This document shows, in pieces, positions 1 through 48,180 of a stretch of DNA of 48,180 bases. The position numbers and the translations under genes were made by a program. The notes below the pieces were generated by a model. It was not told where the DNA came from. It did no database searches and worked only from the letters and a program-made list of their open reading frames with translations. Source of the DNA: Fidelibacterota bacterium (GTDB lineage: Bacteria > Fidelibacterota > Marinisomatia > Marinisomatales > Marinisomataceae). The stretch is taken from positions 1 through 48,180 of the forward strand of contig JAFMFP010000003.1 in NCBI GenBank assembly GCA_017856055.1, written 5' to 3'. Position 1 is the stretch's first letter, and each line of letters begins with the position of its first letter.

Positions 1-2
1 TC

Positions 3-368
3 TTTGAAATAGGACAAGAAGAAGGAATTTTCAAACATTATAATGAAGATGGACTTCTTATTGAAGAAGAAGTATATAAAAATGGAAGACGTGACGGACC
101 CTATATATCATTCTATGATAATGGACAACTGAAAGAACAAGGAACTTATAAGAATGGAAAACTAGATGGTTCCTTTGAATCATACCATAGTAATGGACAA
201 TTCTTATGGAAAGGAACCTATAAGAATGGTTTTAAAGATGGAAAATACATAGAATCTTACTATTCCACTGGAAATGTCATTGAGGAAGGAATTTATCGGG
301 ATGGAACACTTGTATTTTACAAAACCACTAAAAATGGTGTAGAAACTGAATATATTTTTGATGATTAA
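3..368 (+). CDS. YwqK/MORN-like repeat protein, 5'-truncated by window start
   Basis: Manual translation of frame 3 gives tandem ~23-aa repeats (..YKNGRRDGPYISFYDNGQLKEQGTYKNGKLDGSFESYHSNGQFLWKGTYKNGFKDGKYIESYYSTGN..) ending in TAA at 366-368; absent from the ORF track. Confidence 0.85.
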   Translation, partial: FEIGQEEGIFKHYNEDGLLIEEEVYKNGRRDGPYISFYDNGQLKEQGTYKNGKLDGSFESYHSNGQFLWKGTYKNGFKDGKYIESYYSTGNVIEEGIYRDGTLVFYKTTKNGVETEYIFDD

Positions 369-440
369 GAAAAATGAATTATCAACCTAGAAAAATAACA
401 AAAATAATCACTGTAGAATAAGTACCTAAGGGGGTGTTTT

Positions 441-947
441 TTGATTGAATTCAAAATAACTTTAGAAAATAATTACGTTCGTTTAGTACAAACTTCAGAA
501 GACCATTTTCAAGAATTATACCAAATTGGTAGTAACCCAGTAATATGGGAACAACACCCAAATCAAGATAGATGGAAAAAAAATAATTTTAGAAAATATT
601 TTGATGGTGGAATAAATAATAGTGAAGGTTGTTTTACTATTATTGATAAAAAAATAAATAAAATTATTGGAAATACAAGATTCTATTCATTTGATGAAAA
701 CAATCAATCAGTAAAAATAGGTTATACATTTATTTCTAATGAATATTGGGGTACTGAAATGAATTACCAAATTAAGAAATTAATGATGGATTATATTTTT
801 CAATTTTTAGATAAAGTATATTTCGAAATTGGGAAAAATAATTTTCGTTCACAAAAATCTGTTGAAAAACTTGGTGGTAAAAAAGTTAAACCTCAAAAAA
901 AAGAAAATTACTTATATCTAATTGATAAGAGTAAATGGAAAGGTTAA
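441..947 (+). CDS. GNAT-family N-acetyltransferase (RimJ/RimL-like)
   Basis: GNAT-like fold pattern (IIGNTRFYSF..VKIGYTFISNEYWGTEMNYQIKKLMMDYIF..VYFEIGKNNFRSQKSVEKLGGKK); TTG start after a GGGGGTG Shine-Dalgarno-like run. Confidence 0.8.
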   Translation: MIEFKITLENNYVRLVQTSEDHFQELYQIGSNPVIWEQHPNQDRWKKNNFRKYFDGGINNSEGCFTIIDKKINKIIGNTRFYSFDENNQSVKIGYTFISNEYWGTEMNYQIKKLMMDYIFQFLDKVYFEIGKNNFRSQKSVEKLGGKKVKPQKKENYLYLIDKSKWKG

Positions 948-988
948 AAAAATCAATAGATAGAATGTAACCATTTGTAAATTGAAGG

Positions 989-1474
989 GTGGTTGAAGAA
1001 ATGTCTGAAATTAGATTAATTCCATTTGATAATAATTATCGCAATGACTTTTTTCTTCTAAATAAAGAATGGATAGAAGAATATTGGGAACTAGAAAATT
1101 CAGATAAAAAAGATTTATTATATCCTGAAAACATTTCTCAGGGGGGAGGAGAAATATTTTTAGTATTAGAAAAAAATACGGTAATTGGTACTTGTGCAAT
1201 GATTAAAATTTCATCTAAATCTTATGAACTTGCAAAAATGACTATTTCCCAAAAATATAGAGGTAGGGGATATTCTAAATTACTTATGAAGGCAAGTATC
1301 AATTTTGCAAAAAATCAAAAAGCGAAAAAAATTATTTTAATATCAAATCGAAAATTGGTTGTAGCTAGACAACTTTATGACAAATTCGGATTTAAAGAAG
1401 TTGTTCTTGATTCAGACAAGTATTCAAGAGGTGATATTAAAATGGAACTTAATCTTCAGGAACAAATTCTTTGA
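989..1474 (+). CDS. GNAT-family N-acetyltransferase; start may be ATG at 1001
   Basis: Motif A-like 'ELAKMTISQKYRGRGYSKLLMKASINFAK' and 'ARQLYDKFGFKEV'. Confidence 0.88.
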   Translation: MVEEMSEIRLIPFDNNYRNDFFLLNKEWIEEYWELENSDKKDLLYPENISQGGGEIFLVLEKNTVIGTCAMIKISSKSYELAKMTISQKYRGRGYSKLLMKASINFAKNQKAKKIILISNRKLVVARQLYDKFGFKEVVLDSDKYSRGDIKMELNLQEQIL

Positions 1475-1779
1475 AAAGTAATTTAAATAGCAATATGTTA
1501 AGCATCTTTTTTGGGATATTTTTTTTATTTATTGGCTTTGTTAATAATTTTTGGGGAAATGATCCTTATTTTGGATTTTGTATTATGTTTACATCCTTTA
1601 TTTATTTCGACAAAGTATTAGTTAAACTCAATCAAGCTATTAGTACTAAAACTGTGAATATGATTAAAATAGTTGTAGGATTTTTGATTCTATGGCTTGC
1701 ACTTGGTGTAGGTGAATTTTTTGATAAGCTAGCATTAATGATTATTAATTTTCCACTAACTTTTATAACCGGATTTTAA
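1471..1779 (+). CDS. small hypothetical membrane protein
   Basis: Hydrophobic segments; TTG start overlaps the stop of the preceding gene (TTGA). Confidence 0.55.
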   Translation: MKSNLNSNMLSIFFGIFFLFIGFVNNFWGNDPYFGFCIMFTSFIYFDKVLVKLNQAISTKTVNMIKIVVGFLILWLALGVGEFFDKLALMIINFPLTFITGF

Positions 1780-1783
1780 TATC

Positions 1784-2065
1784 GTGGAAAAAATCTTATT
1801 AGCTTTATGTATTTTTGTATCTTTTGGAATTCTATCTTTATTCTTTAGTCAAAATTCAATCAAAGCAAATTTTAAATATATTTTAAACTGGATATTTGGC
1901 TTTCTTGTATTAGTTATTTTTGATTTATTTATGGAAGCTATTGTATTTGAGGCTTTGTCTTGGAATGGAACAAACAAAAATGATTGGTTTTTCATGTTAT
2001 GGTGGCTTCTAGTTTCTTTTTGGTTTATACATGGCATTTCAGCACTATATTTTGGTAAAAAATAA
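1784..2065 (+). CDS. small hypothetical membrane protein
   Basis: Three hydrophobic segments; GTG start 4 nt after the previous stop. Confidence 0.5.
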   Translation: MEKILLALCIFVSFGILSLFFSQNSIKANFKYILNWIFGFLVLVIFDLFMEAIVFEALSWNGTNKNDWFFMLWWLLVSFWFIHGISALYFGKK

Positions 2066-2089
2066 TAAAAATTATTCTTAGCTTTCTCT

Positions 2090-3880
2090 GTGAAGAAACT
2101 TATAACAACTTTTCTTATAATTACTTTAGCATTTGCACAATCTGTTGCTGTAAATGATGCATTAAATTACGATGAAATAGTCAAAGACATTAATAAAGGC
2201 AGATTTTCTAGTGCTCTAAAAAAAGTTGAAAAGTATGAAGTGTTAGATGAAAACTTGGTTCTCTTAAAAATAAAATCATTAAGAGGTTTAATGCGTTATG
2301 AAGATGCTCTTAAAATACATTCTAGTTTTTCAAGAACTTTCTTAAATAATGATTTTTTGAGTCTATATTACTTAGAGATAGGAGATATTTTTGCTGATTT
2401 ACAGCTGTATAATTTTGCATTTGAAAACTACTTAAAATCTAATGTACTCAACAATGACAGAAAAAATGATAATATTATATATAAAAGATTATCTTCAACT
2501 TTACAGCTCGGTCTAGATTACCAGTTTCTGCATTCACTTGAACTGATGGAATTAAATCAAGACAATTTAAGCTTGATTTATCTTGCTCAATGTTTTTCTA
2601 AAGATAATTCTGATAATTATTTATCAATTTTTCCTAAAATAAATTCATCAACTTTTAACAGAGAGCTAAGATCAGCTTATAAATTCATTCAAAAAAAGAT
2701 TTCAAATAATTCTGACTCAAACAGGATTGGAGTTGTTTTGCCTTTAACTGGAGAAAATTCTAATGAAGCTAATGCGTTTTTAAAAGGTCTTACTTTGTCA
2801 AATAATAGTTCAAACTCAAGGTATCAAAAAGAATTTATTGTGATAGATAATTATGGATCAGAAATCAAAACAATTGAAGCATTTAGAGTTTTAAGGGATA
2901 TATATAAAGTATCTGCAGTTATTGGCCCCTTTAATGAAAAAAATCTTCTCAGTGCAGCAGCTTTATACTCAAGAAGTGATACAATAATTTTATCTCCTTT
3001 TTATGCAAGCGAAGAGGTTCATAAAATCAACAAAAATGTTTTACTTCTTAATTCATCATTAAAAGTAAAAAATCAGGTTTTATTAAACTATTTAGTAAAC
3101 AGCTTCAATGAAAAGGATTCATTTTCCATAGCAATTATTGCACCTGATTCAGATTTTGGAAGAAAAGAAGTAGACTCTATTTTAATTGAAATGGACCAAC
3201 TTAATATTGAGCCAATTTCTGTTCAATTTTATAATATAAATGGAGATATAGATTTAAGAAGTAATTTTGATGTTCTAAGGGAGATTGCATGGGAAAAGAA
3301 AAATGAAGAAGAATATCAAGATTTCCTCGGTGCAGAAATTGATATGTTAGATTCGATGTTTGAAATTGAAACAGATGATTTATATAGTAGATTTAATATT
3401 AGTGAGGAAGCTGACATAGATTCTTCAAAATTTATTTTAGATACTATTGATGCAGTTTATCTCCCTGTATCCAATAGCGAAATGAAATTTGTTGCAACTC
3501 AAATAGCTCTTTCCAATTTGGATACACAGTTAATTGGAAATGACTTATGGTTTGATATGGAATTTTTACGTCAAGAAAATATTTCTCCCCATATTCAAAA
3601 AATGATTTATAGTAGTGCATATAGCCCTAACTATAAAATTAGAAATGATTATGGTAACAATAATTCTTTAAATTATTTTTTCTACTATGGATACGACATT
3701 TCTGAATTCCTGAAGTCAACTTTAACAATCTCAGACCTCTCTTCTAATTCATTTGAGAATGGAATGACTAGAGGGTTTTCTTTTAATTTGGGTTCAGTAA
3801 ATAAGAGCGTAAATATTTATCAATTTGAGTCAAATAGGTTAATAAAATTTTCTAATAATCAAAATTTGAATGATAATTAA
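2090..3880 (+). CDS. secreted periplasmic-binding-protein-like (receptor ligand-binding / LpoA-like) protein
   Basis: Signal peptide MKKLITTFLIITLAFA|Q; helical repeat-like N-terminus; PBP-I-like 'RIGVVLPLTGENSNEANAFLKGL...VSAVIGPFNEKNLLSAAALYSRSDTIILSP'. Confidence 0.75.
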   Translation: MKKLITTFLIITLAFAQSVAVNDALNYDEIVKDINKGRFSSALKKVEKYEVLDENLVLLKIKSLRGLMRYEDALKIHSSFSRTFLNNDFLSLYYLEIGDIFADLQLYNFAFENYLKSNVLNNDRKNDNIIYKRLSSTLQLGLDYQFLHSLELMELNQDNLSLIYLAQCFSKDNSDNYLSIFPKINSSTFNRELRSAYKFIQKKISNNSDSNRIGVVLPLTGENSNEANAFLKGLTLSNNSSNSRYQKEFIVIDNYGSEIKTIEAFRVLRDIYKVSAVIGPFNEKNLLSAAALYSRSDTIILSPFYASEEVHKINKNVLLLNSSLKVKNQVLLNYLVNSFNEKDSFSIAIIAPDSDFGRKEVDSILIEMDQLNIEPISVQFYNINGDIDLRSNFDVLREIAWEKKNEEEYQDFLGAEIDMLDSMFEIETDDLYSRFNISEEADIDSSKFILDTIDAVYLPVSNSEMKFVATQIALSNLDTQLIGNDLWFDMEFLRQENISPHIQKMIYSSAYSPNYKIRNDYGNNNSLNYFFYYGYDISEFLKSTLTISDLSSNSFENGMTRGFSFNLGSVNKSVNIYQFESNRLIKFSNNQNLNDN

Positions 3881-4490
3881 CTTTTCCTCAAAATTTCAAA
3901 TTCCAAACTATACAATTCTTTTCTCAAGCGAATCCTTTGATAATTTGAACAGTTCAAGAAAAATATTTTCTATGAACCAAGTTCATTCAAATAAAATTTC
4001 TCTTCTTGATAAATTCAATCAAAACGATAAGTTGGATGGATTATTAGCCATTAATTCATCTTCAATTTTGTCCGTAAAAACCGCTGATTGTCTTCCAATT
4101 TTCATTTATCATAACTCGAGAAATATTTTTGGTATTTTGCATGCTGGGTGGAGAGGATTAAGCAATGGAATTATCAATAATCTTGTTCAGTTGCTTTTAG
4201 AGCAAAATTTGAACCCAAGTGATTTTTCAGCCTTTATTGGCCCTTCAATATGTCAAAAAAATTATGAAGTCACTAAAGAAATGCAGAACTTTTTTCCTGG
4301 TAAATTCTTTAAAACAATTGATAAGAAACTTTTTTTAAGCCTTCAGGATTTTACTATAGAAAACTTTTCAAATTTTGGAATAAATACTCTATTTTGTAAT
4401 GAATGTACTTATGAAAATAAAAACTACCATTCTTACAGAAAAAGCAAAACTTCACAAAGAATAACAGGAATCATTTATAGAAATGAATAA
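3870..4490 (+). CDS. pgeF: YfiH/PgeF-family (laccase-domain) protein, peptidoglycan editing factor
   Basis: 'MNQVHSNKI', 'TADCLPIFIY', 'GILHAGWRGLSNGI', 'IGPSICQKNYEV'. Confidence 0.92.
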   Translation: MIINFSSKFQIPNYTILFSSESFDNLNSSRKIFSMNQVHSNKISLLDKFNQNDKLDGLLAINSSSILSVKTADCLPIFIYHNSRNIFGILHAGWRGLSNGIINNLVQLLLEQNLNPSDFSAFIGPSICQKNYEVTKEMQNFFPGKFFKTIDKKLFLSLQDFTIENFSNFGINTLFCNECTYENKNYHSYRKSKTSQRITGIIYRNE

Positions 4491-5229
4491 TCTAATTGAG
4501 CTCTTTATTTTAGGAATAATTCAAGGTATGACTGAATTTTTTCCAATTAGTAGCTCGGGTCATTTAGTAATTGGACAAGATATCCTTAATATTTCAAATT
4601 TAGATGCTACAGAGGAAATTATAGCTCATTTTGGAACTTTATTTAGCATCATTTATTTTTATCGATCATCATTTTTTTCTAAAAAGAACCCTTCTGATTT
4701 TTTCCATTCAGAAAATCTCACCAAATTGGTTCTCGCAACTATTCCTGCAATAATTTTTGCTTTATTATTTGACGTTGAATCATTCTTCAATATCGGCTTT
4801 GTGGAGAAAGCTCTCTTAATCAATGGTATCTGGCTTATTTTAGCTACGATTCTTACCAATACTTTTAAATTTAAGTTAACCAATAAAATTGCTTTATTAT
4901 TGGGTATCTTCCAGTCTATAGCAATTTTACCAGGTATTTCTAGATCAGGAGCGGTAATTTGTGCTGCACTAATCCTAGGAATTAAAAAAAGTGAAATAAT
5001 TAAGTTTTGTTTTTATATGGTTGTTCCAGCAACAATTTTATCTATTTTTTATAAATTGTTATTTTCATCCAATGGTTTTTCAATTTTATCTTTTCAGTCT
5101 AGCTTTGTTTTATTTTCCTCCTCTTTTATTTTTGGATACTTGAGTCTAGTTTTTTTAATAAAAATTTTAGAAAAGTTTAGCTTTATTGGCTTTGGAGTAT
5201 ATTGTATAATTGTTAGTTTCTTAATATGA
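4483..5229 (+). CDS. uppP: undecaprenyl-diphosphatase
   Basis: 'GIIQGMTEFFPISSSGHLVI' and 'ILPGISRSGAVICAALILG'. Confidence 0.95.
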   Translation: MNNLIELFILGIIQGMTEFFPISSSGHLVIGQDILNISNLDATEEIIAHFGTLFSIIYFYRSSFFSKKNPSDFFHSENLTKLVLATIPAIIFALLFDVESFFNIGFVEKALLINGIWLILATILTNTFKFKLTNKIALLLGIFQSIAILPGISRSGAVICAALILGIKKSEIIKFCFYMVVPATILSIFYKLLFSSNGFSILSFQSSFVLFSSSFIFGYLSLVFLIKILEKFSFIGFGVYCIIVSFLI

Positions 5230-6662
5230 TTGAATTAATTTTTTCACTTTATTTATTATTAATTATTTTTGTTGGAATTTTTTCTAATAGGTTTATTGCT
5301 AATAAATTAGATTTTCTTTTAGCTGGCAGAAAACTTGGACCATGGGTAACTGCTTTCTCAGAAAGAGCTTCCGGTGAATCTGCTTGGCTTTTATTAGGTT
5401 TGCCTGGCGCAGCAATCGCAATCGGCTATGGAGAAATTTGGGCTGTACTTGGTATAACTATAGGCATTATATCTTCTTGGTTTTTAGTTGCTGAAAAGTT
5501 GCGTGATGAAACCGAAAAGTATAATGCTGTAACAATCCCTGATTATTTAGAAAAAAGATTTAATGACAATGGATCAATTAAATTAATTTCTGCAGGAATT
5601 ATTACTCTATTTTTTTCCTTTTATGTTTCAGCTCAATTCCACGGTGCTGGTAAGATACTGGAGCAGATATTTGGAATTGACCCAATTTATGGAATTACAT
5701 TAAGTGCCATTATTATAATAATTTATACTCTTTTAGGTGGTTTATTAGCTGTAGCTTGGACCGATCTTATTCAGGGTATTTTAATGATAGGTACTTTAGT
5801 CATTCTACCAGTTCTAGGATTTTTCTATTTGTTTGAGAGTGGAAATAGTCTTGAAAATGTTCTTTTTGCTAGCTCAGACCCTATTAAAAATTCTATTTTT
5901 TCTTCTTCAGATTCTTTTTCATCGATGATTTTACTTGCTTTAGGGGGAATGAGTTGGGGGTTGGGATATTTTGGACAACCTCACTTGCTTATCAGGTATA
6001 TGGCCATTAAATCTGTCAAAGATGTAAAGATTGCTAAATGGGTTGCAACATTTTGGGCAATTCCAGGTATTATGGGTGCTTTTTTAATTGGTATTGTTGG
6101 CTTAGCTTACTTTGGAGAGGATTATTTTATTGGCAAAGATCCAGAAACAGTGATGCCTCTTCTGGCCTCTACTTTATTACCTTCCTGGCTTGCAGGTTTA
6201 TTAATCTCAGGTGCAGTAGCTGCAATGATGTCAACAGCCGATTCTCAATTACTTGTCTCATCATCAACTATTAGTGAAGATTTAGGATTAAATAGATTAT
6301 TTAAAAAAAGAAGTACTGAAATTGATTTATTAATAAATACTCGTTTAATTACTACTATTTTAGGATTGATTGCATATGGTATGGCAATTTATTCACAAAT
6401 TACTGGCAATTCGATTTTTGGAATAGTTAGCTTTGCTTGGAGTGGTTTGGGATCTTCATTTGGACCCGCAATTATTCTATCTTTATGGTGGGCTAGAACT
6501 TCAACTAAGGGAATTATTGCTGGCTTGTTGTCTGGATCTATTTCAACAATTATTTGGGGCAGCAGTCCTTATTTAAAGTCAATTGTCACTGAAAGATTAT
6601 CAAGTTTTGTTATTGCTTTTTTTGCAATAGTAATTTTTAGCTATCTATATAAAGATGAATAA
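5226..6662 (+). CDS. sodium/solute symporter, PutP-like
   Basis: SSS-family features; 'AGRKLGPWVTAFSERASGESAWLLLGLPGAA' resembles PutP; multiple TM segments. Confidence 0.88.
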   Translation: MIELIFSLYLLLIIFVGIFSNRFIANKLDFLLAGRKLGPWVTAFSERASGESAWLLLGLPGAAIAIGYGEIWAVLGITIGIISSWFLVAEKLRDETEKYNAVTIPDYLEKRFNDNGSIKLISAGIITLFFSFYVSAQFHGAGKILEQIFGIDPIYGITLSAIIIIIYTLLGGLLAVAWTDLIQGILMIGTLVILPVLGFFYLFESGNSLENVLFASSDPIKNSIFSSSDSFSSMILLALGGMSWGLGYFGQPHLLIRYMAIKSVKDVKIAKWVATFWAIPGIMGAFLIGIVGLAYFGEDYFIGKDPETVMPLLASTLLPSWLAGLLISGAVAAMMSTADSQLLVSSSTISEDLGLNRLFKKRSTEIDLLINTRLITTILGLIAYGMAIYSQITGNSIFGIVSFAWSGLGSSFGPAIILSLWWARTSTKGIIAGLLSGSISTIIWGSSPYLKSIVTERLSSFVIAFFAIVIFSYLYKDE

Positions 6663-7653
6663 AATTTTTGAATTAAATAGTGATTTATTAAAAAAATCAA
6701 AGAATTTTTTTTTAGCAGGAGATAATGATTTTTTATATTTATTTATTAAAGATAAAATAAAATCTATCCACTCTGATTCTGATTTATATATTTTTGATTG
6801 TTCAGATAAAATTGAACTTCAAGAGGCAATAGATTCCTTATCCAACTTGACACTTTTTACTGAAAAGAAAATTACAATTTTAAAAAATATAGACTCCATT
6901 TCAGACAAAATGTTACATACTTTTGTTGAAATTTTTCAAAATAACCTCGAATCAGAAAATTTAATTCTTGGAGTAGATAATAATTTTCTGTCTTATGATT
7001 ATACTACTAAAAAGAATCGTCTAAAGTCAAAAAATTCAGTTGCACTTTCAAAAAGCTGCCAATTGATTGATATTTCAACTCCTTTTGAAAGTGAAATGAT
7101 TCGTTGGATTTCTTTTTTTGAAAAAGAAAAAAATATTACCATTCCACCAAAATTAAAAAAAGAACTTGTTTTAATCTTTGGTACCAATTTTCATTCGATT
7201 TACAATGAGATAAATAAGATTTCTTATCTCATCGAGTCTAAAATATTCAGTTTTGATGAGTGGTATCAATCAATTTCAAATTCTCATAAAAATAAACAAT
7301 TGTGGGAGTTCAATTATGCCGTATTAGATAAAAAGATTCAAGATATTTTGGTGATTGGAAATTCGATTTATCTGCAATATGGAATTAATTTTATTATATC
7401 AAGCCTGTTTCAAATTTTTGAAACTTTATTTTTTTATCATATAAATGATGGAACAAATATCAATCGCATGCATTCAAGTTTAAAACCAAACATTTTGAAA
7501 AGAGTTAGTTTGTCGTATAAAAATTTCAAAATGATTGAAATTGAAAAAGCGCTAATAGCTTTATATGATGCAGATAAAAAACAAAAACAACGAAAGAATA
7601 TAGATGACGCAGAGTTTGTTAAACTTATCACTGAAATCTTCAGCGATGGATAA
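6655..7653 (+). CDS. holA: DNA polymerase III subunit delta
   Basis: HolA-like architecture ('FFLAGDNDFLYLFIKDKI...SLSNLTLFTEKKITILKN...'); position before sigma factor. Confidence 0.75.
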   Translation: MNKIFELNSDLLKKSKNFFLAGDNDFLYLFIKDKIKSIHSDSDLYIFDCSDKIELQEAIDSLSNLTLFTEKKITILKNIDSISDKMLHTFVEIFQNNLESENLILGVDNNFLSYDYTTKKNRLKSKNSVALSKSCQLIDISTPFESEMIRWISFFEKEKNITIPPKLKKELVLIFGTNFHSIYNEINKISYLIESKIFSFDEWYQSISNSHKNKQLWEFNYAVLDKKIQDILVIGNSIYLQYGINFIISSLFQIFETLFFYHINDGTNINRMHSSLKPNILKRVSLSYKNFKMIEIEKALIALYDADKKQKQRKNIDDAEFVKLITEIFSDG

Positions 7654-8215
7654 TCCTTTTAAACTTTCAGACGAAAAGCTAATTGCTCGCTTTGTTAATG
7701 GCGACATCAATGCTTATAAAGAGCTAGTAAAAAGGTATCAAGATAAACTTTTCAATTTTGTCATGAGATATTTTAATAATAGAGAGCAAGCTGAAGATGT
7801 TGTTCAAGAAACATTGATCAAGCTATACACTCATGCACATTATTACAAAGATATAGCCCTTTTCTCAACATGGATTTACACGATAGCAAAAAATAATGCT
7901 TTGACTGAATTAAGAAAAAATAAAGTGAAGAAAAGTAATTCAATGTGGACAGATGATGGAAAATTGATTGATATTGCTTCCAATGAAATACCTTTAGATG
8001 AAAAAGTCCAGAATGAAATTGCTGTCGAAAAACTGAACAAGTACTTATTAGAATTACCTGAAAATTTTAGGATGGCAGTTTATTTGAGAGATTTTGAGGA
8101 ACATTCTTATGAAGAAATTAGTATGATACTAGAAATTCCTATTGGTACAATTAAATCAAGAATCAATAGGGGAAGAATTATGCTTGCAGAAAAATTGAAG
8201 TCATATAAGGAGTAA
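7646..8215 (+). CDS. ECF-type sigma-70 RNA polymerase sigma factor; track start 7604 likely too early
   Basis: 'LVKRYQDKLFNFVMRYFNNREQAEDVVQETLIKLY' (sigma2) and 'EISMILEIPIGTIKSRINRGRIMLAEKL' (sigma4); ATG at 7646 overlaps the holA end. Confidence 0.92.
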   Translation: MDNPFKLSDEKLIARFVNGDINAYKELVKRYQDKLFNFVMRYFNNREQAEDVVQETLIKLYTHAHYYKDIALFSTWIYTIAKNNALTELRKNKVKKSNSMWTDDGKLIDIASNEIPLDEKVQNEIAVEKLNKYLLELPENFRMAVYLRDFEEHSYEEISMILEIPIGTIKSRINRGRIMLAEKLKSYKE

Positions 8216-8222
8216 AATTTAA

Positions 8223-8705
8223 ATGGATAAAAACATTTTTGAAGATCGCATTTTAGACTATTTAGATGGGTCTATGGATTTTAAAGAAAGAAAAGAATTT
8301 GAAAGTTTTTTGAATGATAATGATTCCTATAAATCAATGGTGAATGATATCAAAAATAATATCAAGTTAATGAAGAGCGTTGAACCTTTAAAAGTTTCTA
8401 AAAATTTTGAAGAAAGACTTCAATTAAAAATAGAAAGTTTATCTTTGAATAATAATGATAAGAAATCATTCCTTTCAAGCTCTGCAAGACAATGGATTTT
8501 TTCAGGATTATCAATATTTGGAATTTTAGTACTTAGCTTTCTTTTCTTTCAGCCAAATTCTAATCTAGTGATTGCAGATGAAAAAATTCAAAATGAACAG
8601 AAAACTTTAATTGAATCACCATCCAAAAATTCCAATGATGAACAAATTAAAGAACTTGATCAGCTAGATAATTTTAATGGATCATTTGTGAACGATAAAC
8701 AGTAA
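8223..8705 (+). CDS. putative single-TM anti-sigma factor
   Basis: Directly follows the ECF sigma; N-terminal 'EDRILDYLDGSMDFKERKEFESFL'; one TM segment (WIFSGLSIFGILVLSFLFF). Confidence 0.75.
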   Translation: MDKNIFEDRILDYLDGSMDFKERKEFESFLNDNDSYKSMVNDIKNNIKLMKSVEPLKVSKNFEERLQLKIESLSLNNNDKKSFLSSSARQWIFSGLSIFGILVLSFLFFQPNSNLVIADEKIQNEQKTLIESPSKNSNDEQIKELDQLDNFNGSFVNDKQ

Positions 8706-8712
8706 ATCTTAA

Positions 8713-8749
8713 CTCAATTGAATATCTCACTATAGAGATGTAATTTGAG
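8713..8749 (+). promoter_or_regulatory. imperfect inverted repeat (possible RNA hairpin) immediately upstream of the TPR gene start
   Basis: ctcaa(8713-8717)/ttgag(8745-8749) and atctc(8724-8728)/gagat(8735-8739) with loop actata. Confidence 0.4.
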
Positions 8750-8751
8750 CA

Positions 8752-10356
8752 ATGTTTACTTATAGAAAATATTTAACAATCCTTTCACTTTTTCTGACTG
8801 CTTGCTCAGTTTCTAAAGAAAAAGTTTCGATAATCCATGAACCTTTAGAAAAGGAAATTATTTCACAATCTCAAATAGAGTCCTCTGAAAATGGTATTAA
8901 CAATTTCATTGATGGAATGATGTTTATGGAGCAAGGTGAATATGCTCGAGCAATAATTGAATTTCAAGAGGCGATCGATAAGGGCTCCAATTCATCAGAA
9001 TTATTCTACTATTTATCAGATGGATACTGGATGATTCAGAAATACGAAAAAAGTATTTCTTTTTCAAAAAAAGCTATAGCAAATAGCCCAAATGCACTTG
9101 ATTATCGAGTTTCATTAGGTAAAAAACTCATAGCATTGAATGAACTTGATGAAGCCTTAGAGGTGTTTTTGGAAGCAAGTGAGCTAGAATCTACCGGAGA
9201 AATTCTTTTTATAATTGGCGATATCAAACTGGAGATAGGCGATATTGATGGTGCCCTTATTTACTATCGACAGGCATATAAAAAAGATAAAAATCTTACT
9301 TTGGCTTTGGAAGTTGCTGCTAAATTAGCTCTTGAAAAAAACCATAGAGAAAAGTTTGAAATTGCGAAAGAACTTTTTATTACTGATGTTGCTAGTCCCG
9401 AATATCTAAGAATTTTAATTGAATCGATTCAAGGAAATGATAATAATGGTTATTTGTTATCTTTGATTAATGATTTTCCAGCTGTAGAAACTAATCCACT
9501 AATCAATAATTTATACAATCAAATAGGATTTCAATTTTTAAGAGAAGGAAAATTGGATCAAGCTGAAAAGTATTTTTTAAAATCAATTAACATAAATTCC
9601 AATGATCGATTTCCACTTTACTACTTAGCAGTTACTTATCAAGAACAAGGAAAATTCAATGAATCCATTGAGCTATCCCGAAAATATATTCAAAGTTTTC
9701 CGAATGATAGAGATGGATATATTAACAAAATAATTTCTTATTTAAGTCTTCAAAATTATGAAGAAGCTTTAAATGAATTAAATATAGTTAAGGAGATTTT
9801 TCAAAGTGATTTTGAAATAAATTATTTACTTGGGTTAGTAAACTATAATTTGAAGCAATTTATTGATTCAGAATTATACTATAGTAAAGCTCTTGAAATT
9901 GACAAAAAGTCTATTCCTGCATTGCATGGCCTTGCAATGGTTTTAGATCAAAATAAAAAATGGGTTGAATCAGATAAAATATATGAATCTTTATTAAAAA
10001 TTAATCCTAATGATGTACAAGCTCTTAATAATTATGCTTACAGTTTGGTTGAAAGAAATGAACAATTATCTATAGCACTCGAAATGTCTATTAAGTCCAA
10101 TCTTATTGAAAAAGATAATCCATCCTACCTAGACACTTTGGGTTGGATTTATTTTAAGACTGGAGAATTAAAATTAGCTGAAGAATATATAGCTCAGTCA
10201 TTACTTTTTGATGAGAATAGTGCGGTAGTACTTGAGCATTATGCCGATGTTTTAGTTAATTTAAACGAAATAGAAAGAGCAATTATTTTTTATAAAAAAT
10301 CTTTATTAATTGAAGAAAATGAATCTATTAAAGAAAAAATAGAAAATTTAGAATGA
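8752..10356 (+). CDS. TPR-repeat lipoprotein
   Basis: Lipobox 'FLTAC'; many TPR units (e.g. 'ARAIIEFQEAIDKGSNSSELFYYLSDGYW', 'DQAEKYFLKSININSNDRFPLYYLAVTYQEQGKF'). Confidence 0.9.
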   Translation: MFTYRKYLTILSLFLTACSVSKEKVSIIHEPLEKEIISQSQIESSENGINNFIDGMMFMEQGEYARAIIEFQEAIDKGSNSSELFYYLSDGYWMIQKYEKSISFSKKAIANSPNALDYRVSLGKKLIALNELDEALEVFLEASELESTGEILFIIGDIKLEIGDIDGALIYYRQAYKKDKNLTLALEVAAKLALEKNHREKFEIAKELFITDVASPEYLRILIESIQGNDNNGYLLSLINDFPAVETNPLINNLYNQIGFQFLREGKLDQAEKYFLKSININSNDRFPLYYLAVTYQEQGKFNESIELSRKYIQSFPNDRDGYINKIISYLSLQNYEEALNELNIVKEIFQSDFEINYLLGLVNYNLKQFIDSELYYSKALEIDKKSIPALHGLAMVLDQNKKWVESDKIYESLLKINPNDVQALNNYAYSLVERNEQLSIALEMSIKSNLIEKDNPSYLDTLGWIYFKTGELKLAEEYIAQSLLFDENSAVVLEHYADVLVNLNEIERAIIFYKKSLLIEENESIKEKIENLE

Positions 10357-10901
10357 AAAATTTAACTATTATTTTTTTCATAATTGTGGGCTGTTCTTCA
10401 ACAATACCTGAGGAAACATTGATTTTCAAAATTGAAAATGAAAATGCAACTATAGAAGCACTTCAAATAAATTATGAACTTGTAAAAGGCTCAGGAAAGC
10501 TTGTTGCCAAAGGCAATTATAATTTTATTTCTTCATTTATTTTTGAATCTTCGCGTTTAAATAATTTAGTTGTTTTTAAAGATTTCATAGGTCGAAAAAG
10601 TTTTGCCATTGACTCTAATGATCAAGCTGTTAAGTTAGTGGATTTGAGAAAAAATATTGAAATCACTTCCGATCAGTTTACTAGTGAATATCCTCAATTC
10701 TCAGGCATTTTTTTTGAACATGCATTTATTAAAAAATTACTTTGGGGGGAACAAATAAAAGAAAAAGATTACCCCAACTTAGTAATTAAGCAAGAATTTG
10801 AGAATGAATATGGAATGCAGTTTCTAAATGAAATAAGTGTTAAAAATGATTCGATTAATCAAGATTTTAATCTTTCTATTTTTTCAAGGAATTTTGAGTA
10901 A
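10353..10901 (+). CDS. small outer-membrane lipoprotein (LolB/DUF4292-like, tentative)
   Basis: Lipobox 'IIVGC'; beta-rich content and location after the TPR gene; family assignment weak. Confidence 0.5.
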   Translation: MKNLTIIFFIIVGCSSTIPEETLIFKIENENATIEALQINYELVKGSGKLVAKGNYNFISSFIFESSRLNNLVVFKDFIGRKSFAIDSNDQAVKLVDLRKNIEITSDQFTSEYPQFSGIFFEHAFIKKLLWGEQIKEKDYPNLVIKQEFENEYGMQFLNEISVKNDSINQDFNLSIFSRNFE

Positions 10902-11827
10902 TGATTAAAATTTCTATTCTTATTCCTATATACAATGAACAAGAGTCAATTCCTATTTTATCTCAACAATTGCTTGATTCTTTTCAGAATGATTTTTCAT
11001 ATGAGGTAATTTTTATTAATGATGGCTCTACGGATCTTTCTTTGAATATTTTAAAAAGTATTGTTGAAAAAAATCCCGCTTGGAAGATTGTAGATTTATA
11101 TCGCAATTATGGAAAAGCTATTGCGCTTCAAGCTGGTTTTGAACATTCAAGAGGTTCATTAATTGCAACACTTGATAGTGATTTGCAAGATGATCCAGCA
11201 GAGATATCAAAACTTGTTAAAGAAATTGAAAATGGATACGATGTTGTTTGCGGATGGAAGAAAAATAGAAAAGATCCCTTAGAAAAGAAAATTGCTTCGA
11301 AAATTTTTAACTTTTTTCTTCGCTTGTTTGGGGGATTAAGAATTCATGACTCAAATACAGGTATTAAAGTTATTAAGCGAGAAGTATTTTCAGTATTGAA
11401 ACTATATGGAGGAAGACATCGCTATATTCCCTTATTAGCTAAACAAAAAGATTTCTCTATCTCAGAAGTGATCGTTAATCATCATCCAAGACAATTTGGA
11501 AAATCAAAATATGGAATTGGTCGTTATTTTGAAGGTTTTTTTGATTTCCTTACTATTCTTTTTCTAGGAAAATATATAGATAGACCACTTCATTTTTTTG
11601 GCTCAATAGGTTTCTTATCATTTTCTGCTGGAGTCTTAATAGAATTTTTTGTTTTATATCTAAAATTTTATCAAAATCATTCTTTTCAACAACATGTTGC
11701 CTTACTTATTCTTGGTTCTATTCTGATTATTGCAGGATTACAGTTATTCATTTTTGGATTGTTGGGTGAATTATTTGTTGAGAAAAGTCAAAAATCAAAT
11801 AAATATATTAAAGACATTATTAACTGA
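10901..11827 (+). CDS. family 2 glycosyltransferase (polyprenyl-phosphate glycosyltransferase type) with C-terminal TM
   Basis: 'ISILIPIYNEQESIPILSQQL...INDGSTD...ATLDSDLQDDPAEI' and two C-terminal TM segments. Confidence 0.93.
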   Translation: MIKISILIPIYNEQESIPILSQQLLDSFQNDFSYEVIFINDGSTDLSLNILKSIVEKNPAWKIVDLYRNYGKAIALQAGFEHSRGSLIATLDSDLQDDPAEISKLVKEIENGYDVVCGWKKNRKDPLEKKIASKIFNFFLRLFGGLRIHDSNTGIKVIKREVFSVLKLYGGRHRYIPLLAKQKDFSISEVIVNHHPRQFGKSKYGIGRYFEGFFDFLTILFLGKYIDRPLHFFGSIGFLSFSAGVLIEFFVLYLKFYQNHSFQQHVALLILGSILIIAGLQLFIFGLLGELFVEKSQKSNKYIKDIIN

Positions 11828-11829
11828 TT

Positions 11830-12897
11830 GTGAAAATTTTATCTATTGGACCAATTTCTCCGTTTAGGGGAGGAATTGCTAAATTTCATCAAAGTCTTAA
11901 TATCGAACTATCCAAATCATTTAAAGTTGAAGTATTAAATTTTAAAAAACTCTATCCAAGTATATTATTTCCTGGAAAATCTCAATTTTATGATGCAAGT
12001 AAAGATTTTAATTCCCATAGAATTTTAAAATTTTATAATATTTTTACGTGGTTTAAAGGTTTGCAATTTATCAAAACATCTCGTCCTGATTATATCATCT
12101 TCCATTACTGGCATTGGGCATTTTTGCCAATGTTTGTTTATTTATCAAAAAAAACTTCAAAAATCAAAAAAAGGATTATTTTGCATAATGTTTTATCTCA
12201 TGAAAGTATATTTTTTGAAAAATTATTTGTAAAAATTTTATTAAAAAACAACGATGAGTTTATTGTGATGAATAATTATGCTTATGAAATTATTAAACAA
12301 ATAAATCCATCAGCTAATGTAAATAAAATCTATCATCCTATTTATCATGTAGAAAATTCAAAAAGAGTTATTTCAACCGAAAACACTAAAGCGGTTTTAT
12401 TTTTTGGTCTTGTTAGAAAATACAAGGGGCTTGATATTTTAATTGAGGCAATGGATAAGATTGATAATAAAATTCAGTTGTTAGTTGTTGGAGAATTTTA
12501 TGATTCCAAGCAAAAATATTTGAATTTGATTAAAAAATTAAATCTTCAAGAGAGAGTAAAAATTTTTGATTCGTATATTGCTGAAGAAAAAATACAAGAT
12601 TATTTTAATCAAGCAGATTTAGTAGTACTTCCTTATAAAAAATCCAGTCAAAGCGGCGTATTATCACTAGCTTATCATTTTGATAAACCAGTACTAGTAA
12701 CTGATTCGGGAGGACTTGTGGATTATGTTTTAAAAAACAAAACTGGATTGATATCAAAATCAAATCCTTCTTCAATTGCAGAAAAAATCAATTTATTCTT
12801 TAGTAACAAAGAAAATTTATTCTCCAAAGAAGATATTAGAACTTTAAAACATCAAATGACTTGGGAAAATTTTGTTGATAATCTTAATTTAAAATAA
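11830..12897 (+). CDS. GT4-type glycosyltransferase
   Basis: 'GPISPFRGGIAKFHQSL', 'LFFGLVRKYKGLDILIEAM', 'SQSGVLSLAYHFDKPVLVTDSGGL'; GTG start. Confidence 0.9.
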   Translation: MKILSIGPISPFRGGIAKFHQSLNIELSKSFKVEVLNFKKLYPSILFPGKSQFYDASKDFNSHRILKFYNIFTWFKGLQFIKTSRPDYIIFHYWHWAFLPMFVYLSKKTSKIKKRIILHNVLSHESIFFEKLFVKILLKNNDEFIVMNNYAYEIIKQINPSANVNKIYHPIYHVENSKRVISTENTKAVLFFGLVRKYKGLDILIEAMDKIDNKIQLLVVGEFYDSKQKYLNLIKKLNLQERVKIFDSYIAEEKIQDYFNQADLVVLPYKKSSQSGVLSLAYHFDKPVLVTDSGGLVDYVLKNKTGLISKSNPSSIAEKINLFFSNKENLFSKEDIRTLKHQMTWENFVDNLNLK

Positions 12898-13748
12898 TGA
12901 AATCTGATTTTCCTAGAGCACATATTTTGTTACTTACATGGAATGAAAAAAAACTAACTGAAAATTGCATCAATTCAATTCTTGAAATTGACTACCCAAA
13001 TTTTGAGCTAACAGTTATTGATAATAATTCATCAGATGATTCTTTGAAGTATCTTTATGAACATTTTCCTCATATAAATTTTTTAAAACTTGAAGAGAAT
13101 TTTAAATTTGCAGAGGGATATAATAAAGCTATCGAAAGAATTGATATAAAAGAAAATGAATATTTAGTCCTTATAAATAATGATACTATTGTAAGTCGCA
13201 ATTTTTTAAATCCTCTAATCGATACTCTTCAAGAAAATCCCAAAAATATTGTCTCAGTTCCAAAAATTCTTTACGCAGATCAAACAAATTTAATCTGGTT
13301 TGCGGGAGCCAGGATTAATTTATGGCTTGGTCTTATTTATCATATTGGTATTAGAAAAGAAGATGGTCCTAAATTTGCTTTTCAGTCTATTACAGATTAT
13401 GCAACTGGCTGTTGCTTTTGTATATTAAAATCTGATTTTGACAAAATTGGAGGATTCGATTCAAGTTTTTCCTTTTACTGTGAAGATGTTGATTTTTCTT
13501 TAAAAGCTAGATCTTTAAAACGAGAAATAGTTTACAATCCGAAATCTGTCATTTTACATCATGTATCAAAATCTCTTGGTTCTAATTCTTTTACAAAGCT
13601 CTCGTTAAAATTTAAGAATCAAATTAAACTTTTTTGGAATCATGCTAATTTTTTTCAAGTATTTACCATTTCAATTTTTTGGATAATTTTTTTTCTACCC
13701 TACAATTTTTTAAAATATTTTTTGATTAGATTTAAAGATGTCAAATAA
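12897..13748 (+). CDS. family 2 glycosyltransferase (WbbL/rhamnosyltransferase-like)
   Basis: 'HILLLTWNEKKLTENCINSILEIDYPNFELTVIDNNSSDDS', 'GGFDSSFSFYCEDVDFSLKA'. Confidence 0.92.
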   Translation: MKSDFPRAHILLLTWNEKKLTENCINSILEIDYPNFELTVIDNNSSDDSLKYLYEHFPHINFLKLEENFKFAEGYNKAIERIDIKENEYLVLINNDTIVSRNFLNPLIDTLQENPKNIVSVPKILYADQTNLIWFAGARINLWLGLIYHIGIRKEDGPKFAFQSITDYATGCCFCILKSDFDKIGGFDSSFSFYCEDVDFSLKARSLKREIVYNPKSVILHHVSKSLGSNSFTKLSLKFKNQIKLFWNHANFFQVFTISIFWIIFFLPYNFLKYFLIRFKDVK

Positions 13749-15246
13749 TCATCCTGAAAAAAGAATTTTAAGAGAAGCTGGCATTTCTTTTTCAGGAATG
13801 TCAATTGGATCTGTTTTTCGCTATTCGTTTTCTATTATTTTAGGCAGATTTTTTGGCGCACAATTATTGGGTTTTTATTCAATTGCTAATGCAATTATGA
13901 GAATTTCAGAGGTTTTTGCTCTATTGGGTTTAGATACAGGAGTACTTCGATTTGTAAGTAGAAATCCAAAGAATAAAAGTGATATCAAAAAAATTCTTGA
14001 GTCTAGTCTTAAAACTGCATTTTTATCGAGTGCTTTAATTGCTTTAGGTATTTTTGTATTATCTGATTGGTTAGTGCAGGATATTTTAAAAGAAGATATT
14101 TCTGTATCTATTCTACTCAAGTGGTTTTCTATAACTTTACCTTTTACCGTAACAACTTTAATTCTTTCATCATTTACTCAAGCGTTTCAGTCCCTTAAGT
14201 ACAAAATTTTTGTCAACCAATTATTAGCTCCTTTTACTTTATTAATATTTACTATCCTAATTTTTTTTATTTCCAATCCTCTAGCAGCAATTATTTTCCC
14301 TACAATTATTTCTTCTTTTATTTCAATAATAGCAATATTCTTTTTTGCAAGAAGGTTTTCAAAAATAAGTATCAAAAAGATATTTAAAACTTCATTCAAT
14401 AAAGAAATTTTACAATTTTCAATTCCTTTAATGTTTGTTTCAGCTGTAGGTATAATCATGCACTGGACAGATATTTTGATGCTTTCAACTTTTGAGGATG
14501 CTTATTCAGTAGGTTTATATCATCCCATTGAAAGAACTGCTGGTTTAATCAGAATGATTTTCTTTGCATTTGCTGGAATTTTCTCTCCGATGTTTTCAAA
14601 ATATTATTATGAAAAAAATAATTTGAAAATGAAGGAAATATTTGATTTGTCATCTAATTGGATACTAACGTTTTCAATGCCACTTTTCATATTTTTTGTA
14701 TTATTCCCTTCAGATGTTCTCTCAATTTTTGGAGATGAATTTGTTAATGATTTTTCTTTAATATTTTTATCAATAGGTATTTTAATACAATCTTATTTTG
14801 GATTAGGTGCGTCTATTCTTTCAATGGCAGGTTTTTCTAATTTAAATTTTTTAAATGTTTCAATCGGTCTTTTTCTTAACATATTTTTTAACTGGATATT
14901 AATACCGAAATACGGCCTTGATGGAGCTGTTATCGCTACTTCAATTTCGCTCATAATACTAAGTATTATTAGGTTGGTGCAGATTTACAGTAAGTTTAGA
15001 ATATTGAATATTTCCGTAAACTCCTTAAAACCAATGTTCATTGGAGCTGTAACATTTTTAATTATTGACTTTATTCCTCTTTTCAATCAATCCTTGAAAG
15101 ATTCAAACTTTGTAAAGCATGTTGGAAAAATTAGTTTAGCATTCATTTTTACTTCATTAGTTTATTTTATGATATATAGATTGATAGGTATATCTAAGGG
15201 AGAGAGGATGATTTTTAAGAGATTGAAAGATAGAGTTAATGAATAA
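13738..15246 (+). CDS. flippase / polysaccharide biosynthesis protein (Wzx-like, MOP superfamily)
   Basis: ~12-14 TM polytopic protein with flippase-like pattern; within a glycosyltransferase cluster. Confidence 0.85.
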   Translation: MSNNHPEKRILREAGISFSGMSIGSVFRYSFSIILGRFFGAQLLGFYSIANAIMRISEVFALLGLDTGVLRFVSRNPKNKSDIKKILESSLKTAFLSSALIALGIFVLSDWLVQDILKEDISVSILLKWFSITLPFTVTTLILSSFTQAFQSLKYKIFVNQLLAPFTLLIFTILIFFISNPLAAIIFPTIISSFISIIAIFFFARRFSKISIKKIFKTSFNKEILQFSIPLMFVSAVGIIMHWTDILMLSTFEDAYSVGLYHPIERTAGLIRMIFFAFAGIFSPMFSKYYYEKNNLKMKEIFDLSSNWILTFSMPLFIFFVLFPSDVLSIFGDEFVNDFSLIFLSIGILIQSYFGLGASILSMAGFSNLNFLNVSIGLFLNIFFNWILIPKYGLDGAVIATSISLIILSIIRLVQIYSKFRILNISVNSLKPMFIGAVTFLIIDFIPLFNQSLKDSNFVKHVGKISLAFIFTSLVYFMIYRLIGISKGERMIFKRLKDRVNE

Positions 15247-17314
15247 AATTCTTTTACAATTTTCAATATATATTGGGGTTGTAATTATTTTATTTTACCC
15301 AATTTTTTTTTACAACTTCACTTTTGGCTCAGGGGATACTTTAAACCCTTTTGCTATAAGTCATATCTTATCAAAATATAAAGACATAATTGGAGTGTGG
15401 CCTCAATGGCAACCATGGGTTTTTTCAGGTATGCCTACCTTAGAAGCCTATACCAATATTAACCTTCTCTATTTTCCCAGTTTTTTACTTAATACAATAG
15501 GTATCAATGATCTATACATTCAGTTCATTCATTTAGTTTTTTCTGGATTTGGCATGTCTTTATTTCTTAAACAACTAGGAGTTGAATCCAGAATTTCTTT
15601 GATGATAAGCATTCTGTGGATTATGAATCCTTTTTTAATTACAATGATTGTTTTTGGGCACGGAAGTCAATTTATGACCGCTTCATTTTTCCCATGGTTG
15701 TTATTTTTATTAAACAGATATTATTATAATAATTCAATACTCAACTTTTCATTATTAACACTGATCTTGGGTTTCTTTTTCCAAAGAGCTCATGTCCAAA
15801 TAGTTTATTATGGTTGTATGCTTTTTTTCGCTCACTCTTTTTATCTCTTAATTAAACACAAAAAAAAACTAAATGTATTGGGTGTATTTTTGTCATTTTC
15901 AATAGCTATTTTAATAGCTTCCCATATTTATTTTCCTAGCCTTTCTTTCGCAAAACATTCAATACGTTCTATATCAGATAATCTTTATTCATATGCAACC
16001 AATTGGTCAATGCACCCTAAAGAATTAATTACATATATTAATCCTAATTATTATGGTTTCGGAGGAGAGAGCTATTCTGGATATATGCCATTTACAGACT
16101 TTCCTCATTATGTTGGAATACTTGTTTTAATTTTAGCATTGTTTTCTTTTTTAAAATTTGATTCTTTTAGGAAATATTTAGCTCTAGTTTTATCATTGAG
16201 TATTCTGATATCCTTTGGTAAGTATTTCCCTTACATTTACAACATATTCTTTGATTACGCACCCTTTTTCAGCAGTTTTCGGGTTCCAAGTATGATTTTA
16301 ATACTAACAAATTTTATTCTCTATATTTTAGCTGCGATTGGATTAAATGATTTAATAAATAAATTTAAAAATAAGATTATAAATCAATTTACAATATCAA
16401 ATTTGATTTTAGGTTTATTTTTTCTTTTATCATTTGCCGATGTGTACAGAGTGGACAAAAGAATAATTAACCCTTCAAAAAATGACACGCAACAAAGTCA
16501 GCTTATTGAAAAAAATACCTTCAATCAATATTTTACAGAGGATGAAACAATTAGTTTTTTACTATCAGATAACACCTCTCACAGAATATATCCGGTTGGT
16601 CAAATATTTCAGGATCCAAAATTCAAATATTTTGGAATAGAATCAGTTGGCGGATTTCATCCAGCAAAATTTTATCATTATTCTGCTCTAATGAAAAATT
16701 CAAATAATTTATTATCAATTCCTGTTTTGAAGTTTTTAAATGTAAAGTATTTAATATCGACAATCGAAATAGATAACCAAAATTTTAATTTAATTAAAAA
16801 AGCTAATTTTCATTCTGTTACATTCAGTGGAGATGTTTACATTTACGAATTTTTAAACGCTCTGCCAAGGGCCTGGTTTGCAAAAAGAACAATAAAATCG
16901 GATGAAAATCTGTACTTTTATCTTACTGCAAATGCGTTTAATCCTTTAAACACAGCAGTGGTAGAAGACCTTGAAGATAAATTATTCTCTATTGGAGAAG
17001 TAGTCGATTTTGAATGGGGTCTTCATGAAATAAAAATTAGGGTTAATAATCAATCAGATTCTGATGCTTTTTTAGTGCTCAGCGAAGTCTTTTATCCTTC
17101 AAGATGGAGATCATTTATTAATGGAAATCAAGTAAAAACATTTAAAACTAACGGGATACTGAGAGGGTTAATTGTTCCTGCAGGTGAGCACGAAGTTATA
17201 TACAAGTATGATAATTCTATTTTCAGAATTCTTTACTTTATATCCACAGTTCTTCTAATTATTTTCCTAAGTATTATCTTTTATCAGCTTGTTAAAAAAA
17301 AATACCTACTTTAA
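15239..17314 (+). CDS. YfhO-like polytopic membrane protein (putative GT-C)
   Basis: Polytopic N-terminal region, 'GSGDTLNPFAISHIL...WQPWVFSGMPTLEAYTNINLLYFPS', beta-rich C-terminal region 'SEVFYPSRWRSFINGNQVKTFKTNGILRGLIVPAGEHEVIYKY' then a final TM. Confidence 0.8.
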   Translation: MNKILLQFSIYIGVVIILFYPIFFYNFTFGSGDTLNPFAISHILSKYKDIIGVWPQWQPWVFSGMPTLEAYTNINLLYFPSFLLNTIGINDLYIQFIHLVFSGFGMSLFLKQLGVESRISLMISILWIMNPFLITMIVFGHGSQFMTASFFPWLLFLLNRYYYNNSILNFSLLTLILGFFFQRAHVQIVYYGCMLFFAHSFYLLIKHKKKLNVLGVFLSFSIAILIASHIYFPSLSFAKHSIRSISDNLYSYATNWSMHPKELITYINPNYYGFGGESYSGYMPFTDFPHYVGILVLILALFSFLKFDSFRKYLALVLSLSILISFGKYFPYIYNIFFDYAPFFSSFRVPSMILILTNFILYILAAIGLNDLINKFKNKIINQFTISNLILGLFFLLSFADVYRVDKRIINPSKNDTQQSQLIEKNTFNQYFTEDETISFLLSDNTSHRIYPVGQIFQDPKFKYFGIESVGGFHPAKFYHYSALMKNSNNLLSIPVLKFLNVKYLISTIEIDNQNFNLIKKANFHSVTFSGDVYIYEFLNALPRAWFAKRTIKSDENLYFYLTANAFNPLNTAVVEDLEDKLFSIGEVVDFEWGLHEIKIRVNNQSDSDAFLVLSEVFYPSRWRSFINGNQVKTFKTNGILRGLIVPAGEHEVIYKYDNSIFRILYFISTVLLIIFLSIIFYQLVKKKYLL

Positions 17315-17326
17315 CTTATATTCTAT

Positions 17327-17611
17327 ATGAATGAAACTAACAACCCAGGTTTTCTTGAAATTTTTTTATCTCAACTTCCTATTTTCCTTATTTTTTTAGT
17401 CGTCTATTATTTTTTTATAAGACCAAATTCTAAAAAGCAAGAAGAAGTAAAAAACTTACAATCCAATCTTCAAAAAGGAGATAAGGTAATTACAATTGGA
17501 GGAATTCACGGAAAAATCATTGAAGTAAAAGATAAAACTGCAGTTTTAAAAATTTCTAATGAGTCTGAGTTAACGATTGAAAAAACTGCTATTAATCAAA
17601 AAATAAGTTAA
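17327..17611 (+). CDS. yajC: preprotein translocase subunit YajC
   Basis: 'YFFIRPNSKKQEEVKNLQSNLQKGDKVITIGGIHGKI'. Confidence 0.95.
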   Translation: MNETNNPGFLEIFLSQLPIFLIFLVVYYFFIRPNSKKQEEVKNLQSNLQKGDKVITIGGIHGKIIEVKDKTAVLKISNESELTIEKTAINQKIS

Positions 17612-17615
17612 TCTA

Positions 17616-18134
17616 ATGGCAGTCAAACCAGTTGTAACCTATGGACATAAGTCTTTAAGAACAGTAGCACAAGAAATTGTTGATTTTAAAGATATCAATA
17701 TCCTCATCAATGATTTATTTGACACAATGTATGAAAATGACGGAATAGGATTAGCTGCAAATCAAATTGGAGTAAATTTTAAAATATTTGTTGTAGATAT
17801 TTCTCATACAGATGAGGCTGATAGTCCATTAGTATTTATCAATGGAAAAATCAAGCAATGTATTGGCGAGGAAACTGATACGGAAGGCTGTTTATCTTTA
17901 CCAGATATTAGAATTAGAGTTAAAAGATGTTCTGAAATCCTATTTTCATACTTTGATGAAAATTTAGTTCATCATGAAAAAACTTTTTCCGGACTATTAT
18001 CGACTGTTATTCAACATGAAAATGACCATCTTGAAGCAAAGTTGATTACAGATTATGCTTCTCCATCTGAATTGATTAAATATGAAAAGAAACTAAATGA
18101 ATTGCTAGAAAGTAATGCCAAAAGACGTTCCTAA
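17616..18134 (+). CDS. def: peptide deformylase
   Basis: 'GIGLAANQIG', 'EGCLSLPDI', 'QHENDHLEA' (HExxH). Confidence 0.96.
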   Translation: MAVKPVVTYGHKSLRTVAQEIVDFKDINILINDLFDTMYENDGIGLAANQIGVNFKIFVVDISHTDEADSPLVFINGKIKQCIGEETDTEGCLSLPDIRIRVKRCSEILFSYFDENLVHHEKTFSGLLSTVIQHENDHLEAKLITDYASPSELIKYEKKLNELLESNAKRRS

Positions 18135-19056
18135 AATTATTTTTTTTGGCAACACACATTTTTCATGTTTTGTGTTAAAAAAATTAAGTCAATTTTTTAA
18201 CATTCTTGCAGTAGTAACAAATGAGCCAAAACCAATGGGTCGAGGTCGTATCAATTCAATAACTCCTGTACATGATTTCTCAAAAAAGAATAATATTACG
18301 TTGTTCAATATCGATGATTTAAATGATAAGTTATTTTTGAATGAATTAGAAAATTTAAACGCCGATCTTTATATTGTCGTTGCGTATAGAATTCTACCAG
18401 ATTCAATTTTAAAACTTCCCATAATTGGTTCGATTAATTTACACACATCGCTTTTACCAAAATATAGAGGTGCCGCACCTATCCAAAGGGCTTTATTAAA
18501 CGGAGATAAAGAAACAGGAGTATCTACATTTTTAATTGACAAAAAAGTAGATACTGGAAAAATTATTTTACAAAAAACAATTCAAATTGATGATTCAGAT
18601 AACTTTGAAGATCTTGAATTAAAAATGATGAATGAAGGTAGTACTATACTTCAAAATTCAATCGATCTAATTTATAATAATAAAGCACAATTGATTACCC
18701 AGGATGATACTCTGGCAACAAAAGCTCCAAAAATTAAGAAAGAAGAAATTCAAATAAATTGGAATGAATCTGTTAACGTAATCCAAAATAAAATTCGAGC
18801 TTTCAGTCCATCTCCAGGCGCATATACATTTTTAAAGAGGAAAAGAATCAAGATATTTTCATCTAGCTTTAGACTATTAAATCATAATTACCCAATTTCT
18901 TCTGTGATTTCAGTAGAAGATAAGTTAATTCACGTAGCTTGCAAAGATGGAATACTAATGATTAATAGCCTACAATTAGAGGGAAAGAAGATAATGTCCT
19001 CAGAAGAATTTTTAAGAGGGTACAATATCTTAGGTGAAAGTTTTTCCGATGAGTAA
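18115..19056 (+). CDS. fmt: methionyl-tRNA formyltransferase
   Basis: 'GSINLHTSLLPKYRGAAPIQRALLNGDKETGVSTFLIDKKVDTG'. Confidence 0.96.
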   Translation: MPKDVPKIIFFGNTHFSCFVLKKLSQFFNILAVVTNEPKPMGRGRINSITPVHDFSKKNNITLFNIDDLNDKLFLNELENLNADLYIVVAYRILPDSILKLPIIGSINLHTSLLPKYRGAAPIQRALLNGDKETGVSTFLIDKKVDTGKIILQKTIQIDDSDNFEDLELKMMNEGSTILQNSIDLIYNNKAQLITQDDTLATKAPKIKKEEIQINWNESVNVIQNKIRAFSPSPGAYTFLKRKRIKIFSSSFRLLNHNYPISSVISVEDKLIHVACKDGILMINSLQLEGKKIMSSEEFLRGYNILGESFSDE

Positions 19057-19765
19057 GATTTATTATTTATTTGGGCTTATTTTAAGTGGTATTATAGCAG
19101 TATTTCTTTTCAATTATGTGATACTTCCAATTTATATTAATCAAAAAAATATTATTACAATTCCAAGTTATGAAGGTTTAACCATCGATGAATCTCAATC
19201 TCTAGCTGAACAAAATAAAATTCAAATTACGGTAGTTGATACGGTTTATTCTAATGATTTATCACCAAATCTAATTCTTGAACAATTTCCTAAAGCAGGT
19301 AAAAAAGTTAAAAAAGGAAGAATTGTTAAAGTAAAAATTACGCAATGGAATGAGAAAATTTCTATTCCTGATTTAGTAGGAAAGACTTTAAGATCAGCTC
19401 AGATTGAACTAGATCAATTAGGAGTTGAAGTGGATTCAGTTTATTACGCATTTAATGCTAATTTTGATAAGGGACTAGTATCCTGGCAATATCCTACTCC
19501 AAAAGATAGTCTGAGAAAGGGTTTTGGTATAAGATTAGAAGTTAGTCAAGGATCAAATCCAATTGATCTTGTACCTGTTCCTGACCTTCAAGGATTATTT
19601 TTGAGTGAAGCAGTGGAAAAAATCAGTGAAAGTAACTTAATAACTGGAAAAATTAAATTTATTAAAAATGAAAGATTTCTTCCCAAAACTGTTTTTAACC
19701 AAAATCCACCCTCGAACACAAAAGTAGAAAGAGGAACCAAAATCGATTTAATAATTAATGAATAA
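19049..19765 (+). CDS. single-TM PASTA-domain protein (no kinase domain); track start 19034
   Basis: N-terminal TM followed by three PASTA-like units ('TIPSYEGLTIDESQSLAEQNKI', 'SIPDLVGKTLRSAQIELDQLGV', 'PVPDLQGLFLSEAVEKISESNL'). Confidence 0.88.
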   Translation: MSKIYYLFGLILSGIIAVFLFNYVILPIYINQKNIITIPSYEGLTIDESQSLAEQNKIQITVVDTVYSNDLSPNLILEQFPKAGKKVKKGRIVKVKITQWNEKISIPDLVGKTLRSAQIELDQLGVEVDSVYYAFNANFDKGLVSWQYPTPKDSLRKGFGIRLEVSQGSNPIDLVPVPDLQGLFLSEAVEKISESNLITGKIKFIKNERFLPKTVFNQNPPSNTKVERGTKIDLIINE

Positions 19766-20732
19766 ACACCTAATAACAATTCTTTCAATAATTTTAATTC
19801 AATGTAATAGTGGAAAATCTACTAATATCATTCAAGATTCGAATAATTTTTCAGCTTCAATAGCCATTGATTATCATGATTGGACAAAACAAGATTCATT
19901 ATTATTTCAGGTAGAATATATTTCAAACTTTCTCACAGATTTGAATCTTGAAGTTGTTTCAAATAATAAATCTCAAAACTTTACTATAACCCCATCCGAA
20001 AGTCTAATAATTTTTGAAGAAAGGTTTTTATTCCCAATTGGGGAATCAATTTCATTTAATATTTATGACAAGAGAAATGTCATTTACAGTCAAGAATTGT
20101 TTTTTGAAATTCCCGATTTTAAAATTTTGCTAGTGGATGAAAATCCTTTGAAAGTTGATGACAGGCTCTATAAAACTCTAAAGAAAAATTTAATCTTTGA
20201 AAATTTAGATAAAATTTTTATTGATGACTTGATTAAAACTCCCTTATCAAGCTATGACTTAATTTTATTTTCAAATATCAGTTTCTTAACTGCTAATGAA
20301 ATTGAAAAACTCCAGCAATTTCTGTTAAATGGCAAAAAGGTGTTTTTTATTTTAAATGAAAGAATTATTAAAAATAAAGATTGGGAATTTCATTTTAGTT
20401 TTCCAAAGATTTCATCAGTTCGCGGATCGTCAGTAAATCAATTTTTTATTGCTGATATCGACACTGAATTTTTTTCCCACGCTCTTGATGTTAATAGTCT
20501 TAAAGATTTAAAAGTTTTCAGATATTTTGAATTAACTCCTAATCAAAGCTTTAGTTATTTAATTAATCTAAAAAACCAAAATCCGCTTCTTTTTTCCAAA
20601 AACGTTCTTACTGGAGAAGTTTATTATTTTAATTCATCAATTGAATCTAATTGGACAAATAGCGTTTCATATGAAATGATTTTAGATACTCTAGTTGAAA
20701 TTGCATTGCAAGAAAAAAGTTTGAATGAATAG
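19758..20732 (+). CDS. hypothetical lipoprotein with a BatA-C-terminal-like region (tentative)
   Basis: N-terminal hydrophobic stretch ending LIQC; 'FKILLVDENPLKVDDRLYKTLKK...YDLILFSNISFLTANEIEKLQQFLLNGKKVFFIL'. Confidence 0.55.
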   Translation: MNKHLITILSIILIQCNSGKSTNIIQDSNNFSASIAIDYHDWTKQDSLLFQVEYISNFLTDLNLEVVSNNKSQNFTITPSESLIIFEERFLFPIGESISFNIYDKRNVIYSQELFFEIPDFKILLVDENPLKVDDRLYKTLKKNLIFENLDKIFIDDLIKTPLSSYDLILFSNISFLTANEIEKLQQFLLNGKKVFFILNERIIKNKDWEFHFSFPKISSVRGSSVNQFFIADIDTEFFSHALDVNSLKDLKVFRYFELTPNQSFSYLINLKNQNPLLFSKNVLTGEVYYFNSSIESNWTNSVSYEMILDTLVEIALQEKSLNE

Positions 20733-21834
20733 CTCAAACGAAAAAGCACTCGTAGTTGCACCTCGAACATATAAAAACGACAAGAACTATAATCATAGTT
20801 CAGATGAAATAAAAGAACTTCTGAATACACTTGGAATAAAGGTAAGTGGCTTGATTACTCAAAATATTAGCGTCATAAACCCAGCATATTTTGTTGGAAA
20901 GGGAAAGGCAAATCAAATTTCTGCGCAAGCTTCTGAACTAAAAGTTGACTACGTTGTTTTTGATGAAGATTTAAGTCCAGTTCAAATTAGGAATTTTCAA
21001 AAAATGAATAAAGATGTACGGTTTATTGATAGAACTGGAATTATTCTAGAAATTTTTTATAATAATGCTAAATCAAAAGAATCAAGAACTCAAGTTGAGC
21101 TTGCAAGATTAGAATATCAACTACCGAGATTAACGCGATTGTGGACACACCTAGAAAGACAGATGGGTGGGTTTGGTACAAGAGCTGGAGCTGGAGAAAC
21201 TCAAATTGAAGTTGATAGAAGAATAATAAGAAAAAAGATCAGTTTTCTTAAAAAAAGATTATCTGATATAAATAAAAATCGAATTGTTCAGAGTAAAAAT
21301 AGACAGAATTTTTTCCGCGTATCGTTTGTTGGATATACTAATGTCGGTAAATCATCATTAATGAAAGCAATGACAGGCAGCGATGTCTATATCAAAAATG
21401 AGCTATTTGCAACTTTAGATACTACAGTGAGAAAATTATATATTGGTGATCAAAATTATGTTTTATTAAGCGATACAGTTGGTTTTATCAGAAACTTACC
21501 TGACAATTTAATTGCCTCATTTAGATCAACTCTTCAAGAAGTAGTTGATTCTAATCTATTACTGGTAGTATTAGATGCTAATTCACAAGACCTATATAAT
21601 GAAATTGAAACTATTAAAGAGGTATTAAATGAAATAGGAGCCAAAGAAATTGATGTTCAATATATTTTTAATAAAATTGATTTAGTGGATCAAGAAAAAA
21701 TTATCTATCTAAAAAATCTAATTCCTGAAGCAATTTTGGTGTCCGCAGAAAGATCTCTTCAAATTTCAAAAATAAATGAATCTATAAAGAATAAATTTGA
21801 ATCTTGGATTAAGATTTTTCAGAAGAGTCAATAA
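20725..21834 (+). CDS. hflX: GTPase HflX
   Basis: 'ELARLEYQLPRLTRLWTHLERQMGGFGTRAGAGETQIEVDRR', P-loop 'GYTNVGKSSLM', 'DTVGFIRNLPDNLIASFRSTLQE'. Confidence 0.96.
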   Translation: MNSSNEKALVVAPRTYKNDKNYNHSSDEIKELLNTLGIKVSGLITQNISVINPAYFVGKGKANQISAQASELKVDYVVFDEDLSPVQIRNFQKMNKDVRFIDRTGIILEIFYNNAKSKESRTQVELARLEYQLPRLTRLWTHLERQMGGFGTRAGAGETQIEVDRRIIRKKISFLKKRLSDINKNRIVQSKNRQNFFRVSFVGYTNVGKSSLMKAMTGSDVYIKNELFATLDTTVRKLYIGDQNYVLLSDTVGFIRNLPDNLIASFRSTLQEVVDSNLLLVVLDANSQDLYNEIETIKEVLNEIGAKEIDVQYIFNKIDLVDQEKIIYLKNLIPEAILVSAERSLQISKINESIKNKFESWIKIFQKSQ

Positions 21835-23074
21835 TTGTAGCAATAGCTGCATCGCCAGTGACATTTGCCGAAGTTCTAATCATATCGAGAATTCGATCAA
21901 CTCCTAAAATTAATGCAATTCCTTCACTTGGTACATTAATTGCTTCAAGGATAATAATAAGCATTACTACCCCTGCTCCTGGAACCCCAGCTGTACCGAT
22001 TGAAGCTAAAACTGCAGTAGCAACAATGGTAAATTGATTAGAAATGGTTAAATCAATTCCGAGAGCTTGTGCGATAAAAACCGCAGCAACTCCTTGGTAA
22101 AGAGCAGTTCCATCCATGTTGATGGTTGCTCCTAAAGGTAGAACAAAAGATGAAATTTCTTCATTAACCCCTAAATCTTTCTCACATCTTTTCATTGTTA
22201 CAGGAAGCGTAGCTCCACTTGAACTGGTTGAAAAAGCAACTAATTGAACAGGGATCATCTTTGAGAAAAAATCTTTTAGTTTAATATTGCTGAAAAATTT
22301 TAATAATGTGGTATAGGTAATCATCACATGAGATAAAAGTCCAAGTATTACTACACTCATATAAATCAATAAAGCTTGGAGAATTCCGGTAATATAGCCT
22401 AAATCTCCAGAAATCGTTGAAAAAGTTTTTACTATCAATGCAAAAACACCGAATGGTGCAAAGTTCATAATTAATTCAACTAATCGAATGATTGTTTGAT
22501 TTATGCCCTCGAGAAAGCTTAGTACTGGTTGAGAAAACTTCTTATCTATTCCTATAATAGCTAATCCAAATATTATTGAAAAGAAGACAACTTGTAACAT
22601 ATTACTATTGTTGGACATTGCATTCAAAGCATTAGAAGGAACCATGTCCACTAATGGCTGAAGAGGACCTCGACTTTCTTTTAAAGTATTTGCCTGTTGT
22701 TTTTTATCAAAGGCTTGAGAAGTAGAATCTTCACTTAAAAATTCTTGATAAGAATCAGGGACATAATTCCCAGGCTCAATAATATTTACAAGCAACAATC
22801 CTATAGTCACAGCGATAGCTGTAGTGATTAAATATAAAGAAATCGTTTTGAGTCCAATTCTAGATAATTTAGATGTATCTGAAAGAGAAGCGACACCAGT
22901 AATTAAAGATGAAACAACCAATGGGACAGCAATTAATTTTAATAAATTGAGAAAGATAGTGCCAAAAGGGGCAATATAGTTTGTTGAAAAAGTTCCAAGG
23001 TTGTTTATTGAACTGAAAAAGCCAAAAATGACTCCTGCAACAAGGCCAATTATAATTTTCCAATGTAACTGCAT
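21809..23074 (-). CDS. dicarboxylate/amino acid:cation symporter (DAACS)
   Basis: 'STSSSGATLPVTMKRCEKDLGV', 'LPLGATINMDGTALYQGVAAVFIAQ'. Confidence 0.95.
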   Translation of the reverse strand: MQLHWKIIIGLVAGVIFGFFSSINNLGTFSTNYIAPFGTIFLNLLKLIAVPLVVSSLITGVASLSDTSKLSRIGLKTISLYLITTAIAVTIGLLLVNIIEPGNYVPDSYQEFLSEDSTSQAFDKKQQANTLKESRGPLQPLVDMVPSNALNAMSNNSNMLQVVFFSIIFGLAIIGIDKKFSQPVLSFLEGINQTIIRLVELIMNFAPFGVFALIVKTFSTISGDLGYITGILQALLIYMSVVILGLLSHVMITYTTLLKFFSNIKLKDFFSKMIPVQLVAFSTSSSGATLPVTMKRCEKDLGVNEEISSFVLPLGATINMDGTALYQGVAAVFIAQALGIDLTISNQFTIVATAVLASIGTAGVPGAGVVMLIIILEAINVPSEGIALILGVDRILDMIRTSANVTGDAAIATIIDSSEKS

Positions 23075-23114
23075 TTGTAGGGAATAATATATGTATTATG
23101 CTTAACTTATTTCA

Positions 23115-24515
23115 ATGATTTATTATGCAATTATATCACTTTATCTCTTAGCACTTCTTTGGATAGGGTATCAAAAGTCTGATTCAGTAAAAACTCAAGA
23201 AGACTTTTCAGTGGCAGGTCGTTCGTTATCACCTTGGATTTTAGTAGGTACTATGGCAGCGACTTGGATGGGAACTGGATCAATTCTGGGAAATGCTGGA
23301 AAGACTTTTGAGGTTGGAGCTGCAGGGTTTTTACTGCCCATTGGAGGAATGTTAGGAATTTTGGTTTTAATAAACGTTTCAGGCAAAGCAAGAGCTTCAA
23401 AAAAACTTACTGTTCCTCAAATAATTGGTGACAGATTTGGCGATGTAGCAATGATTCTATCTGTTATTGCTTTATTAGCAGCTTATCTAGTAATTGTGAG
23501 TTATCAGTTTAATGCTGGTGGAGCAGTTTTGTATACAATTTTTAATGATAATCTAGGGTCAAGTATCTCTTTAGATCAATCAACTATAATCGCTGCTATT
23601 TTTATAATTGCGTATACCATTTTAGCAGGATTATTAAGTGTTGCTTATACGGATGTAGCTAATGGAATATTAATGATAACTTGTTTTGTTATTGCATTCC
23701 CAATTTTGTTATTTCAGGCTGGAGGATTCGAGGGAATGAATGAGTCTTTCTTAGCAAAAGGTCTTCCAAATCAAATGTCACCTTTCAAAGTTTTTACTTT
23801 CAGGGAGATTCTAAATTTTTGTCTTCCTTCATTTCTTTTAATTTTAGGTGATGCCAATATGTATCAACGTTTTTTTGCTAGCGAATCAGTGAAATCTGCT
23901 AGAAAAGCCACTTTTATTTTATTTTTTGCAGTCGTTATTTTAGAATCATTAATAGTGGCCAATGCTTGGGTAAGCTCTAGTATGATTGTTGATATTGAAA
24001 AGCAGTCTCATGTATTAATTTATGCTGCGTATAATTTTTTACCTCCGCTGTTAGGCGCAATTATGCTTGCAACATTAATTGGTGTAATAGTTTCAACCGC
24101 AGACTCTTTTCTTTTAGTTCCAACGACTGTTATCATTAATGATTTATATATGAAATATTCCAAGAATCAATTTTCTGAAAAAAGCATAATCTTGATTAGT
24201 AGATCCATGGTTTTGCTACTAGGTATCTTTGCATATTTTGTATCAAGAATGTTTGCAGCAGATACTACTATTTTTGAAAAATCTTTATATGCTTTTACAA
24301 TTTATGGAACTTCAATCACCCCTTCATTATTAGCTTCATTTTTCTGGGAAAAAGCATCAAGATTAGGGGCAATTTTTTCAATTCTATCTGGAATTGTATC
24401 AACAATTTATTTTGGAAATTTAAGCGGGCTTGATGCAGCAGTCGTACCATCTTTATCAATTTCAGCTTCGGTATTAGTGCTTTTTAGTTTGATAGAAAAT
24501 CAGATTAAAAAGTAG
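23115..24515 (+). CDS. sodium:solute symporter (SSS) family protein
   Basis: 'DFSVAGRSLSPWILVGTMAATWMGTGSILGNAG', 'AYTDVANGILMI'; many TM segments. Confidence 0.92.
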   Translation: MIYYAIISLYLLALLWIGYQKSDSVKTQEDFSVAGRSLSPWILVGTMAATWMGTGSILGNAGKTFEVGAAGFLLPIGGMLGILVLINVSGKARASKKLTVPQIIGDRFGDVAMILSVIALLAAYLVIVSYQFNAGGAVLYTIFNDNLGSSISLDQSTIIAAIFIIAYTILAGLLSVAYTDVANGILMITCFVIAFPILLFQAGGFEGMNESFLAKGLPNQMSPFKVFTFREILNFCLPSFLLILGDANMYQRFFASESVKSARKATFILFFAVVILESLIVANAWVSSSMIVDIEKQSHVLIYAAYNFLPPLLGAIMLATLIGVIVSTADSFLLVPTTVIINDLYMKYSKNQFSEKSIILISRSMVLLLGIFAYFVSRMFAADTTIFEKSLYAFTIYGTSITPSLLASFFWEKASRLGAIFSILSGIVSTIYFGNLSGLDAAVVPSLSISASVLVLFSLIENQIKK

Positions 24516-25107
24516 TTTCAATAGGGGGATTATTTACAAGATATAGTTCTGGGTTTGTTTCTAAGGACCTTCTATAGTAATCAAATTTTTTACCAGTTCC
24601 TTTCCAATTTTCTTCTTGATAAATAATCTTAATTGAAGAATCTTTATTATTCACAACTCCAGACTTAATATGACCGGATATGAATTGAAAATTCCTCCTA
24701 TTTTTTGCCCAGCTGAGATAGACTCTTTTGAGCATTTTAGCATATCCATTTGATTTATATTTTTCCATAATAACAAATGCATACGTATATAAAGTAGTTC
24801 CCTTTCCATAAAATTCATCTCTGAAAACCCATTGTTGATTTTCAAGACTCTCCAAAGGAATTCCAATAATAAATCCAATAATTTCTCCTTGATATCTAGC
24901 AACAAATGGTAAAGATTTTTCGGTGTTGAAATATTTTCGAATTGTATCTTTAGTCAAGATTGCCTCTCTTCCAAATTCTTTAGCTAGATGTAGAGAAATT
25001 TCAATCAGTTTGGGAAAATCATTTTTTCCAATCGATTCAATTTTTTCAATTTTAAAGACATTGGTTTCAGCGATAACTTTTGTAATTGATTCATTTAAAT
25101 AATCCAT
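24505..25107 (-). CDS. GNAT-family N-acetyltransferase
   Basis: 'LPFVARYQGEIIGFIIGIPLE...TLYTYAFVIMEKYKSNGYAKMLKRVYLSWAK'. Confidence 0.7.
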   Translation of the reverse strand: MDYLNESITKVIAETNVFKIEKIESIGKNDFPKLIEISLHLAKEFGREAILTKDTIRKYFNTEKSLPFVARYQGEIIGFIIGIPLESLENQQWVFRDEFYGKGTTLYTYAFVIMEKYKSNGYAKMLKRVYLSWAKNRRNFQFISGHIKSGVVNNKDSSIKIIYQEENWKGTGKKFDYYRRSLETNPELYLVNNPPIETTF

Positions 25108-25181
25108 AGTGAGATTTTAAAAAAATAAATTTTTCTGATGAAGATATTTGTTTGGTGAACGTAAATAATTAACTTCACACA

Positions 25182-25943
25182 ATGAATTCATATAAAGAAA
25201 AACTTTCTCATTTCATCAAAAAAAATAATTCAAATCTTTGTATTGGTATTGATATAGATAAACAATTCCTTCCTAAAAATTCTTCATTAAAAAATTTGAT
25301 TGAATATTCATTTTCCGTTGTAGATCAGACTCGAGAATTTTGCGTTGCCTATAAACCGAACTTGGCTTTTTTTGAAGAATGGGGTTCAGAAGGTTTTATT
25401 TGGTTGGAAAATTTGCTTAAGCATATTGGAGATCAACATATCATAATATGTGATGCTAAAAGAGGAGATATTGGCAATACTGCAAAGCATTATGCTAATG
25501 CATATTTTGAAACGTTTGGTTTTGACGCTATAACATTAAATCCTTATTTAGGAAGTGATTCTTTACTTCCGTTTTTACAATTTCCAAATAAAGGAATTTA
25601 TGTCCTATGTCAAACTTCTAATAAAAGTGCCCCTCAACTTCAACAGAATACTTCCAGTAAAGTGATTGAAATTTGTGAAGAACTAGACAATAATAACATT
25701 GGTCTTGTTGTTGGAGCAACTAATTCTGAAGGAATGAAAAGTATTCGAACTAAAACTAAACTTCCATTTTTAATACCTGGAATAGGGGCTCAAGGAGGAA
25801 ATTTGCAAGAAATAATTTCAATTAATAAAGAATTTAAATTTGAAACAATCATTAATGTTTCTCGAGCAATTATTTTCTCTGAATCGATCAGCTCAACAGC
25901 AGAACAATATAATAATATGATCAATGAATTTTATGAAAATTGA
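25182..25943 (+). CDS. pyrF: orotidine-5'-phosphate decarboxylase
   Basis: 'AYKPNLAFFEEWGSEG', 'ICDAKRGDIGNTAKHYANAYFETFGFDAITLNPYLG'. Confidence 0.95.
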   Translation: MNSYKEKLSHFIKKNNSNLCIGIDIDKQFLPKNSSLKNLIEYSFSVVDQTREFCVAYKPNLAFFEEWGSEGFIWLENLLKHIGDQHIIICDAKRGDIGNTAKHYANAYFETFGFDAITLNPYLGSDSLLPFLQFPNKGIYVLCQTSNKSAPQLQQNTSSKVIEICEELDNNNIGLVVGATNSEGMKSIRTKTKLPFLIPGIGAQGGNLQEIISINKEFKFETIINVSRAIIFSESISSTAEQYNNMINEFYEN

Positions 25944-26502
25944 TTTCGAAAAAATATTTATTGAAACTGAGGCATTAATGCGCGGACACTTTATTCTTTC
26001 TTCAGGGAAACATAGCGATACATATTTTCAATGCGCAAAAGTTTTACAATATCCAAAATATCTTAATCTTTTTGCCCAGGAACTTTATAAAAAATTTGAA
26101 AACTTGAATTTTGACAAAGTTATCTCTCCAGCTATTGGTGGTATTGTTTTAGGTACAGAAGTAGGAAGAAGGTTTGATAAAAGAACAATTTTCTGCGAAC
26201 GTGAGTCTGGGAAAATGAGTCTTCGAAGAGGTTTTTCAATTGAAAGGGGAGAAAAAATTTTGATAATTGAAGATGTGCTAAGTACTGGAGGGTCTATTCA
26301 GGAAGTAATAAAGTTGATAAATTCTATAGGAGGTGAGGTCGTTGGAATAGGAGTTATCGTCGATAGATCTTTAATGCCAATCCATCTTCATGAGAACTTT
26401 CAATCGCTTTGCAAACTGAAAGCGCAAATTTTTGAAAAAGAGAATATTCCCAACTCTTTGAGAAACATTGCCCCAATTAAGCCTGGAACTAATAAAAAAT
26501 AA
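25933..26502 (+). CDS. pyrE: orotate phosphoribosyltransferase; track start 25924
   Basis: 'GHFILSSGKHSDTYFQCAKVLQYP', PRPP motif 'ILIIEDVLSTGGSIQEVI'. Confidence 0.95.
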   Translation: MKIDFEKIFIETEALMRGHFILSSGKHSDTYFQCAKVLQYPKYLNLFAQELYKKFENLNFDKVISPAIGGIVLGTEVGRRFDKRTIFCERESGKMSLRRGFSIERGEKILIIEDVLSTGGSIQEVIKLINSIGGEVVGIGVIVDRSLMPIHLHENFQSLCKLKAQIFEKENIPNSLRNIAPIKPGTNKK

Positions 26503-26553
26503 AAAAATGGGAACTCTTTTTTAAAAAATAGTTTAAAATTAAAGCGGTATTTT

Positions 26554-26988
26554 ATGAAATTTTTTAGATATATATTTTTTATCCTTCTATGTATTCCTCT
26601 CTTTGCCAATGAATGGGTTTACGATTTTGAAGAAGCTAAAAAAATTGCATTGGAGGATGATAAACTTATTGTTTTAGTCTTTCAAGGTTCAGACTGGTGC
26701 TCTCCTTGTATTAAACTTGATAGAGAAATATGGAATAATAATGAATTTAAAAAGATTGCAAGTGAAAATTTTGTGATGTTATTAGCTGATTTTCCAAGAA
26801 AAAAATCTAATGCTCTAAGTCAAATCCAGAAAGAAAAAAACTATTTGCTAGCTGAAAAATATAATCCAAATGGATTCTTTCCATTTGTAGTGATATTTAA
26901 TTCTTACGGTGAAGTTATTGGACAAACTGGCTATGAAAAAATATCTCCTCAGGAGTATGCAAATAAGATTTTAAAATTTAAAATATGA
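26554..26988 (+). CDS. secreted thioredoxin-family protein (CSPC)
   Basis: Signal peptide; 'VLVFQGSDWCSPCIKLDREIW'; ATGA overlap with the following apbE-like gene. Confidence 0.9.
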   Translation: MKFFRYIFFILLCIPLFANEWVYDFEEAKKIALEDDKLIVLVFQGSDWCSPCIKLDREIWNNNEFKKIASENFVMLLADFPRKKSNALSQIQKEKNYLLAEKYNPNGFFPFVVIFNSYGEVIGQTGYEKISPQEYANKILKFKI

Positions 26989-28163
26989 TTAAAAAATTAT
27001 TTCTTTTTTTAACGGTAATCAGTTTCAACTTTGCACAAGAGATTGTTAAAGATACTGCTTTACTCATGGGAAGTAGATTTGATTTTACAGTTGTGTCAGA
27101 TTCCAAATCTGAAGGTCAAAAGTTTATTAGCATGGCTATTGATGAGATTAGTCGTATTGAAAAGCTTATTTCTTCATGGGATATTAATTCTCAAACTTCT
27201 CAAATTAATAGAATGGCGGGAATAGAACCCGTTATTGTAGACAAGGAATTATTCTACTTAATTCAAAGAAGCAAAAAGATTTCTGAGCTAACGAATGGAC
27301 TTTATGATATTAGTTATGCATCTCTTGATCAGATTTGGAAATTTGATGGTAGCATTACCACACTCCCTTCAGAAGATGTTTTAAAAAAATCTATATCTAA
27401 AATCAATTATGAAGATATCATACTTGATGATAAAAACTATAGCGTTTTTCTCAAAAATGAAGGTATGAAAATTGGATTTGGTTCTATCGGAAAGGGATAT
27501 GCTGCTGATAAAGCAAAAGAATTGTTAATTCAAAATGGCGTTCAATCTGGGATAATCAATGCCTCAGGCGATATCGCTGCTTGGGGACATCAGCTCAATG
27601 GTGAAGAATGGCTTATTGCAATCAAAAATCCTTTCAATAAAAATAAAATTTTTTCATGGCTTCCTATTGAAAACAAATCAATCGTTACCTCAGGTGATTA
27701 TGAAAAATTTATTATGATAGAAGGTGAGAGATTTTCTCACATTATCAATCCTAAAACTGGGTATCCCGTCAAAGGTTTAACAAGTGTAAGTGTCATAGCT
27801 CCAACAGCAGAGATTGGAGATGCTTTAGCTACAGCAGTTTTTATATTAGGTAAAAACGATGGTCTGAAATTAATTAATTCATTGCCTGAAATAGAATGTT
27901 TAATAGTTGATTCGGATGGAGAATTTTATCCCTCAGATAATTTAGCTTTCAAAAAAGATAGTAATAACTATAAAAATTTGAAAAAATCTTTGTCAAAAAC
28001 ACTAACTAGGGTTAAAGAATATGAAAAAGTCTACATTAATGATCCTGATATGGATTTGAATCCTAGAAAAGTGAATAAATTTGAAACTAATTTTCAGGTT
28101 TATAGAGAATCAGCTTCTGGCGCTAATGGGGGAAAATCAGGAGGTGGGTGTGGTTGCAATTAA
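26985..28163 (+). CDS. apbE: ApbE-family FAD:protein FMN transferase with C-terminal DUF4266-like domain (fusion)
   Basis: ApbE signatures 'IGFGSIGKGYAADKAKELL', 'GIINASGDIAAWG', 'VTSGDYEKFIMIEGERFSHIINPKTGYPVKGL', 'IGDALATAVFILG'; residues 342-392 'RVKEYEKVYINDPDMDLNPRKVNKFETNFQVYRESASGANGGKSGGGCGCN' resemble DUF4266. Confidence 0.93.
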   Translation: MIKKLFLFLTVISFNFAQEIVKDTALLMGSRFDFTVVSDSKSEGQKFISMAIDEISRIEKLISSWDINSQTSQINRMAGIEPVIVDKELFYLIQRSKKISELTNGLYDISYASLDQIWKFDGSITTLPSEDVLKKSISKINYEDIILDDKNYSVFLKNEGMKIGFGSIGKGYAADKAKELLIQNGVQSGIINASGDIAAWGHQLNGEEWLIAIKNPFNKNKIFSWLPIENKSIVTSGDYEKFIMIEGERFSHIINPKTGYPVKGLTSVSVIAPTAEIGDALATAVFILGKNDGLKLINSLPEIECLIVDSDGEFYPSDNLAFKKDSNNYKNLKKSLSKTLTRVKEYEKVYINDPDMDLNPRKVNKFETNFQVYRESASGANGGKSGGGCGCN

Positions 28164-29610
28164 TCGCCTACTAACTTCAAATTTTATAATCATTTTTTTT
28201 CTTGTAGGATTAAATGGTCAAAATAATGATTCAGTTTTTAAGAAGAATGTACTAGATAATCCTGAAGTAAGTTTTTTAACTAGTTATTATAGCCAAGATG
28301 GTGATCATGCTTCAGTAACTGGAGGAATTGGTACAGAAAAACTAACAGATTTTACTCCAACAGTTATTATAACTATGCCACTTAATCCCGATGAAGTTTT
28401 GACATTTGAAGTTGGAATTTCGGCGTATTCTTCAGCATCCTCAAGCAATGGAAATCCTTTTGATATATCTGGTTCATCTGCTGGCTATGATGATGATGAT
28501 GACTATGATGATGATAATGAAAATTATACTGGTGGTGGTCAAAAAATTGGAACTCCCTGGATAGAATCATCTGGTGCGTCTGCTAGCGATATTTGGTCAA
28601 CTATTGTTGTAGATCATTCAAAATATTCTGAAGACAGAAATCAAATAACTAATAAGAATTTTTCAATTGCTAATGAGTACGATTATAACTCAATAGGTTT
28701 TGGCGGGGGAATCACTAAGCTATATAATCAGAAAAATACTTCTTTATCTTTTGCAGGAAAAATTTTTATTGATAAATGGAATCCGGTATATCCTACTGAA
28801 TTAAAAGCCTATTCTGATGAAAAAGGAGATTTAACTAATGGATATTTTTCTGGTGTAGATATTTTAGATTCTACAGGTCAAAAGTCTACGAACTGGGCTC
28901 CCAAAAATAATTTTAATCTTATTGAAAATGAATGGAGAAACTCATATTCAATTTCATTAAGTGGAAGTCAGATTGTCAATGAGAAATTTCAATTTTCACT
29001 TTTTATGGACCTAGTTTATCAAAAAGGTTGGTTAGCTAACCCTCTACAAAGAGTATACTTTTCTGATATTGATAATTATTACATAGGTAATAGTGAAAAT
29101 ATTATTAACTATACTTCCAAATCTAATACAGATGTGTTTCAATTAGCTGATGATATTGAGCGATTACCTTCTTCACGATTTAAATCTCCCTTTGGATTTC
29201 AATCAAGTTATTACATCAATGAAAAACTTGTTTTTAAAAACTATTTTAGAAGATATCAGGACGATTGGGGTATTACCTCCAATACATATAATGTCGATCT
29301 TCCCATTAAATTAAATGAAAGCTTCACTATATACCCTGCCTATCGAAAATATACTCAAACCAAATCTGATTTTTTTGCTCCTTATGAATCGCATTTATCT
29401 ACTAGCCAATTTTACACCTCTGATTATGATTTATCAGAGTTTTCATCTGAACAATTTTCATTTGGAGTAGGTTATACTGATATTTTTACCAATAGAAAAT
29501 TATTTAACTTAGGTTTAAAGAGTGTAAACCTGAATTTCAGTAATTATATAAGAAGTGATGGTTTAGATGCTTCAATCTTTTCTATTTCTTTTGATTTTGA
29601 GGTGAACTAA
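28144..29610 (+). CDS. DUF3570-like outer-membrane-type beta protein; track start 28081, actual start probably GTG at 28144 or 28150
   Basis: Signal peptide (..SNFIIIFFLVGLNG|Q); 'VFKNYFRRYQDDWGITSNTYNVDLPIKLNESFTIYPAYRKYTQTKSDFFAPY...YTSDYDLSEFSSEQFSFGVGY' resembles the DUF3570 C-terminal pattern. Confidence 0.8.
   Translation: MGVVAINRLLTSNFIIIFFLVGLNGQNNDSVFKKNVLDNPEVSFLTSYYSQDGDHASVTGGIGTEKLTDFTPTVIITMPLNPDEVLTFEVGISAYSSASSSNGNPFDISGSSAGYDDDDDYDDDNENYTGGGQKIGTPWIESSGASASDIWSTIVVDHSKYSEDRNQITNKNFSIANEYDYNSIGFGGGITKLYNQKNTSLSFAGKIFIDKWNPVYPTELKAYSDEKGDLTNGYFSGVDILDSTGQKSTNWAPKNNFNLIENEWRNSYSISLSGSQIVNEKFQFSLFMDLVYQKGWLANPLQRVYFSDIDNYYIGNSENIINYTSKSNTDVFQLADDIERLPSSRFKSPFGFQSSYYINEKLVFKNYFRRYQDDWGITSNTYNVDLPIKLNESFTIYPAYRKYTQTKSDFFAPYESHLSTSQFYTSDYDLSEFSSEQFSFGVGYTDIFTNRKLFNLGLKSVNLNFSNYIRSDGLDASIFSISFDFEVN
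28489..28518 (+). repeat. GAT-rich trinucleotide tract encoding DDDDDYDDDN
   Basis: (GAT)4 GAC TAT (GAT)3 AAT read directly. Confidence 0.9.
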
Positions 29611-31412
29611 TGATAAAAAAAATATTTTATTCTCTGTTATTTTTAACTACTGCCTTTTCTCAATTCAGAGAACCTATCAATATTAACTTTTCTTATAATG
29701 ATAATATTACTTTAGGCGAAGTTGTTGAATTAGAAATAAATATCAGTCTTGAGGAAGGTTGGAAAATATATGCTGTATATGGTGTTGTTGGAGGACCCAC
29801 TCCTTCGAGTATTTCCGTAGATAGTCCTTTCATTGACAAAATTGGAAAAGTAATAGAGCCAATTCCTATCAAGGATTTTGATGAAGGTTTTCAAGTAGAG
29901 ACAAAATTTCATAAAGGTACATTTACTATGATTGTGCCAATTCAAATGTCTTCAAATATTTCCATTGGAGATCAGATCAGCTTTTTCCCTGAATTTGAGT
30001 ACCAAGTTTGCAATGAAACGATTTGTTATCCGCCTAATATTTTTTCTGAAGAGGTAATAATAAGCGTTATAAATGGAAATCCTAACCCTGCAAAACTTAT
30101 TTCGAATTTTGATTTTGATTCAGATTCTATTTTAAATATTGTGGATAATAATATTTTGTCTTTTCTAATTCTTGCGTTGAGTATGGGATTTTTGGCGTTA
30201 TTAACTCCATGCGTTTTTCCGATGGTTCCAATTACTATTTCCTATTTTACTCATAGGGCAGAGCATACCAATCAATCTGCAATAAAAGATGCTACGGTCT
30301 ATATGTTCGGAATTATAGGAACATTTACAGTTCTTGGAATGTTACTCGCAATTATTTTAGGTGCTTCTGGAGCAAATCAAATTGCAGCTAATCCCTATGT
30401 AAATATTTTTATAGCAGCTTTGTTTATTTATTTTTCTTTTTCTTTATTCGGATTTTATGAAATCGAGATACCTGAGAGCTTAAGAAGATTCTCATTACAG
30501 AAAGAAAGCTCTAAAGGCTATTTAGGAATCTTATTTATGGCATTAACATTTACCTTAACTTCTTTTACTTGTACCGTGCAATTTATGGGGCTGATTCTTG
30601 TCGCTGCTTCTCAAGGAGAATGGTTTTGGCCCATTATTGGAATGTTAGTTTTTAGTACTGCTTTTGCATCTCCTTTTTTCTTTTTAGCATTATTTCCAAA
30701 ATATCTAACTCAATTGCCCCAATCTGGAAGTTGGCTCAATAATGTGAAGGTTGTCATGGGTTTTCTAGAATTAGCTGCAGCATTTAAATTTATAAGCAAT
30801 TCTGACTTAGTATGGAATTGGAATATTTTTTCATATGACGTAGTTCTCTTTCTTTGGTCTGTACTTATGTTATTGACTGCAGTTTATTTATTCGGACTAA
30901 TAAGATTTAGACACGATTCCATTCAACCTCTAACTAGTAAAAAAGCTTTGATTGCATCAGTATTTTTAATTTTTTCACTGTATTTGTTCTCGGGTAATTT
31001 GGGATACTCCATTAATGGAACAATTCAATCATATTTACCTCCGAAAAAAGCAAGTTCGAATTTATTATGGGTAAATACCCTTGATGAAGGATTTCAAAAA
31101 GCTCAAGAAGAAAACAAAAATATTTTTATTGATTTTACAGGGGTAACCTGCACCAATTGTCGATGGATGGAAACCAATATTTTTACGATTAATTCAATTG
31201 AAGAAAAATTACAAAAATACGTTTTAGTCAGTTTATATACAGATTCAGGAAAAGATTTTAATCAAAAGAGACAATACCAAATAGAGCGATTTAAAACTGC
31301 AGCCCTTCCTTTTTATGTAATCCTTGATCCTAATGATAATATTATTGATACTTTCCCTGGATTGACTAGAGATAAAAAAGAATTTGAGTCTTTTTTAGAT
31401 AAAGGATTATAA
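29610..31412 (+). CDS. dsbD: thiol:disulfide interchange protein DsbD
   Basis: N-terminal domain Cys pair 'VCNETICYPP'; TM Cys 'LLTPCVFPMVPITISYF' and 'TSFTCTVQFMGLILVAA'; C-terminal thioredoxin domain 'FTGVTCTNCRWME'. Confidence 0.95.
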   Translation: MIKKIFYSLLFLTTAFSQFREPININFSYNDNITLGEVVELEINISLEEGWKIYAVYGVVGGPTPSSISVDSPFIDKIGKVIEPIPIKDFDEGFQVETKFHKGTFTMIVPIQMSSNISIGDQISFFPEFEYQVCNETICYPPNIFSEEVIISVINGNPNPAKLISNFDFDSDSILNIVDNNILSFLILALSMGFLALLTPCVFPMVPITISYFTHRAEHTNQSAIKDATVYMFGIIGTFTVLGMLLAIILGASGANQIAANPYVNIFIAALFIYFSFSLFGFYEIEIPESLRRFSLQKESSKGYLGILFMALTFTLTSFTCTVQFMGLILVAASQGEWFWPIIGMLVFSTAFASPFFFLALFPKYLTQLPQSGSWLNNVKVVMGFLELAAAFKFISNSDLVWNWNIFSYDVVLFLWSVLMLLTAVYLFGLIRFRHDSIQPLTSKKALIASVFLIFSLYLFSGNLGYSINGTIQSYLPPKKASSNLLWVNTLDEGFQKAQEENKNIFIDFTGVTCTNCRWMETNIFTINSIEEKLQKYVLVSLYTDSGKDFNQKRQYQIERFKTAALPFYVILDPNDNIIDTFPGLTRDKKEFESFLDKGL

Positions 31413-31465
31413 GGGAACAATTTTAGTTTTAAGTGGTATTAGTAAAAAATAATTTAGGAAAGACA

Positions 31466-32854
31466 ATGAAGAAAATTTTTTTTGGAATATTAATTATATC
31501 AAATATTTTTGCTCAATCATCCATATTGTCGCAATTTAGTGATTCATTCGCAAATATTGTTGAAGGAGCGAACGAATCTGTAGTGACTATCACCACTACT
31601 AATACCGTTTCCATGAGAGAATATTCTGATTATTTCAGAGGATGGGGAAGATATTTTCCTGAAGAATATGAATCTAAATCATTGGGATCTGGAGTTATTG
31701 TCGATGAAAAAAATGCATATATAGTGACAAATCATCATGTGATTTATGATGAGAGAAACGATAAACCTGTTGATCAAATTCAAGTAGAATTAATTGATAA
31801 AAGAGTATTTAAGGCGACAGTTGTTGGGCTAGATAAAGGATCTGATTTAGCAGTTTTACAAATTGATGCAAAAGATTTAAAAGCTATCAAAATTGGAGAT
31901 TCTGATAAAGTGCGTGTTGGAGAGTGGGTTTTAGCTATAGGAAGTCCATTTAGTGAAAATCTAAGCCATACTGTCACTGGAGGAATAGTCAGTGCATTAG
32001 GAAGAAATAATTTAATGTTAGGTGCAGATACCTATCAGGATTTTATTCAGACTGATGCAGCCATTAATCCTGGAAATAGTGGAGGAGCTCTTTTAAACCT
32101 AAAAGGTGAACTAATTGGAATCAATTCTGCTATCATTTCGGGTAATGGCCGCTCCAACGCGGGGATTGGATTCGCTATTCCAGCTCAAATGGTTCAAAAA
32201 GTGATGAACGATCTGATCGATAAAGGCTATGTTGTAAGATCATATCTTGGAATCTATATGCAAGATATTACAGAGGATCTTTATGAAGCTATGGATCTTA
32301 AAAATAGAACGGGAGCCATCGTCAGCGATATTGTTGAAGATAGTCCAGCAGAAAAAGCGGGTCTTGAAGAGGGAGATGTTATTTTTGAATTTGAGGACAA
32401 ATCTATTACTAATGGTGCTCAACTAAGAAATTTAGTTTCAGGTACTACCCCAGGAACAAAGGTAAAACTAAAGATTAATCGATCTGGTAAGGATAAATAT
32501 GTTTATGTTACACTTGAAGAACGAACAGAAACTCTTTTAGCATCTTCATCATCTAATACATTTAATGGCTTAGGATTAACAGTAAGAAATCTTTCCCAAG
32601 ATATTCTTGATCAATTTAAGATAGACTTAGATATTTCCGATATTAATGGAGTCATTGTAGTTGAAACAGAACAGAATAGTCCTGCTGATAAAGCAGGTTT
32701 AACTAAAGGGGATATCATCTTACGTGTTGGAAGATCTTTAGTTGATGGTCTCTCTTCATTTAAAGAGGAATTGCAAAAGTATGATGAAGATCAAAAAATT
32801 CTTATGTTAGTTCGTCGAGGAAATTCTTCTAGATATCTTACTATTCAGCGATAA
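31466..32854 (+). CDS. DegP/HtrA-family periplasmic serine protease; track start 31433
   Basis: 'IVTNHHVI', 'GSDLAVLQI', 'NPGNSGGALLNLKGELIGINSAI'; two PDZ-like regions; signal peptide MKKIFFGILIISNIFA|Q. Confidence 0.95.
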   Translation: MKKIFFGILIISNIFAQSSILSQFSDSFANIVEGANESVVTITTTNTVSMREYSDYFRGWGRYFPEEYESKSLGSGVIVDEKNAYIVTNHHVIYDERNDKPVDQIQVELIDKRVFKATVVGLDKGSDLAVLQIDAKDLKAIKIGDSDKVRVGEWVLAIGSPFSENLSHTVTGGIVSALGRNNLMLGADTYQDFIQTDAAINPGNSGGALLNLKGELIGINSAIISGNGRSNAGIGFAIPAQMVQKVMNDLIDKGYVVRSYLGIYMQDITEDLYEAMDLKNRTGAIVSDIVEDSPAEKAGLEEGDVIFEFEDKSITNGAQLRNLVSGTTPGTKVKLKINRSGKDKYVYVTLEERTETLLASSSSNTFNGLGLTVRNLSQDILDQFKIDLDISDINGVIVVETEQNSPADKAGLTKGDIILRVGRSLVDGLSSFKEELQKYDEDQKILMLVRRGNSSRYLTIQR

Positions 32855-32899
32855 CTAATCAAATTGCAATAGTTCTTCATTTCTAATAAGTTCTGACTT

Positions 32900-35800
32900 A
32901 TGAGTATTAAGAAAGAACAGCCAAAAATCAATTTTGTTCAAAATGAACATGATGTTCTTTCTTATTGGTCTAAACATCAAGTGTTTCAGAAACTCAAAGA
33001 GAAAAATTCCAATGGTCCTAAGTGGAGTTTTTTAGATGGTCCGATCACTGCTAATAATCCTATGGGTGTTCATCATGCCTGGGGTAGAAGTCTTAAAGAC
33101 TTGTATCAAAGATACAAGGCAATGAATGGATTTAATCTCCGTTATCAAAATGGATTTGATTGTCAAGGGTTGTGGGTAGAGGTTGAAGTTGAGAAAGAAT
33201 TGGGCATTAAGTCTAAAAAAGAAGTTGAAGAGTTAGGAATTGAAAAATTTGTTCAGCTATGTAAAGACCGAGTTACCAAATTTGCGAAAGTTCAAACTGA
33301 GCAATCTATTCGATTAGGATACTGGATGGATTGGGACAATTCATACTTTACAATGTCAGAAGAAAACAATTATGCAATTTGGTCGTTCTTAAAAAAATTA
33401 TTTAATGAAGGAAAAATATACAAAGGTTCCGATGTGGTTCCCTGGTCTGGAAGATCCGGTACTTCATATTCTCAAATGGAGATTATTGAGGGAAGAAAAT
33501 TAACTGTTCATAAAGCTGTTTTTGTCAAGTTTCCTCTACTGAATAAAAACAATGAAAGTTTATTAATATGGACTACGACTCCCTGGACTTTGTCTTCCAA
33601 TATTGCTGTCGCTGTAAACACTAAGCTTAAGTACTTAAAAATCAAGACCAGTGATAGCCAAATCTATTACCTTGCTAAAGAAAATCTCAAATATCAAAGG
33701 CTTGGAAAAGAGTTTTCAGAAAAGAAAAATTGGGTTGATGGTATCCCTAAATTGAAAACTCTTGATCAAATTTTTAAAGAGAGAGGTGGATATGAGATTA
33801 TTGATGAAATTGATGGAAGTCAGCTTGTCGGAGAAAAATATTCATCCCCCTTTGACTATATCGAAGCTCAACAAGCCAAAGGAGGATTTCCGCTAGATCC
33901 TCAGGCTACCAATAACAAAAGTGCAATTGATTGCCATCTTATTGTTGATGGTGGTAAAGATTCTGAAGGAAATGATATGGTTGTTGAAGGGGAGGGTACA
34001 GGATTTGTGCATCTTGCCTCAGGTTGTGGTTCCATTGATAATAAACTTTGTAAACAATTTGATTTTGTAAGTATTTCTCCCATTGATAATCAGGCAAATT
34101 TTATTGAGGGGTTTGATTTTATGTCAGGAAAGAGCGTCATAGATAAGGAAGTAATTCAACAAATTATCAATGATTTAAAAGAAAGAAAATTTTTAGTATA
34201 TGCTGAAGACTATCCTCATATTTATCCCCATTGTTGGAGATCAGGAGAAGAGCTTGTTTTTAAGCAAGTTGATGAATGGTATATCAACATGGACTGGAGA
34301 AATCAAATTAAAAAAATCGTGGATGATATCAATTGGATTCCATCATGGGGACAAGACCGTGAACATGATTGGTTGGATAACATGGGAGACTGGATGATTT
34401 CAAAAAAGAGATTTTGGGGTCTAGCATTACCAATATGGACATTCGAAGATGGAAGTTTTTATGTAGTAGGTTCTAAAAAAGAGTTGGAAGAACTTGCCAT
34501 TGAAGGCTGGGATCAATTTAAAGGAAAAACTCCTCATAGGCCTTGGATTGATAAAGTTAAAATAAAGCATCCTCAAACTGGTCTAATTGGTACTAGGATT
34601 CCTGATGTTGGAAATCCTTGGTTAGATGCAGGTATTGTTCCATTTTCTACTATGGGCTACTTTTCTGATAAAGATTATTGGAAAGAATGGTTTCCCGCTG
34701 ACTTTATTACTGAGTGTTTTCCAGGTCAATTTAGAAATTGGTTTTATTCTCTATTAGCTATGTCAGCATTTCTTGAAAATAAAGCACCTTTTAAAACTTT
34801 GCTTGGACATGCTTTAGTTAAAGATGAAAAGGGTGATGAAATGCATAAATCAGCTGGTAATGCTATTTGGTTTGATGATGCAGCTGAAGAAATGGGTGTT
34901 GATGTGATGCGATGGCTTTATGCTAGGCAGCCAGTTGAAAATAATCTGCTCTTTGGTTATGAAAAAGCCGATGAGGTAAGAAAAAAATTAATCGGATTCT
35001 GGAATGTCTATTCTTTTTATTGCACTTATGCAAAGTTAGATAATTTTAAACCATCAGAAGAATGGCTCCAAAAAGATCAATTGTCTTTGCTTGATGAATG
35101 GATTTTATCAAAACTTCATTTATTAATCGATGAGGCAAAACAGGATTTTGAGAATTTTAACGTTGATAAGTTTTTGAAAAAATTTGAGATATTTTTAGAT
35201 GAACTATCAAATTGGTACGTCAGACAGAATAGAAGAAGGTTTTGGAAAAGCGAAAATGATTCTGATAAAATGATTGCCTTTCAAACGCTTTATCATGTTT
35301 TAGTGCATCTTGTAAAAATACTTTCTCCTATTCTTCCTTTTGTTACTGAAAGGATGTTCTTGAATTTAACTTCTCAAGATCCTGAAGAAAATAAAACTAG
35401 CGTGCATCTATGTAGTTTTCCAGAATCCGATAGTAGATTAATTAATTCTCAGCTTGTTGATAAGATGGAGATTTTAAAGGTTATTATTGAAAACGGAAGA
35501 GCGGTAAGAAAAAAAGCAAATATTAAAATCCGTCAACCCTTATCAAGTTTGAAAATTTTTACTAGAAATCAGGATATACATTCATTCATAATTGAACAGA
35601 AACAATTGATTTTAGATGAATTAAATATTAAAGAAATTATTCTTGAAAAAGACGTAAAAAACATGGGAGTATTTAGCATCAAGCCTAATTTTAAATCATT
35701 ATCTCAAAAATTTGGAGATAAAATGTCAGAAATTATTAAGAATATCAATAGTCTTGATTCAAACATTGTTGTACAAAAATATTTTGATGGAGAAGCTTCT

Positions 35801-36187
35801 TTTGAATCAGAGAATGAATTATCTTTTGAAGACATAATTATTGATATTGAAAATTCAGAGTCTGAAGTAGCGTTTTTCTCAAAAGATAATGTTGTAAGCT
35901 TAAATATTGATATTGACGAAGAGCTAATGCATGAAGGGTTAGTAAGAGATCTGATAAGACATGTACAAACAATGAGAAAAGATGCAGAGTTAAATGTCGA
36001 GGATCGAATAGTTATCGGCTCTAAATTCTCAAAGCTTTTTAATGATGCATTATCAAAAAATAAAGAATATTTTATGAATGAAACTTTATGTTTGGAGATT
36101 GTAGAAAATCTAGAAAAATTTACTTATAATTCATCTTTTACTTTAGAAAATGAAAAATTTGAAATATTCATAAGAAAAGCAGATTGA
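32900..36187 (+). CDS. ileS: isoleucyl-tRNA synthetase, divergent variant
   Basis: Class I synthetase of 1095 aa; 'TTTPWTLSSNIAVAVN', 'YPHCWRSGEELVFKQVDEWYINM', 'GHALVKDEKGDEMHKSAGN', IleS-type C-terminal 'RKKANIKIRQPLSSLKIF'. Confidence 0.9.
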   Translation: MSIKKEQPKINFVQNEHDVLSYWSKHQVFQKLKEKNSNGPKWSFLDGPITANNPMGVHHAWGRSLKDLYQRYKAMNGFNLRYQNGFDCQGLWVEVEVEKELGIKSKKEVEELGIEKFVQLCKDRVTKFAKVQTEQSIRLGYWMDWDNSYFTMSEENNYAIWSFLKKLFNEGKIYKGSDVVPWSGRSGTSYSQMEIIEGRKLTVHKAVFVKFPLLNKNNESLLIWTTTPWTLSSNIAVAVNTKLKYLKIKTSDSQIYYLAKENLKYQRLGKEFSEKKNWVDGIPKLKTLDQIFKERGGYEIIDEIDGSQLVGEKYSSPFDYIEAQQAKGGFPLDPQATNNKSAIDCHLIVDGGKDSEGNDMVVEGEGTGFVHLASGCGSIDNKLCKQFDFVSISPIDNQANFIEGFDFMSGKSVIDKEVIQQIINDLKERKFLVYAEDYPHIYPHCWRSGEELVFKQVDEWYINMDWRNQIKKIVDDINWIPSWGQDREHDWLDNMGDWMISKKRFWGLALPIWTFEDGSFYVVGSKKELEELAIEGWDQFKGKTPHRPWIDKVKIKHPQTGLIGTRIPDVGNPWLDAGIVPFSTMGYFSDKDYWKEWFPADFITECFPGQFRNWFYSLLAMSAFLENKAPFKTLLGHALVKDEKGDEMHKSAGNAIWFDDAAEEMGVDVMRWLYARQPVENNLLFGYEKADEVRKKLIGFWNVYSFYCTYAKLDNFKPSEEWLQKDQLSLLDEWILSKLHLLIDEAKQDFENFNVDKFLKKFEIFLDELSNWYVRQNRRRFWKSENDSDKMIAFQTLYHVLVHLVKILSPILPFVTERMFLNLTSQDPEENKTSVHLCSFPESDSRLINSQLVDKMEILKVIIENGRAVRKKANIKIRQPLSSLKIFTRNQDIHSFIIEQKQLILDELNIKEIILEKDVKNMGVFSIKPNFKSLSQKFGDKMSEIIKNINSLDSNIVVQKYFDGEASFESENELSFEDIIIDIENSESEVAFFSKDNVVSLNIDIDEELMHEGLVRDLIRHVQTMRKDAELNVEDRIVIGSKFSKLFNDALSKNKEYFMNETLCLEIVENLEKFTYNSSFTLENEKFEIFIRKAD

Positions 36188-36195
36188 GGTGTGTA

Positions 36196-36603
36196 TTGAA
36201 AAAGAAATATAGCGTAAAGGAATTAAAAGAATTTAAAGAAAATATTCTTGAAAAAATTTATGAAGTGAATGATCAAATTGAAACTGTTCGTTCAACAACA
36301 AATAATTCTCGAAATATTTTTATGGAAGACAAAGGTGAGGATTTTGATGAGGGAACAGAGTCAAGTGAAGTTGAGAAAAGTTTTTTCCTTATGTCAAGAG
36401 AATCTGACTATTTAGTTAATCTAAAGAAAGCTTTGCAAAGAATTGAAGATGGATCATATGGAATTTGTGAAGTTTATCAAGAAGATCCTGATAAATGTCA
36501 ATGTTTAGAAAAACCATTAATAAGTAAGGAAAGATTAATTGAAGTTCCTAATGCAACAAAGGGTGTACTTTGTAAAGAAAAAAAGAATTTAAATCTAATA
36601 TAA
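36196..36603 (+). CDS. DksA/TraR-like protein with atypical Cys spacing; track start 36184
   Basis: 'LKKALQRIEDGSYGICEVYQEDPDKCQCLEKPLISKERLIEVPNATKGVLCKEKK'; TTG start at 36196 after GAGGTG. Confidence 0.8.
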   Translation: MKKKYSVKELKEFKENILEKIYEVNDQIETVRSTTNNSRNIFMEDKGEDFDEGTESSEVEKSFFLMSRESDYLVNLKKALQRIEDGSYGICEVYQEDPDKCQCLEKPLISKERLIEVPNATKGVLCKEKKNLNLI

Positions 36604-37049
36604 TGCAATTAATACTTTTTGCATCTTTAGTGTTTTTAGACCAGCTTTCTAAGTTTTTTATTCACCTTAAGTTTTTTCTTTACGAAAGTATTCCAATCAT
36701 CCCTGGCATTCTCAATTTCACTTATATAAGAAATGAAGGTATAGCATTTGGAATAAATTTTACTGGTTCTAAACTTTTTTTTATCATAATACCAATCATA
36801 ATTACCTACTACCTTTATCAACTTTTAAAGGATAAAGATTTTCAAGATTATCAGTCTCAACTAGGCTTAACATTAATAATATCTGGTGCAGTAGGAAATA
36901 TCATTGATCGAATTTTTAGAGGTTATGTCGTTGATTTCATTGATTTTTATTGGGGAAATAATCACTGGTATGTATTTAATGTAGCTGACTCTTCTGTAAC
37001 CATAGGAATGATTCTATTATTGTTAAGCAATTTTATTAATAAAAAATGA
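36603..37049 (+). CDS. lspA: lipoprotein signal peptidase
   Basis: 'FLDQLSKFFI', 'RNEGIAFGI', 'GAVGNIIDRIFRGYVVDFIDFYWGNNHWYVFNVADSSVTIG'. Confidence 0.96.
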   Translation: MQLILFASLVFLDQLSKFFIHLKFFLYESIPIIPGILNFTYIRNEGIAFGINFTGSKLFFIIIPIIITYYLYQLLKDKDFQDYQSQLGLTLIISGAVGNIIDRIFRGYVVDFIDFYWGNNHWYVFNVADSSVTIGMILLLLSNFINKK

Positions 37050-38020
37050 TTAGTCTTGCTATCTCTAATATTGATGATTCCATAAGAGTCGATCAATTTC
37101 TTTCAGATAGATTTGATAATTTATCACGTTCAAAAATCCAAAAACTAATTCAAGATAATTCTATTTTAGTTAATGGTGAAAGTGTGAAAAAAAAATATCT
37201 TCTTCAAATTGGTGATAAAATTACTTTAGAGGAAAAAATTCTTAATCAAACTTTTAAAGAGATAATTCCATGGGATTACCCATTAGAAATTTTATATCAA
37301 GATGAAGATTTAGCTATAATTAATAAGCCAAAAGGGATTGTTGTCCACCCAACTACAGTAAATCAAGATCATACCCTAGTTAACATTCTACTTAGTCACT
37401 TTGATAAAAAAATTGACCAAAGTATAGATTCATTAAGACCAGGAATAGTTCATAGGCTTGATAAAGACACAACTGGAATTATGATCATTCCATTTACAAG
37501 TTATGCCCATTGGAAAATAGCTGAACAATTTAAGAATCGTGAAGTCAAGAAAGAATATTTAGCAATTACCTGGGGTTTGTGGAATGAAAAAGAAGGACTC
37601 GTTAATGATTACATTATTCGAAATAGATCAAATCCAAAACAATTTATATCTACCTCTTTAAAAAGGGGTAAGAATGCTACTACTAATTTTGAATTGGTAA
37701 AAAATGGTCAATATTTATCTTTAATAAAGTTTTTTCCAACTACTGGTAGAACTCATCAAATTAGAGTTCATTCAAAATCAAAAGGACATATTATTTTTGG
37801 CGATGATTTGTATGGAGGTGGATTGAGTAAAGCTAGGGAATATTCAAAAGATATTGCAGATAAAATGATTGAATACGCTAGTCCTGTAGCAGGACATTTT
37901 TTACATGCTGCTTCGATTTCATTTTTTCATCCAGTCCAGAATCAAACAATGACTTTTTCAGTCAATCCAGATGATCAATTTCAAAAGTTACAGAATGATA
38001 TTTTAAGTGAAGCAGTCTGA
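37046..38020 (+). CDS. rluD: RluD-like pseudouridine synthase
   Basis: S4-like N-terminus; 'RPGIVHRLDKDTTGIMII', 'FFPTTGRTHQIRVHSKSKGHIIFGDDLYGG'. Confidence 0.93.
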   Translation: MISLAISNIDDSIRVDQFLSDRFDNLSRSKIQKLIQDNSILVNGESVKKKYLLQIGDKITLEEKILNQTFKEIIPWDYPLEILYQDEDLAIINKPKGIVVHPTTVNQDHTLVNILLSHFDKKIDQSIDSLRPGIVHRLDKDTTGIMIIPFTSYAHWKIAEQFKNREVKKEYLAITWGLWNEKEGLVNDYIIRNRSNPKQFISTSLKRGKNATTNFELVKNGQYLSLIKFFPTTGRTHQIRVHSKSKGHIIFGDDLYGGGLSKAREYSKDIADKMIEYASPVAGHFLHAASISFFHPVQNQTMTFSVNPDDQFQKLQNDILSEAV

Positions 38021-38933
38021 TAAAAATATCCAAGAATTTCTCACCTTTTTGAAATTTGAGAGGAGATTCTCTCAGAAAACCATTGAAGCCTATGGTAAAG
38101 ATATTGAGGATTTTTTCAGTTTTGTTCAAAAAAAAGGAAAGAAGTTTAGTCAAGTAAATAAAGATCTCATTTTCGAATATCATCAAGATATAGAATTACA
38201 AATAAGTCCGAGGACTTTTTCTAGAAAACTTTCTTCTTTAAGAACATTTTTTCGTTTTTTGAACCATGAAGGAATTATTAATGATTCAGTTATGTATGAA
38301 GTAAAGTCTTATCCCTCTCCAAAGTTCAAAAAGCATATCCCATCCTATATATCCAAAAAGCAGTTTTCTCAATTAATTGAAGATATCAAGGATGACAGTT
38401 CTTTGGCTGATTTTGAGAGATTTAGGAATTTATCTATACTAAGCCTTTTCTTTTCTTCGGGACTTCGTTTAGAAGAATTAACCAGCATTAAAAGATCCGA
38501 TATTGATTTTCATTCCAATACGATCAAAGTATTAGGAAAAGGTAATAAAGAAAGAATCATTAATTTTGACAGTTTGACCAATGATTTTTTGGAAAAATTT
38601 ATTCAAATCTTTGACAGAATCGACTTGAATAAAATCAAAGTGAGTGATAACTTGTTTTGCAAAAAATTAAAGAATGAATTTTGTAAATTGTCAAGATTTA
38701 ACATTCAATATATTGTGATGAATAGTTTAAAAAAATTAAATATTAATTCTGTAGGTCCTCACACCTTGAGACATTCTTTTGCAACGCATTTGTTAAATAG
38801 TGGTGTTGAATTAAATGCAATTAAAGAATTAATGGGTCATGAAAGTATTTCATCGACTCAAGTATATACCCATGTTAATATTGCTAAACTTACGGAAGAA
38901 TTAGAAAATGCTCACCCTAGAGGTAAAAAATGA
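38007..38933 (+). CDS. tyrosine recombinase XerC/XerD
   Basis: 'SSGLRLEELTSIKRSDID', 'HTLRHSFATHLLNSGVELNAIKELMGHESISSTQVYTHV'; GTG start overlapping the rluD end. Confidence 0.93.
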   Translation: MKQSDKNIQEFLTFLKFERRFSQKTIEAYGKDIEDFFSFVQKKGKKFSQVNKDLIFEYHQDIELQISPRTFSRKLSSLRTFFRFLNHEGIINDSVMYEVKSYPSPKFKKHIPSYISKKQFSQLIEDIKDDSSLADFERFRNLSILSLFFSSGLRLEELTSIKRSDIDFHSNTIKVLGKGNKERIINFDSLTNDFLEKFIQIFDRIDLNKIKVSDNLFCKKLKNEFCKLSRFNIQYIVMNSLKKLNINSVGPHTLRHSFATHLLNSGVELNAIKELMGHESISSTQVYTHVNIAKLTEELENAHPRGKK

Positions 38934-40522
38934 ATTTAGAATATCTAGGAATATCTAATAAAAATTTTATAGTCAATGCTTCCCCAAAAGCTCTAGTTAA
39001 TAAAGCTATTAAAGATAATGAGGGGGTAATTGGTTTAAATGGTTCTTTAATGGTGGATACAGGTGAATTTTCTGGAAGAATACCTAATGATAAATTTATA
39101 GTGGATAATCCTGATTCTTCTGACAAAATATGGTGGGGAGAGGTTAATCAAAAAATTTCTTCTGAAAATTTTGATCATCTTTTACATAAAGTAGTATCTT
39201 CTTATAATACTCATGAAAATACTTTTCATATTTTCGATGGTTCAGCTGGAGATTCTAGTCGCTATAATTTCAGAGTTCGTTTCTTGACCAAAAAAGCTTG
39301 GCAATCTTTATTTGTTAACAATATGTTTTTAAGATATCGACGCGAGAATGAACTTCAAAATTTTGAGCCTGATTTTACTATTATCAATGCCTTTGATGTT
39401 AAAGAAAAAGACTGGAAAAAATACGGACTAAATTCTGAAAACTTCATAGTGTTTAATATTGAAAAAAAGATTGGAATCATTGGGGGTACCGAATACGCAG
39501 GGGAAATGAAAAAAGGTATTTTTTCTATGTTGCATTACTATCTTCCTCAACAAGGTGTGTTCTCAATGCATTGTTCTGCAAATGTTTCTGAAAAATTTGA
39601 TAATACTGTGATCTTCTTTGGATTATCAGGAACAGGGAAAACTACCTTAAGTACTAATATGAATCGCCCACTTATTGGTGATGATGAGCATGGTTGGTCT
39701 AATACTGGTGTTTACAATTTTGAGGGTGGATGTTATGCTAAAGCAATCAATTTAGATAAAGATAAAGAGCCTGAAATTTATAATGCTATTCGCTTTGGAA
39801 CATTATTAGAAAACGTAGTTTATGATCCCATTACCTACCAGGTAGATTTTGATGATAATTCTAAAAGTGAAAATTCAAGAGTCTGTTACCCAATTCATTA
39901 TGTTGATAATTCTCTTGCGTCACGTGGAAAAAGAAGTTTCGGTCCTCACCCAAAATCCATAATTTTTCTTACTTGCGATGCTTATGGCATTATGCCTCCT
40001 GTGTCACGCTTAACCAAAAAACAAGCGATGTATCATTTTATATCAGGGTATACTGCAAAAATGGCAGGCACTGAAACTGGAGTAAAAGAGCCAAAAGCTG
40101 CATTTTCCCCCTGTTATGGTGGACCTTTTCTTACACTTCATCCTTTAAAATATGCTGAATTATTAGAGAAAAAAATGGATGAACATAACTGTAATGTTTA
40201 CATGGTAAACACTGGTTGGTCTGGATCTTCAGCATCCAGTGGTAGTTCAAGAATTTCTTTGAAAGATACTAGAAAAATAATCGATTCAATTATTAATGAA
40301 AGTCTTGATTTTTCATCTCCCATAAAAGATGATTTTTTTGGGTTTGAAATTCCAAAAATCGAAGGATTTAATGAAGAATTTCTTGTTCCTCTTAAAGCAT
40401 GGAAAAACGTTGATGAATATCATCAAGTTGGTTCAATGTTAACAAAGTCATTTGTGAAAAACTTTGAAAAATATAATATCACTGATCAAGAAATTCTGAA
40501 TTCTGGTCCATCAGTAAAATAA
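38930..40522 (+). CDS. pckA: phosphoenolpyruvate carboxykinase (ATP)
   Basis: 'GLSGTGKTTLSTNMNRPLIGDDEHGW', 'FEGGCYAKAINL', 'YHFISGYTAKMAGTE'. Confidence 0.97.
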   Translation: MNLEYLGISNKNFIVNASPKALVNKAIKDNEGVIGLNGSLMVDTGEFSGRIPNDKFIVDNPDSSDKIWWGEVNQKISSENFDHLLHKVVSSYNTHENTFHIFDGSAGDSSRYNFRVRFLTKKAWQSLFVNNMFLRYRRENELQNFEPDFTIINAFDVKEKDWKKYGLNSENFIVFNIEKKIGIIGGTEYAGEMKKGIFSMLHYYLPQQGVFSMHCSANVSEKFDNTVIFFGLSGTGKTTLSTNMNRPLIGDDEHGWSNTGVYNFEGGCYAKAINLDKDKEPEIYNAIRFGTLLENVVYDPITYQVDFDDNSKSENSRVCYPIHYVDNSLASRGKRSFGPHPKSIIFLTCDAYGIMPPVSRLTKKQAMYHFISGYTAKMAGTETGVKEPKAAFSPCYGGPFLTLHPLKYAELLEKKMDEHNCNVYMVNTGWSGSSASSGSSRISLKDTRKIIDSIINESLDFSSPIKDDFFGFEIPKIEGFNEEFLVPLKAWKNVDEYHQVGSMLTKSFVKNFEKYNITDQEILNSGPSVK

Positions 40523-40597
40523 CTTATCAAATCACGACACTATTTTTATTGATAGACTTCATATTTATTAAATGAATTTTTAAAAAAAGGAGTAAAA

Positions 40598-41074
40598 ATG
40601 GCAACTTTAATTTTAAGAGATACTCATAGAGCTCTTGAAAATGAAATGAAAGAACTTGAAAAGCAGAAAAGAGAGAATTCTGTTCAAATTAAAGAAGCAG
40701 CAGATCAAGGTGACTTGAAAGAGAACGCAGAATATCATGCCGCTAGAGAAAAACAAAGTCTTATTGTTTATAAAATTCAGTTGATGCAATCTTATTCACC
40801 TTTTAAAATGATTGAGAATAGTGACATTGGAACAGATCAAGTAGGTTTTGGAAATAAGGTCGGTATTTTAGAAGAAGGAAAATCTAAACCTGAAGATTAC
40901 TACTTGCTTGGTCCAGTTGAATCAGAGTTGGACCTTTACCCATTTATTGTAACATACCACTCACCTTTTGGAAAAGCAATGATGGGTAAAAAAGTTGGGG
41001 AAAATTTTTCTTTAGAAATTAATGGAAATGAAATCAAGTTTACTATTGATTCAATTAGTAAAATCAACACTTAG
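40598..41074 (+). CDS. greA: transcription elongation factor GreA
   Basis: 'EAADQGDLKENAEYHAAREKQ'; C-terminal Gre domain 'PFGKAMMGKKVGENFSLEINGNEIKFTIDSI'; RBS AAAGGAG. Confidence 0.92.
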   Translation: MATLILRDTHRALENEMKELEKQKRENSVQIKEAADQGDLKENAEYHAAREKQSLIVYKIQLMQSYSPFKMIENSDIGTDQVGFGNKVGILEEGKSKPEDYYLLGPVESELDLYPFIVTYHSPFGKAMMGKKVGENFSLEINGNEIKFTIDSISKINT

Positions 41075-42157
41075 TTATTTCCTCGCACTCAACATTAAAT
41101 AAATACCAAGAAGTAAAAAGATAAAGTTAGATAGCCAGACTCCAATGAATGGCGATAAGACTCCAGCATAGGCTAAAGATTGACCTAGCTTTAATAAAAT
41201 TATATAGCTAAGCACTATACCGAGGCTGATTCCGATACCCTGTGTTAAAGAGGTGTTAGATCGATATACTGAAATTGGGATTCCACAAAAAACCAAGATA
41301 AAGCATATAAACGCATAAGCAATTTTATATTCAAGATCTACTTTCCATCTTTTGGCATTGATTCCATTGGATTCTAAAAAACTAATCTGTTTTTTCAAAT
41401 TTTTATAGGTCATTTCGCTTGAAATTTCTCCAACAGAGAGAATATCATCCAATGAAAATTGCAATTGAATTAAGGAGTCACTTTCAGAAATGATTGTTGA
41501 GAATTCTAATCCTTCTTTATCAAACTTTCTTATTGAATAATTGGAAATATTCCATTTATTTTCTTCTATCCAAGCAGCATTTTTGGCATCAATTCTTTCT
41601 ATAACGACGTTCGAATTAAGATTTAATTGATTCATAGAAAAAATCTGATTTTCTTTCATATTAAAAAACTCGATACTGATTAGAAAATCTTCATTTTTAA
41701 GAAAATAAATATTTTCTATATCGCTATTTTTTTTCACTGTCTTTGAAATAGCTTGTTCTTTGATTTGCTCTTTTAGGATATTGGAAGGAATAACAATATT
41801 ATTTTCTAAATAAAAAGAAAAAAGGCTAATAAAAATTCCTAATGAGAGCATTGGTGCAATCAGTCGATATAAGCTCCAACCTGAAGATTTTAAAACTAAC
41901 CATTCTTTATTTTGGGTCATTATCCCAAATGTGAAAACTGAAGCTACTAAACATGAAATTGGTAAAGATAAAAGCAACATGGATGGCAAAGAGTAGTAGT
42001 AATAATAAAGATAAACTTCTCTAGGAGATTCATTGTCTATAAATTTATTTAAATTCTCAAAAATATCGACAATAAGAGAAATCAAAGTGAGAAATACTAA
42101 AAGAAGAATGAAGTTTTTTAGAAATTGTGTTAATATATAAAAGTCAATTTTTTTCAT
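41075..42157 (-). CDS. LptF/LptG (YjgP/YjgQ)-family permease
   Basis: 'MKKIDFYILTQFLKNFILLLVFLTLISLIVDIFENLNKFID', 'TFGIMTQNKEWLVLKSSGWSLYRLIAPML', C-terminal TM triplet. Confidence 0.92.
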   Translation of the reverse strand: MKKIDFYILTQFLKNFILLLVFLTLISLIVDIFENLNKFIDNESPREVYLYYYYYSLPSMLLLSLPISCLVASVFTFGIMTQNKEWLVLKSSGWSLYRLIAPMLSLGIFISLFSFYLENNIVIPSNILKEQIKEQAISKTVKKNSDIENIYFLKNEDFLISIEFFNMKENQIFSMNQLNLNSNVVIERIDAKNAAWIEENKWNISNYSIRKFDKEGLEFSTIISESDSLIQLQFSLDDILSVGEISSEMTYKNLKKQISFLESNGINAKRWKVDLEYKIAYAFICFILVFCGIPISVYRSNTSLTQGIGISLGIVLSYIILLKLGQSLAYAGVLSPFIGVWLSNFIFLLLGIYLMLSARK

Positions 42158-42176
42158 TATATTGTTAACTTAAAAA

Positions 42177-43553
42177 ATGATTGAAACAATTAATATTTTT
42201 TTTGCCAATCTTTCAAATTTTCTTTGGGGAAGCTATGGTATTTCCAATCTAGTAATTGGGGGAGGTGCATTTTTTTTAATTAGATCTCGTTTAACTCCTT
42301 TCAGATATTTAAAGCATGGATTTGCAATCCTTTTAGGTAAATATGATAACAAAGATGACGAAGGTCAAATTTCGCATTTTCAAGCCTTATCTACTGCATT
42401 ATCAGGGACTGTAGGTATTGGAAATATTGCAGGGGTTGCGTTAGCGATTAGTATTGGAGGACCTGGAGCTCTTTTTTGGATGTGGGTTAGTTCAGTGCTT
42501 GGGATGGCAACAAAATTCTATACATGTTCATTAGGAATTCTTTTTCGCGGAAGAGACTCTGCTGGAGTGTTGCAGGGCGGACCAATGTATGTCATTGAAG
42601 AGGGAATGGGAAAAAAATATAAATTTTTAGCCTATTGGTTTAGTCTTGCTGGACTTATAGGATGTCTATCTTTATTTCAATCTAATCAGCTTACTCAAAT
42701 TATCCATGATCAGATTATAAATATTAGCTCTTCAAACTTTGATCATTTCTTTTTAAAACTTGGAATCGGGTTACTCATAGCATTTATTGTTGCATTAGTA
42801 GTTTTTGGCGGTATAAATAGAATAGCTGAAGTTGCATCTAAGTTGGTTCCATTAATGATTTTAGTGTATATGGTAGGTGGGATAGCGATTCTCCTCTTAA
42901 ACTTAAACCAACTTTTATCCATATTTCAATTAATACTCACATCTGCTTTTCAGGGGAGCGCAGTAGCAGGAGGTTTTGTTGGTGTTTCAATCGTAATTAG
43001 CCAGGGGTTTAGGCGAGCAGCATTCTCTAATGAAGCAGGAATGGGAACAGAAGTAATGGCAATTAGTGCTACTAAAAATAATGAGCCAATTCGTTCAGGA
43101 TTAGTTGCGATGATTGGTCCTATTATTGATACCTTAATTGTTTGCAGTATTACTGGATTTGTCATTCTTTTATCTAATGATTGGTCCCAAGGGCAACTTT
43201 CAGGAGTATCATTAACTCAAGCAGCTTTTGAGAATCATTTAGGAGTTATTGGAAGAATAATTGTTTTTTTCTCTGTAGTTACTTTCGGATTATCTACCAT
43301 GTTTGGATATTCTTATTATGGGTGCAAATGCGCTTCATATCTTTTTGGTGTTGAAGCAAAACAGATTTATAGAATTTTTTACATTGCAACGATAGCGATT
43401 AGTGCAGTGTTATCTATTGATTTAGCAATCAACATTTTAGATTCGATGTTTGCTTTGATGGCATTTCCTACAATGATTTCAGCAATTTACTTAGCTCCAA
43501 ATATCAATAAAGAAGCAAAAAAATATTTTTTAAATCTTAAGAAGGAGAAATAA
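42177..43553 (+). CDS. alanine/glycine:cation symporter (AGCS) family protein
   Basis: 'ALSTALSGTVGIGNIAGVALAISIGGPGALFWMWVSSVLGMATKF', 'GVSIVISQGFRRAAFSNEAGMGTEVMA'. Confidence 0.95.
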   Translation: MIETINIFFANLSNFLWGSYGISNLVIGGGAFFLIRSRLTPFRYLKHGFAILLGKYDNKDDEGQISHFQALSTALSGTVGIGNIAGVALAISIGGPGALFWMWVSSVLGMATKFYTCSLGILFRGRDSAGVLQGGPMYVIEEGMGKKYKFLAYWFSLAGLIGCLSLFQSNQLTQIIHDQIINISSSNFDHFFLKLGIGLLIAFIVALVVFGGINRIAEVASKLVPLMILVYMVGGIAILLLNLNQLLSIFQLILTSAFQGSAVAGGFVGVSIVISQGFRRAAFSNEAGMGTEVMAISATKNNEPIRSGLVAMIGPIIDTLIVCSITGFVILLSNDWSQGQLSGVSLTQAAFENHLGVIGRIIVFFSVVTFGLSTMFGYSYYGCKCASYLFGVEAKQIYRIFYIATIAISAVLSIDLAINILDSMFALMAFPTMISAIYLAPNINKEAKKYFLNLKKEK

Positions 43554-44297
43554 ATGAAAAATATATTCATCTTTGATATGGATGGAACACTTACTCCATC
43601 TAGACGTTCTATGACTGAAAATTTTGAGATATTTTTTTCTGATTGGGCTGAAAGAAATTTATTTTATTTAGTGAGCGGAAGTAATCTAGAAAAAATAAAA
43701 GAACAAGTGCCCCAATATATTTTAGATCGTTCTAAAGGAGTTTTTACCTGTGGAGGAAATCAACTTTGGATGTCAGGCAAGCTTATTTATGATCATAAAT
43801 TTCCACCACCTCAAGACTTGATTGATTTTCTTGAAGAAAAGCTTTCTTTAAGCAAATATCCTAAAAGAACTGGAAACCATATAGAAGATAGAGGCTCTAT
43901 GTTAAACTTTAGTATAGTTGGAAGAAATTGTTCCCTTGAAGAGAGGTTAGACTATTTTGATTATGATCAAAAGTACAATGAAAGATTAAAAATTTCTCAA
44001 GAAATTATAAGCAAATGGGATAATTTAGATGCTGTAATTGGTGGACAAATATCAATAGATATTACGCCAAAAGGAATGAATAAGTCTCAAGTATTAAATG
44101 AAATCAAAAAATATTTTCCTAATGAAAAATATATTTTTATTGGAGATCGAACTTTTGAAGGCGGGAACGATTATCCATTAGCTTATATAATGTTAAAAAC
44201 CGATAATTGTTCTGTATATCAAGCTGGTGAGCCTTCTGCAGAAGATGGATATAAAGCAACTAAACAAATTCTTTTAAAGCTTGAAAATGAACGATAA
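43554..44297 (+). CDS. HAD-family phosphomannomutase-like protein (PMM2 type)
   Basis: 'IFIFDMDGTLTPSRRSM', 'FTCGGNQLWMSGKLIYDH', 'GSMLNFSIVGRNCSLEER', 'QISIDITPKGMNKSQVLNEI', 'IFIGDRTFEGGNDYPLA'. Confidence 0.88.
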   Translation: MKNIFIFDMDGTLTPSRRSMTENFEIFFSDWAERNLFYLVSGSNLEKIKEQVPQYILDRSKGVFTCGGNQLWMSGKLIYDHKFPPPQDLIDFLEEKLSLSKYPKRTGNHIEDRGSMLNFSIVGRNCSLEERLDYFDYDQKYNERLKISQEIISKWDNLDAVIGGQISIDITPKGMNKSQVLNEIKKYFPNEKYIFIGDRTFEGGNDYPLAYIMLKTDNCSVYQAGEPSAEDGYKATKQILLKLENER

Positions 44298-45243
44298 TTT
44301 GCATCTCTATAAGGCACGTTTTGAATCTGAGCTGACTAATTTTTTTAGCCAAACTGGTCCTAAATATTTATATGATCCTATAAAATATTTTATGTTGTCA
44401 GGTGGCAAAAGATTGAGGCCCTCAATAGTTCTTTTTCTTGGTGATTTTCTAAAAAATAACCCCAATGATATGATGAATGCAGCCTTGGGCGTAGAATTTC
44501 TACATTGTTTTTCCTTAGTTCATGATGATATAATGGATGAAGATGATTTAAGGCATAATCAAGAAACGATTCACAAAAAATGGGATAATGCTAGTGCAGT
44601 ATTATCTGGTGATGGGTTAGGTGCATTAGGTCCTATTTATATAAGTAAAATTGAAAAAAATACGTTGGAGATTTTAAGGAAATATAATCGAGTCATTCTT
44701 GAAATTTGTGAGGGGCAGGCTTATGATATGCAATTTGAAAATCAAAATATTGTTTCTGATGATTATATTCTAATGAGCTCAAAAAAAACTGGTGTTCTTT
44801 TTCAATTATGCTTTGAAATACCGGTTATCAATAATGGAGAAAACTCAGAATTATTAGAATTATTTAGTTTAATTGGACTCAATTTAGGAATCATATTTCA
44901 GATTCAAGATGATGTTTTAGAAGTTGATAATCTTGAATCAGATATTGGTAAAAGTATTTTTTCAGATATTAAACGAAATAAAAAAACTATTTTAACATCC
45001 TTAGCATTTGAACATTTGGGAGAGAATTGGCTTGATTTTCAAAATAATATCTCTCAACATAATCATTCTTTGAAGAGAACTATGTTAATTCAATATTTGA
45101 AGGATAACAAAGTTGATGTATTGGCTAGGGAGAAGGTTGATTTTTATAAACATAAAGTATTTGACAATGTTAAAAAGCTTCCAACAATTTTTCAGGAACC
45201 GATAAACGATACTATTAGTTTAATAATAAGGAGAAAAAAATAA
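44287..45243 (+). CDS. polyprenyl diphosphate synthase; track start 44281
   Basis: 'GGKRLRPSIVLFL', 'LVHDDIMDEDDLRHNQETIHKKW', 'FQIQDDVLEVD'. Confidence 0.92.
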   Translation: MNDNLHLYKARFESELTNFFSQTGPKYLYDPIKYFMLSGGKRLRPSIVLFLGDFLKNNPNDMMNAALGVEFLHCFSLVHDDIMDEDDLRHNQETIHKKWDNASAVLSGDGLGALGPIYISKIEKNTLEILRKYNRVILEICEGQAYDMQFENQNIVSDDYILMSSKKTGVLFQLCFEIPVINNGENSELLELFSLIGLNLGIIFQIQDDVLEVDNLESDIGKSIFSDIKRNKKTILTSLAFEHLGENWLDFQNNISQHNHSLKRTMLIQYLKDNKVDVLAREKVDFYKHKVFDNVKKLPTIFQEPINDTISLIIRRKK

Positions 45244-46211
45244 TGTTCAACGATCTTAAAGGTTTTTCTAATCATATTAATTCTGTAATACAAGAATTGA
45301 AAGTTTTTGATTTTCCTTATAGAAAATTTGATAAAGTAGTTATTGTTGGAATGGGAGGATCTGCAATCGCAGGTTCATTAGCAAAAGAGTTAGCATCTTT
45401 TGAACATAATATTTTTATTGAAAGGGGATATAAGCCTACAGTTAAAATAGATAGCAAGACTTTAGTCATTGTTTCATCGTATTCTGGGAATACAGAGGAG
45501 ACTCTCAGTTATTTCTCTAAAATACTCAATCAAACAACAATGATTTATGGAATTTGTTCAGGAGGGAAATTGCTTGAAGAATTAAAAAATAATAATTTTC
45601 CACTTTATCTTCTTCCCGGTGGATTTTCTCCAAGAGCTACATTAGGGTTTACGCTTACTTTATTGATTAAAATCCTTAATGAAAAATTATTAGAAAAATA
45701 TGATTTGGACTTATTTAATAATTTAACAGAATCTTTTCCAACAGAAAATTCAATAGTTTACAGAGATGCATTAAAGATATTTAACACTTTTCCAGTTATT
45801 GTTACTGAAGAAGAGAATTTTTCAATAGGATATCGATTTAAATGTCAGTTGAATGAAAATAGTAAAATGCTTGCTTATAATCTTTCCATTCCAGAAATGA
45901 ATCATAATGAAATCATTGGATGGGAAGGAGATTTAATTGATAAAAATTTCTGCATGGTTTTTTTGATAGACCAAGTTAGTTCTTATCATAGAAATATAAA
46001 GAGGAAAGAAATCACATCAAAGATTCTACCAGATAACGTAAAACAGCTTGAAATAGAACTTCCTTCTCAAATATCCAGTAATCTTTTAATGAAGTATTTC
46101 TATTGGATTCATTACACAGATTGGATGTCTTATTGGTGTGGAATTTTGAGAAATGTTGATATTGAAGCAGTGAAATCTATAGATTTCTTAAAAAAACAGC
46201 TATCTAGCTAA
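45243..46211 (+). CDS. bifunctional phosphoglucose/phosphomannose isomerase (SIS domain)
   Basis: 'KVVIVGMGGSAIAGSLAKEL', 'VIVSSYSGNTEETLSYF', 'IPEMNHNEIIGWEGD'. Confidence 0.92.
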   Translation: MFNDLKGFSNHINSVIQELKVFDFPYRKFDKVVIVGMGGSAIAGSLAKELASFEHNIFIERGYKPTVKIDSKTLVIVSSYSGNTEETLSYFSKILNQTTMIYGICSGGKLLEELKNNNFPLYLLPGGFSPRATLGFTLTLLIKILNEKLLEKYDLDLFNNLTESFPTENSIVYRDALKIFNTFPVIVTEEENFSIGYRFKCQLNENSKMLAYNLSIPEMNHNEIIGWEGDLIDKNFCMVFLIDQVSSYHRNIKRKEITSKILPDNVKQLEIELPSQISSNLLMKYFYWIHYTDWMSYWCGILRNVDIEAVKSIDFLKKQLSS

Positions 46212-47427
46212 ATTTTTTTATCAAGAGCACTGAGTTATGGCCTCCAAAACCAAAGGAGTTGCTCATCGCGATTTCAACATTTTTTTCTTTTGCTAAATTT
46301 GGCGTGTAATCTAAATCACATTCGGGATCAATATTTTCCAAATTTATAGTAGGAGGTATTAGAGAGTTATTGATTGCGTAAATACAAGCAATAGCTTCAA
46401 TGGCTCCAGTGGCACCTAAGAGATGACCAGTCATCGATTTTGTAGAGCTAATGCTTACATTTTTTGAACAGTTTGCAAAAGATTTTTTTATTGCATTGGT
46501 TTCAAGTAGGTCATTATAGTAGGTTGATGTTCCATGAGCATTGATATAGCTAACCATCTCAGGAGAAATTTTAGCATCTTCAAATGCCTTATTAATTGCA
46601 GAGCTTGCTCCAATACTCTCAGAATGAGGCTGTGTAATATGGTAAGCATCATTAGTGCTTCCATACCCAATTATCTCGCCAAGAATTCTAGCCCCTCTTT
46701 TTTGAGCATGCTCTAATTCTTCAAGAATAATTATTCCACTTCCTTCAGAAAGAACAAAACCATCTCTAATCTTATCAAATGGTCTTGAAGCTTTTTCTGG
46801 ATTATCATTATTTTTTGACAACGCTTTCATATTAGAAAAACCCGATATGGTCAATGGAGTAATTCCAGCTTCACTTCCTCCACAAACCATTGTGTTGATC
46901 ATTCCATTTTGTATCAACTTAAAGCTAATACCAATTGAATCTGTTGCAGAGGAGCAGGCTGTAGAAATAGAAAAATTAATTCCATTAAAATCATATTTAA
47001 TCGCAATTTGTCCTCCAGCAATGTTGGGAATCATTTTTGGAACATAAAAGGGAGAAACACCTCGTTGACCTCTAGAGATATATTTTTCATGCTCACTTTC
47101 TAATGTATTCATTCCTCCAACTCCAGTTCCAATGATAACTCCAACATTATTGGTATCTATTTCAGACTGTTGGATAGCTTGATCTGCAGCAATTAATGCA
47201 TACTGTGAAAACAAATCTAATTTTTTTGAATCTTTTTCTTCAAAAAAATTATTGGAATCATAATCTGATATTTCTCCACCAATTTTAACACTAAGAGATT
47301 CAGTATTTATTTTTTTTAAAAGGGATATTCCGGATTTTCCAGAAACTAAATTCTTCCATAATTGGTTAGAATTAGAACCAAGAGAGGAAATACTTCCAGT
47401 ACCAGTTATTACAACTCTACGAGACAA
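46204..47427 (-). CDS. fabF: beta-ketoacyl-ACP synthase II
   Basis: 'MSRRVVITGTGSISSLG', 'STACSSATDSIG', 'NAHGTSTYYNDLLETNAIK', 'STKSMTGHLLGATGAIEAI', 'NSFGFGGHN'. Confidence 0.97.
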   Translation of the reverse strand: MSRRVVITGTGSISSLGSNSNQLWKNLVSGKSGISLLKKINTESLSVKIGGEISDYDSNNFFEEKDSKKLDLFSQYALIAADQAIQQSEIDTNNVGVIIGTGVGGMNTLESEHEKYISRGQRGVSPFYVPKMIPNIAGGQIAIKYDFNGINFSISTACSSATDSIGISFKLIQNGMINTMVCGGSEAGITPLTISGFSNMKALSKNNDNPEKASRPFDKIRDGFVLSEGSGIIILEELEHAQKRGARILGEIIGYGSTNDAYHITQPHSESIGASSAINKAFEDAKISPEMVSYINAHGTSTYYNDLLETNAIKKSFANCSKNVSISSTKSMTGHLLGATGAIEAIACIYAINNSLIPPTINLENIDPECDLDYTPNLAKEKNVEIAMSNSFGFGGHNSVLLIKKFS

Positions 47428-47431
47428 TTAA

Positions 47432-47662
47432 TTAAGCGTTTTTATTGATATATGAAATTGCTGAACCAACAGTTGTAATAGATTCTGCATCTTCGTCTGG
47501 AATTTCGATGTCAAATTCTTCTTCAAATTCCATAATTAACTCAACAGTATCAAGTGAGTCAGCTCCTAAATCGTCTAGAAAACTTGCTTCTGACACAACT
47601 CTAGATTTATCAACACTGAGTTTTTCAGAAATTATACTTATTACTTTTTCATCATGTGACAT
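47432..47662 (-). CDS. acpP: acyl carrier protein
   Basis: '[46 protein letters not shown]'. Confidence 0.98.
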
Positions 47663-47673
47663 ATTTATCTCTC

Positions 47674-48180
47674 CTAATTAAGTGACATTCCACCATCTAT
47701 ATAAAATGTTTGCCCAGTAATATAACTTGCTTCTTCAGAACATAAAAAATGAACCATATTAGCAATATCTGAAGGCTTACCGAATTTATTTAATGGAATC
47801 CTTTCAAAATAGCTTTTTTTTATAGTTTCAGAAAAATGAGATATCATATCTGTCTCAATTACCCCTGGAGCAATGCAATTTACTAATATATTTCTTTTGC
47901 CTACTTCCTTAGCCAATGATTTAGTTAGCGCAATAAGTCCACCTTTAGAAGCAGCATAATTTGATTGACCTTTATTTCCATCCGTGCCAGAAATTGATGA
48001 AATATTAATTATTCTTCCGAAATTCTTTTTAATCATTCCTTTTAAAACATATTTCATCAAATGAAAAGGAGCATGCAAATTGATATCCATAACATCCATC
48101 CAATCTTTATCAGTCATTCTCAGTAGAATATTATCCCTATGAATACCCGCATTATTAACTAAAATATCAATCGATTGGTT
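47674..48180 (-). CDS. fabG: 3-oxoacyl-ACP reductase, 5' end truncated by window edge (track ORF stops at 48117)
   Basis: '[36 protein letters not shown]'; reverse-complement of 48118-48180 continues in frame as [21 protein letters not shown]. Confidence 0.97.

Follow-up and report, generated by a model that had tools for sequence, protein, structure and literature searches.

The window, 48,180 nucleotides of contig JAFMFP010000003.1 of a Fidelibacterota bacterium (assembly GCA_017856055.1), encodes a real member of the published "DsbD system" of protein flavinylation, not a categorically new system, in a new architectural variant in which ApbE, the FAD:protein FMN transferase, and DUF4266 form a single protein. 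The cassette of three genes, encoding a thioredoxin-like protein (Trx), the ApbE-DUF4266 fusion and a DUF3570 protein, is probably of Bacteroidota origin, perhaps marine, and was probably acquired horizontally, in front of the resident dsbD gene.

A fused ApbE-DUF4266 protein in a known flavinylation system

ORF calling places the genes for Trx, ApbE-DUF4266, DUF3570 and DsbD one after another on the same strand (Table 1), with pyrF and pyrE upstream and degP and ileS downstream. The Trx stop codon and the ApbE start codon overlap in ATGA at 26985, and the end of the DUF3570 gene and the start of dsbD overlap in TAATG (29608-29612). The DUF3570 gene starts at GTG 28144, which gives a 20-nt overlap with the fusion gene, or at GTG 28150; its start codon falls within the codons for the GGGCGCN tail of the fusion, and AGGAGGT at 28139-28145 provides it with a good ribosome site. 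The Pfam assignments for all four proteins exceed the curated cut-offs: Thioredoxin_7 (PF13899, E = 2.9e-14, motif CSPC) in Trx; ApbE (PF02424, residues 28-307, E = 1.4e-80) and DUF4266 (PF14086, residues 343-392, E = 4.1e-18 in the protein search and 1.9e-19 in the genome search) in the fusion; PF12094 (E = 5.1e-29) in the DUF3570 protein; and DsbD_N (7e-9), DsbD_TM (1.4e-25) and Thioredoxin_7 (5e-12) in DsbD. The genes, coordinates, overlaps and domains proposed in an earlier sequence-only reading of this DNA all agree with these results.

Table 1. Features of the cassette and its surroundings (positions in the window)
Feature	Coordinates	Strand	Evidence
Secreted thioredoxin-like protein, 144 aa	26554..26988	+	ORF, Pfam Thioredoxin_7, signal peptide, active site SDWCSPCIKLD
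ApbE FAD:protein FMN transferase with in-frame C-terminal DUF4266; 393-residue frame	26985..28163	+	ORF, Pfam
DUF4266 domain with Gly-rich CGCN C-terminal tail	28011..28160	+	PF14086
DUF3570 protein, expected ApbE substrate	28144..29610	+	PF12094, AlphaFold2, Foldseek
Presumed FMN site 1, SSAS, at the end of strand 3; acceptor Ser97 (counting from GTG 28150)	28429..28440	+	
Presumed FMN site 2, SGAS, acceptor Ser144, directly before strand 4	28570..28581	+	
DsbD, resident gene, 600 aa	29610..31412	+	Pfam; orthologue in congeners at same locus
Tract diverging from the closest relative (G043), cassette inside, pyrE and dsbD ends included	26310..30150	.	

The DsbD-type flavinylation system was described by Meheust et al. 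(2021, eLife 10:e66878, PMC8238504), the sole match, among the papers searched, of a full-text search for DUF3570 or DUF4266. These authors count 543 clusters in which ApbE occurs with DUF3570, a PF13899 thioredoxin and DUF4266; DsbD is present in 227 and absent from 316. They propose a hybrid thioredoxin/flavin system supplied by DsbD, as well as redox cycling of the CXC motif, and show by experiment that the Chlorobium luteolum DUF3570 protein is flavinylated at two [ST]GA[ST] motifs by its own ApbE; 25 of the published clusters include VIT1. The absence of a neighbouring dsbD from the majority of known clusters counts against a relay fed by DsbD. The window locus shares with this system ApbE, DUF3570, the PF13899 Trx, DUF4266 with a CXC tail and DsbD, all in one cluster, and dsbD (PF02683; criterion, at most five genes) directly adjoins the cassette with the TAATG overlap. 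It differs in that DUF4266 is joined to the ApbE domain and has no lipid anchor, instead of being a separate small secreted protein, in that a probably acquired cassette precedes a dsbD native to the genome, and in that FMN site 1 reads SSAS. The sequence-only reading proposed an operon-like coupling and an extracytoplasmic flavin/thiol module fed by DsbD, and both are upheld. The adjacency of dsbD, offered there as an added hint, is real, but a DsbD link is not new; because both the module and the DsbD link had been proposed by Meheust et al., the central idea of that reading was already published.

No stop codon separates the ApbE domain from DUF4266, and the joint frame ends in GGGCGCN. The N-terminus of the protein, MIKKLFLFLTVISFNFAQ, is a type I signal peptide as judged by eye, and no lipobox precedes the DUF4266 part. 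By comparison, each of the 35 related cassettes encodes DUF4266 as a protein of its own, about 70 residues long, with a lipoprotein signal (...SSC-VAVKEYEK...) visible in nearly all. The fusion carries a polar linker, NYKNLKKSLSKTLTRVKEYEK, in place of the hydrophobic signal and lipobox cysteine, and is therefore a clean fusion rather than the product of an overlooked stop codon. Among 396 surveyed genomes, reached via a Bacteroidota genome, 114 contained DUF4266, with 142 matches in total and no ApbE-length frame around any of them (longest open frame, 210 residues), so that, within this survey and our phylum sample, the 393-residue frame is found in the window alone. In G180 (L091), which belongs to the same class as the window genome and is the only other genome with DUF4266 in the phylum sample, Trx is fused to ApbE instead and DUF4266 is separate; ApbE is the only fusion partner that we found for DUF4266.

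The CGCN tail of DUF4266 is invariant to the last residue in all 37 sequences. Both of its Cys positions are ordinary TGT/TGC codons, which gives no cause for a selenocysteine reading of the tail. The work of Woycechowsky and Raines (2003) on the CXC motif, as cited in PMC4316792, offers a precedent for CGC as a working dithiol. Attachment of FMN to DUF4266 itself (SGAN/GGK[ST]G tail) was considered and rejected because Asn is unable to accept FMN and the Ser/Thr varies between sequences. One may take the fusion as evidence for an action of the tail on the substrate of ApbE, a reading that would fit an electron relay and a role of DUF4266 in maturation alike.

Distribution, origin and insertion site of the cassette

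Using the ApbE-DUF4266 protein as the query, with peptide seeds drawn mostly from its ApbE part, we collected 38 loci. DUF4266 and DUF3570 adjoin ApbE in the same order in 35 of these, with Trx in front in 33 and the remaining two beginning at contig ends. The association of Trx, ApbE, DUF4266 and DUF3570 is thus far above chance, the outcome on which the sequence-only reading had made its proposal depend. A dsbD gene lies near the cassette at 3 of the 35 Bacteroidota loci (L052, L063 and L077). FecI/FecR/STN-plug genes adjoin it at seven loci, identified with Pfam at one locus and by homology at the others; such systems also serve non-iron nutrients, which counts against taking them as a hint of iron. 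A search of plasmids yielded ordinary ApbEs and a few DUF3570s.

Within the phylum, DUF4266 is present in 2 of 245 genomes, and within the genus DUF3570 is present in 1 of 24, with a single copy of each in the window genome and none in the 23 congeners. The window genome has two ApbE genes, whereas the congeners have one each, with none found in three of them. The resident apbE is the last gene of an nqrABCDEF-apbE operon, whose NqrC has an FMN_bind domain; the second ApbE therefore came with the cassette.

The nearest relatives of every cassette protein are from Flavobacteriaceae, with 58% identity for ApbE and DUF3570, 53-56% for Trx and 77-86% for DUF4266. The loci of Lacinutrix himadriensis (L045) and Oceanihabitans (L082) have the gene order of the window and 58% identity in ApbE/DUF3570, and their DUF4266 proteins are 86% (L045, partial) and 77% (L082) identical, but in both DUF4266 is a separate lipoprotein and the fetched flanks contain no dsbD. 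ApbE alone gave too weak a tree, and a concatenation of four proteins was used instead, with the native ApbE left out, on a sample drawn with the window's own protein. In the resulting tree, the window falls, without resolution, inside a clade of 35 rows that otherwise consists of Bacteroidota and G180 and is separated from Marinifilum and a Saprospiraceae row with support of 100/100. G180 has all three cassette proteins but, besides its different fusion, lacks an adjoining dsbD; it nests apart from the window (support 98/95), and a joint clade of the two is rejected (p-AU 0.01). Two separate acquisitions from Bacteroidota offer the simplest reading. The GC content and codon usage of the cassette do not look foreign; since AT content is high in donor and host alike, the case for transfer lies in distribution, synteny and the tree.

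The cassette sits in a conserved operon, pyrE-(patatin)-dsbD-degP, in which patatin is present or absent within the genus; the mapped congeners have pyrF-pyrE-patatin-dsbD-degP-ileS. In the closest relative, G043, the order is pyrF-pyrE-dsbD-degP; there, no cassette is present, and pyrE and dsbD lie 22 bases apart. Outside the tract delimited in Table 1, the two genomes are mostly about 93-100% identical, compared with 67-80% overall at the tract edges, where the last 190 bases of pyrE show 67-70% and the first 500 bases of dsbD about 75%. In the DsbD protein, the transmembrane part is 98% and the C-terminal Trx part 97% identical between the two genomes, whereas the N-terminal domain (nDsbD) is only 64% identical; this value is an outlier, given that nDsbD identity is 82-96% in the eleven other pairs within the genus with a DsbD transmembrane identity of at least 90%. 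Such a tract is the pattern that homologous recombination with a more distant relative would leave, the recombinant being either the window genome or G043. nDsbD is the domain of DsbD that hands electrons to its partners, which makes co-transfer of a matched nDsbD with the cassette an attractive but unproven possibility.

Partners at the two ends of the putative relay

The solved structure nearest to the Trx-like protein is Chlamydia DsbH (PDB 2ju5, E = 1.2e-15), a secreted probable reductase with the thioredoxin fold but with no tie to ApbE or DUF3570. With 84.2 bits against the DsbH model NF043050, below the curated cut-off of 190, the protein can be called DsbH-like only, apparently resembling a reductase-type DsbH. 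DsbD has the three-domain build confirmed by Pfam (nDsbD, transmembrane part, C-terminal Trx) and all six redox cysteines (134/139, 201/321 and 514/517).

At the other end, DUF3570 is modelled as an outer-membrane beta-barrel. AlphaFold2, given 32 sequences, predicts a barrel with a mean pLDDT of 83 for the window protein and 88 for a Lacinutrix relative, with 16 strands, an even number, counted by hand in the two models; the protein also has the signal peptide expected of an outer-membrane barrel. Foldseek matches the model to FadL (E = 7e-13) and OmpG (E = 6e-11), both outer-membrane barrels, but with 8-10% identity and a TM-score of about 0.4 by query length, so that no common function is implied; a profile search of the PDB with DUF3570 gave chance matches only. 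The outer-membrane placement suggested in the sequence-only reading is in line with the models, but its view of DUF3570 as a mere partner of some unnamed flavoprotein is not, given that the homologue is itself flavinylated (PMC8238504).

Both presumed FMN sites are strongly conserved, Ser95-Ala96-Ser97 of site 1 as well as Ser144 and Asp147 of site 2 being invariant across the 32 sequences. Site 1 is SSAS in the window and in all aligned relatives from Bacteroidota, a departure from the published [ST]GA[ST], with SGAS at this position in distant DUF3570s; site 2, SGAS, is canonical. In the model, Ser97 lies two residues past strand 3 and Ser144 directly before strand 4, that is, on adjacent strands at the same rim. 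The connectors that follow odd strands comprise 14, 49, 2, 51, 54, 4, 27 and 4 residues (mean of about 26), compared with 2-13 residues (mean of about 6) after even strands. Long connectors of outer-membrane barrels usually face outside, so that strand parity in the predicted model would place the FMN loop on the outer side. Both presumed FMN serines are thus modelled at the feet of one low-confidence loop on the probable extracellular side. Along this loop, about one-third of the relatives have an extra [ST]GAS, represented in the window by a degenerate SGSS. Asp runs between the FMN sites in about a quarter of the sequences, including the window, with a slight enrichment of acidic residues (13% vs 11%), are only a hint of a possible acidic metal-binding loop.

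Electron flow and competing explanations

The reading that we favour, with chances that we consider about even, is an acquired DsbD-type system in which an outer-membrane DUF3570 protein is flavinylated and thiol electrons are relayed from DsbD to an acceptor outside the cell. In this scheme, ApbE would attach FMN to the DUF3570 serines in the periplasm, as shown for the Chlorobium homologue, and DUF3570 would then insert into the outer membrane as a barrel with two FMNs side by side on its predicted outward rim. The resident DsbD would pass electrons from cytoplasmic thioredoxin to the DsbH-like Trx of the cassette, which would reduce the Cys-Gly-Cys at the C-terminus of DUF4266; this flexible, Gly-rich arm, carried in the window genome by ApbE rather than by a lipid anchor, would hand the electrons to the DUF3570 flavins, and these would reduce an external acceptor, most plausibly ferric iron or another metal. 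The relay is supported by the invariant CGCN, the CxxC motif of Trx, the six cysteines of DsbD and the position of the cassette directly before dsbD. Iron is a guess from the FecI/FecR/STN-plug neighbours and the published VIT1 neighbours.

Under one alternative, DUF4266 is an ApbE maturation factor and not an electron carrier, its tail docking on DUF3570 or keeping ApbE or its substrate thiol-competent. Such a role would make fusion to ApbE natural, and it is consistent with ApbE being the sole fusion partner of DUF4266, with the loss of the lipid anchor on fusion, and with the Trx-ApbE protein of G180, which makes ApbE the hub of both fusions. However, the aligned ApbE domains contain no conserved cysteine and thus give no sign of a need for thiols, the CXC motif is proposed by Meheust et al. 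to undergo redox cycling (PMC8238504), and neighbouring genes fuse easily whatever their roles; we regard this alternative as rather unlikely. To the same degree, we doubt that the cassette works independently of DsbD, its position being an accident of a variable spot in the operon. The variability of the spot is real, given the presence or absence of patatin, and dsbD is missing from the vicinity in 316 of the 543 published clusters (PMC8238504) and from all but 3 of the 35 Bacteroidota loci. On the other hand, Trx has to be supplied with electrons, for which DsbD is the standard source, two junctions next to dsbD make a very small target in a genome of about 850 genes, and the divergent tract covers the N-terminal domain of DsbD; because the insertion is one event, this evidence against accidental placement is weak.

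Thiol-to-flavin-to-oxygen relays with shuttle dithiols exist, such as Ero1 and Erv, and give a precedent for flow in reverse, in which periplasmic thiols would feed the CGC tail, the outer flavins and finally oxygen, as in a sulfhydryl oxidase; the reductase-type, DsbH-like Trx, the adjoining dsbD and the failure to find a DsbA-like gene accompanying the cassette at the loci examined make this improbable. An assembly or binning artefact, which a metagenome-type assembly of 59 contigs, a single copy and the failure to find a second strain with the cassette might suggest, is highly improbable, as both junctions lie inside one contig and a conserved operon, between native pyrF/pyrE and dsbD/degP/ileS, the codon usage fits the host as well as that of host genes, and reading frames overlap at both ends of the DUF3570 gene.

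Beyond the favoured relay, a bolder and, as a whole, unlikely proposal is that DUF3570 is a flavin conduit across the outer membrane: the CGC arm, lipid-anchored or, here, borne by ApbE, would enter the barrel from the periplasm and deliver DsbD-derived thiol electrons to two or three surface FMNs, making a heme-free, thiol-powered surface metal reductase whose three-gene cassette moves between phyla and plugs into any resident dsbD.

The sequence-only reading, then, is partly supported; it missed the fusion as the unusual feature of the locus and the foreign origin of the three genes. The value of the locus lies in what becomes testable about the function of DsbD, DUF3570 and DUF4266, and its natural history is unusually clear. 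The natural ApbE-DUF4266 fusion points to where the CGC tail works, and a near-identical pair of genomes, of which one has the cassette and the other has the same site without it, provides a second handle on function. The structural model, which locates the flavins at the outward rim of a barrel in the outer membrane, predicts a heme-free route for electrons across the outer membrane.

Divergent tract and gene fusions

Compared with its nearly identical closest relative (G043), which lacks the cassette at this site, the window contains a divergent tract with sharp edges, one in pyrE and the other in dsbD (see the table); among close pairs, the N-terminal domain of DsbD in the window and G043 is an outlier. 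In G180, a genome of the same class that probably acquired the cassette separately, Trx is fused to ApbE, whereas in the window, ApbE is fused to DUF4266; the neighbouring genes are the same, but a different pair is joined.

Coordinates of the features discussed
Feature	Locus	Positions
Tract edge in pyrE	window	26310-26502
Tract edge in dsbD	window	29610-30150
Trx-ApbE fusion	L091 (G180)	8731-10098
Second tandem DUF4266-DUF3570 copy	L079 (Flavobacterium frigoris)	8779-10448
Small lipoprotein before Trx	L072	5015-5470
PepSY_like lipoprotein between dsbD and Trx	L063	5164-5568
PepSY_like lipoprotein between dsbD and Trx	L077	2195-2680

DUF3570 and DUF4266 variants

DUF3570 proteins with a long loop between the two presumed FMN sites (for example, those of L047, L052, L058, L064, and L074) contain a third [ST]GAS motif in this loop, perhaps the site of a third FMN; in the window protein, this position is degenerate (SGSS). 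In one Flavobacterium, the DUF4266-DUF3570 pair is duplicated in tandem. Pairs that do not look Bacteroidota-like occur in L096-L125, loci from genomes sampled as belonging to the same phylum as a Bacteroidota genome. No ApbE adjoins the pair in those of these short loci that were inspected; in at least one case (L099), a TlpA-like protein precedes it.

Neighbours of the cassette

Seven loci, which belong to two families (L047, L049, L054, L058, L063, L065, and L076), encode a FecI-type sigma factor, a FecR, and an STN/TonB-plug protein next to the cassette. In eight Flavobacteriaceae loci, including L067 and L072, pyrF lies downstream of DUF3570, one gene away from the cassette, and in the window, pyrF-pyrE is upstream; the shared proximity is possibly a coincidence. 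Elsewhere in the window's own genome (G000:C30, L092), the resident nqrABCDEF-apbE operon is followed by an NhaD-like antiporter gene; all of these genes were annotated by eye except for ApbE and FMN_bind.

The PepSY_like lipoproteins carry long Asp runs, and L063 encodes another Asp-rich PepSY_like protein close by; similar runs are present in the FMN loop of some DUF3570 proteins. Seven loci from one Flavobacteriaceae group (L048, L051, L059, L061, L072, L075, and L078) encode a small lipoprotein immediately 5' of Trx, identified in L072 as a Rieske [2Fe-2S] domain by Pfam search. This lipoprotein may be an additional redox partner for the cassette.

Follow-up and report, generated by a model that had tools for sequence, protein, structure and literature searches.

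Gene content of the locus

The DNA analysed here, hereafter the window, is a stretch of 48,180 nucleotides from a Fidelibacterota bacterium (Marinisomatia, Marinisomatales, Marinisomataceae; GenBank assembly GCA_017856055.1, contig JAFMFP010000003.1, positions 1 to 48,180). The host is an uncultured bacterium with a small genome. All five components of the DsbD-type flavinylation system (Meheust et al. 2021, eLife, PMC8238504), namely, ApbE, DUF3570, Thioredoxin_7, DUF4266 and DsbD, are clustered at 26554-31412, and the base composition of this operon matches that of the host. The genes and features of the operon are as follows.

26554..26988, + strand: Trx7, periplasmic thioredoxin-like protein with a CSPC motif (PF13899, Thioredoxin_7, E 2.9e-14)
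26985..28163, + strand: ApbE::DUF4266 fusion gene, a single ORF with an ATG start and 392 aa (PF02424 and PF14086 in one protein)
26985..27035, + strand: predicted N-terminal signal peptide MIKKLFLFLTVISFNFA, with no lipobox cysteine (inspection of the translation)
27066..27905, + strand: ApbE flavin transferase domain, residues 28-307 (PF02424, profile 1-266 of 266)
27951..28010, + strand: junction or linker, residues 323-342, KKDSNNYKNLKKSLSKTLTR (compared with 30+ loci; low pLDDT; other frames closed)
28011..28160, + strand: DUF4266 domain, residues 343-392, ending GGGCGCN (PF14086, profile 1-50 of 50)
28139..28144, + strand: putative Shine-Dalgarno-like AGGAGG, 5 nt before GTG 28150 (inspection)
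28149..28160, + strand: CGCN C-terminus, Cys389 and Cys391 (translation; also in the aligned copies, which were selected on GCGC)
28150..29610, + strand: DUF3570, flavinylation substrate family (PF12094, E 4.7e-29)
28429..28440, + strand: SSAS, first predicted FMN site of DUF3570 (conserved Y[S/T]SAS in aligned orthologues)
28570..28581, + strand: SGAS, second predicted FMN site of DUF3570 (fits [S/T]GA[S/T], the motif in PMC8238504)
29610..31412, + strand: DsbD-like transmembrane thiol-electron carrier (PF02683, E 1.4e-25; DsbD_N; Thioredoxin_7)

The CxxC motif of Trx7 is kept in orthologues, and the last 4 nt of its gene are shared with the start of apbE. Judging from the sequence, DUF3570 probably starts at GTG 28150, which would overlap the fusion gene by 14 nt. 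At 28139-28152, the codons of the Gly-rich tail (GGGCGCN) double as the ribosome-binding-like AGGAGG of the overlapping DUF3570. Both predicted FMN sites of DUF3570 are intact in the window, the first (SSAS) being a variant of the conserved Y[S/T]SAS. A second, separate ApbE lies approximately 3 kb from an FMN_bind protein, both on another contig of the genome; the fused ApbE is therefore presumably dedicated to DUF3570.

Domains of the fusion protein

The translated protein of 392 aa terminates in SGANGGKSGGGCGCN. In the Pfam scan, its ApbE domain matched the full PF02424 profile with 271 bits (E 1.4e-80), above the cut-off, and its DUF4266 domain matched PF14086 with 66.5 bits (E 4.1e-18; gathering cut-off 27), while the tail scanned by itself gave an E of 6e-20. 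Because the PF14086 score is far above the cut-off, the resemblance of the tail to DUF4266 is not due to chance. Translation and profile searches thus bear out the preliminary description, in which this frame was read as ApbE joined in one ORF to a CGCN tail and the tail was called DUF4266-like. The C-terminal CXC of DUF4266 (GGGCGCN) corresponds to residues 386-392 of the fusion, and over 50 aa the tail shares 88% identity with the stand-alone DUF4266 of Lacinutrix and Oceanihabitans.

In alignment with relatives, the equivalents of the active-site Ser, His and Asp were located in TSGDYEK, SHIINPKTG and GDALATA of the fused ApbE; their register against the Vibrio cholerae enzyme, whose catalytic residues are named in PMC12052999, was assigned by inspection. 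Deviations from the orthologues occur at 6 of 87 near-invariant columns. The AlphaFold2 model is confident for ApbE (block-mean pLDDT of 75-98 over residues 21-320) and has low pLDDT at the linker; the tail, for which the alignment held five sequences only, is modelled as disordered and shows no docking.

Junction and loss of the lipoprotein signal

The linker occupies the position where relatives have the apbE stop codon, followed by the DUF4266 start, a hydrophobic core and the lipobox cysteine. In these relatives, typically 55-80 nt separate the apbE stop from the EY of the DUF4266 core, and this stretch encodes the signal peptide and lipobox. The corresponding stretch of the window reads KKDSNNYKNLKKSLSKTLTR-VKEYEK: the hydrophobic core and cysteine are gone, the apbE stop codon is absent, and ApbE and DUF4266 share one frame. 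The KKS within the linker is perhaps a remnant of the DUF4266 signal start. The DUF4266 of the window therefore departs from the separate-lipoprotein trait, which is typical and not defining of the family, in being fused and in having neither its own start nor a lipobox cysteine.

No signal peptide was found in the other two frames of the junction, both of which contain several stops, so one indel cannot yield two normal genes. A sequencing frameshift was ruled out because no frame at the junction holds a signal peptide. The loss of the hydrophobic core next to an intact tail is expected once that core would have become an internal membrane segment, and it matches the pattern that selection for solubility of the fused protein would produce.

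Distribution of the fusion and of the operon

The search for fusions covered Bacteroidota and the phylum of the window; DUF4266 may also occur in other phyla, where further fusions are possible. Three Bacteroidota samples around Lacinutrix were used, which partly overlap and total roughly 1,000 genomes. Among the matches listed, DUF4266 was found in 113 of 396 genomes at the phylum level, 79 of 398 at the order level and 155 of 400 at the family level, and no DUF4266 frame in these listed matches was longer than 210 aa between stops, which is too short to hold ApbE plus DUF4266. The order Trx7-ApbE-DUF4266-DUF3570 is kept in the 34 Bacteroidota loci that have all four genes, in each of which DUF4266 is a gene of its own, and also in G180, the only other carrier genome in the phylum of the window (DUF4266 or DUF3570 in 2 of 245 genomes). 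The fusion was also considered as a common Bacteroidota architecture, as tblastn matches spanned residues 1-386, but ORF analysis resolved them into two genes every time.

Of the 65 further distinct DUF4266 copies collected, 64 have a cysteine a little upstream of the core, in almost every case in a lipobox-like setting; the remaining copy is cut off by the end of its contig. An E-x-x-[A/S]-G-[A/G]-[N/S/A] motif is conserved in the DUF4266 copies (L002-L077), resembling an ApbE target with a last residue that is mostly a non-acceptor. In Flavobacterium frigoris, the DUF4266-DUF3570 pair is tandemly duplicated (L035, 6971-7189 and 8752-8985). No relatives were found in IMG/VR. The plasmid search gave many ApbE matches, the best Bacteroidota plasmids reaching 36-46% and one Hymenobacter record matching in two pieces.

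The fusion in the window is real and rare; it joins DUF4266 to ApbE and drops the lipid anchor.

Origin of the operon

Comparison with the sister species (G009, approximately 93-94% DNA identity) delimited one further feature.

26300..30110, no strand: divergent tract with the operon, with edges inside pyrE (~26300) and dsbD (~30110) relative to the sister species (L107)

Outside the tract, the window and the sister species are mostly 94-100% identical; inside it, identity falls to 62-80% where the sequences can be aligned. The breaks are also apparent in the proteins: PyrE is 98.4% identical between the window and G009 in its first part and 56.7% in the rest, and DsbD is 65.3% identical in its first part and 97.9% in the rest. 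The sister species has no operon at this site, and its pyrE directly abuts dsbD. The gene order hflX-dctA-SSS-GNAT-pyrF-pyrE-slot-dsbD-degQ-ileS-dksA is genus-wide, and within it the content of the pyrE-dsbD slot varies: a patatin-like phospholipase in those congeners (L108-L119) with a translated slot, nothing in G009 and the cassette in the window.

The sharp edges of the tract would be explained by allele replacement through homologous recombination; a strain chimera in the assembly is less likely. With regard to the direction of recombination, the window and G009 alleles are about equally far from those of other congeners. The operon is considered foreign because carriers make up just 2 of the 245 genomes of the phylum, the sister species lacks it at this site, and the tract edges resemble those of recombination. 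The tree of concatenated operon proteins places the window within a mostly marine Flavobacteriaceae group (98/94 support), apart from G180, though a single clade of the two is compatible with the AU test (p 0.126). The operon branch of the window is long, with 0.87 changes per site in this tree.

A second fusion in G180

In G180, Trx7 is fused in frame to apbE (L120, 8731-10098; 455 aa), and DUF4266 is a separate lipoprotein. This is the same operon in the same class of bacteria, with neighbouring genes fused as in the window; unlike in the window, the other junction is the fused one and DUF4266 is unfused. Since the two carriers have fusions at both of the Trx7-ApbE-DUF4266 junctions, a physical complex of the three proteins can be argued for, and the fusions in the window and G180 support the proposal that such a complex may assemble around DUF3570.

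Proposed role of the tail

We consider it probable, though far from settled, that the locus holds a genuine fusion in a DsbD-type flavinylation operon gained by horizontal transfer and that the CGCN tail acts as a tethered thiol/disulfide arm. The signal peptide of ApbE would export the fusion as a soluble periplasmic enzyme, which would transfer FMN from FAD to DUF3570. Its flexible, CGCN-tipped tail would be attached to ApbE rather than to a membrane lipid and could pass electrons between Trx7/DsbD and the flavinylated DUF3570. Such tethering would fix a 1:1 ratio and keep the tail where DUF3570 is modified. The disordered, undocked tail of the AlphaFold2 model is consistent with a flexible arm. 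In the described system, expression showed that a DUF3570 is flavinylated by its ApbE, and it is only a proposal that electrons pass from DsbD to the flavin by way of thiol proteins (PMC8238504). Among the remaining readings of the tail, namely, thiol relay, metal ligand and flavinylation regulator, the relay is favoured because DsbD and Trx7 are present.

It is unlikely that the fusion is neutral or decaying, produced by stop loss and deletion in a recently recombined cassette, with the tail as a passenger whose DUF4266 function has been lost. The occurrence of the fusion in one genome only, the loss of an otherwise nearly universal lipobox and the patchiness of the operon in the phylum all fit such decay; against it, the DUF4266 core is undegraded, being full length at 66.5 bits with CGCN intact and 88% identity to stand-alone copies. 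An intact core in spite of the long branch of the operon points to selection still acting on the tail.

A genuine fusion whose tail handles copper or iron for the DUF3570 system, rather than relaying thiol electrons, is an improbable reading. It agrees with the CXC terminus, a type of ending that commonly binds metals, and with the VIT1 iron transporter reported in 25 DUF3570 clusters (PMC8238504), but the operon of the window contains no metal gene, and DsbD and Trx7 indicate thiol chemistry.

We regard as a long shot the idea that the DUF4266 segment is a pseudosubstrate, which would dock in the acceptor groove of ApbE and gate or direct DUF3570 flavinylation, while the CGC cysteines would act as a redox sensor. 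If this were true, the fusion would make a regulator of ApbE permanent.

A sequencing or assembly error that joined two normal genes is very improbable. Every relative examined has two genes, the assembly comprises 59 contigs, and the sequence departs from that of the sister species at either edge of the operon tract. However, no single indel or base change restores a signal peptide and lipobox, the hydrophobic core and cysteine being wholly absent, and the fusion point lies approximately 1.7 kb and 2.1 kb from the tract edges. The tract itself could stem from chimeric assembly of different strains; the fusion would be unaffected, as it lies far from both edges. In the preliminary description, separate ORFs in related genomes together with an assembly error here had been named as grounds for rejecting the fusion; the separate ORFs do exist, but no sign of an assembly error was found inside the gene.

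Least credible of all, and hardly to be expected, is that the fused ApbE attaches FMN in cis to its own tail, on the model of the trypanosome fumarate reductase. The ESASGAN of the tail is in register with D-x-x-[S/T]-G-A-[S/T], and Trypanosoma brucei provides a precedent for ApbE fused to its substrate (PMC12052999). Among DUF4266 copies selected on GCGC, however, the window and 32 of 34 flavobacterial-type copies have Asn at the acceptor position, and copies of the other type have Ser or Ala there; single copies also carry Ile or Val in place of the nearby Ser/Thr of GGK[S/T]GGG. As the acceptor position is mostly Asn, the tail does not qualify as a conserved substrate for FMN attachment, and the earlier suggestion that it might be one is not upheld.

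Significance and comparison with known systems

The natural fusion links DUF4266 to ApbE directly and physically. Its lack of a lipobox suggests that the lipid anchoring of DUF4266 is dispensable, and a single soluble polypeptide offers a simple handle on the CGCN tail and on the function of DUF4266.

DUF4266 has been reported in 221 DsbD-type ApbE clusters and 316 further clusters as a small secreted protein whose C-terminal CXC, it was proposed, may redox-cycle (PMC8238504); the words 'fused' and 'fusion' do not appear in the text of that paper. The fusion had been anticipated to join ApbE and DUF4266 as a Rosetta-stone link, and the two domains do stand in one frame; the functional link as such, however, was already known from gene neighbourhoods (PMC8238504); what is new is the rare ApbE::DUF4266 fusion.

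The operon of the window has the same five parts as the DsbD-type system, and its Trx7-ApbE-DUF4266-DUF3570 order is that of Bacteroidota. It differs in that DUF4266 is fused to ApbE without a lipoprotein signal and in that the host belongs to another phylum, where the system is very rare. Compared with the stand-alone DUF4266 lipoproteins (PF14086), the tail has the same full-length core ending in GGGCGCN but lacks its own start, signal peptide and lipobox cysteine. In the fumarate reductase of Trypanosoma brucei, ApbE is fused to its substrate (cited in PMC12052999). The likeness lies in the combination of ApbE with a functional partner in one protein; the trypanosome partner is an FMN acceptor, whereas the tail in the window is without the acceptor Ser/Thr.
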